The position numbers and the translations under genes are program-made. This document shows, piece by piece, positions 1 through 64,000 of a DNA stretch of 64,000 bases; the first letter of the stretch is position 1, and each line of letters opens with the position of its first letter. The DNA is taken from assembly GCF_017875315.1 (NCBI RefSeq), contig NZ_JAGGMM010000002.1, positions 434,001 to 498,000 of the forward strand. Direction: 5' to 3'. The notes beneath the pieces are model-generated. The model worked only from the letters and a program-made list of their open reading frames with translations. It was not told the origin of the DNA and did not search any database. The DNA comes from Methanomicrobium sp. W14. Its GTDB lineage: Archaea > Halobacteriota > Methanomicrobia > Methanomicrobiales > Methanomicrobiaceae.

Positions 1-452
1 ATATTTACAGGTTCGTCCAACTGATGATACGTATTATCTATTTTTTCGTAAATCCACTGGGGGTAATCATAACTTTTTACAGAAAGAGGAGGGTCGTATT
101 CCAGCGTAAAAACCTCATATGATAACTCTTTTGAACTGTAACTTATACCTTCTGCAAGATTTAACTCTTTTGCGTAATTTGAATCAACTTTATATGAGGT
201 TGTTTTATCTAAATGATCTGTACCAAACCTTGATTTCAACTCGTTTCCAGAGTAGGTATCTGTGACATAGACTATACCATTGGAGATATAGTAATCAGTT
301 GTATGTTCAACAAGGATGGTGTGCTCTTTTTCCCATGTGTTTATTATTCTCGGACTGTTTTTTTCAGCGCATACAGTCTGCATAATAAATGCATTTACTA
401 AAATCGCTATAGCAAATAAGCTCAGCATCTGCCGCAATTTCTTTGTTTTCAT
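1..452 (-). CDS. Secreted protein of unknown function, C-terminus beyond the window
   Basis: The minus-strand frame opens at ATG 452 and stays open to the window edge, giving about 150 residues. The start is set by a strong Shine-Dalgarno (GGGAGGA, 464-458) six bases upstream. Residues 1-29 form a typical signal peptide: basic start MKTKKLRQ, hydrophobic core, and a likely cleavage after VCA. The mature part is polar and Tyr/Ser rich, with no Cys and no recognised domain. Base composition is AT-rich like the rest of the first 4.5 kb. It diverges from the PPC-domain gene across a 282-base gap. The family is not recognised; an extracytoplasmic location is the only supported inference. Confidence 0.7.
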   Translation of the reverse strand, partial: MKTKKLRQMLSLFAIAILVNAFIMQTVCAEKNSPRIINTWEKEHTILVEHTTDYYISNGIVYVTDTYSGNELKSRFGTDHLDKTTSYKVDSNYAKELNLAEGISYSSKELSYEVFTLEYDPPLSVKSYDYPQWIYEKIDNTYHQLDEPVN

Positions 453-658
453 TTTTTTCCTCCCAAAATTTAGACACTTACCTGAGGATAAGATATAGAT
501 TATTGAATCTTCTAATAAGATCACTTTCTTCTCTGTTATTACCTCAGTAGTCACTTAATGGATTTTACCTTTTGATGCTCTATTTAAGGTAAATTCCCCT
601 GCAACATCGTCTGGATGTCACGTGCTTATCTTTAAATTTACTTTTAAATACCTCTTAT

Positions 659-702
659 GACCAAATCATCTAATCTTATAGAGATATTTTGATGATTTGG
701 TC
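659..702. promoter_or_regulatory. Perfect 12-bp inverted repeat, candidate operator
   Basis: GACCAAATCATC (659-670) and its exact reverse complement GATGATTTGGTC (691-702) are separated by 20 bases, so half-site centres lie 32 bp (about three helical turns) apart. The second arm ends nine bases before the TATA-like stretch at 712-724. This is a typical place for a regulator acting at the BRE/TATA. The double-winged-helix protein encoded 0.5 kb downstream is the obvious candidate ligand (inference). Confidence 0.5.
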
Positions 703-711
703 ACAACAGCA

Positions 712-724
712 ATATATTATAAAT
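712..724 (+). promoter_or_regulatory. TATA box of the PPC-domain gene
   Basis: ATATATTATAAAT lies 17-29 bases upstream of the two possible ATG codons (735 and 741). No Shine-Dalgarno is seen between it and the start, which suggests a leaderless transcript starting near 740. Confidence 0.45.
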
Positions 725-734
725 TTATTAAATT

Positions 735-1202
735 ATGCTCATGACTCAAAAAACCTTAATCATTGCTATGGTGGTCGTATCTGCTGCACTTTTCATTTTT
801 CCTGCAATGGGTAGTGGAATATCTGAAAAAAGTATAAATGATGAAATCATTGTTATGCCATCTGTTGACAAATATATAACAAATTTTTCAGAAATAAAAT
901 ATCAGCATCAAATATCTCAGGGAGAAATGGTTTATCATACTAGGTATGTAAGTCCTTTTACTTCGAAAATTGATGTTACATTGACTTGGGATGAAAATTA
1001 TGGTGATCTTGAGTTATATGTTTATACTCCAGATAATAGCTTTGTAGGACATTATACTGATTTGTATGATAGTCCTGAAAGAGACGGAATGATTGATATT
1101 GATGTACAGTCCTCATCGGGCTTCCTTCCTATGGGTGACTGGAAGCTTAACGTTTATGGTGGACAGGTTTCAGGTTCATCTTTAAGTTATTCACTTTTGT
1201 GA
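735..1202 (+). CDS. Small secreted PPC-like beta-sandwich protein
   Basis: 155 residues. A signal peptide (about residues 1-27, core TLIIAMVVVSAALFIFPAMG) precedes a short linker. Residues about 60-155 match the bacterial pre-peptidase C-terminal (PPC) type of beta-sandwich, recognisable from VTLTWDENYGDLELYVYTP and the closing MGDWKLNVYGG block. PPC domains usually sit at the C-terminus of secreted peptidases and other exoproteins; here the domain stands alone, so it may bind a partner or surface polymer. ATG 741 is an alternative start. The stop is followed after 37 bases by the winged-helix gene, and the two may be co-transcribed. The domain call is by motif and not proven. Confidence 0.65.
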   Translation: MLMTQKTLIIAMVVVSAALFIFPAMGSGISEKSINDEIIVMPSVDKYITNFSEIKYQHQISQGEMVYHTRYVSPFTSKIDVTLTWDENYGDLELYVYTPDNSFVGHYTDLYDSPERDGMIDIDVQSSSGFLPMGDWKLNVYGGQVSGSSLSYSLL

Positions 1203-1239
1203 TAGAAAGATATAAATTTCTTTTTTCGTATAATAAAAT

Positions 1240-1974
1240 ATGAATCTTAGGGGGCCAGTTATAGCATTAGTACTGATATTAATTCTTGTCTATATCCATC
1301 AGGCTTCAGTTGATTCTAATATTATTGTAACGCCGAGTGCTGATTCGCCTGATTTTTTTAGGGAAGATAATGTTCGTGCTCTTAACTGGTGGGAAGTCAC
1401 CCCTATTCAGCATTTTATTTCAATAATTGGGTTATACTCTTTATATTTAATACCTATAGCAAGTGTTATCACAATAATTACAGGTTTCTTTTTTGGTATT
1501 AAGCAGATTAAAAAAAATAATGTCCTTGAAAATGAACGAAGAGAGGATATAGTTAGAATAATTAAAAGCAACCCAGGAATTACTTTAGGAGAAATTGAGA
1601 ATATAACAAGAATTAACCATAGTTCCCTGAGATATCATCTCAAAATTTTGTTTCGTGAAGGAAAAATTTTTTCGACAAAACAGTACAAAAGGAGACATTA
1701 CTTTGGAAGATTTAATGATTATAATCATTATTCCAGTGATAAAAGAATTATATCTGATTGCCCAAAAACTGAGGATATTCTGAGGTATATATCTATGAAT
1801 CCGGGTTGTACTCAGAGAGACCTTATGGAATATACAAAATTATCTTCTCCTACAATATCATGGCATATTGGAAGGCTTAGTTCAAATAATCTTATAGATA
1901 TAGAAAAGGAAAAAAATTCTAATCATTATTATGTTACTAAAAAAGAAGGATTTTTTCTTTCTATCAAATTGTAA
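1240..1974 (+). CDS. Membrane-anchored transcriptional regulator with two winged-helix domains
   Basis: 244 residues. Two hydrophobic segments (about residues 6-22 and 58-86) flank a short, probably external loop. They are followed by two winged-helix domains: residues about 100-150 (RREDIVRIIKSNPGITLGEI, then HSSLRYHLKIL) and about 172-240 (TEDILRYISMNPGCTQRDL, then SPTISWHIGRL). This is the architecture of the two-HTH predicted regulators common in Methanomicrobia (COG3398-like). The outside loop suggests that it senses something at the envelope and acts on DNA from the membrane. Likely targets are its own operon and the perfect inverted repeat at 659-702 (inference). No Shine-Dalgarno is visible. 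Confidence 0.75.
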   Translation: MNLRGPVIALVLILILVYIHQASVDSNIIVTPSADSPDFFREDNVRALNWWEVTPIQHFISIIGLYSLYLIPIASVITIITGFFFGIKQIKKNNVLENERREDIVRIIKSNPGITLGEIENITRINHSSLRYHLKILFREGKIFSTKQYKRRHYFGRFNDYNHYSSDKRIISDCPKTEDILRYISMNPGCTQRDLMEYTKLSSPTISWHIGRLSSNNLIDIEKEKNSNHYYVTKKEGFFLSIKL

Positions 1975-2128
1975 TTTGACAGTCAATTTTCTGTTTATAA
2001 TTCAAGTTTTTACGATGCTTGAGGGGAAGCAATCTCATGATGACAGTGCAGGGATGTGATATGATAAGTTTTTTCTGCGATGGGTGGTCATTCTTGGAGA
2101 ATGTCTTTTCTAGAAATTTCGTTTAATC

Positions 2129-2968
2129 TTAATAATCTGCTATCCTATCCTCTATTTTATTTCTTTCAAGAAACTGGTTTATTGTCACAGGATGGACGCC
2201 TATTCCCAGGTTTATAAACTGGTTTTCTTCGATTTCTTTTCCGTTTCTTTTAATCTTCGGTGAAAAGTCCAGTGATAAATGAGATGTGCGGCTCTGAATC
2301 CCCCAGACTATCCCGTTTGTGTCAAATATGGGGCCCCCGCTTTGTCTCCTTAATCCGGGAGATGATGTTTCAATGAAAAGGTTATCAAAACCGTCTTTTG
2401 TTTTTCCGAATTCCAAGTTTCTTGTGATTATCCCGTCCATTGGAAAAATAGCCATCGGGAACGGGTTATTTAAAAATTTAAAGAACTTTTTATCGTCTTT
2501 TTGAATAAATTCCGAATCTATGCTGTTGAATGGAAAACCCAGTTTGCATACAGATTTTCCTGGGAATATCTCTCCGGATTTTTTAAAGCCGGGATATTCC
2601 GGAGACCTCTGTGGTCTGAAGTCCTTTAATTTAGCTACAGCCAGGTCTAATTTTGAATTTGAGATTATTCTCTCTATTGCATACTGGTTTTTATCAATAA
2701 ATGGAACGTCTGAAAAGTCAGTAATCCAGTTGCCGTCTTTTTTAATCCTCGATATTTTTCTTATTTTCTGGTTTGCATTTAAACTGATATCAGAATTTAT
2801 TTTATTGATTTCTGAGTTGTAAGCCTCCAGACTTCCGGTATCCTGAAGGTGTTTCAGTCTCGGGTTAAATATGTGGGCTGCTGTAATAATCCAGCCCTTA
2901 TCGTTTAGCAGAACACAGGCACCTATCGGACTTTCCACTTTGCCATCTATTGTCCTGAATGAGCACAC
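2129..2968 (-). CDS. Trypsin-like serine peptidase, 5' end interrupted by an amber codon
   Basis: 279 residues from GTG 2968. The catalytic triad of a chymotrypsin-fold peptidase is visible: His32 in WIITAAHIF, Asp108 in KLDLAVAKL, Ser210 in RRQSGGPIFD. There is no signal peptide or membrane segment, so it is probably cytoplasmic. The natural start appears to be ATG 3016: reading on from there gives MFSEAIQKAMKFT, then TAG (2977-2975), then PIVCSFRT in the same frame. This N-terminus resembles what I recall of family members. The gene is therefore either a recent nonsense pseudogene, rescued by internal initiation at GTG, or read through. The catalytic domain itself is intact. Nothing in the neighbourhood indicates its substrate. 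Confidence 0.7.
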   Translation of the reverse strand: MCSFRTIDGKVESPIGACVLLNDKGWIITAAHIFNPRLKHLQDTGSLEAYNSEINKINSDISLNANQKIRKISRIKKDGNWITDFSDVPFIDKNQYAIERIISNSKLDLAVAKLKDFRPQRSPEYPGFKKSGEIFPGKSVCKLGFPFNSIDSEFIQKDDKKFFKFLNNPFPMAIFPMDGIITRNLEFGKTKDGFDNLFIETSSPGLRRQSGGPIFDTNGIVWGIQSRTSHLSLDFSPKIKRNGKEIEENQFINLGIGVHPVTINQFLERNKIEDRIADY

Positions 2969-3183
2969 AATCGGCTAGGTAAATTTCATTGCTTTTTGGA
3001 TAGCTTCTGAAAACATGACATATCACTTTAAGATATTTAGTTACTGCATTTAAACGTAGATCCCAGGTTAAATAACATCTGTTGTTCTTATATCCAAACC
3101 GGATGCTAAGTGCAATAAAAGTTTAGCAGTATGGCTGCAGGCTTACGGGATGATTTAATATTAACCTTTAATTGTAAAAAAAT

Positions 3184-4266
3184 CTAAAAATCTTCTCCTT
3201 CTAACGAATAGTCTATTACAAATTTAGATTTTATTTCTCCAATGTTTGTAAGAATATCATTATTTATCTTAATTAAATCAAGGACATTTTTGTCTATTCT
3301 CTTTTTTCTCAAACTGAAATTCTCATCAGATTTTTCTAAATTCTCGATAAATAACTTTCTTATTTCTTGGGTATTATCAATGTCATCTTGGGTAATTCTA
3401 TGCCCCATTGTAGGTTGATTTAAAGAAAGATTAGGTTTGTTTAATAGGTCAAATTTCACTATAACCTTTACAATGGGAATTAAATTCTTCATAATATAAA
3501 TATTGGATTTTAACTCTTCTCTATCCTGAATGACTTTTCTGGTTTCTCCGTCTAAAAATCTGTTTTTTTCTATATGTGGGATTTCTAAAAAAGGCTGATT
3601 TTTGGGCGAATCATTAAATCCGGGATATATAACATTGTATAGATTTGATATTATATTTACTAATATCTTATCAGATTCATCTTTATTAGAATTAAAAATG
3701 ATATTTTTAGTTACAATAAAATTCTTTGATAATTGCAATAAAATTGATTTTCTTTTTTCCAGAAGAGTATTAAAGTCAGGCGAAATTGAATTTAAATAAT
3801 TCACTAAACAGTCATTATATGTATGTCCTGTCTTATTAACTGTATAATAATACTTTTTAATAAAATTTTTATTAATCAAATCAATGATATCTAATTTAAT
3901 TTTTTGATGTAATTCCTTATTAAAATCAGGACTTAATGCTTTATTTTCAAAATTTATTTCATCCTGAAGCATATTGAAAATACGATGTGTAATATTTATG
4001 ATTATTGGCTTGTATTTTTCTCTCATTAAAATTTCTAAATTAGTTGCCATAATCTCAGTCTGTTTTTGCGAAGATTTGATAGTATGACGATTTTGAAAAA
4101 TTATGAGTACTGTAAGTCCAGCTAAAATGTAATTGCTCAAAGTGCCTAATGTCTCTAAACTGAGTGGGTAATTATAAAGTAAATATAAAATAATCGTGGC
4201 ATATAAAAAAATAAACCCCATAAATCTAAGTAAGTTTACAATTTGATAAAAGTATTTTGATTCCAA
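3184..4266 (-). CDS. Membrane protein of unknown function
   Basis: 360 residues. Two hydrophobic helices near the N-terminus (about residues 12-30 and 42-58) leave a large cytoplasmic part of about 300 residues. That part is rich in Lys, Asn and Ile and predicted mainly helical, with possible coiled coil around 65-80 and near the C-terminus. No Cys cluster, nucleotide-binding motif or known domain is seen. Codon use is strongly AT-biased compared with the housekeeping genes after 4.8 kb, consistent with acquired DNA. The family is not recognised. Proteins with two N-terminal helices and a long helical tail occur in defence islands, but nothing else here supports that role. Confidence 0.6.
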   Translation of the reverse strand: MESKYFYQIVNLLRFMGFIFLYATIILYLLYNYPLSLETLGTLSNYILAGLTVLIIFQNRHTIKSSQKQTEIMATNLEILMREKYKPIIINITHRIFNMLQDEINFENKALSPDFNKELHQKIKLDIIDLINKNFIKKYYYTVNKTGHTYNDCLVNYLNSISPDFNTLLEKRKSILLQLSKNFIVTKNIIFNSNKDESDKILVNIISNLYNVIYPGFNDSPKNQPFLEIPHIEKNRFLDGETRKVIQDREELKSNIYIMKNLIPIVKVIVKFDLLNKPNLSLNQPTMGHRITQDDIDNTQEIRKLFIENLEKSDENFSLRKKRIDKNVLDLIKINNDILTNIGEIKSKFVIDYSLEGEDF

Positions 4267-4555
4267 AGATTCATAATTTCATAGCTAATTCTCTTATGTA
4301 TACCTAAATCGGCGTAGATTTCTCCACAATCCTGAAGGGTATCAGAATAATTTTCTTAAGTATCTGGTGCTTGATGTCGCTCTCTAAAAGCTCCTATTCT
4401 CTTTCCAGGTTTCATGATGGCATTGGCTGATAATTTTGTATTGAGAAACAGAAGAGCTGCTTCATGAGTCCTGCCATGAAATTCTGCTGCCGACCTTCTC
4501 ATATTGCTTAAGATAAACCAAAACAGAAGATAAGTCTATGGACAAGTTGTCACGA
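4267..4555. other. Intergenic stretch without a convincing gene
   Basis: The only open frame of note is a 48-codon minus-strand ORF (4502-4356, from MRRSAAEFHGR). It has no Shine-Dalgarno and may be a remnant of a longer gene. The stretch marks the border between AT-rich accessory DNA and the housekeeping block beginning with tRNA-Ser. Confidence 0.3.
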
Positions 4556-4641
4556 CGCTGAGGGGGAGATTTGAACTCCCGAGGGGCTTTCGCCCCACAG
4601 GCTTTCCAGGCCTGCGCCCTTCCAGACTAGACTACCTCAGC
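4556..4641 (-). tRNA. tRNA-Ser(GGA)
   Basis: A class II tRNA of 86 bases. The acceptor stem GCTGAGG/CCTCAGC has discriminator G. The anticodon stem CAGGC/GCCTG encloses the loop CTGGAAA with anticodon GGA. A long variable arm (GGGGCGAAAGCCCC) follows, then a T arm with GTTCAAATC. CCA is not encoded and there is no intron. It is at the edge of the AT-rich segment 1-4.5 kb, so it could have served as an integration site, but no att duplication was found. Confidence 0.95.
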
Positions 4642-4873
4642 ACAAAATAGTGTAATTGCCTTGCCTTATTCAATACAACTGTTAATCTATTAACTCTATC
4701 CTTTTGACGCGGCAAAAAATTGGTAAAAAATTCAGGACTGCCAGGATGCAACCGGACACAATTGCAGTATAAACACCAAAAACAAAAGAATGCGGAAAAG
4801 TAAATCCGGGTAAGGTTTGTGCTCTTTTTTTTCGCTTAAAGCCTTATTTTTTTATCGGATTTCCCTATTCGTT

Positions 4874-6208
4874 TTACTTCCTTATTTTCCTGTACGGCTG
4901 AAACGCCTTCACTGAGCCCTTCGCAACGCTGTGGGAGGCGGACTTATCGGACTGTCCCTGTTGCTGCTGACCTGAATGTCCGGGCTTATTCCTTTTCCCC
5001 CTGTTTTTTAGCTGTCCGTCTCTTTTGTCCTCTCTGCTTTTAGGGGGGGCTGACCTGAGGTTTCTCTTTGGTTCGGACTTTAAGTTGGGTTTTATTACGA
5101 CAGGCCCTTTTTTCCCCGAACCCTTTTTCATGTTACCTTTTTGATTTTTATCCTTCCCTTTAAATTTCGCTTCAGGTCTGACTTTTCCTGAATTTTCCGT
5201 AATTTTGATTTCATCCGCCATTATTTCAGATTTCCCTCCTCTCTCATTTTTTATCTCTTCCTTTTTTTTGCCGGAATTATTCTGTGAATGTGATTTTTTT
5301 GTCCAGCCCTTCCGGTATGTCCCTCTCTTCATTATAACTGCAAGAGGTGATACGACAAGACCGTTGTCACCCGGACTGAACTCCTCCGATGAAACAAGCG
5401 CTTTTCCGAGGCAGACAAGTTCATTTTTCTCAGTCATAACCGCAACGATTGCATCACGCCTGAAGTTCTCCTTTTCAAGGACACCGACGCCTGCAAGCAC
5501 GGCACCGCTGCATACGGCTTCAACAGCGGAGTCACGTATCCTGACGGAAGGAATTCCTGCAACAAGCCTTTCTGCCGGGAGAAGCATCTTTTTGAGAGGT
5601 CCCGGGTTTCCCTCTTTGTAGAAGACGAAGGCATCTTTCAGGTCCTGGAGAGTGCAGGAGTCGGAAAGGAAAAGAGATCCCGATTCTGACCTTCTGAGCT
5701 CCTCCATCTGTCCTCCCACTCCCATCGCAAGCGCCATATGTATGCATAAAGAGCGGATGTATGTCCCGGCTTCGCATGCGACACGCATCAGGACAAGACT
5801 GTCTTTTATGTCGAGTATTTCTATATTGTATATCGTTCTTATACGAAGCTGGCGGCGGACAGCACTTTTTCTCGGCGGCCTCTGGTAGACCCGCCCGCTG
5901 AACTCTTCCGCGGTTTTGCAGATGTCCTCCCTTAAGACGTCTCCGTGAAGCCTCATGACAACGATGTACTCCTTTTTATGCTTAAGAATCACGGGAGCAA
6001 GCCTCACGGCCCTTCCAAGCATTATTATCAGGACACCCGAGACCATCGGGTCGAGCGTTCCGCCGTGACCTATTCTTATGTCACCACCAAAAATTTCCCT
6101 GACCCACGCGGTAACCTGGTGGCTTGACGGCCCCTGCGGTTTGTCGACTGCAATTATTCCGCATTCAAGCAGTTTTTCTATAGCCGGGTCTCTGAACTCT
6201 TCGCTCAT
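4874..6208 (-). CDS. cbf5: Archaeal tRNA/rRNA pseudouridine synthase Cbf5 with long basic tail
   Basis: 444 residues. Cbf5 isomerises uridine to pseudouridine, guided by H/ACA RNAs in the complex with Nop10, Gar1 and L7Ae, and can also modify tRNA U55. The TruB-type catalytic domain has its nucleophile Asp53 in GHGGTLDPMVSGVL. The PPRKSAVRRQLRIRTIY motif follows at about 112-128, and a PUA domain at about 220-300. The enzyme proper ends near residue 310, close to the usual archaeal length. The remaining 130 residues are a low-complexity Lys/Arg/Gly/Gln-rich tail, likely disordered and RNA-binding. The start codon overlaps the stop of the downstream-numbered hemD frame by four bases, so the two are translationally coupled. 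Confidence 0.92.
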   Translation of the reverse strand: MSEEFRDPAIEKLLECGIIAVDKPQGPSSHQVTAWVREIFGGDIRIGHGGTLDPMVSGVLIIMLGRAVRLAPVILKHKKEYIVVMRLHGDVLREDICKTAEEFSGRVYQRPPRKSAVRRQLRIRTIYNIEILDIKDSLVLMRVACEAGTYIRSLCIHMALAMGVGGQMEELRRSESGSLFLSDSCTLQDLKDAFVFYKEGNPGPLKKMLLPAERLVAGIPSVRIRDSAVEAVCSGAVLAGVGVLEKENFRRDAIVAVMTEKNELVCLGKALVSSEEFSPGDNGLVVSPLAVIMKRGTYRKGWTKKSHSQNNSGKKKEEIKNERGGKSEIMADEIKITENSGKVRPEAKFKGKDKNQKGNMKKGSGKKGPVVIKPNLKSEPKRNLRSAPPKSREDKRDGQLKNRGKRNKPGHSGQQQQGQSDKSASHSVAKGSVKAFQPYRKIRK

Positions 6209-6894
6209 GGTAGTTCTTTGTTTTTCAGGTATTCGTTTAGCGCTGAAAGGGTTCCTTCAAGCGAGCCGTCACCGGTGACTGAAGGACTTACACCGCCTTC
6301 CTTCATTCTTTCGGCGGTTATCTCTCCGATTGCAATGGGAATAATTCCGGAATCCTTATTCCACACAGAATATGAAAACGAGTTGGCGCTTGTGAAAAGT
6401 ACTGCACCGCACCCTTCAAGGTCAAGTTTTTTGTTCACCGGCTTAAGGGAGTATATATGGACCTCGCAGGGGATTCCACCGCTTTCTTTTATGGCCTCCA
6501 TCAGTTTCGGGTTAGGGACGGCTGCACGCGGGATGCCTATTTTTTTACCGCTTATCCAGTCTCCGAGATACGGGGCGAAATCACGTGAATAAAACGCAGG
6601 GAGCATCTCGCAGTCTATTCCGAATCCCTTCAGGGTTTTTGCGGTCTGTGGTCCTATTGCAATTACCCTGGGCCACCTCCTGAGGAGAGGGCCGATTGAT
6701 TTTGCCGGAAGGGCGCTTGTGAAAAAAATGCAGTCATATTCGTTTTTATTTACCTTATCCGCAAATTCAACTACCCTGTCGGTATATACTTCTGCCTCCA
6801 TGGGCGATACAATCCGGCAGGAATGACCGTATTTTTTGCACAGGTCATTGTCCTTTCCTGCCTTTTCCTTAAGGCGGGTAACTGCAATCAACAT
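6205..6894 (-). CDS. hemD: Uroporphyrinogen-III synthase
   Basis: 229 residues. The enzyme cyclises hydroxymethylbilane with inversion of ring D to uroporphyrinogen III, the precursor of coenzyme F430, cobamides and heme or siroheme in methanogens. The sequence shows the two-lobed HemD pattern: YDCIFFTSALPAKSI and VIAIGPQTAKTLKGFG in the first half, AVLFTSANSFSYS and IIPIAIGEITAERMKEGG in the second. Sequence identity in this family is always low, so the call rests on these spaced TS/IG-T blocks. It is transcribed ahead of cbf5, with which it overlaps by four bases. No other hem genes are nearby. Confidence 0.85.
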   Translation of the reverse strand: MLIAVTRLKEKAGKDNDLCKKYGHSCRIVSPMEAEVYTDRVVEFADKVNKNEYDCIFFTSALPAKSIGPLLRRWPRVIAIGPQTAKTLKGFGIDCEMLPAFYSRDFAPYLGDWISGKKIGIPRAAVPNPKLMEAIKESGGIPCEVHIYSLKPVNKKLDLEGCGAVLFTSANSFSYSVWNKDSGIIPIAIGEITAERMKEGGVSPSVTGDGSLEGTLSALNEYLKNKELP

Positions 6895-7048
6895 AAGCTG
6901 ATGAATATGTTGGAATTAAAGATAAATCATACCTCTTTTTTTCACCGGAAATTTTTCTGGTATTTTATAACTCCCGTATTCTTCCGTGTGATAAAATTCG
7001 TTTAAAAATCCCTATATTTAACCTGCAATAAAAAGGGATTACAGCCAG

Positions 7049-8257
7049 ATGATTGAGATTGTACTCGGCCTTTTCATAGGGATAGTCCTCGGAACAATAA
7101 GCGGTCTTATTCCCGGAATACACTCAAATACGATGGCCGGAATTCTTCTCTCCGCTGAAACCGGTTTTCTTGCAATCTTCGGGGAAACGGCAATGGCAGT
7201 GTCCCTTGTCGTAGCGCTGATAGTCCATACTTTTCTTGACATAGTCCCGGGAACGTTTTTTGGAATTCCTGATGCAGACACGGCCCTCTCCGTTCTTCCT
7301 GCCCACAGGTTCTGTCTTGAGGGAAGGGGAAGCGAGGCCGTGAGGCTTTCTGCTGTCGGAAGCGCCTTCGGGACAGCACTGAGTATGCCGGTGTTTGCGG
7401 TATTTTTAGTGATACTTCCGTTTTTGCAGCCGTACATAGACTGGTGGGTCGGAATAATACTCATAACAGTATCGGGAATTCTTATAGTATGGTCCGAATC
7501 GCCTGAATGGTCGTTTGCAGTCTTTATAGTATCTGGAGTTCTCGGGGTTTTTTCGTTTGAATATTCCTGGCTCTGCGCAGGTTTTGCCGGGGATTCATCT
7601 GTTCTGATGCCTCTTCTTGCAGGTCTTTTCGGGATATCCGTCCTCCTGAATTCGTCCGGAGGTAAAATGCCAAAACAGGTGAATGGAACCGTAACGGCAA
7701 AAAGAAAGGATATTTTAAAGTACAGTGCTGCCGGGACAGTAGCAGGTTCTGCCGTTGGATGGCTCCCGGGCCTTTCGAATGCCTCCGCAAATGCAGTACT
7801 TGCTTCGGCAGTCAGAATGGACAGGGAAGGCGGCGGATTTATAATTGCTACAAGTGCGGCCAATACAGCGAACGCTTTCATATCAATTGCGGCTTTTTAT
7901 GCGGTATCAAGGATGAGAAACGGTGTAATGACGGCATTTTCTCACCTGCAAAGTCTTCCCCGGGTTTCGTTTGTGCTCACTTACGCCGTTTTCGCCGCAG
8001 TTGCCGGATATATTCTGGCTATTCTGTTCTCGCGGTCAGGGGGCCTTTTTGCCGGCATGAACGTAAAAAAGATGAGTACAGTCGTAATCGTATTCATGGC
8101 CTCACTGACTTTTGTTTTCACCGGATTTTTCGGGCTGGTGATTCTTATCCTTGCAACGGCAACGGGTCTTGTCCCTGCACTCGTAAACATAAGGCGTGTC
8201 CCTTGCATGGGAGCAGTGATGATACCGGTAATCCTCTGGTCGTTTTCGATAATCTGA
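7049..8257 (+). CDS. TctA-like membrane permease (archaeal tripartite tricarboxylate transporter family)
   Basis: 402 residues with about ten hydrophobic helices. The opening block GTISGLIPGIHSNTMAG and the second-half repeat GSAVGWLPGLSNASANAVL are the two Pro-Gly re-entrant motifs of the TctA/DUF112 family (COG1784 in archaea). FLDIVPGTFFGIPDADTALS matches the region after the first repeat. TctA normally works with TctB and a periplasmic TctC binding protein. Neither is encoded nearby, as is usual for the archaeal branch, so the substrate is unknown. It is convergent with the exchanger gene (22 bases between stops). Confidence 0.85.
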   Translation: MIEIVLGLFIGIVLGTISGLIPGIHSNTMAGILLSAETGFLAIFGETAMAVSLVVALIVHTFLDIVPGTFFGIPDADTALSVLPAHRFCLEGRGSEAVRLSAVGSAFGTALSMPVFAVFLVILPFLQPYIDWWVGIILITVSGILIVWSESPEWSFAVFIVSGVLGVFSFEYSWLCAGFAGDSSVLMPLLAGLFGISVLLNSSGGKMPKQVNGTVTAKRKDILKYSAAGTVAGSAVGWLPGLSNASANAVLASAVRMDREGGGFIIATSAANTANAFISIAAFYAVSRMRNGVMTAFSHLQSLPRVSFVLTYAVFAAVAGYILAILFSRSGGLFAGMNVKKMSTVVIVFMASLTFVFTGFFGLVILILATATGLVPALVNIRRVPCMGAVMIPVILWSFSII

Positions 8258-8279
8258 CTGGATATTTTGGTATTTATGT

Positions 8280-9227
8280 CTACGCAAACAGTAAACCCAT
8301 ATATGCAAAGTACCCGGCAAGGAGGACAACTGCCCAGATTCTTGTAAACGCCCTGTTTTTAACGAAGAGAATTATCCCTGCAAACGTAAAGATGCACATA
8401 ATTATAACGTCGGAAAAATCAGGTATCGCGACCGGTTTCAGGAGAGCACCTATCCCGAGGACGAAGAGAAGGTTGAATATGTTGCTCCCGAAGAGGTTTC
8501 CTATTGAAATTCCCCCCTGGCCCTTTATTATCGCCATAAGAGAGGTTACAAGCTCAGGGAGTGAAGTCCCCACGGCGACCATTGACATCCCTATAATAAA
8601 TGAAGGGATGCCTAAATATTCTGCAATAGTAAGAGAGCCGTTTAAAAGGAGCTGGGAGCCTATGACAACACCCAGAAGACCCCCAATAATAAAAATATAG
8701 TCCTTTTTTCCGTGGGATTCTACATTCTCGCCGTCAGAAGCGCCGCTTTTCCAGATATATGTGAGGATTACAAGAAACACTGAAAGAAAAACAATTCCGC
8801 TTATAGTCCCGAGCGTGCCTGAAAGGGCAAACAGCGCGAAAACAAGTGTTGCCGCTATCATCAGGTATGCTTCGTTTCCTATCCATCTCTTCCCCTTCAT
8901 ACTTTCATAGATTATTGAAGGCTTTATCAGGGCGCAGAGGGCAAGGACAAGGGCAATATTGGCTATATTGCTTCCGAGGATATTTCCTGTCGCAATTCCG
9001 GAGTCCCCGGAGAGAAGGGCGTTTATGCTCACACCAAATTCGGGAAGCGAAGTCCCGAATGCAATTACGGTAACACCGATTGTCGACGCGGATACCCCGT
9101 ATCTTGCCGCAAGCCCTCCGCCTCCGTCAACGAAATAATCTGCACCTTTTACAAGAAGCAAAAGGCCTGCTATAAACATAAAAACTGCAATAATCATCTG
9201 TTTATCCTGTGTAGCTAAAGTATTCAA
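8280..9227 (-). CDS. Sodium/calcium exchanger family protein (CaCA, YrbG-like)
   Basis: 315 residues, ten predicted membrane helices. Two inverted alpha-repeats hold the ion-binding motifs: AFGTSLPEFGVSINA with GNILGSNIANIALVL near residues 55-95, and AVGTSLPELVTSLMA with GNLFGSNIFNLLFVLG near 200-245. Both acidic residues of GTSLPE and both GSN-N motifs are intact, so transport of Ca2+ against Na+ or H+ is expected. Length matches the prokaryotic family. The gene diverges from nop5 across 260 bases. Confidence 0.9.
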   Translation of the reverse strand: MNTLATQDKQMIIAVFMFIAGLLLLVKGADYFVDGGGGLAARYGVSASTIGVTVIAFGTSLPEFGVSINALLSGDSGIATGNILGSNIANIALVLALCALIKPSIIYESMKGKRWIGNEAYLMIAATLVFALFALSGTLGTISGIVFLSVFLVILTYIWKSGASDGENVESHGKKDYIFIIGGLLGVVIGSQLLLNGSLTIAEYLGIPSFIIGMSMVAVGTSLPELVTSLMAIIKGQGGISIGNLFGSNIFNLLFVLGIGALLKPVAIPDFSDVIIMCIFTFAGIILFVKNRAFTRIWAVVLLAGYFAYMGLLFA

Positions 9228-9487
9228 GCCTTAAAAACGGCTTTATTTTTTATAACTTTCATTCAGAACATATATTAGATATTCGCAACTTCGGGTAAAT
9301 TCATGTCTGCCAAAGCTTTCAAAACCCTTTTTTTCGTGTCTTTTTTTATTTTCGTTCTTCCTTTATGTTTATCTCCGTTCAGGCACGGTTAAACGGTTAA
9401 GTCAGTGCAGGGATACCTTCCTGAAGAAATGTTATTGTCATGCATGAACTTTAATGCAGGATTGCAGACAGATAATAAGACTTAGTT

Positions 9488-10357
9488 ATGCAGTACTGGT
9501 TTGGGGATATAAACCCTGACGGCAGCTGTTCCCCGGTAAACGGTGAAACCGGTGATTATGCTTCCCGTTATATGGATATAAACGCTGATATGAAAGATTT
9601 TGCGCCCGTCTGTGTCGATGACGCAGTCAGGTGCGGTTTTGCAGAGAGCCGGGAAGACTACCTTGAAAAACTCCGTTTACTGTGCATATACCTTGCCGAA
9701 GAGAAAATACGCGAATACTACGCAAAAGGGGATTCCGAACTCGTCCAGATGGTCAGAATGCTTGATGAGATGGACCATGTCATAAACCTTCTCATAGAGC
9801 GTGCCACCGAGTGGTACATAGTGCAGAACCCGAAATTTTCGAGGAAATACAAGTCCATGAACGCCAGAAAGATGGTTGCAATAATCAGGCATGACAAGTC
9901 TTCTCTTGGAAAAATCGGTTATGAAATTGACAGGCTTTCGTCCGAGAGGACACGCCTTATGAAGGAAATATCCGGAAGGGCTGATATCGTCGCCCCCAAC
10001 TGCAGTGCCCTTGTGGGGGGTCTTGTCGCGGCAAGACTGATATCTCGTGCAGGAGGTCTTATGCAGCTCTCAAAGATGCCTTCGTCAGCAATTCAGGTGC
10101 TTGGAGCCGAAAGTGCTCTTTTTACGCACCTGAAAGGCAATACCCCGTCTCCAAAGCACGGGATAATTTTTCAGCACAGGAGGGTCCACAACTCAAAGTC
10201 AGAAGTCAGGGGGAAAGTGTCCCGTGCACTCGGTGGGAAACTCTCAATTGCATCGAAGATTGACTATTTCAGGGGTGAAGCCGACGAGGCTTTCATAGAA
10301 TCTGCCCAGAAAAGAATAGACTCTGTTTTTTCACAGTCCGGGGATGATGCAGAATGA
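9488..10357 (+). CDS. nop5: C/D box sRNP scaffold protein Nop5 (Nop56/58 family)
   Basis: 289 residues. Nop5 bridges L7Ae-bound C/D box guide RNA and fibrillarin in the archaeal 2'-O-methylation complex. An N-terminal fibrillarin-contact region (about 1-80) is followed by a coiled coil (about 85-170). The NOP domain (about 175-275) contains APNCSALVGGLVAARLI, GAESALFTHLKGNTPSPKHG and SRALGGKLSIASKID. The fibrillarin gene follows with a four-base overlap, the usual archaeal arrangement. The N-terminal region is rather short compared with crenarchaeal proteins, but the functional part is complete. The 260 bases upstream are shared with the divergent exchanger gene. Confidence 0.95.
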   Translation: MQYWFGDINPDGSCSPVNGETGDYASRYMDINADMKDFAPVCVDDAVRCGFAESREDYLEKLRLLCIYLAEEKIREYYAKGDSELVQMVRMLDEMDHVINLLIERATEWYIVQNPKFSRKYKSMNARKMVAIIRHDKSSLGKIGYEIDRLSSERTRLMKEISGRADIVAPNCSALVGGLVAARLISRAGGLMQLSKMPSSAIQVLGAESALFTHLKGNTPSPKHGIIFQHRRVHNSKSEVRGKVSRALGGKLSIASKIDYFRGEADEAFIESAQKRIDSVFSQSGDDAE

Positions 10358-10968
10358 TAATAATAGACGGTGTTCTGTTATCGAAAGGAAAGGGAGGAGT
10401 CTACGGCGAGAAGATGATGAAGGGTTTTCGCGTGTGGGACCCTTACAGGAGCAAGTATGCGGCGCTTTTTATGATAAAAAAAGACGATATTAAAGAAGTA
10501 TCTCTTGACGAAGATCTTAAAGTCCTTTATCTGGGCGCCGCAAACGGGACGACTGTTTCGCATTTTGCAGACTATGTCAGCTGTGTTTATGCCGTTGAAT
10601 TTGCACCGCGGCCTATGCAGGACCTGATTGAAGTCTCAAAGAGAAGAAAAAACATTATACCAATTATGGCTGATGCAGAAAATCCACGTGAATATGCTCC
10701 GTTTATGGAAACAGTAGACATGATTTACCAGGACGTTGCCCAGCCCGGCCAGGCTAAAATTGCCGCTTTGAATCTCCCGTTCCTAAAAAAAGACGGGTTA
10801 CTGATTTTGATGCTGAAAACAAGAAGCGTTGATGTACGCGTTGATCCAAGGACGGTTTTCCTGGACTCCTCAAAACAGCTTGAAGAATCGGGACTAAAAA
10901 TTACGGATGCATGCTGGCTTGAACCCTATCACCATGATCATGCATGCATAATATGCAGAAAGATGTAG
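10354..10968 (+). CDS. flpA: Fibrillarin-like rRNA/tRNA 2'-O-methyltransferase
   Basis: 204 residues. This is the catalytic subunit of the C/D sRNP, transferring methyl from SAM to ribose 2'-OH. It shows the fibrillarin signature: FRVWDPYRSKYAA, then SAM motif I VLYLGAANGTTVSHFAD, YAVEFAPRPMQDL, and MIYQDVAQPGQAKI. The conserved Lys near LILMLKTRSVD completes the set. Length is close to the archaeal norm (about 210-230). It overlaps nop5 by four bases. A GTG/ATG choice is not an issue because ATG 10354 gives the standard N-terminus MIIIDGVLLSKGKGG. Confidence 0.95.
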   Translation: MIIIDGVLLSKGKGGVYGEKMMKGFRVWDPYRSKYAALFMIKKDDIKEVSLDEDLKVLYLGAANGTTVSHFADYVSCVYAVEFAPRPMQDLIEVSKRRKNIIPIMADAENPREYAPFMETVDMIYQDVAQPGQAKIAALNLPFLKKDGLLILMLKTRSVDVRVDPRTVFLDSSKQLEESGLKITDACWLEPYHHDHACIICRKM

Positions 10969-11115
10969 TTTTCCTGGATTTTTCTTTTTTTCTCTTGTAT
11001 TTATCCTGAAGAGAAAGCTTTAGAACTTAGGTGTTTCTGTTTATTTGATTTATTTCATGACCTTTCAGCCCTTTTTCAGAAGGCACAAAAATTGATTGCC
11101 CAAATGTATTTTACC

Positions 11116-11147
11116 GGAGGGGCATGGGACAAGGGGTGTGCACCTCC
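11116..11147 (+). promoter_or_regulatory. Stem-loop upstream of the DUF1614 gene
   Basis: GGAGG (11116-11120) pairs with CCTCC (11143-11147). Past one mismatch a further GCA/TGC extends the stem. It stands 38 bases before the ATG and just before a TATA-like CATATTAAG (11160-11168). It could be a transcription terminator of flpA or a protein site; its function is unknown. Confidence 0.3.
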
Positions 11148-11184
11148 ACAGAATTAAAGTCATATTAAGTCTGAAATTATCACA

Positions 11185-11889
11185 ATGGCAAGATACTTTT
11201 TCAGTCCGCTTTCTGTATTGTTTCTGGTCCTGCTCATAGTGGTGCTGATTCTTACCCTTCCCCTCATTTTTCTGGGGATAATAGGTAGTGCCCTTTCAAA
11301 ACTGGGTTTTGGAATCTGGCAGGTGATACTTCTCGTATTTTTAATGATTATAGGTAGTTTCATCAATATCCCTGTGACAAAGATAAAATCGGAACCGCAG
11401 GTTATAAGAGTCCCGCACGGGCGTCTTATGAACAGGTTTTACAGTAGTCCGGAGTTTTCATCAGAAACTGTCATTGCGTTAAACCTTGGGGGATGCATAA
11501 TTCCTCTTCTGGTATCGCTTTACCTTATATGGCAGTCCCTGTATATACCCGGATGGCAACACGTTTTGTTCTCCTTACTTATCGGCGTTTTTATCGTCGC
11601 ACTTATTACCAATGTAACAGCGAAACCTGTTCCCGGAATAGGGGTTGCAACGCCTGTGCTTATTCCGCCGTTATGCGCACTTATATGTGGGATTGTCCTT
11701 TCATGGGGAGTGCCGTCTGCGGCCCCTATTATAGCATATATCAGCGGGACCATAGGGACCCTTGTGGGAGCAGACATTCTGAACCTTAACAAAATGGGGT
11801 CGGTCAGTGCTTCCGTTGCCTCAATCGGAGGTGCGGGAACATTTGACGGGATTTTTTTAAGCGGGATAATTGCGGCATTTCTTGCCTGA
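11185..11889 (+). CDS. DUF1614 membrane protein
   Basis: 234 residues, about seven membrane helices. Features typical of the DUF1614 family are LGFGIWQVILLVFLMIIGSFINIPV, then VALNLGGCIIPLLVSLYLIW-like, VPGIGVATPVLIPPL, and a C-terminal GTLVGADILNLNKMG with GGAGTFDGIFLSGIIAA. The function of the family is unknown. The conserved polar Asp and Asn within membrane segments hint at transport or intramembrane chemistry. A single-gene unit: flpA ends 216 bases upstream and tRNA-Gln converges downstream. Confidence 0.85.
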   Translation: MARYFFSPLSVLFLVLLIVVLILTLPLIFLGIIGSALSKLGFGIWQVILLVFLMIIGSFINIPVTKIKSEPQVIRVPHGRLMNRFYSSPEFSSETVIALNLGGCIIPLLVSLYLIWQSLYIPGWQHVLFSLLIGVFIVALITNVTAKPVPGIGVATPVLIPPLCALICGIVLSWGVPSAAPIIAYISGTIGTLVGADILNLNKMGSVSASVASIGGAGTFDGIFLSGIIAAFLA

Positions 11890-12023
11890 ACCACAAAATA
11901 AAATTCTTTTTTAAAATAGCATTGATAGCGACAGATTAAGCCAAAATGAAAACCAGTTCTTTTCCAGATTTTTACATATCTGAATATTTCTGCAAAATAT
12001 GAATATCCAAAAACAGCTGTTAA

Positions 12024-12096
12024 TAGTCCGGAGCAGATTCGAACTGCTGTCGCAAGATCCAGAGTCTCACATGATTGACCGCTACACTACCGGACT
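12024..12096 (-). tRNA. tRNA-Gln(CTG)
   Basis: 73 bases. The acceptor stem AGTCCGG/CCGGACT has discriminator A. The anticodon loop CTCTGGA carries anticodon CTG, and the T arm GCAGTTCGAATCTGC pairs perfectly. CCA is not encoded and there is no intron. A G-T wobble pair is present in the anticodon stem. Confidence 0.95.
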
Positions 12097-12692
12097 ATTC
12101 AATCTCCTGATGCCTCAATACAGGATGCAATATCAGATTGTTTTTACAGCCTAATTAAACTGACGAAATGATTTCTAAAATACACGTGAGAATTTATAGA
12201 AATTTCATGAAATTATGGTGATTCTTTCAGGGGCATCTGAAACCAGGCTGGGGGCACATAAAAATTTCAGCTGAAAACTGATCATTTTAACCGTGTTAAA
12301 CGTGTATTTTTCCATTTAATTGATTTTTTATCAGCGCAATCACATGGATAGCATCCTGGGCCTTTAATTCATGATTTGCGTTCATTATAGTGATTGTCGA
12401 TTTGTTCATATGTTCTGTAATGTTTCCATGCTGATGTGGTTTTGCGAAGTGATCAGGATTCTGATGATGCATTGTACATGCATATTTCAAAAAGACAGGC
12501 ATTACGACTCTGAATAATTGTGTCTTTATAATGCACTGTGCTTTCTTTCAACCACAAAGGATATATTAAGTGTTCTACAAATACTGCTCTATATTCCGTC
12601 GTTCGGAGTATGGGGCAAGGTGAATCCTTTTTCGGCATATGCCGAATATGGTTGATTGCCTGATCCTTAAATCGTATGTTAAGGAGGTTTAA
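12097..12692 (+). other. Upstream region and probable leader of the S-layer gene
   Basis: No convincing gene. A TATA-like ATATATTAAG at 12561-12570 would start transcription near 12595, giving a leader of roughly 95 bases. The leader contains a perfect palindrome (12631-12646) and a very strong Shine-Dalgarno, AAGGAGGT (12681-12688), five bases before the ATG. This combination fits a highly expressed surface-layer gene. The first 450 bases show nothing I can assign. Confidence 0.5.
12631..12646. promoter_or_regulatory. Perfect 16-bp palindrome in the S-layer leader
   Basis: TTCGGCATATGCCGAA is fully self-complementary. It lies about 60 bases after the TATA-like box and 46 bases before the start codon, so it is probably transcribed. 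It could be a dimer-binding operator or a small leader hairpin. Confidence 0.45.
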
Positions 12693-15275
12693 ATGACGAG
12701 TAAAAAATTCGGAATCGCACTGTTATCTCTTATAGTGCTTGCGATATTCGCAGTGGGCCCTGTTTCTGCAGTTGGCGAGCTGGGTATCCTAAATATAACA
12801 CCTGGAGATACAGTTTTTATTGGTGAAGAAGGTATCAATATTGCAGCAGCAGTTGGTGGCGCTACAAGTGGAACTATCTATTGGAGAGAGGACTCCTCTG
12901 CGACACCACAGAGTATTTATGCTTCTGACACTCAGAAGTTCCAGGTATCAGAAGCAGACTTTGGATCAAAGATCGGTACATGGTATAACGACTCAGCATG
13001 TACCCAGCAGGCATTTGTCGTATCTTATCCTTATCTGAATAATGTTCAGATATTTGATGCAGATATGGAGGGCGGCACTGATATAACAGGCAAAACTGTT
13101 GTAGAAGGAGACAATCTTCAGATTGCGTTCCAGACAAACCTGAATACACTGATTAACCAGCGTCTTAACGCTAGCAGTTTAGCTGGTGCAAATTTCAGCA
13201 GTACAGGTTCTAGCTTTGTTCTGAAAGTTAAGACACCTGATGGTGCAACACTCAATGGTCTTATTAACGCAACTAAGGGTGTTACAAGCCTGAAGAACCT
13301 TATGCCTAGTAACTCCAAGTATTTCGTCCAGAATACATCTGTTGACAACAAGACTATCTGGGATACCAAAAATCCGGCATACAACTCAGGTACATACAGT
13401 ATATGGGTTGAGTCAAACATAAACAAAATGAAGGATAACCTAGGTTCAGTTTCAGGAAAGACTATCTCACCAACAGTTCAGGTTACAATCGACAAAGAGG
13501 ATGTAACTCTTACAGCTGACAAGGAGACAGTCATTCGTAACAATGCCTTTACGGTAACAATCAACGGAAAGGCTAAGACAGATTACTACCTGTGGATTAC
13601 CGGAATTTCAACCTATCCAAATAAGTCTAACGTATCCGACAATGCACCATGGTTTACTCCAAACCAGAATGATGTCACACCTATACCAAAGAGTGCCAAT
13701 ACTTCTGCTCTTAACGCATCATCTGTCTATTATAAGGCAGTTGGATCTGGCTCGACAATAGGTGATGATATTCCTCGGGAAAACCGCACACTTGACAGAT
13801 ACTGGGCTGTACTGGCAAAGACCGACAAGAGTGGAAAGATCACTGTCTCTCTTACAACTGACGGGTACACAAAGGACTCTACCTACACAATCCGTGCAGA
13901 GAAATACCTTAACAACACACAGGGTGACGATCAGCTTTATGACACTGTGAAGGTCAAAATCGAGAAGGGAACTGTTACGATTACAGCAGAAGGGTCCGGT
14001 ACATACTACCTTGGTGAGGAAATTGCCCTTTCAGGTACGGACACAGATACAAGCGATGTATATCTCTTTGTCACAGGTCCTAACCTTGCTTCAGACGGAG
14101 CACCACTTACAAGCCCGACAGGACCTGAAGGCAACACACATGTTGTAGTAAAGTCCGACGACACCTGGGAATACAAATGGAGTACTTCAGGAGTAACCCT
14201 TGATGCAGGATCATATACAGTATATGCAGTATCCGAAAATGTTGATCAGAGTCATCTTTCAGATGCAAAGTATGACACACTCTCTCTCAATATAAAGACA
14301 CCATATGTAACAGCAACAACCTCAGCTTCAACAGTAGCAAAAGGTGACAGCTTATACATACGCGGAACAGCACTGGGAGACCCAACACCTGGAGTAGGTA
14401 TCTGGATTCTCGGAAAGAACTACTGGAATGGTAAGACTAACAGTTACAGACTTGTTACTGAGACTGTAGACGATGACGGCACATTCGAGTATGAGCTCGG
14501 AACAGCAGACACAAAGCACCTTGATCCGGGTCAGTACTTCGTAGTTGTTCAGCACCCGATGTACAACGATGAGTTCAACGTATGGGCAACCGGCGGAAAT
14601 GACGGTCTTTCAGCAACATCTGTTGTTACAAGTCCAAACAAGAGCACCACAACTAACTACAACTCACAGTTTGTAATTGCCGGTCCTGGCAAGCTTCAGG
14701 GATCTGCAGCAGCAGAGGCATTAATCAGTTCAATCAATTCAAATGATATTGATGATACCTACACAAAGCTGACATTCCTTGTACAGGAGCCATGGATCAG
14801 GATTAACACAATCGGTGACAAGTATGTCGGTGAGTCATTCACAATCTCAGGAACAACAAACCTTGCAGTTGATGACAGGCTTATTGTAGATGTTACATCA
14901 TCATCATTCACAGCGGCATCAAAATCACAGGCTTCACAGTTCTCCGGAGATACCCAGAACGTTAAAGTTACCGAGGGTGACTCATTCAATGAGTGGACAA
15001 TGAATGTTGACGGATCTACTTTCCAGGCAGACGAATACATTGTAAACGTCGAAGCAATCGAAGCAGATCAAACAACAACCGCGACATTCAATGTTCTTAA
15101 GCCCGGTGAGAAAACAGTAGCTACAACCTCACCAACCAAACCATCAACAATCAAGCCAACAACACAGGCAACAACAACCGAAACTCCTGAGAAGACAGCA
15201 TCACCAGGATTTGGAGCATTTGTTGCACTCATTGGCCTTGGCGCAGTTGCGGCTCTGGTTATGAGAAAGGACTAA
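12693..15275 (+). CDS. S-layer glycoprotein with PGF-CTERM anchor
   Basis: 860 residues; the probable main cell-wall protein. Signal peptide at residues 1-26 (cleavage after GPVSA). The body is of beta-sandwich repeats rich in Thr, Ser, Asp and Asn, with many N-x-S/T sequons (for example NGTI-like and NKSN sites) for N-glycosylation. A Thr/Pro-rich stalk (about 805-835) precedes the sorting signal SPGFGAFVALIGLGAVAALV followed by MRKD. That is a PGF-CTERM tail, processed by archaeosortase A and lipid-anchored. The architecture matches the S-layer proteins of Methanomicrobiales (DUF3821 type). Codon use is strongly biased, with AAC, GAC and ACA preferred, and the Shine-Dalgarno is near-perfect. 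Both point to very high expression. It is transcribed alone. Confidence 0.88.
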   Translation: MTSKKFGIALLSLIVLAIFAVGPVSAVGELGILNITPGDTVFIGEEGINIAAAVGGATSGTIYWREDSSATPQSIYASDTQKFQVSEADFGSKIGTWYNDSACTQQAFVVSYPYLNNVQIFDADMEGGTDITGKTVVEGDNLQIAFQTNLNTLINQRLNASSLAGANFSSTGSSFVLKVKTPDGATLNGLINATKGVTSLKNLMPSNSKYFVQNTSVDNKTIWDTKNPAYNSGTYSIWVESNINKMKDNLGSVSGKTISPTVQVTIDKEDVTLTADKETVIRNNAFTVTINGKAKTDYYLWITGISTYPNKSNVSDNAPWFTPNQNDVTPIPKSANTSALNASSVYYKAVGSGSTIGDDIPRENRTLDRYWAVLAKTDKSGKITVSLTTDGYTKDSTYTIRAEKYLNNTQGDDQLYDTVKVKIEKGTVTITAEGSGTYYLGEEIALSGTDTDTSDVYLFVTGPNLASDGAPLTSPTGPEGNTHVVVKSDDTWEYKWSTSGVTLDAGSYTVYAVSENVDQSHLSDAKYDTLSLNIKTPYVTATTSASTVAKGDSLYIRGTALGDPTPGVGIWILGKNYWNGKTNSYRLVTETVDDDGTFEYELGTADTKHLDPGQYFVVVQHPMYNDEFNVWATGGNDGLSATSVVTSPNKSTTTNYNSQFVIAGPGKLQGSAAAEALISSINSNDIDDTYTKLTFLVQEPWIRINTIGDKYVGESFTISGTTNLAVDDRLIVDVTSSSFTAASKSQASQFSGDTQNVKVTEGDSFNEWTMNVDGSTFQADEYIVNVEAIEADQTTTATFNVLKPGEKTVATTSPTKPSTIKPTTQATTTETPEKTASPGFGAFVALIGLGAVAALVMRKD

Positions 15276-15280
15276 AATCC

Positions 15281-15300
15281 TTAATTTTTTTTATTTTTTT
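15281..15300 (+). terminator. Poly-T terminator of the S-layer gene
   Basis: A T-tract (two runs of eight and seven T separated by A) begins eight bases after the stop codon, the usual intrinsic archaeal termination signal. Confidence 0.6.
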
Positions 15301-15443
15301 GATGTTTTGAGTCTCTTTTTTGTAAATCGTTTTATTATTCCCTAAAAAAGTCATTTTGTGGATATGTCTCTGACTCTTATTTTGACTTCTGCCTTCCTTT
15401 GTCATCCGCATAATATAAAAACTATGAAAATGAAAATAAATTC

Positions 15444-16868
15444 ATGAATACACGTTGCTTTCTGGCATTTATGCTGCTACTTGGAATGTTATGCTGCACC
15501 ACTGTTCAGGCAAGCACCACAACAATAACCATATCAGTTACTGATGACACAGATAACGATCCTGTATCCGGTGCTTCCATATACATAGCGGGGAGTTATG
15601 TGGGAACTACTAATGATGACGGTATCTTTGAATATACACATTCTTATTCCTCAAGTTACAGAGTTGGTGTTAAAAAGTCCGGATACGATTATTACAGCAC
15701 CCTTGTGTCCGGCAGCAGAACCTCCTTAAGAGTTGAACTGGGACACGAGACCGGAGTTTTAACTGTAAATATTCTTGACTCCGACACGCTGAACCCAATT
15801 GAAGACGCTATTGTCACGATTACAGGTGATAATATAGATAAAAGCGATTCCACTGATGATGATGGTTCTGTGAAATTTGAAGTCTCTTATGATTCGTCGT
15901 ATGTAGTTACAGTAAAAAAGAACAACTATGACACTCTTACAAAAGACGTCGAAATGGATGATACTTCAAAGATCGTGGATTATCTTCTTCAGAGCAGTGA
16001 TCTTGTAATTGTTCAGGTTCTCGACGGTGAGTCCGGGAATTCTTCGCCATTGGCAGGTGCTGTTGTTTATGTAGGCGGAGTCAGGTCTGGCGAAACGGGT
16101 TCAGACGGCAAGGTGAATCTCAACCTTGAACACGAAAGGACCTATGATATTCGTGTAGCAAAAACCGGGTATGAGGATTATACTGAAAAGCATTACTTTG
16201 AAAGTGATGAGATTCTGTATTCGGTGACTTTGTCACAGTCGCTGTATCCGGTGACAGTTTCGGTTTACAATGCCGATAAATCACCTGTTTCGGATGCCAA
16301 TATATACATTGACGGAAGCCTCTTTGATCAGTCGGATGATTACGGTACAAGCTCTGTTACAAAACTTTCTTCAGGAGAGCATACATTCCTTGTAAAAAAA
16401 TCCGGTTATGAGGACTACCAGGTAAAGGAAAATATCAACGGGACGGTTGATACTATTATAGCGCAGCTTGAATATTCAAAAGCTGATGTTAAAATAATTG
16501 TACAGGACAAAGACAATAGTCTGGTGCCGAATGCAGTGGTATCAGTGAATGGTGAAAATCTTGGTGTAACAGATGAAAAAGGAATGATTACGACCGAACT
16601 TATCTCAAATGCTGATTATAACTTTGAAATTACAACATCAGGCTATAAAGAACTTACAGATACGCGTCAGGTCCCCCTGGGAACGACTGAAATGACGATT
16701 ACGTTCATACTTGAGAAGAAGACAAACTATTTGATGATAGCAATAATTATTGTTGCTCTGGTTATTCTCGGATATGTTGCGTACAACCTGAAGGTGAATT
16801 CCGGTAGAAGAAGGCGCGGCGGGAATCAGAGGCGACCTCCCAGAAAATATGATGACGGAGGACTTTAG
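15444..16868 (+). CDS. Surface protein with five carboxypeptidase-regulatory-like repeats and C-terminal membrane anchor
   Basis: 474 residues. A signal peptide (about 1-23, ending in QAS) is followed by five repeats of about 75-85 residues. Each has a PVSGASIYI/PIEDAIVTI/PLAGAVVYV-like strand, then a T-DDG-F/V-F turn and VKKSGYDYY-like closing strand. These are the prealbumin-like CarboxypepD_reg/PEGA-type folds found on archaeal and bacterial surfaces. A single membrane helix (about 432-450, LMIAIIIVALVILGYVAY) and a short Arg-rich cytoplasmic tail (GRRRRGGNQRRPPRK) anchor it inside out, unlike the PGF-CTERM S-layer protein. Position between the S-layer and VWA genes suggests an envelope role. 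No enzyme domain is present. Confidence 0.8.
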   Translation: MNTRCFLAFMLLLGMLCCTTVQASTTTITISVTDDTDNDPVSGASIYIAGSYVGTTNDDGIFEYTHSYSSSYRVGVKKSGYDYYSTLVSGSRTSLRVELGHETGVLTVNILDSDTLNPIEDAIVTITGDNIDKSDSTDDDGSVKFEVSYDSSYVVTVKKNNYDTLTKDVEMDDTSKIVDYLLQSSDLVIVQVLDGESGNSSPLAGAVVYVGGVRSGETGSDGKVNLNLEHERTYDIRVAKTGYEDYTEKHYFESDEILYSVTLSQSLYPVTVSVYNADKSPVSDANIYIDGSLFDQSDDYGTSSVTKLSSGEHTFLVKKSGYEDYQVKENINGTVDTIIAQLEYSKADVKIIVQDKDNSLVPNAVVSVNGENLGVTDEKGMITTELISNADYNFEITTSGYKELTDTRQVPLGTTEMTITFILEKKTNYLMIAIIIVALVILGYVAYNLKVNSGRRRRGGNQRRPPRKYDDGGL

Positions 16869-17070
16869 GCAGTCTTCCCGTTGTTAAATATTATACAAAG
16901 GGGCTGTAATTTAATTCAGGGCAACAGCCACAAGTCTTTTTAATTTTTACAGGTAATGTTTTCTATAGTTGCAGCATCTTGTTTCATAGAGGAATAACTC
17001 TATAACCAGGATATTTTTTACATAATGAGGATATTATGAAATAAAATTTCTTCTCATCCATTAATTGTTA

Positions 17071-17083
17071 ATCTATATATATA
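17071..17083 (+). promoter_or_regulatory. TATA box of the VWA protein gene
   Basis: ATCTATATATATA stands about 70 bases upstream of ATG 17154. A second TATA-like stretch (17100-17106) is nearer. The rest of 16869-17153 holds only T-rich sequence after the preceding gene. Confidence 0.35.
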
Positions 17084-17153
17084 CCCGGATTTCAGACATT
17101 TATATACTGCATTTGTCTTGAGTGTTTATCCCTGCAAATTCTGGAGAGATATA

Positions 17154-20100
17154 ATGAAAAAAGCTGTTATTTTTGTATTGATGGTAATATCTTTATCTTT
17201 TTTTATTGCCGGCCCTGTGTCTGCTCTTGAAGATTCAGAGGTTATAATGTCTTCTGACAGCATCTGGATTGTAGCAGGGGGGTCTTCTGCTGATATAACA
17301 GTATCTTTGACGAATTCATCCTGTCAGATATCAAATGTCGATTTTTCATGCACGAATTCGGATGTTTACGGGGATGTTTCATTAAATAGTGCCACCAGTT
17401 CTCCTTTTTCAACTACTTTTTCGTCCACAAAAAGCGGTACCGCCTATATTCAGGCAAAAATAAGTTATACTGACGCAAACGGCACGGCAGGGGAGATAAC
17501 TAAGACTATTGCCCAGGAAATAGATCATGCCGAACCTGACAGAATTCTTAACGTGAGCTATTCCAACGAAGTGACGGTGAATGAGGTTACTTTGGTAATA
17601 ATAAGAATGGCTGATGAGTACGGAAATCTTATAGACAGCAGGTATGAAGATGATCTGGGTCTGACCCCTGAATCGGTTGATATGTACTGCAGCCCATCCG
17701 ATTCATACTTTTATGACGGGTCGGATTATACACTTAATTATGCAGTGGCATACGTAAACAGCACAGGTGCTGCTGCAATAAACTACAGAGTCTCAAAGAC
17801 CCCCGGTGACAATATATTCACTTTCTACCCCCCGAATGATATAAAATACCAGAGCAGGACTATAGAGGGGGTTTCAAACGGAGAGCCTTTTTCAATAGTT
17901 GCAGGTGTCAATCCCAACAATGATGAAGTACCGTATCTTCCGGCAGACGGGGAGAGCAAATTCTACATAACGTATTACCTGGAGGATGAGTTCGGAAATC
18001 CCGCCGGAAACAGGACAGTTCACATATCCAGTTCTAATATCAATGATGAACCTTTTGACAGGACTTCCAATTCCAACGGAGAAGTTATGATATCATACGG
18101 ACCGTCGTCCGTAAAAGGCCTTGTAACTCTCAGTGCATATTCGGTTGACAATGAATCGGTGAGTGTTGATACCCGGTTAATGTTTGACAGTACTGACCCG
18201 GTTGATATGCTTCTAACAGCAAACCCTGAGGTTATGCCGAGTCATGAGGTCGCAACCGAAAAGACTTCTTCCATCCGTGCGAAGGTGATAGACGAGAAAG
18301 GAAACCCGGTAAGAGGTGAAGTGGTGTCGTTCTTCATTAAAAGCGGCTCATATCCTGATTACCAGACAGAAGGGCCTTCTTTGTCTTCAGATTCGGCAGA
18401 GACCGACGAGGACGGTCAGGCAATTGTCTATTTTACACCTGGTTCGTTTATAAAGGACACAAACAGTCCTTTATACAATGCACTCGGGTCCGCAAACTGT
18501 ACTGTGGGTGCAAAATGGAACACTACAGAAAGGGACGTCAAAGTAGAATGGAAAAACTACCCTTATCTTTCTGTTGAAACCAGCGTAAGCAACGAGACAG
18601 TCGAGGTCAATAAAACGGTTGATGTGACCGTAACCCTTAAAGGCGACGGCTGGGCGCTTCAGCCTGATCCAATTGACGTAATGCTCTCGGCCGACCGTTC
18701 AGGAAGTATGCTCGAGGATTATCCCGACAGGATGGTCGATGTAATGGACGCCATGAAGGAGTTCAATTCTGCAATGAGTGAGGGGCGCGACAGGGTAGGA
18801 CTTACGACTTTCGGGACAAAGGGAATTGCTAACATATTGGGTTATTATTATTACTACTGGGCTGGCATAGACAACATCAGGTCTGACGATTTATCGTATA
18901 TTGCTGAAAACTACCCTGGCAATAACCGCTATTATTCGGATTACGCGACACTTGATCTCTCATTAACTACCGACCACAGCAAAGTGGAAGATGAGATTGA
19001 CAATATAGTGCCTTTAAGCGGAACACCTATGAGAAAAAGCATTTATCTCGCGATAAAAGAACTTGTTGATAATCCAAACAGCAATTCAAAAGCAGTCCGG
19101 GCGGTTGTTGTCCTTTCAGACGGTGACTACAACTATTACGGGGACCCGCTTGCAAGAGGTTACGGTTCGACAAGCAGAGCTGATTCATTTGGAGATTTAA
19201 CGCATAATTATTACAGATTTACTGACATACCGAGTTCCCGGCAGGATATGACGGAATATGCCAGTGCCAATAATATTACTATTTACTCAATAGCTTTCGG
19301 CTCAGGTCTGTCGTCAGACGGGGTATATACACTTGAGCAGCTTGCGGAAAGGACAGGGGGCACTTATTATGCCGCAAACTCTGCGAACATAAACGATGTA
19401 TACCGTGAAATTGCCGGTGACCTGAAAAGAGATGCAGGTGTAAATACCGTAATGGACCTTGATTTCAGCAATGTCGAAATAAACAATGTTACAGTCTCAA
19501 ACAGCCCGGATAACCCTGCGCTTTCGTACGTGTACGCGTATGATGAATCAACAGTAATCGGTAAGGTAAATTCAACGGCTATAGTTATTCCGAGATATAC
19601 CGAAGATGACACCGATGACTGGAATTCCGACAGAGCACTTAATTTCGATGTGGGTACTATCAGGCTGAACGAGACATGGAGTACAACGTTCAGGCTGAAA
19701 GTGCTAAAGGGCGGAAACATAAATCTTTTCGGTCCGGATTCTACTATCACATTCAATAACGGAAGCGACTCACTTTCCCTTCCCAGGACTTATGTGACTG
19801 CCATATACAACCTTTCCTCAATTGGAATCAATTTTAAGGACCTCAAAGTCTCAAATCTTCATGTTACAAATACAGGCGAGATTACAAAAGTATTGAATCT
19901 TGAATGGACTCTTTATTATTCGGGGGAATATTCCGCTGAACAGGAACTTTATTACTTAAGGGAAGGCGACGATGTATGGATCCCGTTTGAAACCATGGGT
20001 TCTGTACAGGGTCCTCTGGTCAGTAATAAAACAGAAGATGCAAGTCTTGTGGTAAGCGACCTTGTGCCCGGGTATTACACCATAAGAGTACATGCAAAAT

Positions 20101-20186
20101 CGGCTGATACTGCCGATTCGACTGCAGAACTTGACCATCCTGTTCTGATAGGAAACAGCAGCGCCTCATATATAAGAATAGAATAA
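17154..20186 (+). CDS. Large secreted von Willebrand factor A-domain protein
   Basis: 1010 residues from ATG 17154. That start is preferred to the upstream TTG 17118 because it has a Shine-Dalgarno (GGAGAG) and begins a clean signal peptide MKKAVIFVLMVISLSFFIAG with cleavage after VSA. Two or three Ig-like (Big-1 type) domains fill about residues 110-470. A VWA domain spans about 500-760. Its MIDAS motif is DRSGSM, and it continues with GRDRVGLTTFG, the PLSGTPM loop and VVVLSDGDYNYY. The final 240 residues are beta-rich adhesion-like modules. No C-terminal anchor, sortase or PGF signal is present, so it is released or held non-covalently. A role in metal-dependent adhesion is inferred. Confidence 0.82.
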   Translation: MKKAVIFVLMVISLSFFIAGPVSALEDSEVIMSSDSIWIVAGGSSADITVSLTNSSCQISNVDFSCTNSDVYGDVSLNSATSSPFSTTFSSTKSGTAYIQAKISYTDANGTAGEITKTIAQEIDHAEPDRILNVSYSNEVTVNEVTLVIIRMADEYGNLIDSRYEDDLGLTPESVDMYCSPSDSYFYDGSDYTLNYAVAYVNSTGAAAINYRVSKTPGDNIFTFYPPNDIKYQSRTIEGVSNGEPFSIVAGVNPNNDEVPYLPADGESKFYITYYLEDEFGNPAGNRTVHISSSNINDEPFDRTSNSNGEVMISYGPSSVKGLVTLSAYSVDNESVSVDTRLMFDSTDPVDMLLTANPEVMPSHEVATEKTSSIRAKVIDEKGNPVRGEVVSFFIKSGSYPDYQTEGPSLSSDSAETDEDGQAIVYFTPGSFIKDTNSPLYNALGSANCTVGAKWNTTERDVKVEWKNYPYLSVETSVSNETVEVNKTVDVTVTLKGDGWALQPDPIDVMLSADRSGSMLEDYPDRMVDVMDAMKEFNSAMSEGRDRVGLTTFGTKGIANILGYYYYYWAGIDNIRSDDLSYIAENYPGNNRYYSDYATLDLSLTTDHSKVEDEIDNIVPLSGTPMRKSIYLAIKELVDNPNSNSKAVRAVVVLSDGDYNYYGDPLARGYGSTSRADSFGDLTHNYYRFTDIPSSRQDMTEYASANNITIYSIAFGSGLSSDGVYTLEQLAERTGGTYYAANSANINDVYREIAGDLKRDAGVNTVMDLDFSNVEINNVTVSNSPDNPALSYVYAYDESTVIGKVNSTAIVIPRYTEDDTDDWNSDRALNFDVGTIRLNETWSTTFRLKVLKGGNINLFGPDSTITFNNGSDSLSLPRTYVTAIYNLSSIGINFKDLKVSNLHVTNTGEITKVLNLEWTLYYSGEYSAEQELYYLREGDDVWIPFETMGSVQGPLVSNKTEDASLVVSDLVPGYYTIRVHAKSADTADSTAELDHPVLIGNSSASYIRIE

Positions 20187-20284
20187 GAAAAAATTTTCAA
20201 AGGATAATTCTTTTTCAGAGCATGATTTTTTGACGAAAACAGATATCTGAAAAACTCATATCTTCCGTATAAATTTAAAATAAA

Positions 20285-20356
20285 CGGGTCCAGCGGGAAT
20301 TGAACCCGCGTCTTTGGGTTCGAAGCCCAAAAGGATGTCCTCTACCCTATGGACCC
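20285..20356 (-). tRNA. tRNA-Arg(TCG)
   Basis: 72 bases. The acceptor stem GGGTCCA/TGGACCC has discriminator G. The anticodon stem TTGGG/CCCAA holds the loop CTTCGAA with anticodon TCG. The T arm GCGGGTTCAATTCCCGC is perfect. CCA is not encoded and no intron is present. Confidence 0.95.
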
Positions 20357-20421
20357 TGCCTTTATATATTGATTTGACAACTGGAAAAAAGTTTGTTATT
20401 TGAAATGAAAAGAAAATGAAA

Positions 20422-20856
20422 TTATTTGAAAATCCCGGCCTTTAAGAGTTCGGCCCCGTTGTTTCTTATTCTTTTTATAGCCTCTTTTACCTGGTCGACA
20501 CGGAGTATCAGAACGGCAGCCTCTTTTCCGGAGTATGCATAGGCGTACTCGATGTTTATATCGGCTTCACCGAGAATTTTTGCGGTCTCGTAAAGGCCGC
20601 CGGGTTCGTCTTTCATGTTTACTGCAATTACGTCGGTAAACGAGACCATAAAGCCCATGTCGGCAAGTTTTTTAAGTGCAGACCCGGGTTTGTCAACCAG
20701 AAGGCGGACTACCCCGAATCCTTTTGCTTCTGCAATGGAAAACGCAAATATGTTTATTTTCTCATCTTCGAGAGCTCCTGCAATTGCAGCAAGTCTTCCG
20801 GGTTTATTCTCGGAAAAAACGGAGATCTGCTTTATAATATAATCACTTTCAACCAT
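20422..20856 (-). CDS. Tandem ACT-domain protein, probable aromatic-ligand sensor
   Basis: 144 residues: two ACT domains in series (about 7-70, KQISVFSENKPGRLAAIAGAL; about 75-140, VIAVNMKDEPGGLYETAKIL). Both carry the Pro-Gly-rich ligand-binding turn. Such stand-alone double-ACT proteins bind amino acids and regulate enzymes allosterically. It is the last gene of a minus-strand operon with two phenylacetate-CoA-ligase-like genes, two bases after the stop of the nearer one. ACT partners of this kind accompany archaeal paaK genes, which suggests feedback control by phenylalanine or other aromatic amino acids (inference). Confidence 0.85.
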   Translation of the reverse strand: MVESDYIIKQISVFSENKPGRLAAIAGALEDEKINIFAFSIAEAKGFGVVRLLVDKPGSALKKLADMGFMVSFTDVIAVNMKDEPGGLYETAKILGEADINIEYAYAYSGKEAAVLILRVDQVKEAIKRIRNNGAELLKAGIFK

Positions 20857-20858
20857 TT

Positions 20859-22163
20859 TCAGATATTCCTCCTGTCAATGACTCTTTTTGCCTTGCCCTC
20901 AAATCTCGGAAGTGAGTTCGGCGCCATAATCTCGACACCGGCACTGACGTTAAGGGAGTTTTTGAGCGTATGTGACACTTTTCTTTTTATGTCCATTAAA
21001 TCATTAATCTTATCGGAGAAGAATTCCTGTTTCAGCTCGACCTGTACAAGCATGTTGTCAAGTGTTCCTTCTCTTTCGACGATTATCATAAAGTTCTGGC
21101 CTGACACTTCCGGGATGCTCATCAGTGCGTGTTCTACCTGTGACGGGAAGACGTTTATTCCCCTTATTATGAGCATGTCATCGACCCTTCCGCTGAGGCG
21201 CCCGATTCTCGGGTGCGTTCTTCCGCACGGGCAGACGGATTCGTCAAGGTATGTAATATCTCCGACGCGGTACCTGATAATGGGAAGAGCCTCTTTCTGG
21301 AGAATCGTCATTACAAGTTCTCCCCTCTCCCCGGGCTGAAGGTTTTCGCCGGTTTCAGGGTCGATAACCTCGGTGTATGCGATATCTCCCCATATGTGGA
21401 TGCCGTTGTGTTCTGAACAGTCGCAGAACATAGGGCCTGAAAGTTCGGATGTGCCGAAGATGTTGTGTGCACATACTCCCATCTTCTTTTGGATATGGTT
21501 CCTCATCTCATCGGACCATGGTTCTGCACCTAAAACGGCAGTTTTCAGTTCAGTATCGTTTTTGATGGAAATGCCCATCTTTTCCGCGACTTCGTCTATG
21601 TGATTGAGATAGGACGGTGTGCATGCTATTGCAGTTACTTTCAGGTCCTGCATCAGCTCAATTTGCCTTTCCGTATTCCCCACACTTGTAGGAACGACGG
21701 TTGCACCGATTCTTTCTGCGCCGTAATGCAGTCCGAGGCCCCCGGTAAAAAGCCCGTAGCCGTATGAGACCTGCATGACATCCCCCCTTCCGAGTCCGCA
21801 TGCGGTAAGTGAGCGTGCAACAGAGTTTGTCCAGATGTCAAGATCCTTCTGGGTATAACCGACAACTGTAGGTTTTCCGGTAGTCCCTGATGATACGTGA
21901 TATCTTACAAGCTCGTCAGTTGACGCCGTGAATATTTTGTTTGGGTAATTGTCGCGCAGATCGGTTTTGTACATGAAAGGAAGCTTTTTTACGTCTTCAA
22001 GAGACCTGATGTCGTCAGGGTGGACTTTACCCTCCTTCATTCTGTTGTGGTAAAACTCTGAAAAACTGTACAGTCTGCAGATAAGTGTCTTGAAATATTT
22101 GTACTGGAGCTTTTTCAGCTCGTCTACAGGCATTTCCTCAATTCTGGGGTCCCATGCTCTCAA
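20859..22163 (-). CDS. paaK: Phenylacetate-CoA ligase family enzyme (copy 1)
   Basis: 434 residues. AMP-forming acyl-CoA ligase: carboxylate + ATP + CoA gives acyl-CoA. Visible motifs: the P-loop-like VSSGTTGKPTVVGYTQ (about 91-106), YGYGLFTGGLGLHYGAE, FGTSELSGPMF, the hinge RLSGRVDDMLIIRGINVFPS, and a C-terminal catalytic Lys region LPRFEGKAKRVIDRR. Length is normal for PaaK. The start overlaps the stop of copy 2 by four bases. In methanogens such enzymes may activate exogenous arylacetates, which indolepyruvate oxidoreductase then carboxylates reductively toward aromatic amino acids. That pathway is inference, because no iorAB is in the window. Confidence 0.88.
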   Translation of the reverse strand: MRAWDPRIEEMPVDELKKLQYKYFKTLICRLYSFSEFYHNRMKEGKVHPDDIRSLEDVKKLPFMYKTDLRDNYPNKIFTASTDELVRYHVSSGTTGKPTVVGYTQKDLDIWTNSVARSLTACGLGRGDVMQVSYGYGLFTGGLGLHYGAERIGATVVPTSVGNTERQIELMQDLKVTAIACTPSYLNHIDEVAEKMGISIKNDTELKTAVLGAEPWSDEMRNHIQKKMGVCAHNIFGTSELSGPMFCDCSEHNGIHIWGDIAYTEVIDPETGENLQPGERGELVMTILQKEALPIIRYRVGDITYLDESVCPCGRTHPRIGRLSGRVDDMLIIRGINVFPSQVEHALMSIPEVSGQNFMIIVEREGTLDNMLVQVELKQEFFSDKINDLMDIKRKVSHTLKNSLNVSAGVEIMAPNSLPRFEGKAKRVIDRRNI

Positions 22164-23461
22164 AATTTATCTCCTCTGTTGTCGATTACTCTCTTCGCCT
22201 TGCCTTCAAATCTCGGAAGTGATCCTGGTTCGACAAGTGAAACTTTTGTTCTGAGATTTAATATCTCTTTTAACGAATGAATTATTTTCCTTTGTATTTT
22301 TTCAAGGTCGCAGAGTTCGCCTTTGAAAAACTCTTTTTTGATTTCGACGTCGATTGTCATCTCGTCAAGGTGGTTTATCCTGTCGACGTATACCATGAAC
22401 TGGTCGCCTACCTCGGGGATTGAGCGAAGGACATGCTCTATCTGGGATGGGAAGACGTTTATGCCCCTGATGACAAGCATATCGTCGCTTCTTCCGGTAA
22501 GGCGTGCAATCTTTGCGCCGCGCCCGCACGGGCATTCGTCATCAAGGATCATTGTGATGTCACCTGTCCTGTATCTTAAAAGGGGCATCGCCTCCTTTAC
22601 AAGCGGGGTTACGACGAGTTCACCCTTCTGTCCCGGTTCAAGCACTTCGCAGGTCTCCGGGTCAATGATTTCGATTATGTAGCAGTCATGCCAGAAGTGA
22701 AGACCGTTTCTTTCAGGACATTCGAATGCGGCGCCCGGGCCGTATATCTCGCTCATGCCGTATGAGTCGTATGCGGTTACTCCGAGCTTTTCTTCAAGCG
22801 TTCTGCGCATGTTTTCGGACCAGGGCTCTGCACCGAACATTCCGGTTTTAAACGTCGGAAGGTCGGTCCCCATGCTTTCCGCGACTTCTGACAAGTGCAT
22901 TGCATAACTTGGAGTGCAGTGCATTGCGGTTACGCCGAAGTCGTCTATCATCTCAATCTGGCGTTTTGTGTTTCCGGTCCCGCTCGGGATAACGGTCATC
23001 CCGATTTTTTCTGCGCCGTAGTGAAACCCGAGTCCTCCTGTGAAAAGACCGTAGTTTACGGCATTCTGGAATGTGTCGTCGGCAGTTAAGCCTATCATCG
23101 TCATGTTGCGTGCGATAAGCTCTGACCAGTTGTCAAGGTCTTTTCTGGTGTAGCCGACAACTGTCGGTTTGCCTGTTGTCCCGGATGTTGTGTGGATTCT
23201 TACTATCTCCCTTTTCGGAACGGCAAAAAATCCGAACGGGTATCCTCCCTGGAGATCAGATTTTTTTGTAAAGGGGAGTTTCTGTATGTCCTCTTTTTTC
23301 CTGATGTCATCGGGTTTTATTTTGGATTCGTTCAGCAGTTTCTTATAGAATGGTATGTTTTCAGTCTGTTTTATAGTCCATTTAAGGCGTTTGAGCTGAA
23401 GTTTTTCGAGACTGTCACCGCTTAAGGTCTCTTTCTCTTTGTCCCAGAACATGAATGTCAT
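22160..23461 (-). CDS. paaK: Phenylacetate-CoA ligase family enzyme (copy 2)
   Basis: 433 residues, first gene of the operon. Same motifs as its neighbour: HTTSGTTGKPTVVGYTR, YGLFTGGLGFHYGAEKIG, YGMSEIYGPGAAFECP, RLTGRSDDMLVIRGINVFPS and LPRFEGKAKRVIDNRG. The two proteins are alike along their whole length, so they arose by tandem duplication. They differ in the acid-binding pocket region around SEIYGPGAAFE versus SELSGPMFCD, which suggests different aryl acids. Upstream is an odd stretch with repeated ATGGTATG/ATGGCATG units (23464-23486), possibly an operator. An internal ATG nine bases in is an alternative start. Confidence 0.88.
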   Translation of the reverse strand: MTFMFWDKEKETLSGDSLEKLQLKRLKWTIKQTENIPFYKKLLNESKIKPDDIRKKEDIQKLPFTKKSDLQGGYPFGFFAVPKREIVRIHTTSGTTGKPTVVGYTRKDLDNWSELIARNMTMIGLTADDTFQNAVNYGLFTGGLGFHYGAEKIGMTVIPSGTGNTKRQIEMIDDFGVTAMHCTPSYAMHLSEVAESMGTDLPTFKTGMFGAEPWSENMRRTLEEKLGVTAYDSYGMSEIYGPGAAFECPERNGLHFWHDCYIIEIIDPETCEVLEPGQKGELVVTPLVKEAMPLLRYRTGDITMILDDECPCGRGAKIARLTGRSDDMLVIRGINVFPSQIEHVLRSIPEVGDQFMVYVDRINHLDEMTIDVEIKKEFFKGELCDLEKIQRKIIHSLKEILNLRTKVSLVEPGSLPRFEGKAKRVIDNRGDKF

Positions 23462-23600
23462 AGTATGGTATGCTATGGCATGGCATGAAGATTTTGGTAT
23501 ATCATGATATAAAAGCGGTTACCGGTTTGTACCAGTTCCAAAAAATCTTTTATCAGGTTATTTTATACAGTAGACTCATTCTGGAAATTTTCAGAAGTTC

Positions 23601-23610
23601 TATATATTTA
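23601..23610 (+). promoter_or_regulatory. TATA box of the orphan solute-binding protein gene
   Basis: TATATATTTA ends 20 bases before ATG 23631. No Shine-Dalgarno intervenes, so the transcript is probably leaderless or nearly so. Confidence 0.5.
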
Positions 23611-23630
23611 TTAAACCCAAAATTTTCAGC

Positions 23631-24467
23631 ATGGACAAAAAATTTCTGGCTGTATTAATTCTTGGTGTGATTTTTGCGGCGGCTGCTTTTGCCGGGTGTA
23701 CGGGGACGCAGAATACGCCGAATTCAGGCAACGCTACTATTGCCGGCACTGAAAATGCCACCGGCGGGACACCTGCCGCTGGTGAAACACCTGTATATAT
23801 TGTTGGTATAGACGGCGACTACCCGCCTTATTCATATATCAACAGCGATGGCAGTGCAGAGGGTTTTGATGTTGATTCGGTTAAGTGGATCGCCGATAAA
23901 ATGGGCTTTGCTGTTAAGATAAAGCCCCTCGCATGGGACGGGATAATTCCCGCACTTCAGGCGGGAAAGATTGATATTGTCTACTCGGGCATGTCAATAA
24001 CTGACGAACGCCTTGAAAAGGTAAACTTTTCAGAGCCCTACTGGACAGTGAACCAGGCTGTTGCGGTAAAGAACGGCTCATCCGTTACAATGGATGACAT
24101 AAAGGAGGGAAAGGCTGTTATCGGCACGCAGAGAGGGTGTACTGCCGCTGAATGGATTACGACAAACCTTGTTGATACAGGGATAATGCCGTCTGAAAAC
24201 CTTAAGCTGTATGAAAACTTCCCGCTTGCAGTGACTGACCTTGAAAACGGTCGTATTGATGCGGCAATGTATGATACGCCTGTTGTAATCGAGTCTATTC
24301 AGGGCAAGAACGCTGTCAAGCTTGGAACAATAGACACTGATGAAAAATACGGCGTTGCTATAAGAAAAGATGACACTGAGCTCCTGTACACTATGAACGA
24401 GGGTCTTGACAAGCTGATGGCCGACCCTTACTGGCAGGAATTAATCGACAAGTATAACCTTGAATGA
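23631..24467 (+). CDS. Amino-acid-type ABC solute-binding lipoprotein (orphan copy)
   Basis: 278 residues. Lipoprotein signal with lipobox AAFAGC (Cys23), then a Thr/Asn/Gly-rich linker. A family-3 periplasmic binding domain follows from about residue 55: VGIDGDYPPYSYINSDGSA, GFDVDSVKWIADKM, LAWDGIIPALQAGKIDIVY, SGMSITDERLEKVNFSEPYW. It binds polar amino acids or related acids and hands them to a membrane permease. No permease or ATPase adjoins it. It is a close paralogue of the binding protein at 29.2-30.0 kb and could share that transporter. Confidence 0.88.
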   Translation: MDKKFLAVLILGVIFAAAAFAGCTGTQNTPNSGNATIAGTENATGGTPAAGETPVYIVGIDGDYPPYSYINSDGSAEGFDVDSVKWIADKMGFAVKIKPLAWDGIIPALQAGKIDIVYSGMSITDERLEKVNFSEPYWTVNQAVAVKNGSSVTMDDIKEGKAVIGTQRGCTAAEWITTNLVDTGIMPSENLKLYENFPLAVTDLENGRIDAAMYDTPVVIESIQGKNAVKLGTIDTDEKYGVAIRKDDTELLYTMNEGLDKLMADPYWQELIDKYNLE

Positions 24468-24709
24468 CCTGAATGCATGATAGTGCAGATTTCTGCATTA
24501 AAATTTTTTTTAAAGTTTTAAAAATTAAATACAGTTCCTTTTCTTTGCCGTTAATCCCGTAAATTTTTGTTTTTTCTGTGGTTTTCCGCAACCTGCAGAC
24601 AGGCAGGAAAAAATAAGACCGGTCCGGTGTGCAGGTCTTCATGGATTCGGGAGTGTTTGTCCTGATTTTCCTTTATTGTCCCAAAAAACGTTAATTATTA
24701 TCCATTATC
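24468..24709. other. Intergenic stretch between convergent genes
   Basis: Only T-rich and A-rich tracts (24500-24530) that could terminate transcription of the binding-protein gene; nothing else is seen. Confidence 0.3.
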
Positions 24710-25966
24710 TTACTGTCTTTTGTTTCTTTTGCAGTCCGCCTGCACTACAGCGTATAAGACAAGAACGGATACTATGCACATTACCGCCGAAAATCCAGGA
24801 GAAGTTTTGCCTGAAGTCAATCCGCCTGAAAGGTTATTTTTTTCCGCATTTTTTTTGGCATAAACCAGTTCAGACCTGAATGAAGGGTAATCGGACTTTA
24901 AGACTGCCATGTTATCACCGTCGATGCATGCACCTGATGCTGTTTTGGGTATGGTTACGTTTGCTGTCTCTTCGGTTTTTGGGTTAAAGAGTATTATTTC
25001 CGATTCGGAGAGGCTTTCTGAATATACCCACCCGATGTTTTTTCCGTCTGTAAATGGTGAGCTTATATACTCTGACGCCTTTTTATCTTCTTCTGAATAA
25101 CTGCCAGTGTAATTTCCCGTTTTAGGATTCAACAGGTAGCTTTTGTTTTCCGAAATTTTGTACAGGGAGGGTTCGGTGAACCTGCCGGAGATTTTGTTGT
25201 CTTTATCATCAAATACCACGGTGTTTTTGAAGTACACTGCATAGTCACCTTTCATGTCGTAATCAGATACAGCGGAGTTGCTGTTGTTTATGCCGGCCTC
25301 AAACTCACAGACTACGGTGTTTTTGCGGCTGCTGATGTTGTACAGGCTGAGGTTCTCTCCTGCGTAAAGGATATTACCGCTGTCATACCTGACACCTGCA
25401 GGGTCAAACAATTCATTTAGGGACATTATCTTTTCAGACCTGTTTTCAGGGATAATGTATGTATACAGCGTTGTATTCAGTCCGTTCTCAACGGAATAGA
25501 GTATGCTGTTTTCGCTTATTTTAGGCCACTCTGCATTTATGTTTAAATAAGGTGCTGTTTTTGTGCCGTCTGAGAGGTCCATCAGGTAAACCGTGTTCCG
25601 GCTGTCTGTTTCATCTTCCGGGGCTGTGAATTCCATACCTGTGGTTTCAAACCATACTGCATAGTTTCCTGAAATGTCGTCACCTGTAAGTGTCATGTTC
25701 TGGGCCGGAGTACCTGCTATTGCGGTGGTCTCTGATGAAATATTGTATATTGCGACATCATTTCCCTTTGAGCTGATGTTATCGTTTGCAAGCAGAAATA
25801 TTATGTTTCCACCTGATATTTCAGGACTGTCTGCGGAAAAACTGCTGTTGTTATAGACCTCAATTAGGCTCCACTGTGGGCCTGCAGCGGCAGAAACAGT
25901 AAATATTGCAGTCGCAAGTAATACACAACACACAAAGATCATGATTTTTCCGGCAGTCTCTTTCAT
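24710..25966 (-). CDS. Secreted propeller-like protein with PGF-CTERM-type tail
   Basis: 418 residues. Signal peptide at 1-28 (cleavage after VSAAA). The body consists of repeated short units of the type SGNYAVWFE, ENSILYSVE, SGNILYAGE, KGDYAVYFK and DGKNIGWVY, each followed by a structural ...YNIS or ...LYKIS strand. This is the pattern of TolB-like beta-propeller blades. Many N-x-S/T sequons indicate glycosylation. The C-terminus has SPGFSA, a hydrophobic helix and a basic end (KRNKRQ), matching a PGF-CTERM archaeosortase signal. Probably a surface-exposed sensor or binding protein; ligand unknown. It converges with the upstream binding-protein gene. Confidence 0.7.
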   Translation of the reverse strand: MKETAGKIMIFVCCVLLATAIFTVSAAAGPQWSLIEVYNNSSFSADSPEISGGNIIFLLANDNISSKGNDVAIYNISSETTAIAGTPAQNMTLTGDDISGNYAVWFETTGMEFTAPEDETDSRNTVYLMDLSDGTKTAPYLNINAEWPKISENSILYSVENGLNTTLYTYIIPENRSEKIMSLNELFDPAGVRYDSGNILYAGENLSLYNISSRKNTVVCEFEAGINNSNSAVSDYDMKGDYAVYFKNTVVFDDKDNKISGRFTEPSLYKISENKSYLLNPKTGNYTGSYSEEDKKASEYISSPFTDGKNIGWVYSESLSESEIILFNPKTEETANVTIPKTASGACIDGDNMAVLKSDYPSFRSELVYAKKNAEKNNLSGGLTSGKTSPGFSAVMCIVSVLVLYAVVQADCKRNKRQ

Positions 25967-26068
25967 TATGCTGTATCTTCAGCCGGGAGTTATAAAATGT
26001 TTTTCAATTTTTGAAATCTCCTTTTCAGAAAACGTAAGGAAAAAAAAGTAAACGTAGTATTCATTATT

Positions 26069-26230
26069 CTACGGAAATTCATTAGTATGCTGAAAGGATA
26101 ATTCGTTTTGAGGTATTTGCGGCTGCGCAGGCATTGCAAATGCAATTCCTGCCAGAAGTGTCACTGCAGACAGAAGTGCCAGGATTGCAATGTGTGCATA
26201 AAATCTTTTGTGAAATAATCTGTTTTTCAT
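26069..26230 (-). CDS. Short secreted or membrane-anchored protein, 53 residues
   Basis: ATG 26230 to TAG 26071-26069. It begins MKNRLFHKRFYAHIAILALL, a basic start and a 20-residue hydrophobic helix. A possible signal-peptidase site follows (GIAFA), then a short Pro/Gln/Asn-rich tail (MPAQPQIPQNELSF). GGAG 11 bases upstream could serve as Shine-Dalgarno. No homologous family is recognised. The signal-like helix and clean start argue for a real gene, but the length makes this uncertain. Confidence 0.45.
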   Translation of the reverse strand: MKNRLFHKRFYAHIAILALLSAVTLLAGIAFAMPAQPQIPQNELSFQHTNEFP

Positions 26231-26375
26231 AGATATTTTCGCTCCGCTTTTATGTATCGGGCGTTATTTCAAGAGAGCTTTCACTGGTTATTTTTATTGT
26301 TTCAAGCGTATTGTTCCTCTCTAGATATATGAGAATCAGAAAAATTTACCTGGGATTTCAGGGTGACAGCCGGTA

Positions 26376-26652
26376 ATGGAAAGGAACAGAGGCAAGCATC
26401 AGATAGTTTACGACATACTGGCAATAGTCCGTTCAAACAGTAAACGGGGTAAAGTATACGCCGCTTTTAAGGCAGTCAGACCTTTTTTCAGTGAGTTTTT
26501 CAAGGTATTATGACGAACTGCTAAAAAAAGGGTTCATCCGTGAAGATACCGATGATAAGGGAAGAAAATTTATATTCATATCCGAAAAGGGAATTAAATA
26601 CCTTGAAAAATACAGGCTTTTTATAGAAATTCTGGACGAATTTGACCTTTGA
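26376..26652 (+). pseudogene. Winged-helix DNA-binding protein gene, frameshifted
   Basis: Reading from ATG 26376 gives MERNRGKHQIVYDILAIVRS and stops at 26513. The remaining part of an archaeal winged-helix domain (HTH_45-like) continues in the next frame: SFSRYYDELLKKGFIRED, then FIFISEKGIKYLEKYRLF to the TGA at 26652. The shift corresponds to one extra base near the T6 run at 26483-26488. Fused in silico, the product is about 91 residues, the normal size of these small regulators. It is either a decayed gene or a sequencing error in a homopolymer. It would lie just before the convergent ABC-transporter operon. Confidence 0.65.
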
Positions 26653-26665
26653 CTTTTTTTTATTT

Positions 26666-27379
26666 TTATCTTACCTGAGTTCCGGGGACTGCAAGCTTCT
26701 TTTCCAGGGCATTTGCACCTATTGTTGTAATCGTTACAAGTGCAAGATAAACTATTCCTACGACCAGAAATACATCCGGGTCAAAGTATTTTGAGAAGAT
26801 TAGCTTTCCTGCACCTGTCAGCTCTATTAACGTAATCATGTATGCAAGGGAGGAATACTTTATCAGGTATATGAATTCATTGGAAAGTCCGGGTATTGCA
26901 CGTCTCAGTGCCTGCGGGAGGATAATGTACCTGATTGCCTGGCCTTTTGTCATGCCAAGTGCGCTTGCAGCAACGAGTTGTCCCTCCTTTATCGAAAGTA
27001 TCGCTCCTCTTATGTATTCTGAGTTGTAGGCGCTGTTGCAGCATATGAACCCTATAACTGATGCGGCAAACGCCGAAAGATAGAATATGCCGAATATGCC
27101 GACAGACGAAAGTCCGAAAAGTGTGGAGAGATATATCCCTACCGACGGAAGACCAAAGTAGAGCATGAACAGGAGAAGTATGAGAGGACACCCCTTTACG
27201 AACCCGACAAACAACCTGCACAAATGATTCGTCCAGAACCCGCCGTAGACCCTTCCTACAGCAAGTAACACTCCGAACACCAGCCCGAACGGCGCAGAGA
27301 GTGCTATCAGCTGTAAGGTTATCAGAAGCCCTCCCCATAGTGCAGGCAGAAGAATGTCGAATATGAAAGTTGTGTCCAT
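26666..27379 (-). CDS. Amino acid ABC transporter permease (distal gene)
   Basis: 237 residues, five or six membrane helices of the HisM/GlnP family. It starts LPALWGGLLITLQLIALSAPFG. The cytoplasmic coupling (EAA) loop is ASALGMTKGQAIRYIILPQALRRAIPGLSNEF. This is the last gene of the operon, six bases after the ATPase gene. With the other permease it would form a heterodimeric channel. Confidence 0.92.
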   Translation of the reverse strand: MDTTFIFDILLPALWGGLLITLQLIALSAPFGLVFGVLLAVGRVYGGFWTNHLCRLFVGFVKGCPLILLLFMLYFGLPSVGIYLSTLFGLSSVGIFGIFYLSAFAASVIGFICCNSAYNSEYIRGAILSIKEGQLVAASALGMTKGQAIRYIILPQALRRAIPGLSNEFIYLIKYSSLAYMITLIELTGAGKLIFSKYFDPDVFLVVGIVYLALVTITTIGANALEKKLAVPGTQVR

Positions 27380-27385
27380 CTGGTT

Positions 27386-28168
27386 TTAATCTCCTGTAAG
27401 ACCGCTGATTTTTCCGATAAAACTTCCCATCCTTTTAAATTCAGGGTTGTTCATTATTTCCTCCGGAGTTCCGGATTCAACGATTTTTCCGCCTTCCATA
27501 AAGATTATCCTGTTTGCAACAGATCTTGCAAAGCCCATCTCGTGTGTCACTACAAGCATCGTCATGCCGTCAAGTGCAAGCTTTTTCATAACCTCAAGGA
27601 CTTCTCTTGTAAGTTCCGGGTCAAGTGCGGATGTCGGTTCGTCAAAGAGAATTACATCCGGCTCCATTGCAAGTGCACGTGCAATTGACACACGCTGAGC
27701 CTGACCGCCTGAAAGTTCGGCCGGGTAATGGTCGGCCCACTCCTCCATTCCCACCTGTCTTAACTCGAAAAGGGCTTTTTTCCTTGCATCTTCCGGTTTC
27801 ATTCCCTTTACTTTGATTAGGGCGATTTCCACGTTTCTGACGGCTGTAAGGTGATCAAAAAGGTAAAAGTTCTGGAAGACCATTCCTATTTTCTGCCTGA
27901 AATGATTTATTTTGCTTCCGCAGTTAGTGACCTCCTCACCGTTGAGCCAGACCCTCCCTTCTTCAGGAACGGTAAGCTGGTTGATGCACCGTAAAAGTGT
28001 GCTCTTTCCTGTTCCTGACGGACCTATAAAGACAATTGTCTGCCCTTTTTTTATATTGAAAGAGACGCCTTTGAGGACTTCGGAATCACCGTATGTTTTG
28101 TGGATGTCCTCCACTCTCAGTATATATTCGTCTTCCGATTTCAGTGTATATTCATATTCTTCTGTCAT
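27386..28168 (-). CDS. Amino acid ABC transporter ATP-binding protein
   Basis: 260 residues, GlnQ/HisP family. Walker [19 protein letters not shown]-loop [12 protein letters not shown], signature [16 protein letters not shown], Walker [15 protein letters not shown] and H-switch VVTHEM are all intact. Hydrolyses ATP to drive uptake through the two neighbouring permeases. The genes are spaced four and six bases apart, so they are translated as one unit. Confidence 0.95.
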
Positions 28169-28172
28169 TTTA

Positions 28173-28859
28173 TCAGATCACTCCGCCGGGTGTTCCCCCG
28201 CTGAATCCGGGTATTGCCACTTTCTTCTCGAGCATATATATGACTCTCATTCCGGCGTAGTTGAGCAGGATGAATATCAGTGCACATACAAGGTATATCG
28301 GCATGGTAATGTACGTCTGCGCAACAATCTGCGATGTCCTCGTCAGAAGCTCTGCAACGCCGATTGCATAGCATATCGCAGAATCAGTCAGGATGTTAGG
28401 GTATTCGTTTGACCACCCGGGCAGTGCTATTCGTGTTGCCTGCGGTATGATGATTGTTTTTATTGCTGTCAGCCTGCTCATCCCGAGGGAACGTGCGGCC
28501 GTCATCTGTCCTTCGCTTATGGACTGAATTGCTCCCCTGAAGATCTGGGACTGGTATGCAGCACCGCGAAGCCCGAGAACTGTTGCACCGACAAAAAATT
28601 CAGGCAGATCCAGGTTCAGGAACGGGAAAAGGGTAAAGTAAAACATGAAAAGAAGCAAAAGGACCGGAAGCCCCCTGAAAAACCATACATACAGCCCTAT
28701 AGCCGTCTTCAGGAGTCTGTTCCCGTAGACCTGGCCTATTGCCATAGGAAGTCCGAGAAGTACACCGATAATTAGTGCCGAGGCGACAAGCCCCAGAGTT
28801 ACAAGGACCCCCGAGACCAGGTACGGAAGCCATTCAGACAATATTGAAAATATATCCAT
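28173..28859 (-). CDS. Amino acid ABC transporter permease (proximal gene)
   Basis: 228 residues, HisQ/GlnP family. N-terminus [24 protein letters not shown]. The EAA loop is [33 protein letters not shown]. It diverges from the distal permease enough to be a true second subunit and not a recent duplicate. It follows the binding-protein gene after 308 bases. Confidence 0.92.
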
Positions 28860-29167
28860 CTTTTTTCCTTAGCGGTTTTGCGTGCTCTTTTTCTGCCGGA
28901 TTTAAATTTTGAACTGATGCTGACAGGATATTATGTTTACAGATATGATTGTTTTTCCGGGGATATGATCCCCTGTTTGTCTGATACAACAGACTGAATT
29001 ACAATTTTGCAATAAATGTCCAGCAAAACCCCTTGATCCTAAAAATACTCCATTATAATGTTTTCCCGGAAATCTTAGAATTTTTGCCGTGCACTACTTT
29101 CATAGTAGTTTTGCGCTGATGGGTTTTGATATTTGCCCTTTTAAGTCTCTCTATAAAAAAAAGAATT
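28860..29167 (-). other. Intercistronic region of the ABC operon with small hairpins
   Basis: No gene. Two small perfect hairpins are seen: GGGGAT-ATG-ATCCCC (28959-28973) and GTCTG/CAGAC (28979-28994). A weaker ACTAC/GTAGT pair lies near 29093-29109. T-tracts just after the binding-protein stop on the minus strand suggest partial termination, which would give more binding protein than permease. Confidence 0.35.
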
Positions 29168-30010
29168 TTATTTTTTGTGCGGGGATGCCCCGACAAGCTT
29201 GTACTTCTCCAGAAGTTCCTGCCAGTACGGGTCGTCCATAAGGTTGTTCAGCCCTGCGTTAATTTTGTCAAGAAGTGCAGTGTCATCCTTTTTTATTGCA
29301 ACCCCGTAAACCTCGCCTGTGTCTATCTGGTCGCGGATTTCCATTGTTTTTCCTTCAATTGCATCACGCAGTGACGGCACGTCATAAATTGTCGCGTCTA
29401 TCCTCTTGTTCTGCAGGTCAGTTACTGCGCTTGGGAAATTGTCGTAATACTTCAGGTTTTCGGATGGCATAAGACCTGTTTCTATGAGGTTTTCTTCAGT
29501 CCATATTGAGCCTGTCGTTCCTCTCTGGGCGCCTATTACAAGCGTTCCGTTCATGAAATCATCCATAGTATAGTCAGAGTCGTTGTTGAATGCAACACCC
29601 TGGTCTACCTGGAGGTAAGGAATAGAAAAGTTGACTTTTTCAAGGCGTTCATCTGTGATTGTCAAGCCCGAATAGATCATGTCATTTTTTCCTGCAAGGA
29701 GCGCGGGGATTATGCCGTCCCATGCCAGGGGCTGGAACTCCACATTGAATCCCTGGTTTTTCGCGATCCATTTCGCAGATTCCACATCGAACCCCTGGGC
29801 ATTTCCTTCTGTGTCAATGTAGGAATAAGGTCGATATTCGCCGTCGATACCGATTATGTATGTCTCTTCCCCTGCAACCGTCTGTTCTGCTGTGGCATTA
29901 CCTGCCCCTGCAGATGTGTTTTCAGCCGGCTGGCTGCCTGTACATCCTGCAAATGATATTGCTGCCAGAGCCAGGAGAATTATAAGTACACCAGAAAACT
30001 TATTATTCAT
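29168..30010 (-). CDS. Amino-acid-type ABC solute-binding lipoprotein
   Basis: 280 residues. Lipobox ISFAGC (Cys22) and a low-complexity linker are followed by a family-3 binding domain: IGIDGEYRPYSYIDTEGNA, GFDVESAKWIAKNQG, LAWDGIIPALLAGKNDMIY, GLTITDERLEKVNFSIPY. It is the first gene of the operon with two permeases and an ATPase. Closely related to the orphan protein at 23.6 kb, but the ligand-contact stretch YSYIDTEGNA differs from YSYINSDGSA, so specificity may differ. The proximity of arylacetate-CoA ligases makes aromatic acids or amino acids candidate substrates (inference). Confidence 0.92.
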   Translation of the reverse strand: MNNKFSGVLIILLALAAISFAGCTGSQPAENTSAGAGNATAEQTVAGEETYIIGIDGEYRPYSYIDTEGNAQGFDVESAKWIAKNQGFNVEFQPLAWDGIIPALLAGKNDMIYSGLTITDERLEKVNFSIPYLQVDQGVAFNNDSDYTMDDFMNGTLVIGAQRGTTGSIWTEENLIETGLMPSENLKYYDNFPSAVTDLQNKRIDATIYDVPSLRDAIEGKTMEIRDQIDTGEVYGVAIKKDDTALLDKINAGLNNLMDDPYWQELLEKYKLVGASPHKK

Positions 30011-30261
30011 CGAAAGATGTTTAGGAGATGTACTGATTTATTTTTTATGCATTGTTATCAGTTTGCATAAAACGGTGTTAAAGGCGTTTTTCAGGAAAAT
30101 ACGGGTTGTTTCTGTGTTAACTTGAATTAAATTAATATACTGAACAAAAAAATCAGCAACGGCTTTTCGGTTTGCGCCAGGGCTGTGATCAGTTCAATTT
30201 ATGCACTGCCGGCATAAAATATTCTATAGCTTTTGTTTTTCTGCGTAAGGACTTATTGCAT

Positions 30262-31197
30262 ATGGATGATCTCAGACTACCTTGGAAAACTGTGGCCGGA
30301 TTCGGCGGGCATATCAAAGCGACGACCACTACGCTGATAATCCAGAAAAAAGGCGTTACAAAGGAATATCCGCTTTCTGAAGTTTCGCATCTGCTTATTG
30401 TCGGCGGGCACAATATACATACTTCTGCGATATCCCACCTTTTAAAAAACGGCATTTCAATATCTTTTTTTGATGCGGACGGGACTCCTCTCGCTGTTTT
30501 AAGGCCGTTCGGGTACCGTCAGGACGAGGAGATAAGGGAGCTGCAAAAAAAGGCTCCCGGGTATATCCGTGCTTCCGAAGTTGTGAGGTCGTCGATAAAG
30601 TCGCGCCTTATGATGATAGAAAAGTCCGGCAATGAAGTAGGAAAAAGTCTTTTTTACGAGGGTGAAGAGGAGTTTTTCTACAATATGCTTGACGACGTCA
30701 GTTACCTGATTAAGATGGATGAACTCAGGCGCATACACAAACTATCGGGTGATATGTATTATGAGGTCATGTCAAGGATCATAAACTCTGTCCACGGTTT
30801 CAGGAGGCGCACCAAAAGACCGCACGTTGATCCTGTAAACTCTATGCTTTCTCTTGGGTATTCCATGCTTTTCGGGAACTGCTGCGTATGTGCAACCGGT
30901 GCCGACCTTGATCTCGACATAGGAATCCTAAGGGACGGAAAGATGTCTCTTGTGCTTGACGTAATTGACCCGTTCAAGGCGGGCATGGTTGATTCCGTAG
31001 TATTTCCCATTGCACGCGAGTTTCTGACAACCGAACATTACGACTGCGGAAACAGGAGATGTCACCTCAACGATGAACTAATAGAGGTACTTATTGACTC
31101 TCTGCACAGGTCAATTGCACAAAAAAAGATTGAAAAAACAGTTTTATCGTATAAGGAATCAGTCGTTAATGGCGAGGGCTTTATGGTCGACTATTGA
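30262..31197 (+). CDS. cas1: Stand-alone Cas1 homologue with altered active site
   Basis: 311 residues from ATG 30262. That start is preferred to 30172 because AAGGA precedes it and Cas1 proteins begin here. The N-terminal beta domain (VSHLLIVGGHNIHTSAISHL) and the helical C-domain (HVDPVNSMLSLGYSMLFGN, MSLVLDVIDPFKAGMVD) are clear. In Cas1 integrases, Glu, His and Asp bind the metal. The first is His159 here (LRRIHK instead of the usual IEG), the second is Arg224 (IGILRDGK instead of GFLH), and only Asp236 is kept. No cas2, cas4, effector genes or repeats are nearby. Stand-alone Cas1 groups are known in methanogens, one being the casposases; this one is probably not a canonical integrase. 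Confidence 0.85.
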   Translation: MDDLRLPWKTVAGFGGHIKATTTTLIIQKKGVTKEYPLSEVSHLLIVGGHNIHTSAISHLLKNGISISFFDADGTPLAVLRPFGYRQDEEIRELQKKAPGYIRASEVVRSSIKSRLMMIEKSGNEVGKSLFYEGEEEFFYNMLDDVSYLIKMDELRRIHKLSGDMYYEVMSRIINSVHGFRRRTKRPHVDPVNSMLSLGYSMLFGNCCVCATGADLDLDIGILRDGKMSLVLDVIDPFKAGMVDSVVFPIAREFLTTEHYDCGNRRCHLNDELIEVLIDSLHRSIAQKKIEKTVLSYKESVVNGEGFMVDY

Positions 31198-31218
31198 TTG
31201 TCCGGGAGAATTTCTGAT

Positions 31219-31572
31219 CTAATCTCCTCTTTCTATGTCAAAGTTACCGAATTCTTTATGCTTTATCTCTTTTATGTCCATCTCCCTTATGTAGGCTCTC
31301 GGGCATTCATAGAGAGAAGAGATCATTTTGTCTATAATTACCGATTCTCCGGTCGCTATCAGGTGTACCCTCCCGTCGTCAAGGTTCATAACACGTCCTG
31401 TAATGCGCAGGCTGCATGCAATTCTCTTTACGCATGCCCTGAACCCGACTCCCTGAACACGTCCCGATATGTAAGCTTCAACAGTTTTTATACGACCGGA
31501 AAAAGCTGATTCTTCCGGTTGTAACTGTTCCTTTTTGCCGGAGAACATTATCTTATGGGAGTATATCAGCAT
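31219..31572 (-). CDS. Acylphosphatase with N-terminal extension
   Basis: 117 residues; the acylphosphatase fold occupies about 28-115. Catalytic Arg is in GRVQGVGFRACV and catalytic Asn in ITGRVMNLDDGRVHL. Hydrolyses acyl phosphates such as carbamoyl or acetyl phosphate. The first 27 residues are not part of the usual 90-residue enzyme; internal ATG 31548 is a possible start. The gene converges on cas1, with 21 bases between the stops. Confidence 0.88.
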   Translation of the reverse strand: MLIYSHKIMFSGKKEQLQPEESAFSGRIKTVEAYISGRVQGVGFRACVKRIACSLRITGRVMNLDDGRVHLIATGESVIIDKMISSLYECPRAYIREMDIKEIKHKEFGNFDIERGD

Positions 31573-31693
31573 CTCATATTAATTATGTGATATTGATCAT
31601 GGGGGTTTAAAAGGAATGATTGCGAAAAATTCCGTTGATAAGGAAAGCCAGATGCTAAAAAATGTTTAAGGATTTGGACTGCACGTCGCTTTT

Positions 31694-31879
31694 TTATTCG
31701 TAAGCAACGAGCTTTACGCCAATCTCTTTTTCAAGACTTTTTATTTTCTCAAGACTTGACGTGTTGATGTTTGCCGGGGGGACGGGTTTCTCGTATGCAA
31801 TAAGAATTACTCCCATTTCGTCCTCGCATTCTTTCAGTCCGCCTATTTCCTTCTCGTTTAGTTGTGCATATGCTGTCAT
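31694..31879 (-). CDS. Small conserved-looking protein with an internal repeat
   Basis: 61 residues. Two copies of a short motif, LKECEDEMGVILIAYE (about 15-30) and IKSLEKEIGVKLVAYE (about 46-61), are joined by a Pro/Asn-rich linker (KPVPPANINTSS). Each looks like one helix and one strand, so the protein may fold as an internal pseudo-dimer. A GAGG-like Shine-Dalgarno lies upstream. Function unknown; no membrane segment or metal site. Confidence 0.6.
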   Translation of the reverse strand: MTAYAQLNEKEIGGLKECEDEMGVILIAYEKPVPPANINTSSLEKIKSLEKEIGVKLVAYE

Positions 31880-32108
31880 TTTTACCAGCCTCAGTTTTAT
31901 TCTGGTGTAAATTCCTGTATTTAATTATTGCCTGAAAAATTATCAAAAATTATTGAGAAAAGTCAATTTCAATCTTAAAATAAATGTATTTTTAGTTAAT
32001 TCAATTTAATTCAACCAATGTATTCCCTCCATTTTTCCCGGAGTTTTTTAGTAAAGATGATTTATTAATAGACATTAATTAAGACCATAAATTTTGCAGG
32101 TTTTTATT

Positions 32109-32594
32109 ATGGCAGTAGCAGACGATATCAGAGATAAAATTGAAAAAATTCTTTCCGGGGACCTTGAGGAGAGAAGAGGGGCCGTTGAGGCACTTTCGGA
32201 GATGGGGACGGATGCCGTTGACCCGCTCATTGAGCTTATGTCGGCCGAAACCGATAATGACGTGAAATGGTATGCCTCAAATGCACTTGCAAAAATCGGT
32301 GAACCAGCCGTAGAGCAGCTTTTGTTTACACTTAAACACTATCCTGACGACAATGTCAGGCGTTATGCTGCGGCTGCCCTTGCCTCAGTTGGTGAGCCTG
32401 CAATATCCGGTCTGATAGAGATTTTTGAGGGTGACGACAGCGTAACACGGGGGTTTGCTTCAAAGGCCCTTATAAGAATTGGTGACCCCGCTGCAGAGCC
32501 CCTGCGGAAGTACATACAGGAATCCGACCCTGAAAGCATGCCGCACCGCTGTGCAGTGATAACACTCAACAACTTAAGTCCGGAGAGCCGGTAA
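32109..32594 (+). CDS. HEAT-repeat protein
   Basis: 161 residues from ATG 32109; an in-frame TTG at 32094 is less likely. Four or five HEAT/PBS-lyase-type repeats, each about 31 residues: RRGAVEALSEMGTDAVDPLI, VKWYASNALAKIGEPAVEQL, VRRYAAAALASVGEPAISGL, TRGFASKALIRIGDPAAEPL. These form an alpha solenoid for protein binding. The partner is unknown. TATA-like TTTATTAATA lies at 32061-32070. Confidence 0.85.
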   Translation: MAVADDIRDKIEKILSGDLEERRGAVEALSEMGTDAVDPLIELMSAETDNDVKWYASNALAKIGEPAVEQLLFTLKHYPDDNVRRYAAAALASVGEPAISGLIEIFEGDDSVTRGFASKALIRIGDPAAEPLRKYIQESDPESMPHRCAVITLNNLSPESR

Positions 32595-32715
32595 AATGCT
32601 TTTTCAGTGAAAGTCGTATAACGGATTTTAAAAAGGATTCTTTAACATTTCATTCATAAAAATGAGATAATGCCTGAAAAACTTATACTATGGGATTTTG
32701 AGTTTTTTCAGGTGT

Positions 32716-33444
32716 TTATATTTTGATGTATGCTCCTGCTTCGTAGTTTTTGAGAGAGTCCTCAATGCCGAGACCTTTTATGTACTTTACAAGCTCTTCG
32801 TGGTCACGTTCATGATACATATGCGCCGAGACCGAAGTGTGCGAATACCAGCCTGTCTTTGCATTAAGCCTGTCTGCAATCATCTTCTGCAGGTGGACAA
32901 GGGCGTACATGTTGGCCCCGAGTGCAGAGAGCATGTCGTTTGACCTGAACTCGACATGCATGTTGAGTTTTTTGTCTCTTATGAAGCACTGGATTCTCTG
33001 CAGGCACGGTGGGTTGTTTGATGGTTCGTCCTTTGTCGTAAACCAGGTTATCGCTTCCGCACGCCTCGAAGACGGTTCTTCTGTTAATTTTTCAACGATG
33101 TAGTCTATCTGGTTTATACCTTTTTTGTCGCCGTCTCCGAGGATTTCTCCGTTCTTTCCGGCAACAGGGTAGTCAAAAAGCCTGTTGTGGTATGTATATA
33201 CAAAATCGTTGTCAGTCCCGTATAAGAGGTCCTGGACGTATTTTTCCATTGCGCCCTGTTTGAACATATTGTATGGGCTTATCATATAGTCTGCAAAAGG
33301 GCTTCCCACGTGGATGTTGAGAGGCTCTGGAAGCTCAATCGTCTTTTCGTTGTCTTCGGTGACTATGTATATCCCGTGTTTGAGGATTGTCTTTATAACT
33401 TCCTCGTGTGCTTTTCCAATGGAGAAGGCGCGAACATTAAACAT
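32716..33444 (-). CDS. thyA: Thymidylate synthase, methanogen type
   Basis: 242 residues. Makes dTMP from dUMP, with a folate or methanopterin C1 donor in methanogens. Nucleophile Cys147 is in NPPCLQRIQC, with the phosphate-binding Arg close by. The FRSNDMLSALGANMYAL motif (about 166-182) binds the pyrimidine, and the following YSHTSVSAHMY has the HxY element. It is shorter than bacterial ThyA, as expected for the archaeal group. Monocistronic; its promoter region adjoins that of DP2. Confidence 0.9.
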   Translation of the reverse strand: MFNVRAFSIGKAHEEVIKTILKHGIYIVTEDNEKTIELPEPLNIHVGSPFADYMISPYNMFKQGAMEKYVQDLLYGTDNDFVYTYHNRLFDYPVAGKNGEILGDGDKKGINQIDYIVEKLTEEPSSRRAEAITWFTTKDEPSNNPPCLQRIQCFIRDKKLNMHVEFRSNDMLSALGANMYALVHLQKMIADRLNAKTGWYSHTSVSAHMYHERDHEELVKYIKGLGIEDSLKNYEAGAYIKI

Positions 33445-33761
33445 CTGATATATCCCCTTAAACCTTGGTTTGATTTATGGTTGTATATTTTTACCGGCAG
33501 AAAAAGGATTTTTCCGGTTAGTCAAAATAATTTCCGCCCGGAAATTCCCGGAGTCCTTAAAGCGACCTGTACTTTCTTTTTGTATTTTATTTCTCTTTTC
33601 TCATCAGGCAATAATGTTTTTATAATCGCCTTTGGGATGCTGCAGAAAATCATTCAAAATGATTTTTAGCCAGGCATTTTTGCCTTCAGGCTTTCAGCGG
33701 AAGGTGCTGCTTAATCGTTTTTGTGAATATTATATCTGGCATAAGGGACTAATTATGGATT
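33445..33761. other. Divergent promoter region between thyA and the DP2 gene
   Basis: No gene. A TATA-like TTATATCTGG (33730-33739) is about 27 bases before the DP2 start. AGGCA-TTTT-TGCCT (33672-33685) is a small hairpin. The sequence around 33520-33560 is locally GC-richer, without any coding pattern. Confidence 0.35.
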
Positions 33762-36700
33762 ATGCAGGCCTCGCCGGATATGGAAAAATACTTCAAATCG
33801 ATTGAGGACGCTTTATACAACGCGATAGATATAGCAAAAAAAGCACGTAAGGAGGGTTATGACCCACGTACTGATGTCGAGATCCCGATAGCCAGTGACC
33901 TTGCCGACCGTGTTGAAGCTCTTATGGGGTATAAGGGTGTTGCACAGCGCCTGCGTGAGCTTGGGGAAATCATGTCGCGTGAAGAGGTGTCCCTTAAAAT
34001 CGGTGACGATTTCGTTGCAAAAAAGTTCGGTGAGGAGACAAAGGAAGATATACTTGACCACGCTATCCGTGCGTCGATGGCGCTTTTGACTGAAGGTGTG
34101 GTTGCGGCACCGACCGAAGGTATCGGAAAGATTGGCATCGGCAAAAACGATGACGGGACAGAATATTTAAAGATTTATTACGCGGGCCCTATAAGAAGTG
34201 CAGGCGGGACTGCACAGGCCCTTTCAGTTCTTGTAGGCGACTACGTCAGAAAAAAGCTCGGCATGAACCGCTACATCCCCCGTGAGGAGGAGATAGAGAG
34301 GTATGTCGAGGAGATTAAAAAATACAACTCCATTTTAAGCCTCCAGTATATGCCATCTGATGACGAACTGAGGCATATCATAAAAAACTGCCCTGTGTGC
34401 ATAGACGGTGAGCCGACCGAAAAGGTCGAGGTCTCAGGCTACAGAAACCTCGAGAGGGTAGAGACCAATGTCGTACGCGGGGGAATGGCTCTTGTCGTTG
34501 CGGAAGGTCTGGGGCTGAAGGCTCCGAAGATCCAGAAGATTGTAAGAAAAGTCCACATGGAAGGCTGGGAATGGCTCGACGTTCTTGTGTCAGGGGCGAC
34601 AAAACCTCCTTCCGACGAAGATGAGGAGCATGAAGAGGGCGGCCCGAAGATAAAACCCAAGGACAAGTATATACGTGACCTTATCGGCGGAAGACCTGTG
34701 TTTTCGTATCCAATGAGAAAGGGAGGCTTTCGTTTAAGGTACGGGCGTTCGAGAAACACCGGTTTTGCGGCTGCGGGTTTTAATCCAGCGACTCTTCACC
34801 TTCTCGGCGATTTCCTTGCCGTAGGGACGCAGATGAAGGTGGAAAGACCTGGCAAGGCGGCCGGAGTGGTCCCGGTCGATACTATTGAGGGCCCTACGGT
34901 AAGGCTTTCTAACGGGGACCTTGTGAGAGTTGATAGAATTGAAGACGCACTCTCCCTGATGCACAGCCGCAGTGTATCAAAGATAATAGATGTCGGTGAA
35001 ATTCTTGTAAGCTTCGGGGAGTTTCTTGAGAACAACCACGTGCTTGTGCCCTCTTCATACTGCCACGAGTGGTGGACCATGGAGTCTGACGGAAAAAAAA
35101 GGCCCTCCGGTGAAAAAGAGGCAATAGAGATTGCAAAGGCAGGGTACTTCCTTCACCCGGATTATATGTACATGTGGGACGATATCACCTGCGATAAAAT
35201 ACGCAGTCTTTCGGAGTTTGTGGAAAAGAACGGTAAGCTGCAGGACGAAATTTTAACGCTCCCTGCAGATCCGGTTCAGAAGGGTGTCCTTGAGGAGCTT
35301 CTTGTTCTCCACAGGGTAAGAGACGGAAAAATTCTCATTGACAGGCCTTACGTTTTTCTTGCATGTCTCGGGCTTTCCGAAAATCTTGAAAGTATTTCCT
35401 CCCGGGATGACGTATCCTGCGAAAACCCGATGGATATGGTCATGCACCTGTCAGGCTTTAAGATGAGGTCAAAGGCCGGCACAAGAATCGGCGGGCGTAT
35501 GGGCCGCCCCGGAAAATCAAAGGAGAGAAAGATGAGTCCTCCTCCAAACGGACTGTTCCCCGTAGGTGATGAGGGCGGTTCGAGGCGGTCTTTCCAGGAG
35601 GCTTCAAAGAGCAAAGAGAACCGCAGGGGCGGTATAATCCAGACAGATATCGGCCTTAGGAGGTGTGAGGTCTGCGGTAAAGAGACTTTCAGGAACAGGT
35701 GCGAGTGCGGTGGTCATACAAAGGCCGTCTTTATCTGCCCCAGGTGCGGGCGCGAGACAAAGAACGGGATGTGTCCTGTATGCAAGGTGGAGGGTGTGTG
35801 CCTCCAGAACATCAAGATTGATGTCAAGGAGGAGTATAACAGGGCACTTTCGCACCTCGGCATCAGGGACTCGGAGATAAAGCTGTGCAAGGGTGTCAAG
35901 GGCCTGATGTCAAAGGAGAGGTGCGTCGAGCCTCTTGAAAAGGGTGTTTTAAGAGCCGAAAAAGACCTGTATGTCTTCAAGGACGGGACAGTCCGCTATG
36001 ATATGATTGACCTTCCGCTGACCCATTTCCGACCGGAAGAGATTGGTATTTCATGGCAGAGGCTTGTTGAGCTCGGTTACCCCAGAGACGTATACAAAAA
36101 GCCGCTTGAAAGCGATGGACAGGTCCTTGAGCTGAAATGCCAGGACATACTGGTCTCGGAGGACTGCGGGGACTGGCTTTTGAAGGTCGCGAATTTCCTT
36201 GACGATATGCTCGTGAAGATTTACGGGATTGAACCTTACTATAAGGCCGAGAGAAAAGAAGATCTGGTGGGACAGCTCCTGATTGGTCTTGCACCGCATA
36301 CCAGTGCGGGAGTCCTCGTAAGGCTTATCGGCTTTTCAAAAGCTCACGTAGGATACGGCCACCCGTATTTCCATGCCGCAAAAAGGCGCAACTGCTTTGT
36401 CGGCGAGACTGAAATCTCGGTTTATGACGGGCAGTGGAGGACTCTTCCGATAAGGGACTTTGTCGTTGAAAATTTCGACCTTTCTAGACCTGAGCTTGAC
36501 CGCGTCGGCACATACTATTCTGATCCGATGCGGACTTTCTGGACTCATTCGATTGACAGCTACGGTGCCATAAGGATGAGGCGGATTACGTCCGTTTCCA
36601 TTCACCGTGCACCGAAGTCGCTTATTATGTTTAAGACCGGCAGGGGAAAGTCGGTTACTGTCACTTTCGATCACGCGATGCTTGTCTGTGATATGGCGTA

Positions 36701-37637
36701 CCAGAGGAAGATAAAGGCGGTGGAATTAAATGTCGGCGATTACGTCCCGGTATTTGAAAACGGCGTTATGATAACCGACATTGTAAAGGAGAAGATTATT
36801 CTTGAGTCTGCTGAGGACTATGTGTACTGCCTGACCGTCGACGCCGATCATACCCTTTCTGCAAACGGCATCTTTACGGGCCAGTGCGACGGCGACGAGG
36901 ACTGCGTTATGCTTCTTCTTGACGGTCTCATAAACTTCTCGAAGGCGTTTCTGCCGGAGACCCGCGGCGGCTCTATGGACGCTCCCCTTGTCCTTACGAA
37001 AAGGATTGACCCGGCGGAGGTCGACGGTGAGTGCCACAACGTAGATGCATGCGACCATTATCCCCTGAAGATGTACCTTGCGGCGCTTGAGTATACTCAC
37101 CCCAAAGATATCGAAAAGGAGGTTGACCACGTGGACTTAAGGCTAGGGACGCCCGCACAGTACGAGGGGATTATGTTCACCCATGATACTTCCGATATCT
37201 CGGCAGGGCCCCTTATTTCGTCGTACAATACGCTTACGACCATGATTGAAAAGCTTGAGGCCGAACTTGAGCTGGGAAAGATTATTCGTGCGGTCGATGA
37301 AAGCGATGTTGCGGAGAGGGTCTTAAAAACGCATTTTATCAGGGATATCATGGGAAACCTCAACTCTTTTTCAAAGCAGACCGTAAGGTGCACGAGGTGC
37401 AATTCTAAGTACCGCAGGATGCCTATCGCCGGAAAGTGCACTAAGTGCGGAAACAAGCTTATCGCAACGGTTCACGAGGGTTCGGTCAAAAAATATCTCG
37501 ATATGTCGATAAAGATGTGCGAGGAGTATGACGTCTCGGAGTACACCCGCCAGAGGGTGGAGGTTTTGAGGATGGCTATTCTTTCCACGTTCGGTGAGCC
37601 CCCGGAAAAACAGCTCGGGCTTGCCGACTTTATGTAA
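33762..37637 (+). CDS. polC: DNA polymerase II (family D) large subunit DP2, with intein
   Basis: 1291 residues. The catalytic subunit of the replicative D-family polymerase of euryarchaea, acting with small subunit DP1, which is not in the window. Visible: N-terminal [20 protein letters not shown], a zinc-binding cluster (about 634-675, CEVCGKE ... [13 protein letters not shown]), [12 protein letters not shown], and the active-site DGDED. A C-terminal CTRCNSKY ... CTKCG zinc ribbon lies near 1209-1229. The active-site motif is split after KRRN by a 164-residue intein (residues 878-1041). Without it the protein is about 1127 residues, the normal length. Met7 (33780) is an alternative start. 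Confidence 0.96.
36393..36884 (+). other. Mini-intein within DP2, C-terminal Gln
   Basis: 164 residues between KRRN and CDGDED. Block A begins [13 protein letters not shown] with Cys1. Block B is [11 protein letters not shown] with its Thr and His. Blocks F/G are [23 protein letters not shown], followed by the +1 Cys of DP2. There is no homing-endonuclease domain, so it cannot home by itself. It ends in Gln and not Asn, and the penultimate residue is Gly and not His. Gln-terminated inteins at the DP2 active site are known in other euryarchaea (Pyrococcus PolII). Splicing is needed to rebuild the polymerase active site. Confidence 0.92.
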
Positions 37638-37710
37638 TATTTTTTAGTTTTTAAAGGGATACGTCTTTAATAATACTTGTTTTTTCAAATGCCCCGGTGA
37701 AAGCTGTTAA

Positions 37711-38052
37711 CTACCTCCTGATTAGAATTCCCTTCATCAAATCGCTATCATTCGTTTTATCATATATCAGTTTTATTTCCTCTTCGTTACAACCGAGGAG
37801 AATTTTAATTTCACTATCCCTTTTGTATAAATCAACAGTGCATATTATTGCATTAGCACCTGTTTTCCCGGAACCGCACCAGACATCAATTCCTTCACCA
37901 TCGTGTGAGGTTGTTTTATCAAGGTAACCGTAATCGACAGGGTATATAAAATCCGGGTATTTTGGATGATTACTTCCCTTTGGGCGGTCGATAACTATTT
38001 TTGATTCAGAAACGAGTTTATCGACTGCTGTCCAGAACTCTTTGTTGTCCAT
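37711..38052 (-). CDS. Short inorganic-pyrophosphatase-like protein
   Basis: 113 residues. IDRPKGSNHPKYPDFIYPVDYGYL and SHDGEGIDVWCGS resemble the active-site strand of soluble pyrophosphatases (D-x-D-P-x-D-x), but here it reads DGEGIDV, keeping two of the acidic residues with a Glu. The protein is much shorter than a full enzyme (about 170). Such short members occur in bacteria and archaea, and activity is uncertain. It converges with the DP2 gene. Confidence 0.75.
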   Translation of the reverse strand: MDNKEFWTAVDKLVSESKIVIDRPKGSNHPKYPDFIYPVDYGYLDKTTSHDGEGIDVWCGSGKTGANAIICTVDLYKRDSEIKILLGCNEEEIKLIYDKTNDSDLMKGILIRR

Positions 38053-38239
38053 ATTCTACACTTTTGTCTGTAGGATTATTTTTGATGGTGTATACTCTCT
38101 TTTTAAGTGCATACGGTTTTTATATGTGAAATTGACCGGTGTTTAATCCACCCCGGAGTCTTTTGAAACGTCGTCAAAACGGTGGGCAGCATTAGGCAGG
38201 GGCAATTTATATCAGGCTTGCGTTTAATAAAGTCCGGTT

Positions 38240-38878
38240 ATGGTTATTCCGAATGAATATGACGATGTCCAGAGAAGATGTGTTCCGAACTTTGAGGCGT
38301 TTTTCGGGACTGTCGCCGGGTATATCAGGCCGTATGATACTAAAATCCTTGAACTTGCTTCGGGAACAGGATTTTTAACTGAAATGATTGTAAAAAAATG
38401 TCCCGGTTCTGATATTACGTGCGTTGATATTGACAAAGACATGCTTGATTTTGCCGCAGGGAAACCTTCGCTTTCAGATGTGAATTTCATTCACTGCGAT
38501 ATGAAGGATTACAGGTCAGGGGAATTTGACGTGGTTATTTTAACGCAGGCTGTCTTTGCGTTAAGTGACGATGAGAGAAAGTCATTTCTCGCCGATATTT
38601 ATGGTATGCTGAAGAAAGGCGGAAGGTTTGTCTGTGGTGATATGTTTTCTCCTGAAAGTGATTTTGAAAAAAAGGTTTATAAGGAAAAATGGGCTGAAGT
38701 GATGCTTAAAAACGGGTTTTCAGATGAGGAGACCTGCGGGATGCTCAACCCTCTCGACGGTTACTGCCGGGATAATACCGTCCTTTCGTTTGTCAGTGAG
38801 TTAAAGGATGTGGGATTTAGTGAGGTGATTTCACCTTACAGGTGCGGTTATTACAGTGTTGTTGTTTCTTACAGGTAA
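38240..38878 (+). CDS. Class I SAM-dependent methyltransferase
   Basis: 212 residues. Motif I ILELASGTGFLTEMIV (about 36-51), motif II ITCVDIDKDMLDFA, motif III-like FVVILTQAVFAL-like segment and LKKGGRFVCGDMF. UbiE/small-molecule type; substrate unknown. The C-terminal FSEVISPYRCGYYSVVVSYR strand is usual for the family. A hairpin terminator follows. Confidence 0.85.
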   Translation: MVIPNEYDDVQRRCVPNFEAFFGTVAGYIRPYDTKILELASGTGFLTEMIVKKCPGSDITCVDIDKDMLDFAAGKPSLSDVNFIHCDMKDYRSGEFDVVILTQAVFALSDDERKSFLADIYGMLKKGGRFVCGDMFSPESDFEKKVYKEKWAEVMLKNGFSDEETCGMLNPLDGYCRDNTVLSFVSELKDVGFSEVISPYRCGYYSVVVSYR

Positions 38879-38947
38879 ACACGAATAAACTAAAGACTCA
38901 AAAAAAAGAAAGACAGAAATGGTCAGATCCCAAAAAAAGGCAAAAAA

Positions 38948-38965
38948 TCCTGATTTTTTTCAGGA
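38948..38965 (+). terminator. Hairpin terminator after the methyltransferase gene
   Basis: TCCTGA (38948-38953) and TCAGGA (38960-38965) pair perfectly around a T6 loop, 70 bases after the stop. The remaining intergenic sequence to tRNA-Leu includes the 12-bp palindrome ATCTTTAAAGAT (39113-39124) and a TATA-like ATGTATAAG just before the tRNA. Confidence 0.4.
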
Positions 38966-39156
38966 CAGTTATTTTATGGCGGCTGAGACGGATTTTGTTT
39001 TGTAATGTTGTTTTTATGAATCCTTTAAATTGGTGAAAGGACAAATGATATAGGTGTATTGTGCACCGGCAGCGAAAGTTTTTGTCTGCTGATGCAGTAC
39101 TCGCGGTCTTTAATCTTTAAAGATGCATACATGTATAAGTCCTGATTTTTTTACAG

Positions 39157-39239
39157 GCGAGGGTAGCCAAGTGGTCAACGGCGGTGGACTCAAGATCCAC
39201 TCACGCAGGTGTTCGCGGGTTCGACTCCCTCCCCTCGCA
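39157..39239 (+). tRNA. tRNA-Leu(CAA)
   Basis: Class II tRNA, 83 bases. The acceptor stem GCGAGGG/CCCTCGC has discriminator A. The anticodon stem GTGGA/TCCAC holds the loop CTCAAGA with anticodon CAA. A variable arm follows, with T arm GCGGGTTCGACTCCCTC. No intron, CCA not encoded. Confidence 0.95.
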
Positions 39240-39363
39240 CTTTGGAATTGGGTTATAGTTATCTTTTGAGTTATGTCCCTGTAACATCTGATATCACAAA
39301 ATTAAAATTGTAAACTTTATCTCATTTCCTGTTATACAACCAATATCAAACATTGGTGACAAA

Positions 39364-40563
39364 ATGAATAGGGAGCTTTTTTCTATATCTGTTTTATTTT
39401 GCCTGATTGCAGTTATTTTTATAGCCGGCTGTACCGGGGATCCAAAGTATAACGAACAGACTAAGACACCTGATGATCTGGTGGCTTATGACTCCAAAAA
39501 CGAGTGTATGATTCCGGATGCGACACTGGATGAAAAAATAGGCCAGATGATTATGGTAGGCTTCCGGGGATTTACCGCAGATAATGACTCACAGATTGCC
39601 GATGATATAAGAGATGGAAGAATTGGCGGAGTAATCCTATTCGATCGCGATGTGGCCTTAAACAGCAGTGAGAGAAATATCAAATCACCTGAACAGGTTC
39701 TTTTGCTAAACAGCCAGCTCCGGGGCTATGCAGGAGAAATCCCTCTCTTTATTTCAGTTGACCAGGAAGGCGGTAAAATCTGCCGTCTCAGGGAAAGTTA
39801 TGGATTTCCGGCAGTTTCCTCCGCCGGGTATCTTGGCAGCATGGACAATGAGACTATAACGCGTGATGCCGGAAGCATTCTTGCAAATACCGTAAAAGAT
39901 GCCGGGTTCAATATGAATTTTGCTCCTGTTGTTGACCTGATGGTTAATCCGGATTCTCCGGCAATAGGAAAGCTTAACAGAAGTTTTTCAAAAGACCCGG
40001 ATGTTGTATCCCGCAATGCCGGATGGATTATTGATGAACACCAAAAAGCAGGTATAATTACAGCGATAAAGCATTTCCCCGGTCACGGGAGTGCGATGGC
40101 GGATTCCCATGCGGGTTTTACCGATGTGACGGATTCATGGAGCGAGGAGGAGCTTATACCATATCAAATCCTGGTAGATGAGGGTATTCCGGATATGGTG
40201 ATGACTGCACATATCTATAACCAAAATATCGATCCCGATTATCCTGCAACCCTCTCGGAAAAAACCATAACAGGTATTCTCAGAAACAGGCTGGGTTATG
40301 ACGGCGTCGTAATTACCGATGCGATGGATATGGGCGCAATTGCCAATAATTACGGAATGAAGGAAGCCTTAAATCTTTCAATAAATGCCGGCTGCGATAT
40401 AATTCTCTTTGCAAACAATATCGTCTATGATGAAAGGATTGCAGAGAATGCGACAGGACTGATAAAGGAGCTTATACAGGAAGGTGAAATCACGGAGGAG
40501 AGGATAAACGAGTCGTATGACAGAATAATCCGGCTAAAGATGAAATACAGAATGTGCGAATAG
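39364..40563 (+). CDS. Glycoside hydrolase family 3 lipoprotein (NagZ-like beta-N-acetylhexosaminidase)
   Basis: 399 residues. Lipobox FIAGC (Cys23). The GH3 N-terminal barrel runs about 54-395: FISVDQEGGKICRL substrate loop, KHFPGHGSAMADSHAG (Lys236-His237, and the Asp247/His249 general-acid dyad of NagZ enzymes), and nucleophile Asp319 in VVITDAMDMGAI. There is no GH3 C-terminal domain, as in NagZ. NagZ releases GlcNAc from muropeptides in bacteria. Methanomicrobiales lack murein, so the surface enzyme likely acts on glycoprotein or environmental N-acetylhexosamine glycans. Possibly acquired from bacteria (inference). A single-gene unit after tRNA-Leu. Confidence 0.88.
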   Translation: MNRELFSISVLFCLIAVIFIAGCTGDPKYNEQTKTPDDLVAYDSKNECMIPDATLDEKIGQMIMVGFRGFTADNDSQIADDIRDGRIGGVILFDRDVALNSSERNIKSPEQVLLLNSQLRGYAGEIPLFISVDQEGGKICRLRESYGFPAVSSAGYLGSMDNETITRDAGSILANTVKDAGFNMNFAPVVDLMVNPDSPAIGKLNRSFSKDPDVVSRNAGWIIDEHQKAGIITAIKHFPGHGSAMADSHAGFTDVTDSWSEEELIPYQILVDEGIPDMVMTAHIYNQNIDPDYPATLSEKTITGILRNRLGYDGVVITDAMDMGAIANNYGMKEALNLSINAGCDIILFANNIVYDERIAENATGLIKELIQEGEITEERINESYDRIIRLKMKYRMCE

Positions 40564-40771
40564 TATGGTCTTTTCCATATGTTTCGTATACATTTTTCTA
40601 ATTTAAAATTTTGAAGAGGTGTGGTTTTGAGAGATCGTTTGGCAGAGGAGCTTATTGTAGAATAATAACTATCATTCCCTTGTGAGTGCATTTGCCCCCG
40701 CAATTGGGCAGTATATAATAGTCTGCATATGGCAAACCCCTTATTTCTGCCAAGCGCCAACCTCTCTTAAC

Positions 40772-41377
40772 ATGGAAAACACTGGGATTGAGAAGATACT
40801 GTTTTTTGTTGAAACTTTCTTCAGAAAGTCAGGATCACATGGTCTTGATCACACACTTCGTGTCACCCGACTCTGCGTAGAAATAGGAAAAGCCGAAGGA
40901 GCAGATATGCAGATTCTTATTCCTGCCGCTCTCTTTCACGATGTTGCCCGTCCGCTGGAAAAGGAAACAGGTATTCCGCACGAAGAGGAAGGAGCACGAA
41001 TTGCAGAGGAATATCTCAGATCAAATGGCTGCGATGAAAACCGTATCCATGCAATTGTTCATGCAATACGCTCTCACCGCTACAGCACAGGCACTAAACC
41101 TGAAACTCCTGAGGCGAAGATTCTTTCTGACGCTGACAAACTCGATGCCATAGGGGCAGTCGGGATTGCACGGACTTTTATGCAGGCAGGAGAACGTGGG
41201 GACGGTATTGAAGGTGCCACTGCTCATATCCATGAAAAACTGCTAAAACTCAGAGAACTGATGTACACAGACACCGCGAAAGAGATGGCCGGAGAAAGGC
41301 ATACTCTGCTGCAACAGTTTGCCGGCGCCTTGGAGGATGAGACCATAAACTCCGGGGATGTTCATCTGTGGAGCTGA
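40772..41377 (+). CDS. HD-domain phosphohydrolase
   Basis: 201 residues from ATG 40772. The upstream GTG 40682 would include the TATA box (GTATATAATA, 40711-40720) and is rejected. HD superfamily metal site: His27 in GSHGLDHTLRV, His56-Asp57 in AALFHDVARP, later His residues in IHAIVHAIRSHR, and Asp in ILSDADKLDAIGAVG. Belongs to the YedJ/uncharacterised HD group acting on nucleotides or phosphomonoesters; substrate unknown. Confidence 0.85.
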   Translation: MENTGIEKILFFVETFFRKSGSHGLDHTLRVTRLCVEIGKAEGADMQILIPAALFHDVARPLEKETGIPHEEEGARIAEEYLRSNGCDENRIHAIVHAIRSHRYSTGTKPETPEAKILSDADKLDAIGAVGIARTFMQAGERGDGIEGATAHIHEKLLKLRELMYTDTAKEMAGERHTLLQQFAGALEDETINSGDVHLWS

Positions 41378-41683
41378 TCTCAATAAGGTATGGATAAAGT
41401 GTCATATTTCTTATGACATGGACAATTTCATTTTAAAAAGTCCGAAAGCGCTTCATCAGTAAAAGGCGGTGAGCTTATTTTTCAAGTTCTCAGTGTCTGT
41501 GTAAAAATTAATTTAAGATCCATTCACAGATAGGGGTAATATGAAAATCCTGATTATAAGCCCGATAGGGCAATTCAATTGAATGCTCTGAGATATGGCT
41601 GTCAGATCTCATTTTGCCGCATCGTGCTGTGAGTATAAATTTGCGAAAATTTTTAAGTATATTTTGGAGAGCTTCACTGTGAT
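41378..41683. other. Intergenic stretch with a truncated gene start
   Basis: A Shine-Dalgarno-like AGGGG precedes ATG 41541, which starts MKILIISPIGQFN and then stops (41580-41582). The sequence resembles the beginning of a glycosyltransferase and may be a relic; it does not resume clearly in another frame. Otherwise nothing recognised. Confidence 0.3.
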
Positions 41684-42385
41684 TTATCTTGCCAAGACCA
41701 TAAGGGAATATCCGCCGAATATTCTTACCGTCAGATCATTATTTAATGGAAAAAGGTATTTCCTTGGTAATTTGACAAGTTTGTCCTTTATTCCATAATT
41801 ATGGCCCAGAGAATATCCTGGTGTATAAAAATAGTCAATTATTTCATAATCCATATCTTTTAAGGTCTGAATAATAATGTCCTTTGAGAAAGAATGAAGA
41901 TGACCAACTTTATTTCGCTGATTTAGACTAAATCTATGGAATATAGCTGCCAATGCAAAAAATTCCAGAGGAATATGGAATATCTTATAGTCACTTTTAT
42001 TTTTTATATTTCTCAAATAAGTGAAGTAATCCTCAAGATGTTCGATCAAATCAATTAACAAAAGGACGTCATAATGAACGTCTTCTTCCAGCATGAAGTC
42101 TTTTAGTATAAAATTTAAATGGCTGTTGGTTTTATTCAGGCAGAGATTATATGCCTGGGGGGAAATTTCATATCCTGAAAATTCGCAGTTATCATTAAGT
42201 ATTATCTGAAGCTGTTTTAGGATTTCACCCGCGCCGCATCCTACTTCGCAGATGGATTTGGGATGGAGGTTGTTTCTCCGGATGATTTTATGAATCTGTC
42301 TGGCTTTCCATGGAGAATCTTCTACATCCCACGTGGGGTTTATCCGAAAATATTCTCCATTTGTATAACTGTCTGGAATATTCAT
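41684..42385 (-). CDS. Class I SAM-dependent methyltransferase, glycan-type
   Basis: 233 residues. Motif I SICEVGCGAGEILKQLQ (about 44-60), then FSGYEISPQAYNLC and YDVLLLIDLIEHLEDYF. This type is common in surface-polysaccharide clusters, where it methylates sugars or acts with glycosyltransferases. Codon use is AT-richer than in flanking genes, suggesting transfer. Start ATG 42385 gives a complete N-terminus MNIPDSYTNGEYFRI. No partner gene remains nearby, apart from the possible relic start at 41541. Confidence 0.8.
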   Translation of the reverse strand: MNIPDSYTNGEYFRINPTWDVEDSPWKARQIHKIIRRNNLHPKSICEVGCGAGEILKQLQIILNDNCEFSGYEISPQAYNLCLNKTNSHLNFILKDFMLEEDVHYDVLLLIDLIEHLEDYFTYLRNIKNKSDYKIFHIPLEFFALAAIFHRFSLNQRNKVGHLHSFSKDIIIQTLKDMDYEIIDYFYTPGYSLGHNYGIKDKLVKLPRKYLFPLNNDLTVRIFGGYSLMVLAR

Positions 42386-42573
42386 AAATACTCTGTAAAA
42401 TGCGTTTGAGATTTTCTATAATTCGTTTATTCATGGATCAATAAATATATTCTGATTCCCTCCCTCTGATCGAACCTTATATACTCTGACTTTTAATTCA
42501 GTCCATCGGATTCATGATGTACTCATAATTATAATATTTTGATATTGGACCCATTATATCTGGTTTGCACTTC

Positions 42574-42595
42574 AATACCCTGATTTCAGGGTATT
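42574..42595. promoter_or_regulatory. 22-bp palindrome upstream of the LysE pseudogene
   Basis: AATACCCTGA and TCAGGGTATT are perfect reverse complements around TT. It sits between a TATA-like CTTATATAC (42475-42483) and ATG 42661. A second small repeat, GGGT/ACCC (42597-42609), follows. Either an operator of the former transporter gene or a hairpin in its leader. Confidence 0.45.
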
Positions 42596-42660
42596 TGGGT
42601 CACTTTACCCCCTGATTCATAAAACCGGAGAAAGAAATTAATTTTTGTAAAGGTAATGCA

Positions 42661-43291
42661 ATGATCTTAAAGGGCCTCAAATTCGGGATGTTGTTGCAGC
42701 TTGCCATAGGTCCAATGTTTAATGGTGTTCAACACTTCCGCTACATACGGATTTTTTAACGGACTGTATCTTGTTTTTGGCCCTCATTGATGCTTTGTAT
42801 ATTGCCTTATCGTATGCCGGCATCGCCGTTATTATCAGCAGGAAAAGAGTACAGGCGGCTGTAATAATTGCGGGCTGTCTGGTTCTGGTCATGTTAGGTG
42901 TGAACACAATAGCAGGTGCTTTTGATATATCTTTTCTGCCCCGCATTGCATTGTTCTCCGACGTACCTGGAAGAAATCTGTTTGTACAGGGGTTACTTCT
43001 GACGGCGTCAAATCCCCTGACCATTGTTTTTTGGAGCGGTGTGGTCTCTGCGCAGATACTGGTGAACAAATGGAATAAAAAACAGGTCTTTTTTTTGCCG
43101 CCGGCTGTGTCATGTCTACGATGATTTTCCTGACAGTCACCGCAGCACTTGGGTATGTACCGGGAAGCTTTCTGCCTCTGATTATAGTGAGACTCCTGAA
43201 CGTGGCGGTAGGTGTTGCCTTAATATTATTCGGAATAAGATTCCTGTTAAAAAGGGATAATAGCGGAGCAACTGCCTCATTAGTTCATTAA
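42661..43291 (+). pseudogene. LysE family transporter, three frameshifts
   Basis: The intact start MILKGLKFGMLLQLAIGPM (Shine-Dalgarno AAGG) is followed by VFNTSATYGFFNGLYLVF in the second frame, ALIDALYIALSYAGIAVIIS to LVNKWNKKQVFF in the third, and AAGCVMSTMIFLTVTAALGY to the TAA at 43291 in a fourth segment. Together they make one LysE/RhtB exporter of about 209 residues. The shifts lie near 42715-42724 (+1), 42774-42780 (+1) and the T8 run at 43089-43096 (-1). Two are in homopolymers, so assembly error is possible, but three in one gene favour decay. In function it would have exported amino acids. Confidence 0.8.
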
Positions 43292-43594
43292 AAAATGCCA
43301 AAATTGCCTGTATTTTATGGTCCCGGAAATCATCGCTGCAGCAATGTACTATAAAGCCCGGAGAGAAGGGTTTTTTCAAAAATTCTGGCTTATCTGATTT
43401 TTGGCTTTTCTTTTCCTGTATTATGAAGCTTTTATTTCAATAATATTCTAAATGCCTGTCTGGTCACGCCAGCCTGGCAGGGTATAGCTTTGCCGTTTTG
43501 GGCAACAGCCATGGACATGGCGGCATACAGGTAGTGACAAAGGAGACAAAATTTAAAAAAATAAGGAGGCTGCTGTAAAAAAAAGATAATATTC
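43292..43594. other. Intergenic stretch, no gene seen
   Basis: Short frames only. The section 43456-43535 is GC-rich with small inverted repeats (CCAGCCTGGC, and GCCATGG around 43510). No coding pattern, tRNA or known RNA is recognised. Confidence 0.3.
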
Positions 43595-43933
43595 TTACAG
43601 TGCAACTGCGGCTATGGCGAGGACCGGGAGCATCGTAACAAGGGCAAGGTGCGGTGCATAGGCAGGGGCAGTCTGTATTGAGTACTTCAGAGTCGGCCAG
43701 ATTTGTGTGTATGCAGTAATTGTTGTCAGAACCTGGAGGACTGCGGCGGCAATGACTACTGCCGGGATTGCCGTCGCAACTGCTGCGATGGTTGCAGCAA
43801 AGGCTAATATCAGCACCCCGAAGTGCACTGCAAGACGCATCCCGGTCATCCGGAATGTGATGAACCCGGTGGTGATGCCGCTCAGAAGTACTGCAAGGGC
43901 AATAACAAGGTATGTGTATTCCATTTTTTTCAC
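43595..43933 (-). CDS. Small membrane protein of the DUF169/DsrE operon
   Basis: 112 residues with three or four hydrophobic helices (about 8-26, 32-50, 54-74 and 90-112) and very few charges. Ala/Val/Ile-rich; no motif recognised. The gene follows the TusA-DsrE gene after a single base, so it is translated with it. A role as membrane partner, for example for transport of a sulfur compound or electron transfer, is inferred from the operon alone. Confidence 0.7.
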   Translation of the reverse strand: MKKMEYTYLVIALAVLLSGITTGFITFRMTGMRLAVHFGVLILAFAATIAAVATAIPAVVIAAAVLQVLTTITAYTQIWPTLKYSIQTAPAYAPHLALVTMLPVLAIAAVAL

Positions 43934-43934
43934 C

Positions 43935-44780
43935 TCAGAAATTTACCACCGCGTTGGCGGGGTTACTTATAAGGTCGATATAAGTTGCTGCACCGGCTAT
44001 TGTCATGCCGGAAACGAGATTGGTCTCGTTTATACCCCGGAACTGTGCAGAAAGCTCACAGACGTAGATTTTTGCACCCGCTTTGATGACCTCGTCCATA
44101 AGACTGTCGAGCCTGTCAAATGCGGGGTGCTTTACACCTGCCGCAGCTCCCTGTCTTGCCATGCTGGCCCCGTCCATGAGCAGAAAGATTGTAACCGTCT
44201 TTCCCATAGAAAGCGCCACCTTCGAGAAGAGGAAGGTTGCATAAGCCCTTTCGGCGTTGCTTATTCCGTTGCTCTGGACGATTACGACGGATTTGCGGCT
44301 TCCTGAAAGAACAGTCTTATCTTCCGATGCCGAAACTTCGGCCTTTTCGGCGATGAGGTAGCTTTGTTCTCCCTTCTCTCCCTTCTCTATGACACGTGAG
44401 CCTTTGGCCGTTACTGCACGGGCGATGTCTTCCAGTGTGGATTTGCTTGAACACTTCACCTTAAGCCGTTCTCCTGTCTGGAGTGAGTCAAGGATGTTTC
44501 CTACGGTAATGGCGGGGCCGGGGCAGGTGTCGCCTGTTACATCTACCTCCTGCATCACGATTTCACGCGGACTCATCCTCACTTCGATGTCGTCGCCGTT
44601 TTTTCCTGTCTCAAGGGTATATCCGAACTTTGCTGCAACCTTGTCCATACCCTCCTCGGCACCGGGACTGACGAGGAATATGACTTCTTCATCTGGCCCT
44701 GCGGAATGCCTGATGACGTTTTCTGCAAGTATGCAGGAGTTCGGTGATTTTATCCCCCGTGCAGGGATTGTCTTAACCAT
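43935..44780 (-). CDS. TusA-TusA-DsrE fusion protein, probable sulfur carrier
   Basis: 281 residues with three sulfur-relay domains in one chain. Residues 1-70 resemble TusA (SPNSCILAENVI with Cys16 in a degenerate CPxP position). Residues 75-145 are a clear TusA domain, with VDVTGDTCPGPAITVGNIL (Cys86 is the persulfide carrier) and GERLKVKCSSKSTLEDI. Residues 162-281 are DsrE-like, with FLFSKVALSMGKTVTIFLLM, the KIYVCELSA active Cys (Cys241) and NAVVNF end. TusA and DsrE pass sulfane sulfur as protein persulfide. It lies three bases after the DUF169 gene. The triple fusion is unusual; acceptor and donor are unknown. Confidence 0.88.
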   Translation of the reverse strand: MVKTIPARGIKSPNSCILAENVIRHSAGPDEEVIFLVSPGAEEGMDKVAAKFGYTLETGKNGDDIEVRMSPREIVMQEVDVTGDTCPGPAITVGNILDSLQTGERLKVKCSSKSTLEDIARAVTAKGSRVIEKGEKGEQSYLIAEKAEVSASEDKTVLSGSRKSVVIVQSNGISNAERAYATFLFSKVALSMGKTVTIFLLMDGASMARQGAAAGVKHPAFDRLDSLMDEVIKAGAKIYVCELSAQFRGINETNLVSGMTIAGAATYIDLISNPANAVVNF

Positions 44781-44783
44781 GAT

Positions 44784-45464
44784 TTACCCCCACTTTTCTG
44801 CGAAGAGTTTTAGTGCTTCAACTATTCCCGGCAGTTCTTTTGGTGGTATGCCGAGGATTACCTCGTCTTCCGCGATACCCGAGTTTTTGCGTGACCCGTT
44901 GCACCCGAGAGTCATATTTAAAACGCCGCGCTGCTTTACGGCCACGACCGCATCAGCACAAACCGACTGGATCCCGGAATAATCACTCGATACTCTGCCG
45001 CCTGTGGCATACAGGTAGGCCTGGCTTAGCCTGAGAGCCTGTCTTGGTGTTGCAACTATTACTACGACGTCGGGCTCAAACTCTGCCGATTCAAGCGGAG
45101 AGTATATGGATGCGTAGGACTTTGTTGTGCATTTAGGGATTGCCGACACAGTCTCGAGTGCTCCTTCGGCGGTTTTGAAGTTGCCCAGGGTATGATACAT
45201 TTTGCCGTTTGCAACTGATTCTGGAAGCTTTTCTATTCCCATTACCCCTGCCCCGCCTTTGCAGAGGTGCTCGCTTCTTGTCGCATAGCCTTTCATGCCC
45301 TTAAGTCTTGAGTCCTGTACGAACTGGCAGTGTCTGCTCCTTTCCTGAATCTTCTGGTAGCCTGACGGTATGTCTGCTTCTGTCTCTGCAATCTTTACTG
45401 CAACAGGACTTCCTTTAAGCCCCAGTATCTCTTTCAGTTCTTTTCCTGTCTTTTCATATGACAT
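44784..45464 (-). CDS. DUF169 protein, first gene of the sulfur-relay operon
   Basis: 226 residues from ATG 45464, which has a perfect GGAGG; the longer frame to 45572 is rejected because it crosses the promoter. DUF169 features: LGLKGSPVAVKIAETEADIP, SRHCQFVQDSRLKGMKGYAT, EHLCKGGAGVMGI, and a C-terminal LNMTLGCNGSRKNSGIAEDEVILG. Several Cys are conserved-looking (in HCQFVQ, HLCKGG, PKCTTKS, SVCADA, LGCNGS), so metal or cofactor binding is likely. The family is of unknown function and frequent in anaerobes. Association with TusA/DsrE suggests sulfur or redox chemistry. Promoter AATATATTTT (minus strand, about 45553-45543) is followed by the palindromic site 45527-45540. Confidence 0.85.
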   Translation of the reverse strand: MSYEKTGKELKEILGLKGSPVAVKIAETEADIPSGYQKIQERSRHCQFVQDSRLKGMKGYATRSEHLCKGGAGVMGIEKLPESVANGKMYHTLGNFKTAEGALETVSAIPKCTTKSYASIYSPLESAEFEPDVVVIVATPRQALRLSQAYLYATGGRVSSDYSGIQSVCADAVVAVKQRGVLNMTLGCNGSRKNSGIAEDEVILGIPPKELPGIVEALKLFAEKWG

Positions 45465-45526
45465 TGTTTTTTCCTCCGGTCGTTCAATTGTCCTGGTGTC
45501 CAGGCTTCTTTTCAATTTGGTATAAC

Positions 45527-45540
45527 TATACTGTATAGTA
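45527..45540. promoter_or_regulatory. Palindromic site in the DUF169 operon promoter
   Basis: TATACTGTATAGTA, within the perfect palindrome ACTATA-CTG-TATAGT (45525-45539). It lies between the minus-strand TATA box and the expected start of transcription, so a bound protein would repress. It matches the second site at 45641-45654 in 12 of 14 bases. Confidence 0.6.
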
Positions 45541-45640
45541 CAAAATATATTAATGTTTTGATGAGATCTCATCTTTATCGGGATCTGTGTGGAGCAATAA
45601 CAGTTATATGCCGGGAAATGTTTATTGCCTAATGGAAAAT

Positions 45641-45656
45641 TATACTACATAGTATA
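45641..45656. promoter_or_regulatory. Palindromic site overlapping the start of the HTH-PAS-GAF regulator gene
   Basis: TATACT-ACAT-AGTATA is a perfect palindrome ending two bases before ATG 45658. Its first 14 bases match the site at 45527-45540 in 12 positions. This suggests that one regulator controls both directions, most simply the adjacent HTH protein acting on itself and on the DUF169 operon. Confidence 0.6.
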
Positions 45657-45657
45657 A

Positions 45658-47280
45658 ATGACGCCGGCAGATACAGATGACCTCGCAGAAACCGAATACC
45701 TGATTGTGGCATATCTGCGGTCTCACCCGCCTGAAGAGTGCATGCTTGACAAAATATCCATGGGGACAGGAAAGAGCAGGGCGACTACCCTCAAATACCT
45801 GTGGACGCTTCATGCAAAGGGAATTACGGATTACCATGAAATCGGAAGAAACAAGCTGTGGATGATGAAGCAGACTGCGGAAAGCGGCACTGAAATAATT
45901 TCGCGTAAAAAACAGGGTAATATCCCGGGAAATATTCAGAAGACTGCGCAGGCTGCATTTGAACTTCATAACCTTCTTCTAAGGGAGGCAAAGCTGCGTG
46001 ACTCCCTGGACCTTCCTGAGACCATAGTCCTGAGTGTTGCAAAAGACTATTCTATAATCGCCGGAAACAGACTTTTCGAGTCGCTTTTTCCGGAAGTAAC
46101 TAACTTTACTGACCTTGTACACCATTCCCAGACTGCAAAGCTTGAAGAACTCTTCAGGTCCGCGGTCCCGGGCAGTACTGCTTCGATAAAACTCGATATT
46201 CTTGAAAAGGCAGGAATATATCGTTCGTATAACTTCACTCTTGTATCACCGGGCCAGGGAAGCTATGGAGGTACCGGTGCATATGTACTCATCGGCGAAG
46301 ACCTGTCGGGCAGGAGGACGCGGCGGCACCTGGAATCTCTCCTGTATATTATAAGGACAGCCGCAGCGGCTCAAAATGAGGAAGACCTTTTGCGGGAGAC
46401 CCTTAAAGGGGTCAGGGAAAATCTTGTTCCGTTTGTCCATGGAAATGTCGTTATGGCTGACATGCATATAGCCTTCAGCACTGCACCTCCTTTTGAACAG
46501 TTGCAGGAATTCTTTCCTCTTCTCAGGCGCTGCATGACATCTCTTGAGACCGTATCGGAGGAGAAGGATGCGGAAACGTTCAGCTATGCGGTCGCCGTTC
46601 CCGTTATCGACGAAGAGCAGGCGGTCGGTGCGGTGCTTCTTCTTATGAAGTCTTCTCTCAGTGCGACCGAAGTGGAAAACATCGAGATAGTTGCGGATGA
46701 GATTGCAAGTGCTCTTAGGATGCAGAGGCTTGACCGGGAACGTACAGAGTTTGTCAATACTCTAATTGCGATGAACGCCGTTTCCACAATTCTTAACACC
46801 GCCTCAGACGAGAATGCAATTCTTGAGCAGTCGATTGAAGCGGCAATGGGTGCTCTTGGTTTTGAAATGGGATGCATTTATCTTAAGGATGATTCCGAAG
46901 GGATGGTGCCGAGAGTCCACCGCAATATGCCTGAAAATATCATGAAAATGTGTATAGCCGGAACTTTCAACGGTCTTTTTGAGCGTGCATTCAGGGACCA
47001 AAACCTTGTCTATGTAGTTTCCGGAACACCTGAGTATACGTCACTTCTCGACCCTTTAATCCGCGAAAACGGCGTGAAAACTCTGCTGATACTTCCTGTA
47101 AAGGCAGGCGGCCGTATTGTAGGGCTCCTTAACATGGGCAGCAGGACGGAAAAGCACTATACCAGGACAAGCCTTGATAACCTCTCCTCAATCGGGCTTC
47201 AGCTTGGTATAGCCCTTGAAAGGTCGAGGCTTGCCCGGAAACTTCGTGAGGCCGGCGGTGAGTATAAGGGGGAAGAGTAA
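45658..47280 (+). CDS. Transcriptional regulator with HTH, PAS-like and two GAF domains
   Basis: 540 residues. N-terminal winged helix (about 8-70, TEYLIVAYLRSHPPEECMLD, KSRATTLKYLWTLHAKGITD). A short coiled segment, then a PAS-like domain (about 115-215) with LSVAKDYSIIAGNRLFESLF. GAF 1 is at about 225-350 (LLYIIRTAAAAQNEEDLLRE, then GAVLLLMKSSLSATEVENIE). GAF 2 is at about 370-530 (NTASDENAILEQSIEAAMGA, GGRIVGLLNMGSRT, LDNLSSIGLQLGIALERSRL). No receiver or kinase domain is present, so it is a one-component sensor-regulator, probably ligand or redox responsive. It diverges from the DUF169/DsrE operon with matching palindromes on both sides. Confidence 0.82.
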   Translation: MTPADTDDLAETEYLIVAYLRSHPPEECMLDKISMGTGKSRATTLKYLWTLHAKGITDYHEIGRNKLWMMKQTAESGTEIISRKKQGNIPGNIQKTAQAAFELHNLLLREAKLRDSLDLPETIVLSVAKDYSIIAGNRLFESLFPEVTNFTDLVHHSQTAKLEELFRSAVPGSTASIKLDILEKAGIYRSYNFTLVSPGQGSYGGTGAYVLIGEDLSGRRTRRHLESLLYIIRTAAAAQNEEDLLRETLKGVRENLVPFVHGNVVMADMHIAFSTAPPFEQLQEFFPLLRRCMTSLETVSEEKDAETFSYAVAVPVIDEEQAVGAVLLLMKSSLSATEVENIEIVADEIASALRMQRLDRERTEFVNTLIAMNAVSTILNTASDENAILEQSIEAAMGALGFEMGCIYLKDDSEGMVPRVHRNMPENIMKMCIAGTFNGLFERAFRDQNLVYVVSGTPEYTSLLDPLIRENGVKTLLILPVKAGGRIVGLLNMGSRTEKHYTRTSLDNLSSIGLQLGIALERSRLARKLREAGGEYKGEE

Positions 47281-47309
47281 ATTCTCTATAACAAAAATCC
47301 TCCAGGTGA

Positions 47310-47763
47310 TTAGTCAGTCATGTTCTTCCTGCCGGTCATTCCCGTCACTTATATCCTGATAACGGCAAGTCTTCCGGTGCTAAGGCTTTTTGGATCGCAT
47401 CCCCCGTCGTGGTAACGCCCGGCAATAACTCCGGGCCCTTCCTTGATCTCATCTTCATCTTTAAGAATCGTAGCTGTCCCGAAACCTATGACACTCCGGT
47501 ATTTCATATTGTATGAACACGGGCTATCTGATGGAACCAGTTCATAGTCTGTCTCCGTTTCAAAGCATACATTTGGGTTTATCCTCAGGGTCTCTATTTT
47601 TCTGCCTTTTTTTAAACTGTGAAGATATATCACTCCGTTTTTATACCCGAATGCCATAGGCACTACGTTGGGCTCTTTGTCCCTGCACATGCCGAGTCTT
47701 CAGGTACGGCGAATTCAGCAGCATATCTTCAATTTCCTTTTTGTCTGTTATGATTTCTCCCAT
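47310..47763 (-). pseudogene. Pyridoxamine-phosphate-oxidase-like flavoprotein gene, frameshift and nonsense
   Basis: From ATG 47763 (Shine-Dalgarno GGAGAAAGG) the frame reads MGEIITDKKEIEDMLLNSPY and then goes out of phase near 47694-47703. Removing one A gives YLRLGMCRDKEPNVVPMAFG, and the main frame (47690-47349) continues with YLHSLKKGRKIETLRINPNV to LAVIRI. A TAA (47349-47351) follows, after which VTGMTGRKNMTD continues in frame to a stop at 47310, as expected for the family's C-terminus. So the gene carries one +1 shift and one nonsense codon. Intact members bind FMN and are related to 5-nitroimidazole-resistance proteins. An internal start at 47690 could still make a 113-residue fragment. 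Confidence 0.75.
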
Positions 47764-47776
47764 AATCCTTTCTCCT

Positions 47777-48310
47777 TCAGGGCTTCCTGAACCGGACCGT
47801 ATAATTCCACAATTTCCCTTCCGTAGTGTCTACAGAGAACCCGGCCGCTTCGCCCATAGTGATAGTCGTTCTCTTCAGCGGATAGTCCGGGATCTTCTGC
47901 AGAACTGTAACCATGTAAACGGCATCAAAAGTTTCATCCTTAAAGGGGAGAAGAAGTGCATTTCCCTGCACAAGGTCAGGCAGACTTTCTTTTTTCTTCA
48001 TTCACTGGTCAAGCATTTCCCTCTGGATGTCAAGCCTGACGACTTTTCCCTTTTGTCCTGTCGTTTTTACCGTAAAAGGCATATAACAGCAGCTCCCGCA
48101 CCCGATTTCAAGAACAGTCATTCCTTTTTTTATCCTGCTTCGGGTGAGCACTTTACCGGGCGGCTGAATTCTTCTGAGGACGTCAGAGTCAAGAAATTTT
48201 CCGATGAATGCCGGGGCAGGAAAGGGGTGGATTCTGGGGACTGCCCTTATTGTGACCTGCCATACAAGAAATATAATTATAAGCCAAAACAGTATTTCGG
48301 CAACCGACAT
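47777..48310 (-). pseudogene. Membrane-anchored class I methyltransferase gene, nonsense codon and internal deletion
   Basis: The first part (48310-48002) has an N-terminal helix (ILFWLIIIFLVWQVTI), then KKGMTVLEIGCGSCCYMPFT (motif I) and GKVVRLDIQREMLDQ. It ends in TGA at 48004-48002. The frame continues directly with SLPDLVQGNALLLPFKDETF, AVYMVTVLQKIPD, then YPLKRTTITMGEAAGF and WNYTVRFRKP to 47777. Between IPD and YPLK the usual LKPGG motif region, some 20-25 residues, is missing. Thus there are two lesions: one stop and one in-frame deletion. The substrate is unknown. It lies directly before the PPOX pseudogene, so both may have decayed as one transcription unit. Confidence 0.72.
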
Positions 48311-48506
48311 ATTTCATCATTCCTTTAGATATATAACACCCGTTTTGGCGGCTTCAGGTGCTGTCCTGATGAGTCTGATTACAGTAATTGTTGCAGTGAA
48401 TGCCCGCACTCTCAGGATGGACAAATAAATCCTGATCCGTTTTTAGTGCATTTTAATGTATTTTTATAGTTGCATAAATGTTGTACGATATCCCAAGGGA
48501 AAGTTC

Positions 48507-48809
48507 TTATTTATCAACTGATATGTTTGCACTTTCGTTTAGAATATTCATGAGATTTGTGACATTTTCGTCATTTGCAATCCCCAGCATATCAAAGATG
48601 CTCTCAATAAACTTTAAAATCTCATCTGCCGCTGAAATAAGATGTTCTGCATATGCCTCCAGAGATTCAAGGGTTCCAAGAGGGTTTTCAGTGAAGTTTG
48701 CCTCATTTATCTCCGGGATGTCAAGACTGCTGGTATTTATCCCCTCAAATGATATTGCCGATGCAGGAAGGACCAGCATAGCCACTAAAAAGAGTAAAAC
48801 CACCTTCAT
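48507..48809 (-). CDS. Small secreted protein of unknown function
   Basis: 100 residues from ATG 48809, chosen because it opens a clean signal peptide (MKVVLLFLVAMLVLPASA, cleaved after SA). The frame is open to ATG 48944, but that extension lacks a signal. The mature part is acidic and helical (SLESLEAYAEHLISAADEIL, FIESIFDMLGIANDENVTNL) with three N-x-S/T sites. No family recognised. No Shine-Dalgarno seen. Confidence 0.55.
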   Translation of the reverse strand: MKVVLLFLVAMLVLPASAISFEGINTSSLDIPEINEANFTENPLGTLESLEAYAEHLISAADEILKFIESIFDMLGIANDENVTNLMNILNESANISVDK

Positions 48810-49129
48810 TGATCTAACAAGGAGGAGTTTAACCGAAATATAGTTTATTGCGGATTTTGAAAAGATGTTTTCACGTAATTTCGGCTGCACCTGGAACCTG
48901 ACAAAAATATTGTCCTTTTTTACAGGTATTTTTAGGAAATTCATTATTTTTTAAACCTGTAAAAAGTGGATAAAATCACCTAAATTTCTTAGGAGAGGAT
49001 TTTAAAGGACCAAATTTTCAACATAATTATCGTAGCAGAAGAAAAATACCTGTAATTTTGCAGATTTTTTTCTGCTGCGCAAAACAGATTCATAATTAAA
49101 TGAATCAGCTAAAATAGCAGGAGTCTACC
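48810..49129. other. Divergent upstream region of two small-protein genes
   Basis: An imperfect inverted repeat, GTAGCAGAAGAAAAA (49031-49045) with TTTTTTTCTGCTGC (49066-49079), may form a long hairpin. A TATA-like CATAATTAAAT (49091-49101) serves the following plus-strand gene. Otherwise A/T-rich and featureless. Confidence 0.35.
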
Positions 49130-49294
49130 ATGACCGAAGAAATATTTGATCATATAAGTGAAGAAACACAGCACATACATGATGACCTTGAGCATGTAGG
49201 AAGAGACATTGATGAACTTTCCAGCCATCTGAAAAATCTTGACGAGCATATGCATCACCTGATGAAGGAAGTCAAGAACAAGGAAGTCCTGTGA
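49130..49294 (+). CDS. His-rich coiled-coil mini-protein, 54 residues
   Basis: ATG 49130 to TGA 49294, with a good Shine-Dalgarno (CAGGAG, 49118-49123) seven bases upstream. The sequence starts MTEEIFDHISEETQHIHDDL and ends KNLDEHMHHLMKEVKNKEVL. Hydrophobic residues recur with heptad spacing, so it should be one long amphipathic helix that oligomerises. Eight of 54 residues are His, often two to four apart on one face, which could bind metal. No membrane segment. Family not recognised. Confidence 0.65.
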   Translation: MTEEIFDHISEETQHIHDDLEHVGRDIDELSSHLKNLDEHMHHLMKEVKNKEVL

Positions 49295-49368
49295 GACCAC
49301 ATTTAAATAATCTTTTAACGTGGTTTTTACAAAAAAGGGACTAATTTTTTTTACTGCATCTTAAGACA

Positions 49369-49412
49369 AAACCCTGCCGCAGGCATATTTCACCAGTATT
49401 AAGGCAGGGTTT
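49369..49412. promoter_or_regulatory. Strong 10-bp stem-loop between the mini-protein and ppk2 genes
   Basis: AAACCCTGCC (49369-49378) and GGCAGGGTTT (49403-49412) pair perfectly with a 24-base loop that includes GCAGGC. Being symmetrical with A and T ends, it could end transcription in either direction or belong to a small RNA. The rest of 49295-49650 has T-rich tracts and a TATA-like stretch near 49550-49560. Confidence 0.5.
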
Positions 49413-49650
49413 AATTCTGATATTATCTTTATTTTATACCGTTTTTCTAAATGATTTTTCTGAATGAATTCTTTGTTTTTTTGAGGTATTTACAGTCTGA
49501 ATCAGTCTAAGGTAAACCCGTGCAAAAAAAGTTTTCACCGGCAAAATTATTTTTATCATAATTTACTGAAATATTACTGTCTGAAGGCTTTTGTCCTGAA
49601 AATGTTATCTGGCCGGAAAGTCTTTGAAAATACGTCTGTACGGTGAAAAA

Positions 49651-50559
49651 ATGATACCTGAGTCTCTTATAAGTAAAACGTTAGTTATTCCCGGAAAAAA
49701 AGTGTCTTTAAAGGATTTCGGGACAGGCTGGTACCAGTATAAAGAATTAAAGGATATTGAAAAGGGTGACCTGAAAAAAGAGGCTGAAGAAGTTCTTGAA
49801 GAAAGCAAAAACTCTCTTTCATCCGCCCAGAGTCTTTTATGGGCAAATGACGTATATTCGGTCCTTATAATTCTGCAGGGCATTGACACTTCCGGAAAAG
49901 ACGGGACGATAAGACATGTGATGTCCGGCGTAAATCCGCAGGGCGTTGAAGTAAGCAGTTTTAAATTGCCTGTCGCAGAAGAGATTGACCATGATTATCT
50001 CTGGAGATGTAGCAGAAAACTGCCTCCCAGAGGCTGCATAGGAGTTTTTAACAGGTCATACTACGAGGACGTCGTTGTTGTACGTGTACATCCTGAAATT
50101 CTTGAAAACCTTATGCACCTTCCTCCGGTAAAAAAGGATGAGAAATTCTGGAATGCACGCTATGAGGACATAAATGCGTTTGAGAAGTATCTTGTCAGAA
50201 ACGGGACTGTCATCCTGAAGTTTTTCCTTCATATTTCAAAGGGCGAGCAGAAAAAACGTCTCCTGAGCCGTCTCGATAACAAGGAAAAATACTGGAAATT
50301 TTCGCCTTCCGATCTTGAGGAACGTAAGTACTGGGAAGATTATCAGGCAGCGTATGAAACGGCTTTTGAAAAGACAAGTACCAAATGGGCGCCATGGTAT
50401 GTAATTCCCGCAGATCATAAGTGGGTTGCAAGAACTGTGATTGCAGATTTAATCTCCACAAAAATTCAGTCGCTGAATCTTCATTATCCTTTAGTATCCG
50501 ATGAAAGTATGAATGAAATAACCCGGGCAAGAAAAGAGCTTAATGACGAAAAAAATTAA
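49651..50559 (+). CDS. ppk2: Polyphosphate kinase 2 family protein
   Basis: 302 residues from ATG 49651 (GGTGA upstream); TTG 49624 would add nine residues. PPK2 transfers phosphate between polyphosphate and nucleotides. Walker A ILQGIDTSGKDGTIRHVMSG, lid PPRGCIGVFNRSYYEDVVVVR (Walker B-type FNRSYYED) and C-terminal WAPWYVIPADHKWVARTVIA are all intact. Length matches the single-domain class I/III enzymes that phosphorylate ADP or AMP using polyphosphate. No ppk1 or ppx is nearby. It converges with the chemoreceptor array. Confidence 0.9.
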   Translation: MIPESLISKTLVIPGKKVSLKDFGTGWYQYKELKDIEKGDLKKEAEEVLEESKNSLSSAQSLLWANDVYSVLIILQGIDTSGKDGTIRHVMSGVNPQGVEVSSFKLPVAEEIDHDYLWRCSRKLPPRGCIGVFNRSYYEDVVVVRVHPEILENLMHLPPVKKDEKFWNARYEDINAFEKYLVRNGTVILKFFLHISKGEQKKRLLSRLDNKEKYWKFSPSDLEERKYWEDYQAAYETAFEKTSTKWAPWYVIPADHKWVARTVIADLISTKIQSLNLHYPLVSDESMNEITRARKELNDEKN

Positions 50560-50679
50560 CCAAAAGTCTAAACTGCTTTTTTAAATTTTTTATATCCTTT
50601 TTTAAACCATCCAGAATTCAGGTGTCCTGTATTTTTAAAAGTGTTTTATGCATAAAGCCGGGTAACCTAAAGGGGGGGT

Positions 50680-50791
50680 GATTTTCAGGTCAGGCTTTTT
50701 TAGTTAAGCCAGGGGATATGCCTGAAAATCGTTTTGGTGGTTGTTTTTTTGATTTAATTTTTGGGTATGTCATTATTTCTGGTGGAGTAAT
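50680..50791 (-). promoter_or_regulatory. Structured 3' element after cheW copy 1
   Basis: GATTTTCAGG (50680-50689) and CCTGAAAATC (50721-50730) pair perfectly. Inside them GGCTT/AAGCC forms a second stem. A conserved stretch ending GGGTATGTCATTATTTCTGG and GGAGTAAT (50763-50791) follows up to the cheW stop. Copy 2 has the same layout with different stem bases. Probable terminator of the mcp-cheW unit or a regulatory RNA. Confidence 0.5.
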
Positions 50792-50811
50792 TAAACTTAA
50801 AACCTTATTGT

Positions 50812-51288
50812 TCAGGCATCGTGTGTTTCCTTTAAGATGTCAAAGAGTATCTTCGTGATGTCAATCCAGATTATAAGTGCTTTGTTTCCGCTGCTGTCTT
50901 TTCCGGATTTGATAACACCTTTTACATACGCTTCTTTCGAAATTGATTCGTCCATCTTGTCTATGTCGTCTTCAGAGACCTGGAGGACACTCATGACGTC
51001 GTCAACGATAAGGCCTACATTAGATCCGTTTGCAGCTTCCGGGACGAGAACGATTATTTTTTTGTTCTCCGAGTCTGTATGCACCGGAAGCCCCATCAGG
51101 TAATTCAGGTTCAGTATGTTTGTGATTTCACCTCTGAGATTTATTATTCCAGCAATATGCTTCGGTGCCATAGGAACGGGGGTTATTGGTATCATCTCAA
51201 CAATTTCACGTGCAATCTGAATATCCAGTGCGTACTGAACGCCCGATATTTCAAACTGCACTACAACAACGTTATCATATGAAGCCAT
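50812..51288 (-). CDS. cheW: CheW-type coupling protein, copy 1
   Basis: 158 residues (ATG 51288 gives MASYDNVVVVQFEI, matching the other copies). CheW couples receptors to the histidine kinase CheA. SH3-like fold motifs: VQYALDIQIAREIVEMIPIT, HIAGIINLRGEITNILNLNY, VGLIVDDVMSVLQV. It follows its receptor gene after 11 bases. Differs by few residues from the other three copies, mostly in PVHTDSENKK and the last 20 residues. Confidence 0.93.
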   Translation of the reverse strand: MASYDNVVVVQFEISGVQYALDIQIAREIVEMIPITPVPMAPKHIAGIINLRGEITNILNLNYLMGLPVHTDSENKKIIVLVPEAANGSNVGLIVDDVMSVLQVSEDDIDKMDESISKEAYVKGVIKSGKDSSGNKALIIWIDITKILFDILKETHDA

Positions 51289-51299
51289 AATCATCCATC

Positions 51300-53894
51300 C
51301 TAATACTTGAACTTAGAGTTTGATTCTTCTAATTCGTTTACAAATGAGTTCACCTCGTGCATGGCGCTTCCAATCTCTTCTATTGATGCACTTGCCTCCT
51401 CTGCAAGAGCGGCAAGCTCTTCAGCCTCTTTCTGGACATTCTTTGTCTGTTCTGTACCGGATTCCATTGCTTTTACAATATTGTTTGAGATATTGGCCTG
51501 GTCCTCAATTGCCTTTGTAATCTCACCGACATCGTTTGAGACCTGTCCGGCACTTTTGATGATTGTATTCAGTGCCTCGATTGCCTTTGTAACGCTTTTC
51601 ACACCTTCCATTATCTCGTCATTGGCGGAAGTGATTGACTGTGCGGTCTTTTCACTTCCCGACTGGACCTTTGAAACGACATTTTCTATGGAGTCCGTTG
51701 CAGCCCTTGCCTCTGCCGCAAGGTTTTTGACCTCACCTGCAACGACAGCGAATCCTCTTCCGTGCTCACCAGCACGTGCCGCTTCAATTGCTGCATTTAG
51801 TGCAAGGAGGTTAATCTGGCCTGCAATATCGTTTATCAGTTTGACTATCTTTCCTACCTCTTTTATCTGCTCGGTAAGACTTTTTATCTCCTCAACACTC
51901 TCTTTGGCAATCTTTTCTACGCCGCCCATCTTGACGCTGGCGTCGTTGCCCATGCTTTGGGCCTCTTTTCCAATTTCAACGACATGGTTTGTAGCCTTGT
52001 AGACCTCCTGCGATGTGCCGGCAATTTCTTCGTTGGACGCCGAAAGGTCGGCTATCTGGCGGTTCACCTCTTCGATGTTTTTCAGAAGCTCTTTTGTAAG
52101 GTCAGCTGTCTTCTGGCTTGTATTTGCAACACCTTCGGCCGCTTTAGAGACATCGTCCGTTCCCTTGTTTATTTCTCTTGAATTGGATGCTATCATGTTT
52201 GTTACTTTGCTGCTCTCTGCGAGAAGCTCTGCAACCGAGATTCCTATATTATTAATTGCGGTCTTAAATTCATGGAAATCCCCTTCCACTTTTAGATTAT
52301 CTGAAAATCTTGCTGAGAAGTCTGCATTGGAGTACTTGTCGCATATTTTCATTCCTTCTTTAAGGGGTATTGCGACAGATTTCAGAAGGCTGTTCATGCC
52401 TTCAATCAGTTCGAGATATGCACCCTGGTATTTTGAACCGTCAGCCCGATATTCAAGATTTCCTGATTCTCCTGCATTTACAAGTAACTTTATGTCCTCA
52501 GCCAGTTTTGACATGGAATTTTCGACAGAACCTACTGACTCGTTGACTTCAAGGAATTTTTTTCTGATGTCTTTTGTGTACTTATCTGCCTCGCCGACTT
52601 CTAACTTTAAATCCTGAGGTCTTCCTTCTGCGATGCATTTGAGATCGGTTGCAACTCTGTCCAGTTCAACTTCGAGGTATCTTCTGGGCCTGACTATGTC
52701 AGTGATATCCTGTACTGTTTCAACATATCCTATGCCGTTTCCTTTTGCGTCCTTTACGGTTGCAGTGACTTGTTTGCCTTCCATTCCCAGCCATTCAAAG
52801 AAAGTCTCGTTTTTGCCGGTTGTTCTCAGCTGGTGTATTCCGCACTGTTCGGTGTTGCATATGCTTGCATTTGCATTGCAGCAGTCCATTCCGTATGCGG
52901 ATTTTCTGCCAGGAACCGTATGATTATCGATAAGAATCTTTTCAAATGCCTTGTTCATGTACGTCCATTTCATATTGTTGTCTGTGACATGAATCGGGTA
53001 AGGAACTGCATCAAGGATTGATTCATAAAAAGCAGTCTGGTTTAGCTGTTCGGTTATGTCCTGGCATGTTTCAACATATCCTATTACGTCTCCTTTTTTG
53101 TCACGAATTGATGCGGTAACCTGTTTATATTCCATACCGTGGCCATTGAAGTAGCTCTCGCATTTGTCGTTGTTTCCTGACTGCCTCAGTTTTCTTATAC
53201 CACATTCTTCAGTATTGCATATGCTTGCTTTTGCAGTGCTGCATGATTTACCGTATGCCCACTCTCTGCTCTTAATTACGTTATTTGACACTAATTCCTG
53301 CTCAAAAGCCTTGTTCATGTATGTCCATTTCATGTCGTTGTTCATTACGTGAACGGGAAAAGGTATTGCATCGATTATTCTTTCAAACCTGATTTTCTGA
53401 TTCTCCATCAATGTAGTGTCAAGGAATACTACTGAAATATAACAGAGATCTCCGTTGTCGGCAAAAGAGGGGTTTGCAGAAATTTCAATGTTTTTTTCCT
53501 CACCTCTGAAAATCATTGTGTATTTTCCGGAAACTTCTGTTTTCTTTTCAATTGCTTCGTTTACCGAATCCCCATCAGTTTTTTCAGCCTCCAGAACTGA
53601 ATAGAGCTCTTTTAAGCTCATTGATGTAAGAGTTTCTTTTGGATGACCGGTTAATTTGACAAATTTTTCATTTGCATCCAGAATTCTAAGGTTTTTATTT
53701 AGAATAGCAACCGGTACAGGTGCAGAGTGCATTGCCCCGCAGCAAAATTCGGTTTTCCTGTTTGTCTCTATCAGCCTGTTTATTAATTTTGCAAGGCCGG
53801 AGTATTCTTCATCTATTCTTTCAGTATTCGCCAGTGAATCCCTATTTCCACTGAGATAATCTGAAATCGTATTTTCAAGCTCTGTTAATCCCAT
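51300..53894 (-). CDS. Soluble methyl-accepting chemotaxis protein with Cys-motif PAS domains, copy 1
   Basis: 864 residues, no membrane helix, so a cytoplasmic receptor. PAS 1 is at about 53-162. PAS 2 is at about 168-285, with Cys218/226/231 in [20 protein letters not shown] 3 is at about 290-400, with Cys338/346/351 in [17 protein letters not shown]. Then HAMP-like units (about 405-560) and the signalling hairpin (about 575-850), tip [20 protein letters not shown]. The C-x7-C-x4-C motif could bind a metal, a cluster or heme, or act as a thiol redox switch. There is no CheR-tethering pentapeptide; the C-terminus is SKFKY. Signals go to CheA through the CheW encoded next. Confidence 0.93.
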
Positions 53895-54317
53895 TTATCA
53901 ATCACATCAGTTAAACATTTATGTATATCCGCACTGAAACTACAGTATACAAAATGGGATTTTTTAAATTGCAATATATATGTATTTCATAATTATAGTT
54001 TTATATATCTATAGAGATCTATTTTTTTTGATCTTATTTTTGAATAATTTTTCCAAAAAAAGCGTATTTTGAAAAAAACGGCCTATGCGCGCGCAATGAT
54101 TGTGTACACTATTTTGAAAGATTTTAGTTATCCTGCATTTGGTATAACCGGTAAAATAGTTGCAAATCATCTTCATCTGATTATTGTGAAACTGACTTTT
54201 TAAAGATTTATATATTTTTCAAAAATTTTTATTTAAAACAATATTTATCTCATTGTCTGTCAGTTTACAGATTTGGTGTATATGCTCATAATTTTGTTAA
54301 ATGACATAAAAAAAGTG
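53895..54317 (-). promoter_or_regulatory. Promoter region of mcp copy 1 with array-wide upstream element
   Basis: A 50-bp block at 54009-54060 (starting CTATAGAGATCTATTTTTTT on the plus strand) recurs almost unchanged before copies 2 and 3, always beginning 114-115 bp upstream of the mcp start. Within it the minus strand reads AGATC-n10-GATCT. GCGCGCGC (54087-54094) recurs about 79 bp from the block's beginning. The TATA box (minus GATATATAAAAC, near 54000) lies just downstream of the block. 54100-54317 is AT-rich without a gene. Confidence 0.6.
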
Positions 54318-54421
54318 CTCAGGTCTGGGTTTTAAAAAGCCCTGGGATATACCTGAGAAATTTTGGGTGGTTTTATTTTTGATTTAATTTCCGGGTATGT
54401 CATTATTTCTGGTGGAGTAAT
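54318..54421 (-). terminator. Structured 3' element after cheW copy 2
   Basis: CTCAGGT (54318-54324) pairs with ACCTGAG (54351-54357). GGGTTTT/AAAAGCCC-type pairing forms the inner stem, and on the minus strand a T7 run (54314-54308) follows, the form of an intrinsic terminator. The stretch to 54421 shares GGGTATGTCATTATTTCTGG with copy 1. Confidence 0.5.
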
Positions 54422-54443
54422 AAAGCGCAAATCGCTTTGTTTC

Positions 54444-54920
54444 TTACGTTTCATGAGTTTCTTTCAAGATGTCAGAAAGTATCTTCGTGATGTCAATCCA
54501 GATTATAAGTGCTTTGTTTCCGTGGCTGTCTTTTCCGGATTTGATAACACCTTTTACATACGCTTCTTTTGAAATTGATTCGTCCATCTTGTCTATGTCG
54601 TCTTCAGAGACCTGGAGGACACTCATGACGTCGTCAACGATAAGGCCGACATTGGACCCGTTTGCAGCTTCCGGAACAAGTACTATAATTTTCTTGTTTT
54701 CTGATTCCGTGTGCGCCGGAAGCCCCATTAGGTAATTCAGGTTAAGTATGTTTGTGATTTCACCTCTGAGATTTATTATTCCTGCAATATGCTGCGGTGC
54801 CATAGGAACCGGGGTTATAGGTATCATCTCAACGATTTCACGTGCAATCTGAATATCAAGAGCATACTGCACTCCTGAAATTTCGAACTGCACAACAACG
54901 ACATTGTCAAATGTAGCCAT
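54444..54920 (-). CDS. cheW: CheW-type coupling protein, copy 2
   Basis: 158 residues, start MATFDNVVVVQFEI. Same fold motifs as copy 1 (GIINLRGEITNILNLNYLMG; NVGLIVDDVMSVLQVSEDDI), with only a handful of differences, mainly QHIAG for KHIAG and the C-terminus ILSDILKETHET. Ten bases separate it from its receptor gene, so the pair is one transcription unit. Confidence 0.93.
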   Translation of the reverse strand: MATFDNVVVVQFEISGVQYALDIQIAREIVEMIPITPVPMAPQHIAGIINLRGEITNILNLNYLMGLPAHTESENKKIIVLVPEAANGSNVGLIVDDVMSVLQVSEDDIDKMDESISKEAYVKGVIKSGKDSHGNKALIIWIDITKILSDILKETHET

Positions 54921-54930
54921 AATTCCCTTC

Positions 54931-57528
54931 CTAATACTTGAATTTGAAGTTTGTTTCTTCTAACTCTTTTACAAAGGAATTCACCTCGTGCATAGCGCTT
55001 CCAATCTCTTCTATGGATGCACTTGTCTCTTCTGCAAGAGCGGCAAGTTCTCCTGCCTCTTTCTGGACGTTTTTGGTCTGCTGTGTTCCGGCTTCCATAG
55101 ACTTTACAATGTTGTTTGAAATATTCGCCTGGTCTTCAATCGCTTTTGTAATCTCACCGACATCGTTTGAGACCTGTCCGGCACTTTTGATGATTGTATT
55201 CAGCGCCTCTATTGCCTTTGTAACGCTGTTCACACCTTCCATTATCTCGTCATTGGCGGAAGTGATTGACTGTGCGGTCTTTTCACTTCCCGACTGGACC
55301 TTTGAAACGACATTTTCTATGGAGTCCGTTGCAGCCCTTGCCTCTGCCGCAAGGTTTTTGACCTCACCTGCAACGACAGCGAATCCTCTTCCGTGCTCAC
55401 CAGCACGTGCCGCTTCAATTGCTGCATTTAGTGCAAGGAGGTTAATCTGGCCTGCAATATCGTTTATAAGTTTGACTATCTTTCCTACCTCTTTTATCTG
55501 CTCGGTAAGACTTTTTATCTCCTCAACACTTTCTTTGGCAATTTTCTCCACACCGCTCATCTTGGTGCTGGCGTCGTTGCCCATGCTTTGGGCCTCTTTT
55601 CCAATTTCAACGACATGGTTTGTAGCCTTGTAGACCTCCTGCGATGTGCCGGCAATTTCTTCGTTGGACGCCGAAAGGTCGGCTATCTGGCGGTTTACTT
55701 CTTCGATGTTTTTAAGAAGGTCTTTTGTAAGATCGGCTGTTTTCTGGCTTGTATTTGCAACGCCCTCGGCCGCCTTTGCAACATCGTCGGTTCCTTTGTT
55801 TATCTCCCCGGAATTGGAGGCAATCATGTTCGTTACTTTGCTGCTCTCTGCGAGAAGTTCTGCAACCGAAATTCCGATATTATCGATTGCGGTCTTAAAT
55901 TCATGGAAATCCCCTTCCACTTTTATATTATCTGAAAATCTTGCTGAAAAGTCTGCATTGGAGTATTTGTCGCATATTTCCATTCCTTCTTTAAGAGGTA
56001 ATGCAACTGACTCCAGCAGGTTGTTCATGCTTTCGACAAGTCCTATATAAGCACCCTGGTATCTTGTGCTGTCAACCCTGAATTCAAGGTTTCCCTTCTC
56101 CCCTGCATTTACAAGGGACTGAATATCGTTTACAAGGTCTAACAGACTTTCATTTACCGAACTTACCGATTCATTGACTTCAATGAACTGTTTCCTGATG
56201 TGCTTTGTGTACTTGTCCGCCTCCCCTACTTCAATCTTCAAATCCTGGGGTCTTCCTTCCGCAATGCATTTGAGATTCGTTGCCACCTTGTCAAATTCAG
56301 CTTCAAGGTATTTCTGGGGGCGGACAATGTCTGTAATGTCCTGGACAGTTTCGACGTATCCTATGCCGTTTCCTTTTGCATCCTTTACAGTTGCGGTTAC
56401 CTGTTTGCATTCTGTTCCCATCCAGTCAAAGAAAGTCTCGTTTTTGCCTGATGTTCTCAACTGGTGTATTCCGCACTGTTCAGTATTGCATATGCTTGCA
56501 TTTGCATTGCAGCAGTCCATTCCGTATGCGGATTTTCTGTTTGAAACGGTGTGACTTTCAAGAAGAAGTTTTTCAAATGCCTTGTTCATGTATGTCCATT
56601 TCATGTTGTTGTCAGTGACATGAATAGGGTAAGGCACTGCATCAAGTATGGATTCGTAAAAGGCGGTTTTATTCAGGAGATCGGTTATGTCCTGGCATGT
56701 TTCAACGTATCCTGTCGTATTCCCTTTTTTGTCCCTGATTACAGCTGTAGCCATTTTGTATTCCAGGCCGTGTCCGTCGTTGAAATAACTCTCACAAAAA
56801 TCACTGTTTCCGGTCTTCTTCAGTTTTCTTATGCCACATTCTTCAGTATTGCAGATATTGGAGTTTGCAGTGCTGCATGGCCGGCCACGTGCCCATTCTC
56901 TGCTCTTTATAACATTATTTGCCATAAGTGCCTTTTCGAAGGCAGTATTCATATATGTCCATTTCATATCCTCGTCTATTATATGAACAGGGAATGGAAT
57001 TGCATCGATTATTCCCTCGTACCATACTTTCTGGGCCTCAGTTTCGGTGACGTCGAGGAATAGTACTGAAATATAAGACAGGCTTCCGTTGTCGTCATAA
57101 GACGGGTTTACGGATATTTTTATGGTCTTTTCCACACCTCTGAAATTCATGATGTATCTGCCGGAGACTTTCTGTCTCTTTTCGATTGCATCATTTACGG
57201 ATTCTCCATCTGTTTTTTCTGCCTCAAGAACAGAATAAAGCTCTTTTAAGCTCATTGATGCAAGAGTCTCCTTAGGGTAACCAGTTATTTTGACAAAATA
57301 GTCGTTTGCATCCAGAATTCTCAGATTTTTGTCTAAAACGGCAACCGGCACAGGAGCTGATTGCATTGCCCCGCAGCAATATTCTACTTTTTTGTTTGCC
57401 TCAATCAACCTGTTTATGAGTTTTCCCAGCTGCAGGTATTCCTCTTCTGTTTTTTCAGTATTCACAAAAGATTTTTTATTTCCGCTGAGGAAATCTGAAA
57501 TCGTATTTTCAAGCTCGGTTAGTCCCAT
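54931..57528 (-). CDS. Soluble methyl-accepting chemotaxis protein with Cys-motif PAS domains, copy 2
   Basis: 865 residues, same plan as copy 1: PAS 1 without the Cys motif, PAS 2 with [20 protein letters not shown] 3 with [21 protein letters not shown]-like region, signalling hairpin. The sensory N-terminal half has diverged from copy 1 at many positions (for example [20 protein letters not shown]), while the hairpin is nearly identical, including 239 identical bases (55229-55467). This pattern points to conversion of the signalling half with retention of different sensory halves. No membrane segment. Ends FKFKY. Confidence 0.93.
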
Positions 57529-57641
57529 ATAACAATCACATCTGTTAAACGTTTATGTATATCCATATCGTAATACTATATACAAAATGGGACTTTTTAT
57601 TGTGCCATATATAAATATTTCATATTTATTATTTTATAAAA

Positions 57642-57726
57642 CTATAGAGATCTATTTTTTATGATCTTATTTTTGAATAATATTTCTAAAAATACCTCCT
57701 TTTGAAAAAAACATTGGCTTGCGCGC
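57642..57726 (-). promoter_or_regulatory. Upstream element of mcp copy 2
   Basis: CTATAGAGATCTATTTTTTA starts at 57642, 114 bp before the start codon. It includes minus-strand AGATC-n10-GATCT and ends with GCGCGC (57721-57726). The same order and spacing occur before copies 1 and 3. A TATA-like ATTTTATAAA lies directly next to it (57631-57640). Confidence 0.6.
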
Positions 57727-58096
57727 AGTTACTTATACAATATTTGAAATGTTTTCTGGTGTACTGCTTATTGTGCATTTTGGTTTCACAAATTTAATAT
57801 TATATTTCCCTCATAATTTTTAAGTAAACATTTAAAATATTATGTAAATTGTCAAATAGTATCCTTTGAATTTTTAGATAATGATTTTTTGAATTTTTTA
57901 TTTCAGAGTTTTTTATCCTGTTTTATGCTATATTTTTCTGTGCAAAAATTGGAAAATTTTTACAGATCAGAACTCATTTTAAAAAAATTAGGGAAATCCA
58001 ATAATATATTAAAGTATCACCATTGATTTCTCCTGGAATCGGGTTGTGATGTTTTATCTGATAAAATGATATATTATCAATTTATTCCCTATTTTA
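57727..58096. other. AT-rich intergenic stretch, no gene
   Basis: Very AT-rich, with short frames only. GTTTTATCTGATAAAAT (58050-58066) can form a small hairpin before the end of cheW copy 3. It lacks the conserved 3' element seen after copies 1 and 2. Confidence 0.3.
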
Positions 58097-58573
58097 TCAT
58101 GCTTCGTGTGTCTCTTTTAATATGTCGGATAATATCTTAGGGATGTCTATCCAGATAATGAGGGCCTTATTCCCTTCATTATCTTTTCCGGATTTAATAA
58201 CCCCCTTTACGTATGCCTCTTTTGAAATCGATTCGTCCATCTTGTCTATATCGTCTTCTGCTATCTGGAGGACACTCATAACATTGTCTACGATAAGACC
58301 GACATTGGACCCGTTTGCAGCTTCAGGGACAAGAACTATTATTTTTTTATTCTCTGAGTTTGCCTGAACAGGCAGCCCCATCAGGTAATTCAGGTTAAGT
58401 ATGTTTGTGATTTCACCCCTGAGGTTTATGATGCCGGCAATATGTTTTGGTGCCATTGGAACAGGGGTTATAGGAATCATCTCAACGATTTCACGTGCAA
58501 TCTGGATATCCAGTGCATACTGGACACCGGATATTTCAAACTGCACTACAACAACGTTATCAAATGAAGCCAT
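58097..58573 (-). CDS. cheW: CheW-type coupling protein, copy 3
   Basis: 158 residues, MASFDNVVVVQFEI. Differs from copies 1 and 2 in VGLIVDNVMSVLQIAEDDID and DNEGNKALIIWIDIPKILSD, otherwise the same. Gap of 14 bases to its receptor gene. Confidence 0.93.
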   Translation of the reverse strand: MASFDNVVVVQFEISGVQYALDIQIAREIVEMIPITPVPMAPKHIAGIINLRGEITNILNLNYLMGLPVQANSENKKIIVLVPEAANGSNVGLIVDNVMSVLQIAEDDIDKMDESISKEAYVKGVIKSGKDNEGNKALIIWIDIPKILSDILKETHEA

Positions 58574-58587
58574 CGACTTTCCTTCCC

Positions 58588-61173
58588 TTAGTATTTGAAT
58601 TTGGAATTGGCTTCTTCTAATTCACTGACGAATGAATTCACCTCATGCATAGCGCTTCCGATCTCCTCTATGGATGCACTGGCCTCCTCTGCAAGAGCGG
58701 CAAGTTCTTCTGCTTCTTTCTGGACATTTTTGGTCTGCTGTGTCCCGGATTCCATGGACTTTACAATATTGTTTGAGATATTCGCCTGGTCTTCAATCGC
58801 TTTTGTAATCTCACCGACATCGTTTGAGACCTGTCCTGCACTTTTGATGATTGTATTCAGCGCCTCGATTGCCTTTGTAACACTCTCCACACCTTCCATT
58901 ATCTCGTCATTGGCGGAAGTGATTGACTGTGCGGTCTTTTCACTTCCTGACTGGACCTTGGAGACAACGTTTTCTATGGAATCGGTTGCGGTTCTTGCCT
59001 CTCCTGCCAGGTTTTTAACTTCACCTGCAACAACTGCAAAACCTCTTCCGTGTTCTCCTGCACGTGCCGCTTCAATTGCTGCATTTAGTGCAAGAAGATT
59101 AATCTGTCCGGTAATGTCATTTATAAGCTTTACAACCTTGCCTACTTCCTTTATACTTTCTGTAAGCTCCTGTATTTCCTTAACACTCGCCCTGGCTATC
59201 TTCTCGACGCTCATCATCTTGGTGTTGGCATCGTTGCCCATGCTTTGGGCCTCTTTTCCAATCTCGACAACGTGGTTTGTTGCATTGTATACCTCCTGTG
59301 AAGTTCCTGCTATCTCTTCGTTGGATGCCGAAAGATCAGCTATCTGGCGGTTCACCTCTTCAATGTCCTTAAGGAGGTCTTTTGTAAGATCTGCAGTCTT
59401 CTGGCTTGTATTTGCAACTCCCTCCGCAGCTTTTGCGACGTCATCAGTTCCCTTGTTTATCTCCCTGGAATTGGAGGCAATCATGCCAGTGACTTTGTTG
59501 CCTTTTTCAAGAAGTTCTGCAACTGAAATCCCAATATTATCTATTGCGGTCCTGAATTCATGGAAATCCCCTTCAACTTTAATTTTGTCTGAAAATCTTG
59601 CCGAAAAGTCCGCATTGGAGTACTTGTCGCAGACAACCATTCCTTCTTTAAGGGGTATCGAAATCGACTCCAGAAGGTCGTTCATACTCCTGACGAGTTC
59701 TATGTAAGCGCCCTGGTATTTTGAAGTATCAACCCTGAATTCCAGATTTCCTGCCTCTCCTGCGCTGACAAGTGATTTTATGTCAGTCACAAGTCTCAGG
59801 AATGATTTGTTTACGGAATCCACGGATTCGTTGACTTCAAGGAATTTTCCCCTGATATGTTTTGTATATTCGTCTGCTTCCCCTACCTCAAGCTTTACGT
59901 CCTGCGGTCTTCCTTCGGCAATGCATTTAAGGTCCATTGCCACTTTGTCGAATTCAGCCTCAAGGTATTTCTGGGGGCGGATTATATCCGTAATGTCCTG
60001 GACAGTTTCAACGTATCCTATGCCGTTTCCTTTTGCGTCCTTTACAGCTGCGGTTACCTGCTTGCCTTCCATTCCCAGCCATTCAAAGTAGGTTTCGTTT
60101 TTACCCGTTGTTCTCAGCTGGTGTATTCCGCACTGGTCAGTGTTGCATATGCTTGCATTTGCTGTACAGCAGTCCATCCCGTATGCAGATTTTCGGTCTG
60201 AAACCGAGTGGTTTTCTACAAGTATTTTTTCAAATGCCTTGTTCATGTATGTCCATTTCATATTGTTGTCAGTTACATGAATCGGGTAAGGGACCGCATC
60301 AAGTATGGATTCGTAGTATGCAGTCTTATTAACTAATTCTGATATGTCCTGGACTGTTTCGACATATCCGATAATATTTCCGTTGTCGTCCTTCAATGAT
60401 GACGTTACCTGTTTGCATTCGTTTCCCAGCCATTCAAAGTAGGTTTCGTTTTTACCCGTTGTTCTCAGCTGGTGTATTCCGCACTGGTTTGTATTGCAGA
60501 TGTCTGCATTTGCATTGCTGCATGGTTTTCCATACGCGGATTCTCTGGATGAAATTGTGTTGTTATCAATTAAAAGCTGCTCAAACGCCTTGTTCATAAA
60601 TTTCCATTTCATATTTTCGTCAGTAACATGAACCGGGTAGGGTATTGCATCAAGGATTTTTTTGTACCAGAGTGTTTCTGTGTATACCGGGGTTATGTCG
60701 TTTAATGATACAAAAACACCGGAAAGGTTTCCTTTCTCGTCATAAGACGGTTTTGCCAGAATTTCAATTGTTTTTTGATTTCCTTTTAAATTCAGGGTAT
60801 ATATTCCTGAAACTTCCTCTTTGCTTTCTATTGCTTCATTTAATGAACAGCCCTTTGTTTTTTTGGCTTCTGTCAGAGAAAAAAACTCCTGAATGTTCAT
60901 TGAAATAAGTTTTTCTTTTGAATATCCGGTTATTTTCGTAAAGTCGTCATTGACGTCAGATATTCCCAGGTTTTTGCCGAGAACAGCAACAGGCGCAGGA
61001 ACGGAAAATATGTTTCTGCGGTATATGCCGGTTTTCAGGTTTTCTTCAATCAGGTTGTTTACAAGTTTTCCGAGTTTTGAGTATTCATCGTCTATTCTTT
61101 CAATATTTACAAGGGAATTTTTGTTCCCGCTGATATAATCTGAAATTGCATTTTCAAGCTCAGTTATTCCCAT
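58588..61173 (-). CDS. Soluble methyl-accepting chemotaxis protein with Cys-motif PAS domains, copy 3
   Basis: 861 residues from ATG 61173. [20 protein letters not shown] aligns with the starts of copies 1 and 2, while the GTG at 61185 adds four residues. PAS 2 has [17 protein letters not shown] and PAS 3 [17 protein letters not shown]. In this copy PAS 2 and PAS 3 resemble each other closely (both end [19 protein letters not shown]), so PAS 2 may have been replaced by a PAS 3 copy. The signalling hairpin has [20 protein letters not shown], and SIKEVGKVV where copies 1 and 2 have QIKEVGKIV. Ends SKFKY. Soluble, coupled to cheW copy 3. Confidence 0.93.
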
Positions 61174-61287
61174 ATAACCAGTCACATCCTTTTAATTTTT
61201 GTGTATATCAGTATCGTAATACAGTATACTAATTGGAATTTCATATATAGTTATATATATTTTTTTCATAATGTGAGTTATATATAA

Positions 61288-61371
61288 CTATAGCGATCTA
61301 TTTTATATGATCTTATTTTTGAATGTTATTTCCAAAAAACCCGTATTTAGGAAAGTATCTGTGTCGCGCGC
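61288..61371 (-). promoter_or_regulatory. Upstream element of mcp copy 3
   Basis: CTATAGCGATCTATTTTATA starts at 61288, 115 bp before ATG 61173. GATCTTATTTTTGAATGTTATTTCC follows in the same layout (shown here only in outline), and GCGCGC lies at 61366-61371. The minus strand has a TATA-like GTTATATATAAC just downstream. Confidence 0.55.
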
Positions 61372-61715
61372 AGAATGATAATAAAAAATATTTTGAAATA
61401 CCTTGGACATACTGCATTTTATGCACTGGGACCAACAGTTGTAGTATGCATTCATCTGCCGGGCTTAAGATTGCCTGTAAAATCTTAAAAAGGCTGTTTC
61501 ATTAAATATTCACTGTTATAAGGAAATATAATCCCCGTTATAATTCTTGTTTGAATTCTGCTGAAAATCCATTCATAAATCAAAAAAATATTCAAATCAA
61601 AAGTTTCAGGAAAAGTCCCCAAAATAAAATATTGTACTTTTTATTAAATATTATATTTATTTATGGGTATTTCATTATTTCTGGTTTAGTTATAAGGCGC
61701 AAATCGTTTTGCCTT
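61372..61715. other. Intergenic stretch before cheW copy 4
   Basis: No gene. The last 50 bases contain a diverged form of the 3' motif found after copies 1 and 2 (GGGTATTTCATTATTTCTGG, from 61665), without the nested stems. Confidence 0.3.
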
Positions 61716-62192
61716 TTACGTTACATGAGTCTCTTTCAGGATGTCAGAGAGTGTCTCCTTTATATCAATCCAGATTATAAGTGCTTTGTTTCCGGCACTG
61801 TCTTTCCCGGATTTAATGACACCTTTTACATACGCCTCTTTTGAAATAGATTCTTCCATCTCGTCTATGTCGTCTTCATTTACATGTAGGACACTCATGA
61901 CATCGTCGACGATAAGGCCGACATTGGACCCGTTTGCAGCCTCAGGGACAAGAACTATTATTTTTTTATTCTCTGAGTTTGTCCGGACAGGAAGCCCCAT
62001 CAGGTAATTCAGGTTAAGTATGTTTGTAATTTCGCCCCTGAGGTTTATAATGCCGGCAATATGCTTTGGTGCCAGAGGGACAGGGGTTATAGGAATCATC
62101 TCTACAATTTCACGTGCAACCTGGATATCCAGTGCATACTGGACGCCTGATATTTCAAACTGCACTACAACAACGTTGTCAAATGAAGCCAT
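61716..62192 (-). CDS. cheW: CheW-type coupling protein, copy 4
   Basis: 158 residues, MASFDNVVVVQFEI. The most divergent of the four: VAREIVEMIPITPVPLAPKH, VMSVLHVNEDDIDEMEESIS and DIKETLSDILKETHVT. All fold motifs kept. Gap of 12 bases to the receptor gene. Confidence 0.93.
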   Translation of the reverse strand: MASFDNVVVVQFEISGVQYALDIQVAREIVEMIPITPVPLAPKHIAGIINLRGEITNILNLNYLMGLPVRTNSENKKIIVLVPEAANGSNVGLIVDDVMSVLHVNEDDIDEMEESISKEAYVKGVIKSGKDSAGNKALIIWIDIKETLSDILKETHVT

Positions 62193-62204
62193 GGTTTTCC
62201 TTCC

Positions 62205-64000
62205 TTAGTATTTGAACCGTGAATTTGTCTCCCCCAGCTCTTTCACGAATGAATTCACCTCGTGCATAGCGCTTCCAATCTCTTCAATGGACGCACTGGC
62301 TTCTTCTGCAAGTTCTGCAAGCTCTTCTGTCTCTTTCTGGACGTTTTTGGTCTGCTCCGTTCCTGCCTCCATAGATTTTACAATGTTGTTTGATATATTG
62401 GCCTGGTCACCAATCGCTTTTGTAATCTCACCAACATCGTTTGAGACCTGCCCGGCGTTTTTGATGATTGTGTTAAGGGCTTCAATGGTTTTTGTGACGC
62501 TTTCAACACCCTCCATTATTTCAGCATTGGCTGTTGTTATAGACTGTGCGGTCTTTTCACTTCCTGACTGGACCTTTGAAACGACAGTTTCTATGGAGTT
62601 TGTTGCATCTCTGGCTTCACCTGCCAGATTTTTGACCTCCCCTGCAACGACTGCAAATCCTCTCCCGTGTTCCCCTGCACGAGCCGCTTCAATTGCGGCA
62701 TTGAGGGCGAGAAGATTAATCTGGCCTGTAATATCGTTTATAAGTTTTACAACCTTACCTACTTCCTTTATGCTTTCTGTAAGATTCTGTATTTCCTCAA
62801 CGCTTGCCTTGGCTATATTTTCTACATTTATCATTTTGGTGTTGGCATCGTTGCCCAGTCCCTGTGCCTCCTTTCCAATCTCGACAACGTGATTTGTAGC
62901 ATTGTATACCTCCTGTGATGTTCCTGCTATCTCTTCGTTTGATGCCGAAAGATCAGCTATCTGGCGGTTTACCTCTTCAATGTCCTCAAGGAGGTCTTTT
63001 GTAAGATCGGCGGTCTTCTGGCTTGCATTTGCAACGCCTTCGGCAACCTTTGCGACATCACTGGTTCCTTTGTTTACGTCGTTTGAGCTCAAGGAGACCA
63101 TTTCTATCATGTTGCTGGTCTGTGAAAGCATTTCTGAGACGGAAACCCCTATATTGTCAACAGCGTTTTTGAGTTCAAGAAAACTCCCTTTAACGTTGAT
63201 GTTTTCATCAAAACGTGCCTTAAAATCGGCGTCGGCATATCTCCTGCATACATTCATTACAGCGTATACGGGCTCTGAAAACGTATGCATAAGTGCGTTG
63301 ATTCCTTCTATTATATCAATATAAGACCCTTTGTACAGGCTGCCGTCAGCTTTAAAGTCAAGGTTTCCGTCTTTGCCGGCATTAATGAAACTGTTGATAT
63401 CACTGACAAGTCTGTCCAGTGTAGAATATACGGATTTTACAGACCCTGTGACACCCAGAAACTGTTTTCTTATATCTTCTGTGTACTGGTCCGCTTCTCC
63501 GACTTCAAAGTTTATATCCTGTAGTCTGCCTTCAGCTATGCATTTCAGGTCATCAGCTACTTTCTTTACCTCTTTTTTAAGGTACTCTTCAATACTGACA
63601 GATTCCGTAATATCCAGAACTACTTCAACATGTCCGGTATTTTTTCCCTCTGCGTCTCTTATCCACTCCATATTTGCAAGGTAGTGGCTGTTGTTCTGGT
63701 CAAAGTAAGTTGTTTTTTCGCCTTTTTTAAGACGTTCTATGGCGCATTTGCCGTTGTTGCAAATTTTTGTATTCCACCTGCTGCACGGAAGGCCTATTGC
63801 CTCTTTAATATCAATATTTGCCATTTTTGCAGTTGCCGGATTTATATACGTCCATTTCATGTCCAAATCCGTGACTGATATCGGGAAAGGAATAGCAGAG
63901 AGTACTGATTCGTAAAATGCTTTCTGTTCCTCTATCCGGGTGACGTCTTTCAGGGAGATATAAACTCCGGTTAATTCATTGTTTTTGTTGAATGCTGGAA
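62205..64000 (-). CDS. Soluble methyl-accepting chemotaxis protein, copy 4, N-terminus beyond the window
   Basis: The frame is open to the window edge (about 598 residues visible). At the N-terminal side are the end of one PAS domain (NELTGVYISLKDVTRIEEQK) and a complete one starting FYESVLSAIPFPISVTD, with the Cys motif in LPCSRWNTKICNNGKCA. The HAMP-like region (ADQYTEDIRKQFLGVTGSVK) and signalling hairpin follow, ending SRFKY. It is the least similar of the array, with for example AVMNVCRRYADADFKARFDE in place of the usual [16 protein letters not shown]. Only one Cys-motif PAS precedes the linker in the visible part. Confidence 0.92.
   Translation of the reverse strand, partial: PAFNKNNELTGVYISLKDVTRIEEQKAFYESVLSAIPFPISVTDLDMKWTYINPATAKMANIDIKEAIGLPCSRWNTKICNNGKCAIERLKKGEKTTYFDQNNSHYLANMEWIRDAEGKNTGHVEVVLDITESVSIEEYLKKEVKKVADDLKCIAEGRLQDINFEVGEADQYTEDIRKQFLGVTGSVKSVYSTLDRLVSDINSFINAGKDGNLDFKADGSLYKGSYIDIIEGINALMHTFSEPVYAVMNVCRRYADADFKARFDENINVKGSFLELKNAVDNIGVSVSEMLSQTSNMIEMVSLSSNDVNKGTSDVAKVAEGVANASQKTADLTKDLLEDIEEVNRQIADLSASNEEIAGTSQEVYNATNHVVEIGKEAQGLGNDANTKMINVENIAKASVEEIQNLTESIKEVGKVVKLINDITGQINLLALNAAIEAARAGEHGRGFAVVAGEVKNLAGEARDATNSIETVVSKVQSGSEKTAQSITTANAEIMEGVESVTKTIEALNTIIKNAGQVSNDVGEITKAIGDQANISNNIVKSMEAGTEQTKNVQKETEELAELAEEASASIEEIGSAMHEVNSFVKELGETNSRFKY

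Follow-up and report, generated by a model that had tools for sequence, protein, structure and literature searches.

Four adjoining genes in the 2.54-Mb genome of an archaeon appear to form a dispensable, self-regulated module for the handling of sulfane (zero-valent) sulfur in methanogens, a reading to which we assign a probability of about one half. The genes, a three-gene operon and a divergent regulator, occupy positions 43595 to 47280 of the 64,000-nucleotide stretch of DNA that was analyzed (the window). The sulfur reading follows from the membership of one product, a fusion protein, in the TusA and DsrE families, and the joint travel of the genes with matching control sites across two phyla points to an undescribed, optional reactive-sulfur system. 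As originally predicted, no match to a described pathway was found within the open literature, where our search returned no description of the module and nothing on DUF5400, one of its protein families.

All four genes, and two 14-mers located in the divergent promoter region, were found exactly at the positions given earlier. The operon is read from the minus strand in the order DUF169 (PF02596; 44784..45464), fusion (43935..44780), and DUF5400 (PF17379; 43595..43933), with 1-3 bases separating the genes, and the regulator gene (45658..47280) lies divergently on the plus strand; this gene order had been predicted correctly. At 47777-48310 on the minus strand of the window, a methyltransferase domain is divided between two adjoining reading frames and looks like a broken gene.

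The four genes are inherited together. Among species representatives, some of them incomplete, the same gene order and divergent regulator were observed in 26/26 sampled genomes with the operon, namely 16 from the order of the host, one more from its phylum, and nine from another phylum. A finding that the homologues never occur together elsewhere had been named as grounds for abandoning the module; instead, they stand together in every operon-bearing genome sampled (26/26), with the regulator co-inherited. This co-occurrence, together with the recurrent sites described below, supports the initial view that the module is self-contained, with shared operators and a regulator of its own. Within the order, a close, full-length fusion (54-81% identity) is present in 16/150 genomes, one of them a draft in which it is fragmented. 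DUF5400 was matched in these genomes and, as a remnant, in one other; all 16 carriers show the gene order DUF169, fusion, DUF5400, with a divergent regulator. A phylum-wide search added a single carrier (G175). In the other phylum, the module is carried by 9 of 152 sampled genomes, the sets with the fusion and with DUF5400 being identical (9/9), and the arrangement is the same in all nine, albeit with a broken regulator frame in one; to judge by size, G+C, and gene neighbors, eight of these genomes resemble Methanothermobacter. Five loci in named records (Methanogenium cariaci, a Methanofollis, two Methanoregula, and a Methanobacteriaceae assembly) were recovered when contigs were searched with a DUF5400 alignment, whereas the contig search with a single DUF5400 sequence gave no match. 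At the locus of Methanogenium cariaci JCM 10550 (L083 9142-9993), the fusion is spread over several frames, which may reflect sequencing error or decay. DUF5400 was also matched in M. jannaschii, used as a control; if that locus held all four genes, the module would extend to a further order.

Flanking genes are constant in Methanobacteriaceae carriers and vary among Methanomicrobiales lineages; because the neighbors differ between the latter, the unit is taken to be exactly these four genes. The trees of the operon genes and of the regulator are congruent in their main clades. One genome of family f4 (G068) groups with a clade of family f1 in 4/4 trees, and this placement suggests transfer of the whole four-gene unit. 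The module is absent from the congeners searched. It was apparently lost by deletion in G045, where only the end of DUF5400 and the end of the regulator are left, ca. 20 bases apart. In this scar (L058 7614-8141), DUF5400 residues 56-112 adjoin regulator residues 422-538, with the regulator part in two frames.

The fusion protein had been described as a triple sulfur relay, and two parts of that description stand. Pfam identifies DsrE (E 2.2e-20) and TusA (E 6.3e-13) domains: the TusA domain (PF01206; residues 78-139) scored 48.8 bits against a cut-off of 28.6 and contains an invariant CPGP motif with Cys86, and the DsrE domain (PF02635) scored 73.4 bits against a cut-off of 22.7. Cys86, His218, and Cys241 are all invariant in the fusion alignment. 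The first domain (residues ca. 1-74) has no Pfam match, shows weak similarity to the second domain when the two are set in TusA register (hhalign probability 57%, P 1e-4), and lacks the catalytic CPxP cysteine in the host protein and in 16/16 relatives. On these alignments it may be called TusA-like at most and, as it is Cys-less, the relay has two conserved cysteines, not three. Some carriers hold other TusA/DsrE matches, of ca. 33% identity, beside Aminotran_5 (cysteine-desulfurase-like) genes (G033 C1:2217227-2218954 and G039 C2:890090-891777); thus, the module is an additional rather than the sole relay.

The first gene of the operon encodes a DUF169 protein (E 3.1e-66; 223.6 bits against a cut-off of 27), in which Cys46, Cys68, and Cys169 are conserved in 26/26 sequences, paralogues included, and a clade-specific Cys188 in most. 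The AlphaFold2 model of this protein is confident (pLDDT 93.3, pTM 0.91); a fold search with it returned no solved structure (PDB) at E 0.001, and comparison of the DUF169 profile with PDB sequences gave nothing useful. A second DUF169, ca. 40% identical, was observed in one genome (L059 7812-8483), with no other module gene matched within the 16 kb read. The product of the last gene, initially called a small membrane protein, is indeed small and very hydrophobic, and can now be assigned to a named yet uncharacterized family, DUF5400 (E 1.1e-39; 135.2 bits against a cut-off of 25). It has invariant Arg27, His36, and His94 and, judging from hydropathy, probably about four membrane helices.

The 14-mers at 45527-45540 and 45641-45654 share 12 of 14 bases (2/14 differ), exactly as reported at the outset. 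The former is the core of an 18-mer palindrome, the predicted operator A (45526..45543; CTATACTGTATAGTACAA), and the latter that of a second 18-mer, the predicted operator B (45640..45657; TTATACTACATAGTATAA), the last base of which directly precedes the regulator ATG. The half-sites of these palindromes are TTATAC or TTAGAC. By eye, a probable TATA box of the operon (45544..45553, minus strand; TTAATATATT) was placed directly upstream of operator A, and a probable BRE/TATA of the regulator gene at 45613..45626 on the plus strand (GGGAAATGTTTATT). TATA-like boxes directly upstream of operator A were observed across relatives, as GAAAAGTATATAT or GAAAAATTTAAATA, and operator B abuts the regulator ATG in most Methanomicrobiales; the predicted placement of one site between the operon TATA and start, and of the other beside the regulator ATG, holds and recurs across genomes. 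Methanothermobacter-like genomes have a clear operator A and a weak operator B that is only partly recognizable. Many relatives have a tandem pair of abutting 18-mers on the operon side; in the host, the neighbor of operator A at 45508-45525 is reduced to a GTATAA half. A longer DUF169 start at 45572 was dropped because the reading frame would cross operator A and because the starts in relatives correspond to 45464.

Palindromes are present in every regulator-bearing divergent region read, with 0.00-0.04 expected per random sequence, and when sequences were randomized to match the host intergenic region in dinucleotide frequencies, two such palindromes arose in 0/300 trials. In 14 whole genomes, operator copies with 0-1 mismatches occur at the module only, except for one in G037, and the module-free congener G019 has none genome-wide. 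Because, in almost all genomes, the reversed pattern has more matches with up to two mismatches (<=2) than the operator pattern itself, we claim no further target of the regulator. Two matches in the window (25233 and 25653) were rejected as operators, both being inside a coding sequence. In the metagenome-assembled Methanoregula OWC_0058, the three-gene operon is intact, the genome has no regulator, and the palindromes (L086 8066-8466) have decayed, none of them being intact; in the Methanoregula contig L087 (1160-1320), the regulator is present and both palindromes are kept. The joint loss of regulator and palindromes is what a dedicated regulator-operator pair would predict. Taken together, the sites support a dedicated, autoregulating repressor that would act on these putative operators.

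The predicted HTH-PAS-GAF-GAF architecture of the regulator was recovered from the AlphaFold2 model and Foldseek; Pfam alone gives the GAF domains only (GAF_2, E 1.5e-18, two stretches), with no HTH or PAS match. The model places a winged HTH (wHTH) at residues ca. 11-70, followed by sensory domains: PAS at ca. 120-216 and GAFs at ca. 222-335 and ca. 385-522. With a pLDDT of 83.6 and a pTM of 0.57, the packing of the domains is uncertain. Foldseek matches the model to PAS-GAF-PHY modules (E ~1e-14), which shows a predicted architecture and not light sensing; a search of the regulator profile against PDB sequences gave nothing useful. Two cysteines of the second GAF domain, C406 and C432, are invariant in 23/23 regulator sequences.

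We propose that the module works in three steps. In the first, which is well supported by sequence, the wHTH-PAS-GAF-GAF protein, presumably as a dimer, would bind the 18-bp palindromes, which lie between TATA box and start for each of the two divergent transcripts, so that operon and regulator are repressed. Repression would then be lifted by a signal that arrives at the PAS/GAF domains; this may be reactive sulfur, or an oxidant, acting on C406 and C432. Finally, DUF5400 may supply sulfur at the membrane and/or DUF169 may bind it, the four conserved cysteines of the latter likely forming a metal, Fe-S, or persulfide site; persulfide would be shuttled between Cys241 of DsrE and Cys86 of TusA, and then to an acceptor outside the operon, with the Cys-less TusA-like domain serving as a docking or structural part. 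More tentatively, and with the odds somewhat against it, DUF169 could be a new sulfur- or cluster-binding protein that acts with a new small membrane family under a PAS-GAF-GAF sulfur sensor, in an undescribed methanogen pathway of sulfur acquisition or detoxification.

Several other explanations deserve consideration. The regulator could be an activator, or an activator and repressor in one: GAF and PAS domains are found in activators too, tandem sites may favor cooperative activation, and archaeal regulators can also activate from promoter-near sites. Nevertheless, this is quite unlikely, because the TATA boxes just upstream of operator A give a repressor-like placement, operator B is at the start codon, and the operon is intact where the regulator is gone (OWC_0058). 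The wHTH of Methanothermobacter-like genomes also resembles Penicillinase_R, albeit weakly (E 0.0026, below the cut-off). Alternatively, the operon could answer metal or redox stress: DUF169 would bind a metal, the relay would repair Fe-S or protein thiols, and the regulator would sense an oxidant or metal. The four conserved DUF169 cysteines and the invariant pair in the regulator fit such a role, as does PMC4001038, where the Desulfovibrio mutants listed for high fitness on nitrate include a DUF169 gene close to a TauE-like one. We consider this account unlikely, since TusA and DsrE domains suggest that the cargo is sulfur, although the present data do not separate metal or redox stress from sulfane sulfur as the signal.

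A cargo of sulfur would also suit a housekeeping relay of the Tus type, devoted to tRNA thiolation or cofactor sulfur, and both the TusA and DsrE/TusD homology of the fusion and the occasional clustering of DUF169 with SepRS (PMC8762117) point that way. The patchy distribution (16/150 genomes in the order, 9/152 in the other phylum, none in the congeners searched, and apparent deletion from G045) makes this distinctly improbable, as do a dedicated regulator, which is atypical of housekeeping, and the fact that the module fusion, unlike other TusA/DsrE matches in some carriers, does not adjoin a cysteine-desulfurase-like gene. Selenium, rather than sulfur, would be handled if the fusion were an archaeal YedF working with the membrane protein, as proposed for YedF-YedE. 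The TusA-DsrE domain order is that of YedF, the fusion gives a sub-threshold match to selenium_YedF, YedE/YedF are tied to selenium, and DUF169 is in the STRING list for YedE (PMC5322559); in addition, selenium depletion raises a TusA/DsrE pair in M. maripaludis (PMC11097638), which we count as a lead only. However, SelD is above its cut-off in only 1/23 module carriers and absent from the host genome, and its absence from the other 22 mostly refutes this reading, leaving it very improbable indeed. The match of the fusion to selenium_YedF (TIGR03527) is below threshold (49.8 versus 110 bits), and with SelD also missing we rejected it as a family member. Moreover, DUF5400 is not YedE, the fusion has an extra Cys-less domain, and its DsrE cysteine lies outside the CGxC motif given for YedF in PMC5322559. 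The handling of sulfane sulfur remains our preferred reading.

Apart from the use of free sulfide, the acquisition and movement of sulfur in methanogens are poorly understood. The module is a bounded four-gene unit, found in Methanothermobacter-like genomes and several Methanomicrobiales lineages, for which exact residues and DNA sites can be named. It would provide the first function for DUF169, and its predicted archaeal regulator-operator pair is a clean one, conserved across two phyla.

Persulfide relay is the known mode of the TusA/TusBCD and DsrE/DsrEFH families, with which the module shares the TusA CPxP cysteine and the DsrE-domain cysteine, both invariant. It differs from them in that both domains belong to a single chain, preceded there by a Cys-less TusA-like domain, and in that the operon lacks a desulfurase and adds DUF169, a membrane protein, and its own regulator. 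YedF/YedE likewise combine a TusA-DsrE fusion with a membrane protein, but the module fusion is below the family cut-off, SelD is missing in almost all carriers, and the membrane partner is unrelated. In the thiosulfate uptake system TsuA-TsuB (YeeE-YeeD), as in the module, a TusA domain stands beside a membrane protein, and the TusA part of a solved TsuA-TsuB chain is among the matches; in contrast, DUF5400 has ca. 110 residues and belongs to a different Pfam family, and the module has an extra DsrE domain and DUF169. Finally, sHdrR and SoxR are described in PMC12423496 as ArsR-type repressors that respond to sulfane sulfur. Like them, the module regulator would be the repressor of a sulfur operon, and it may be a two-Cys sensor; its predicted architecture, however, is wHTH-PAS-GAF-GAF rather than ArsR type, and its cysteine pair is in a GAF domain.
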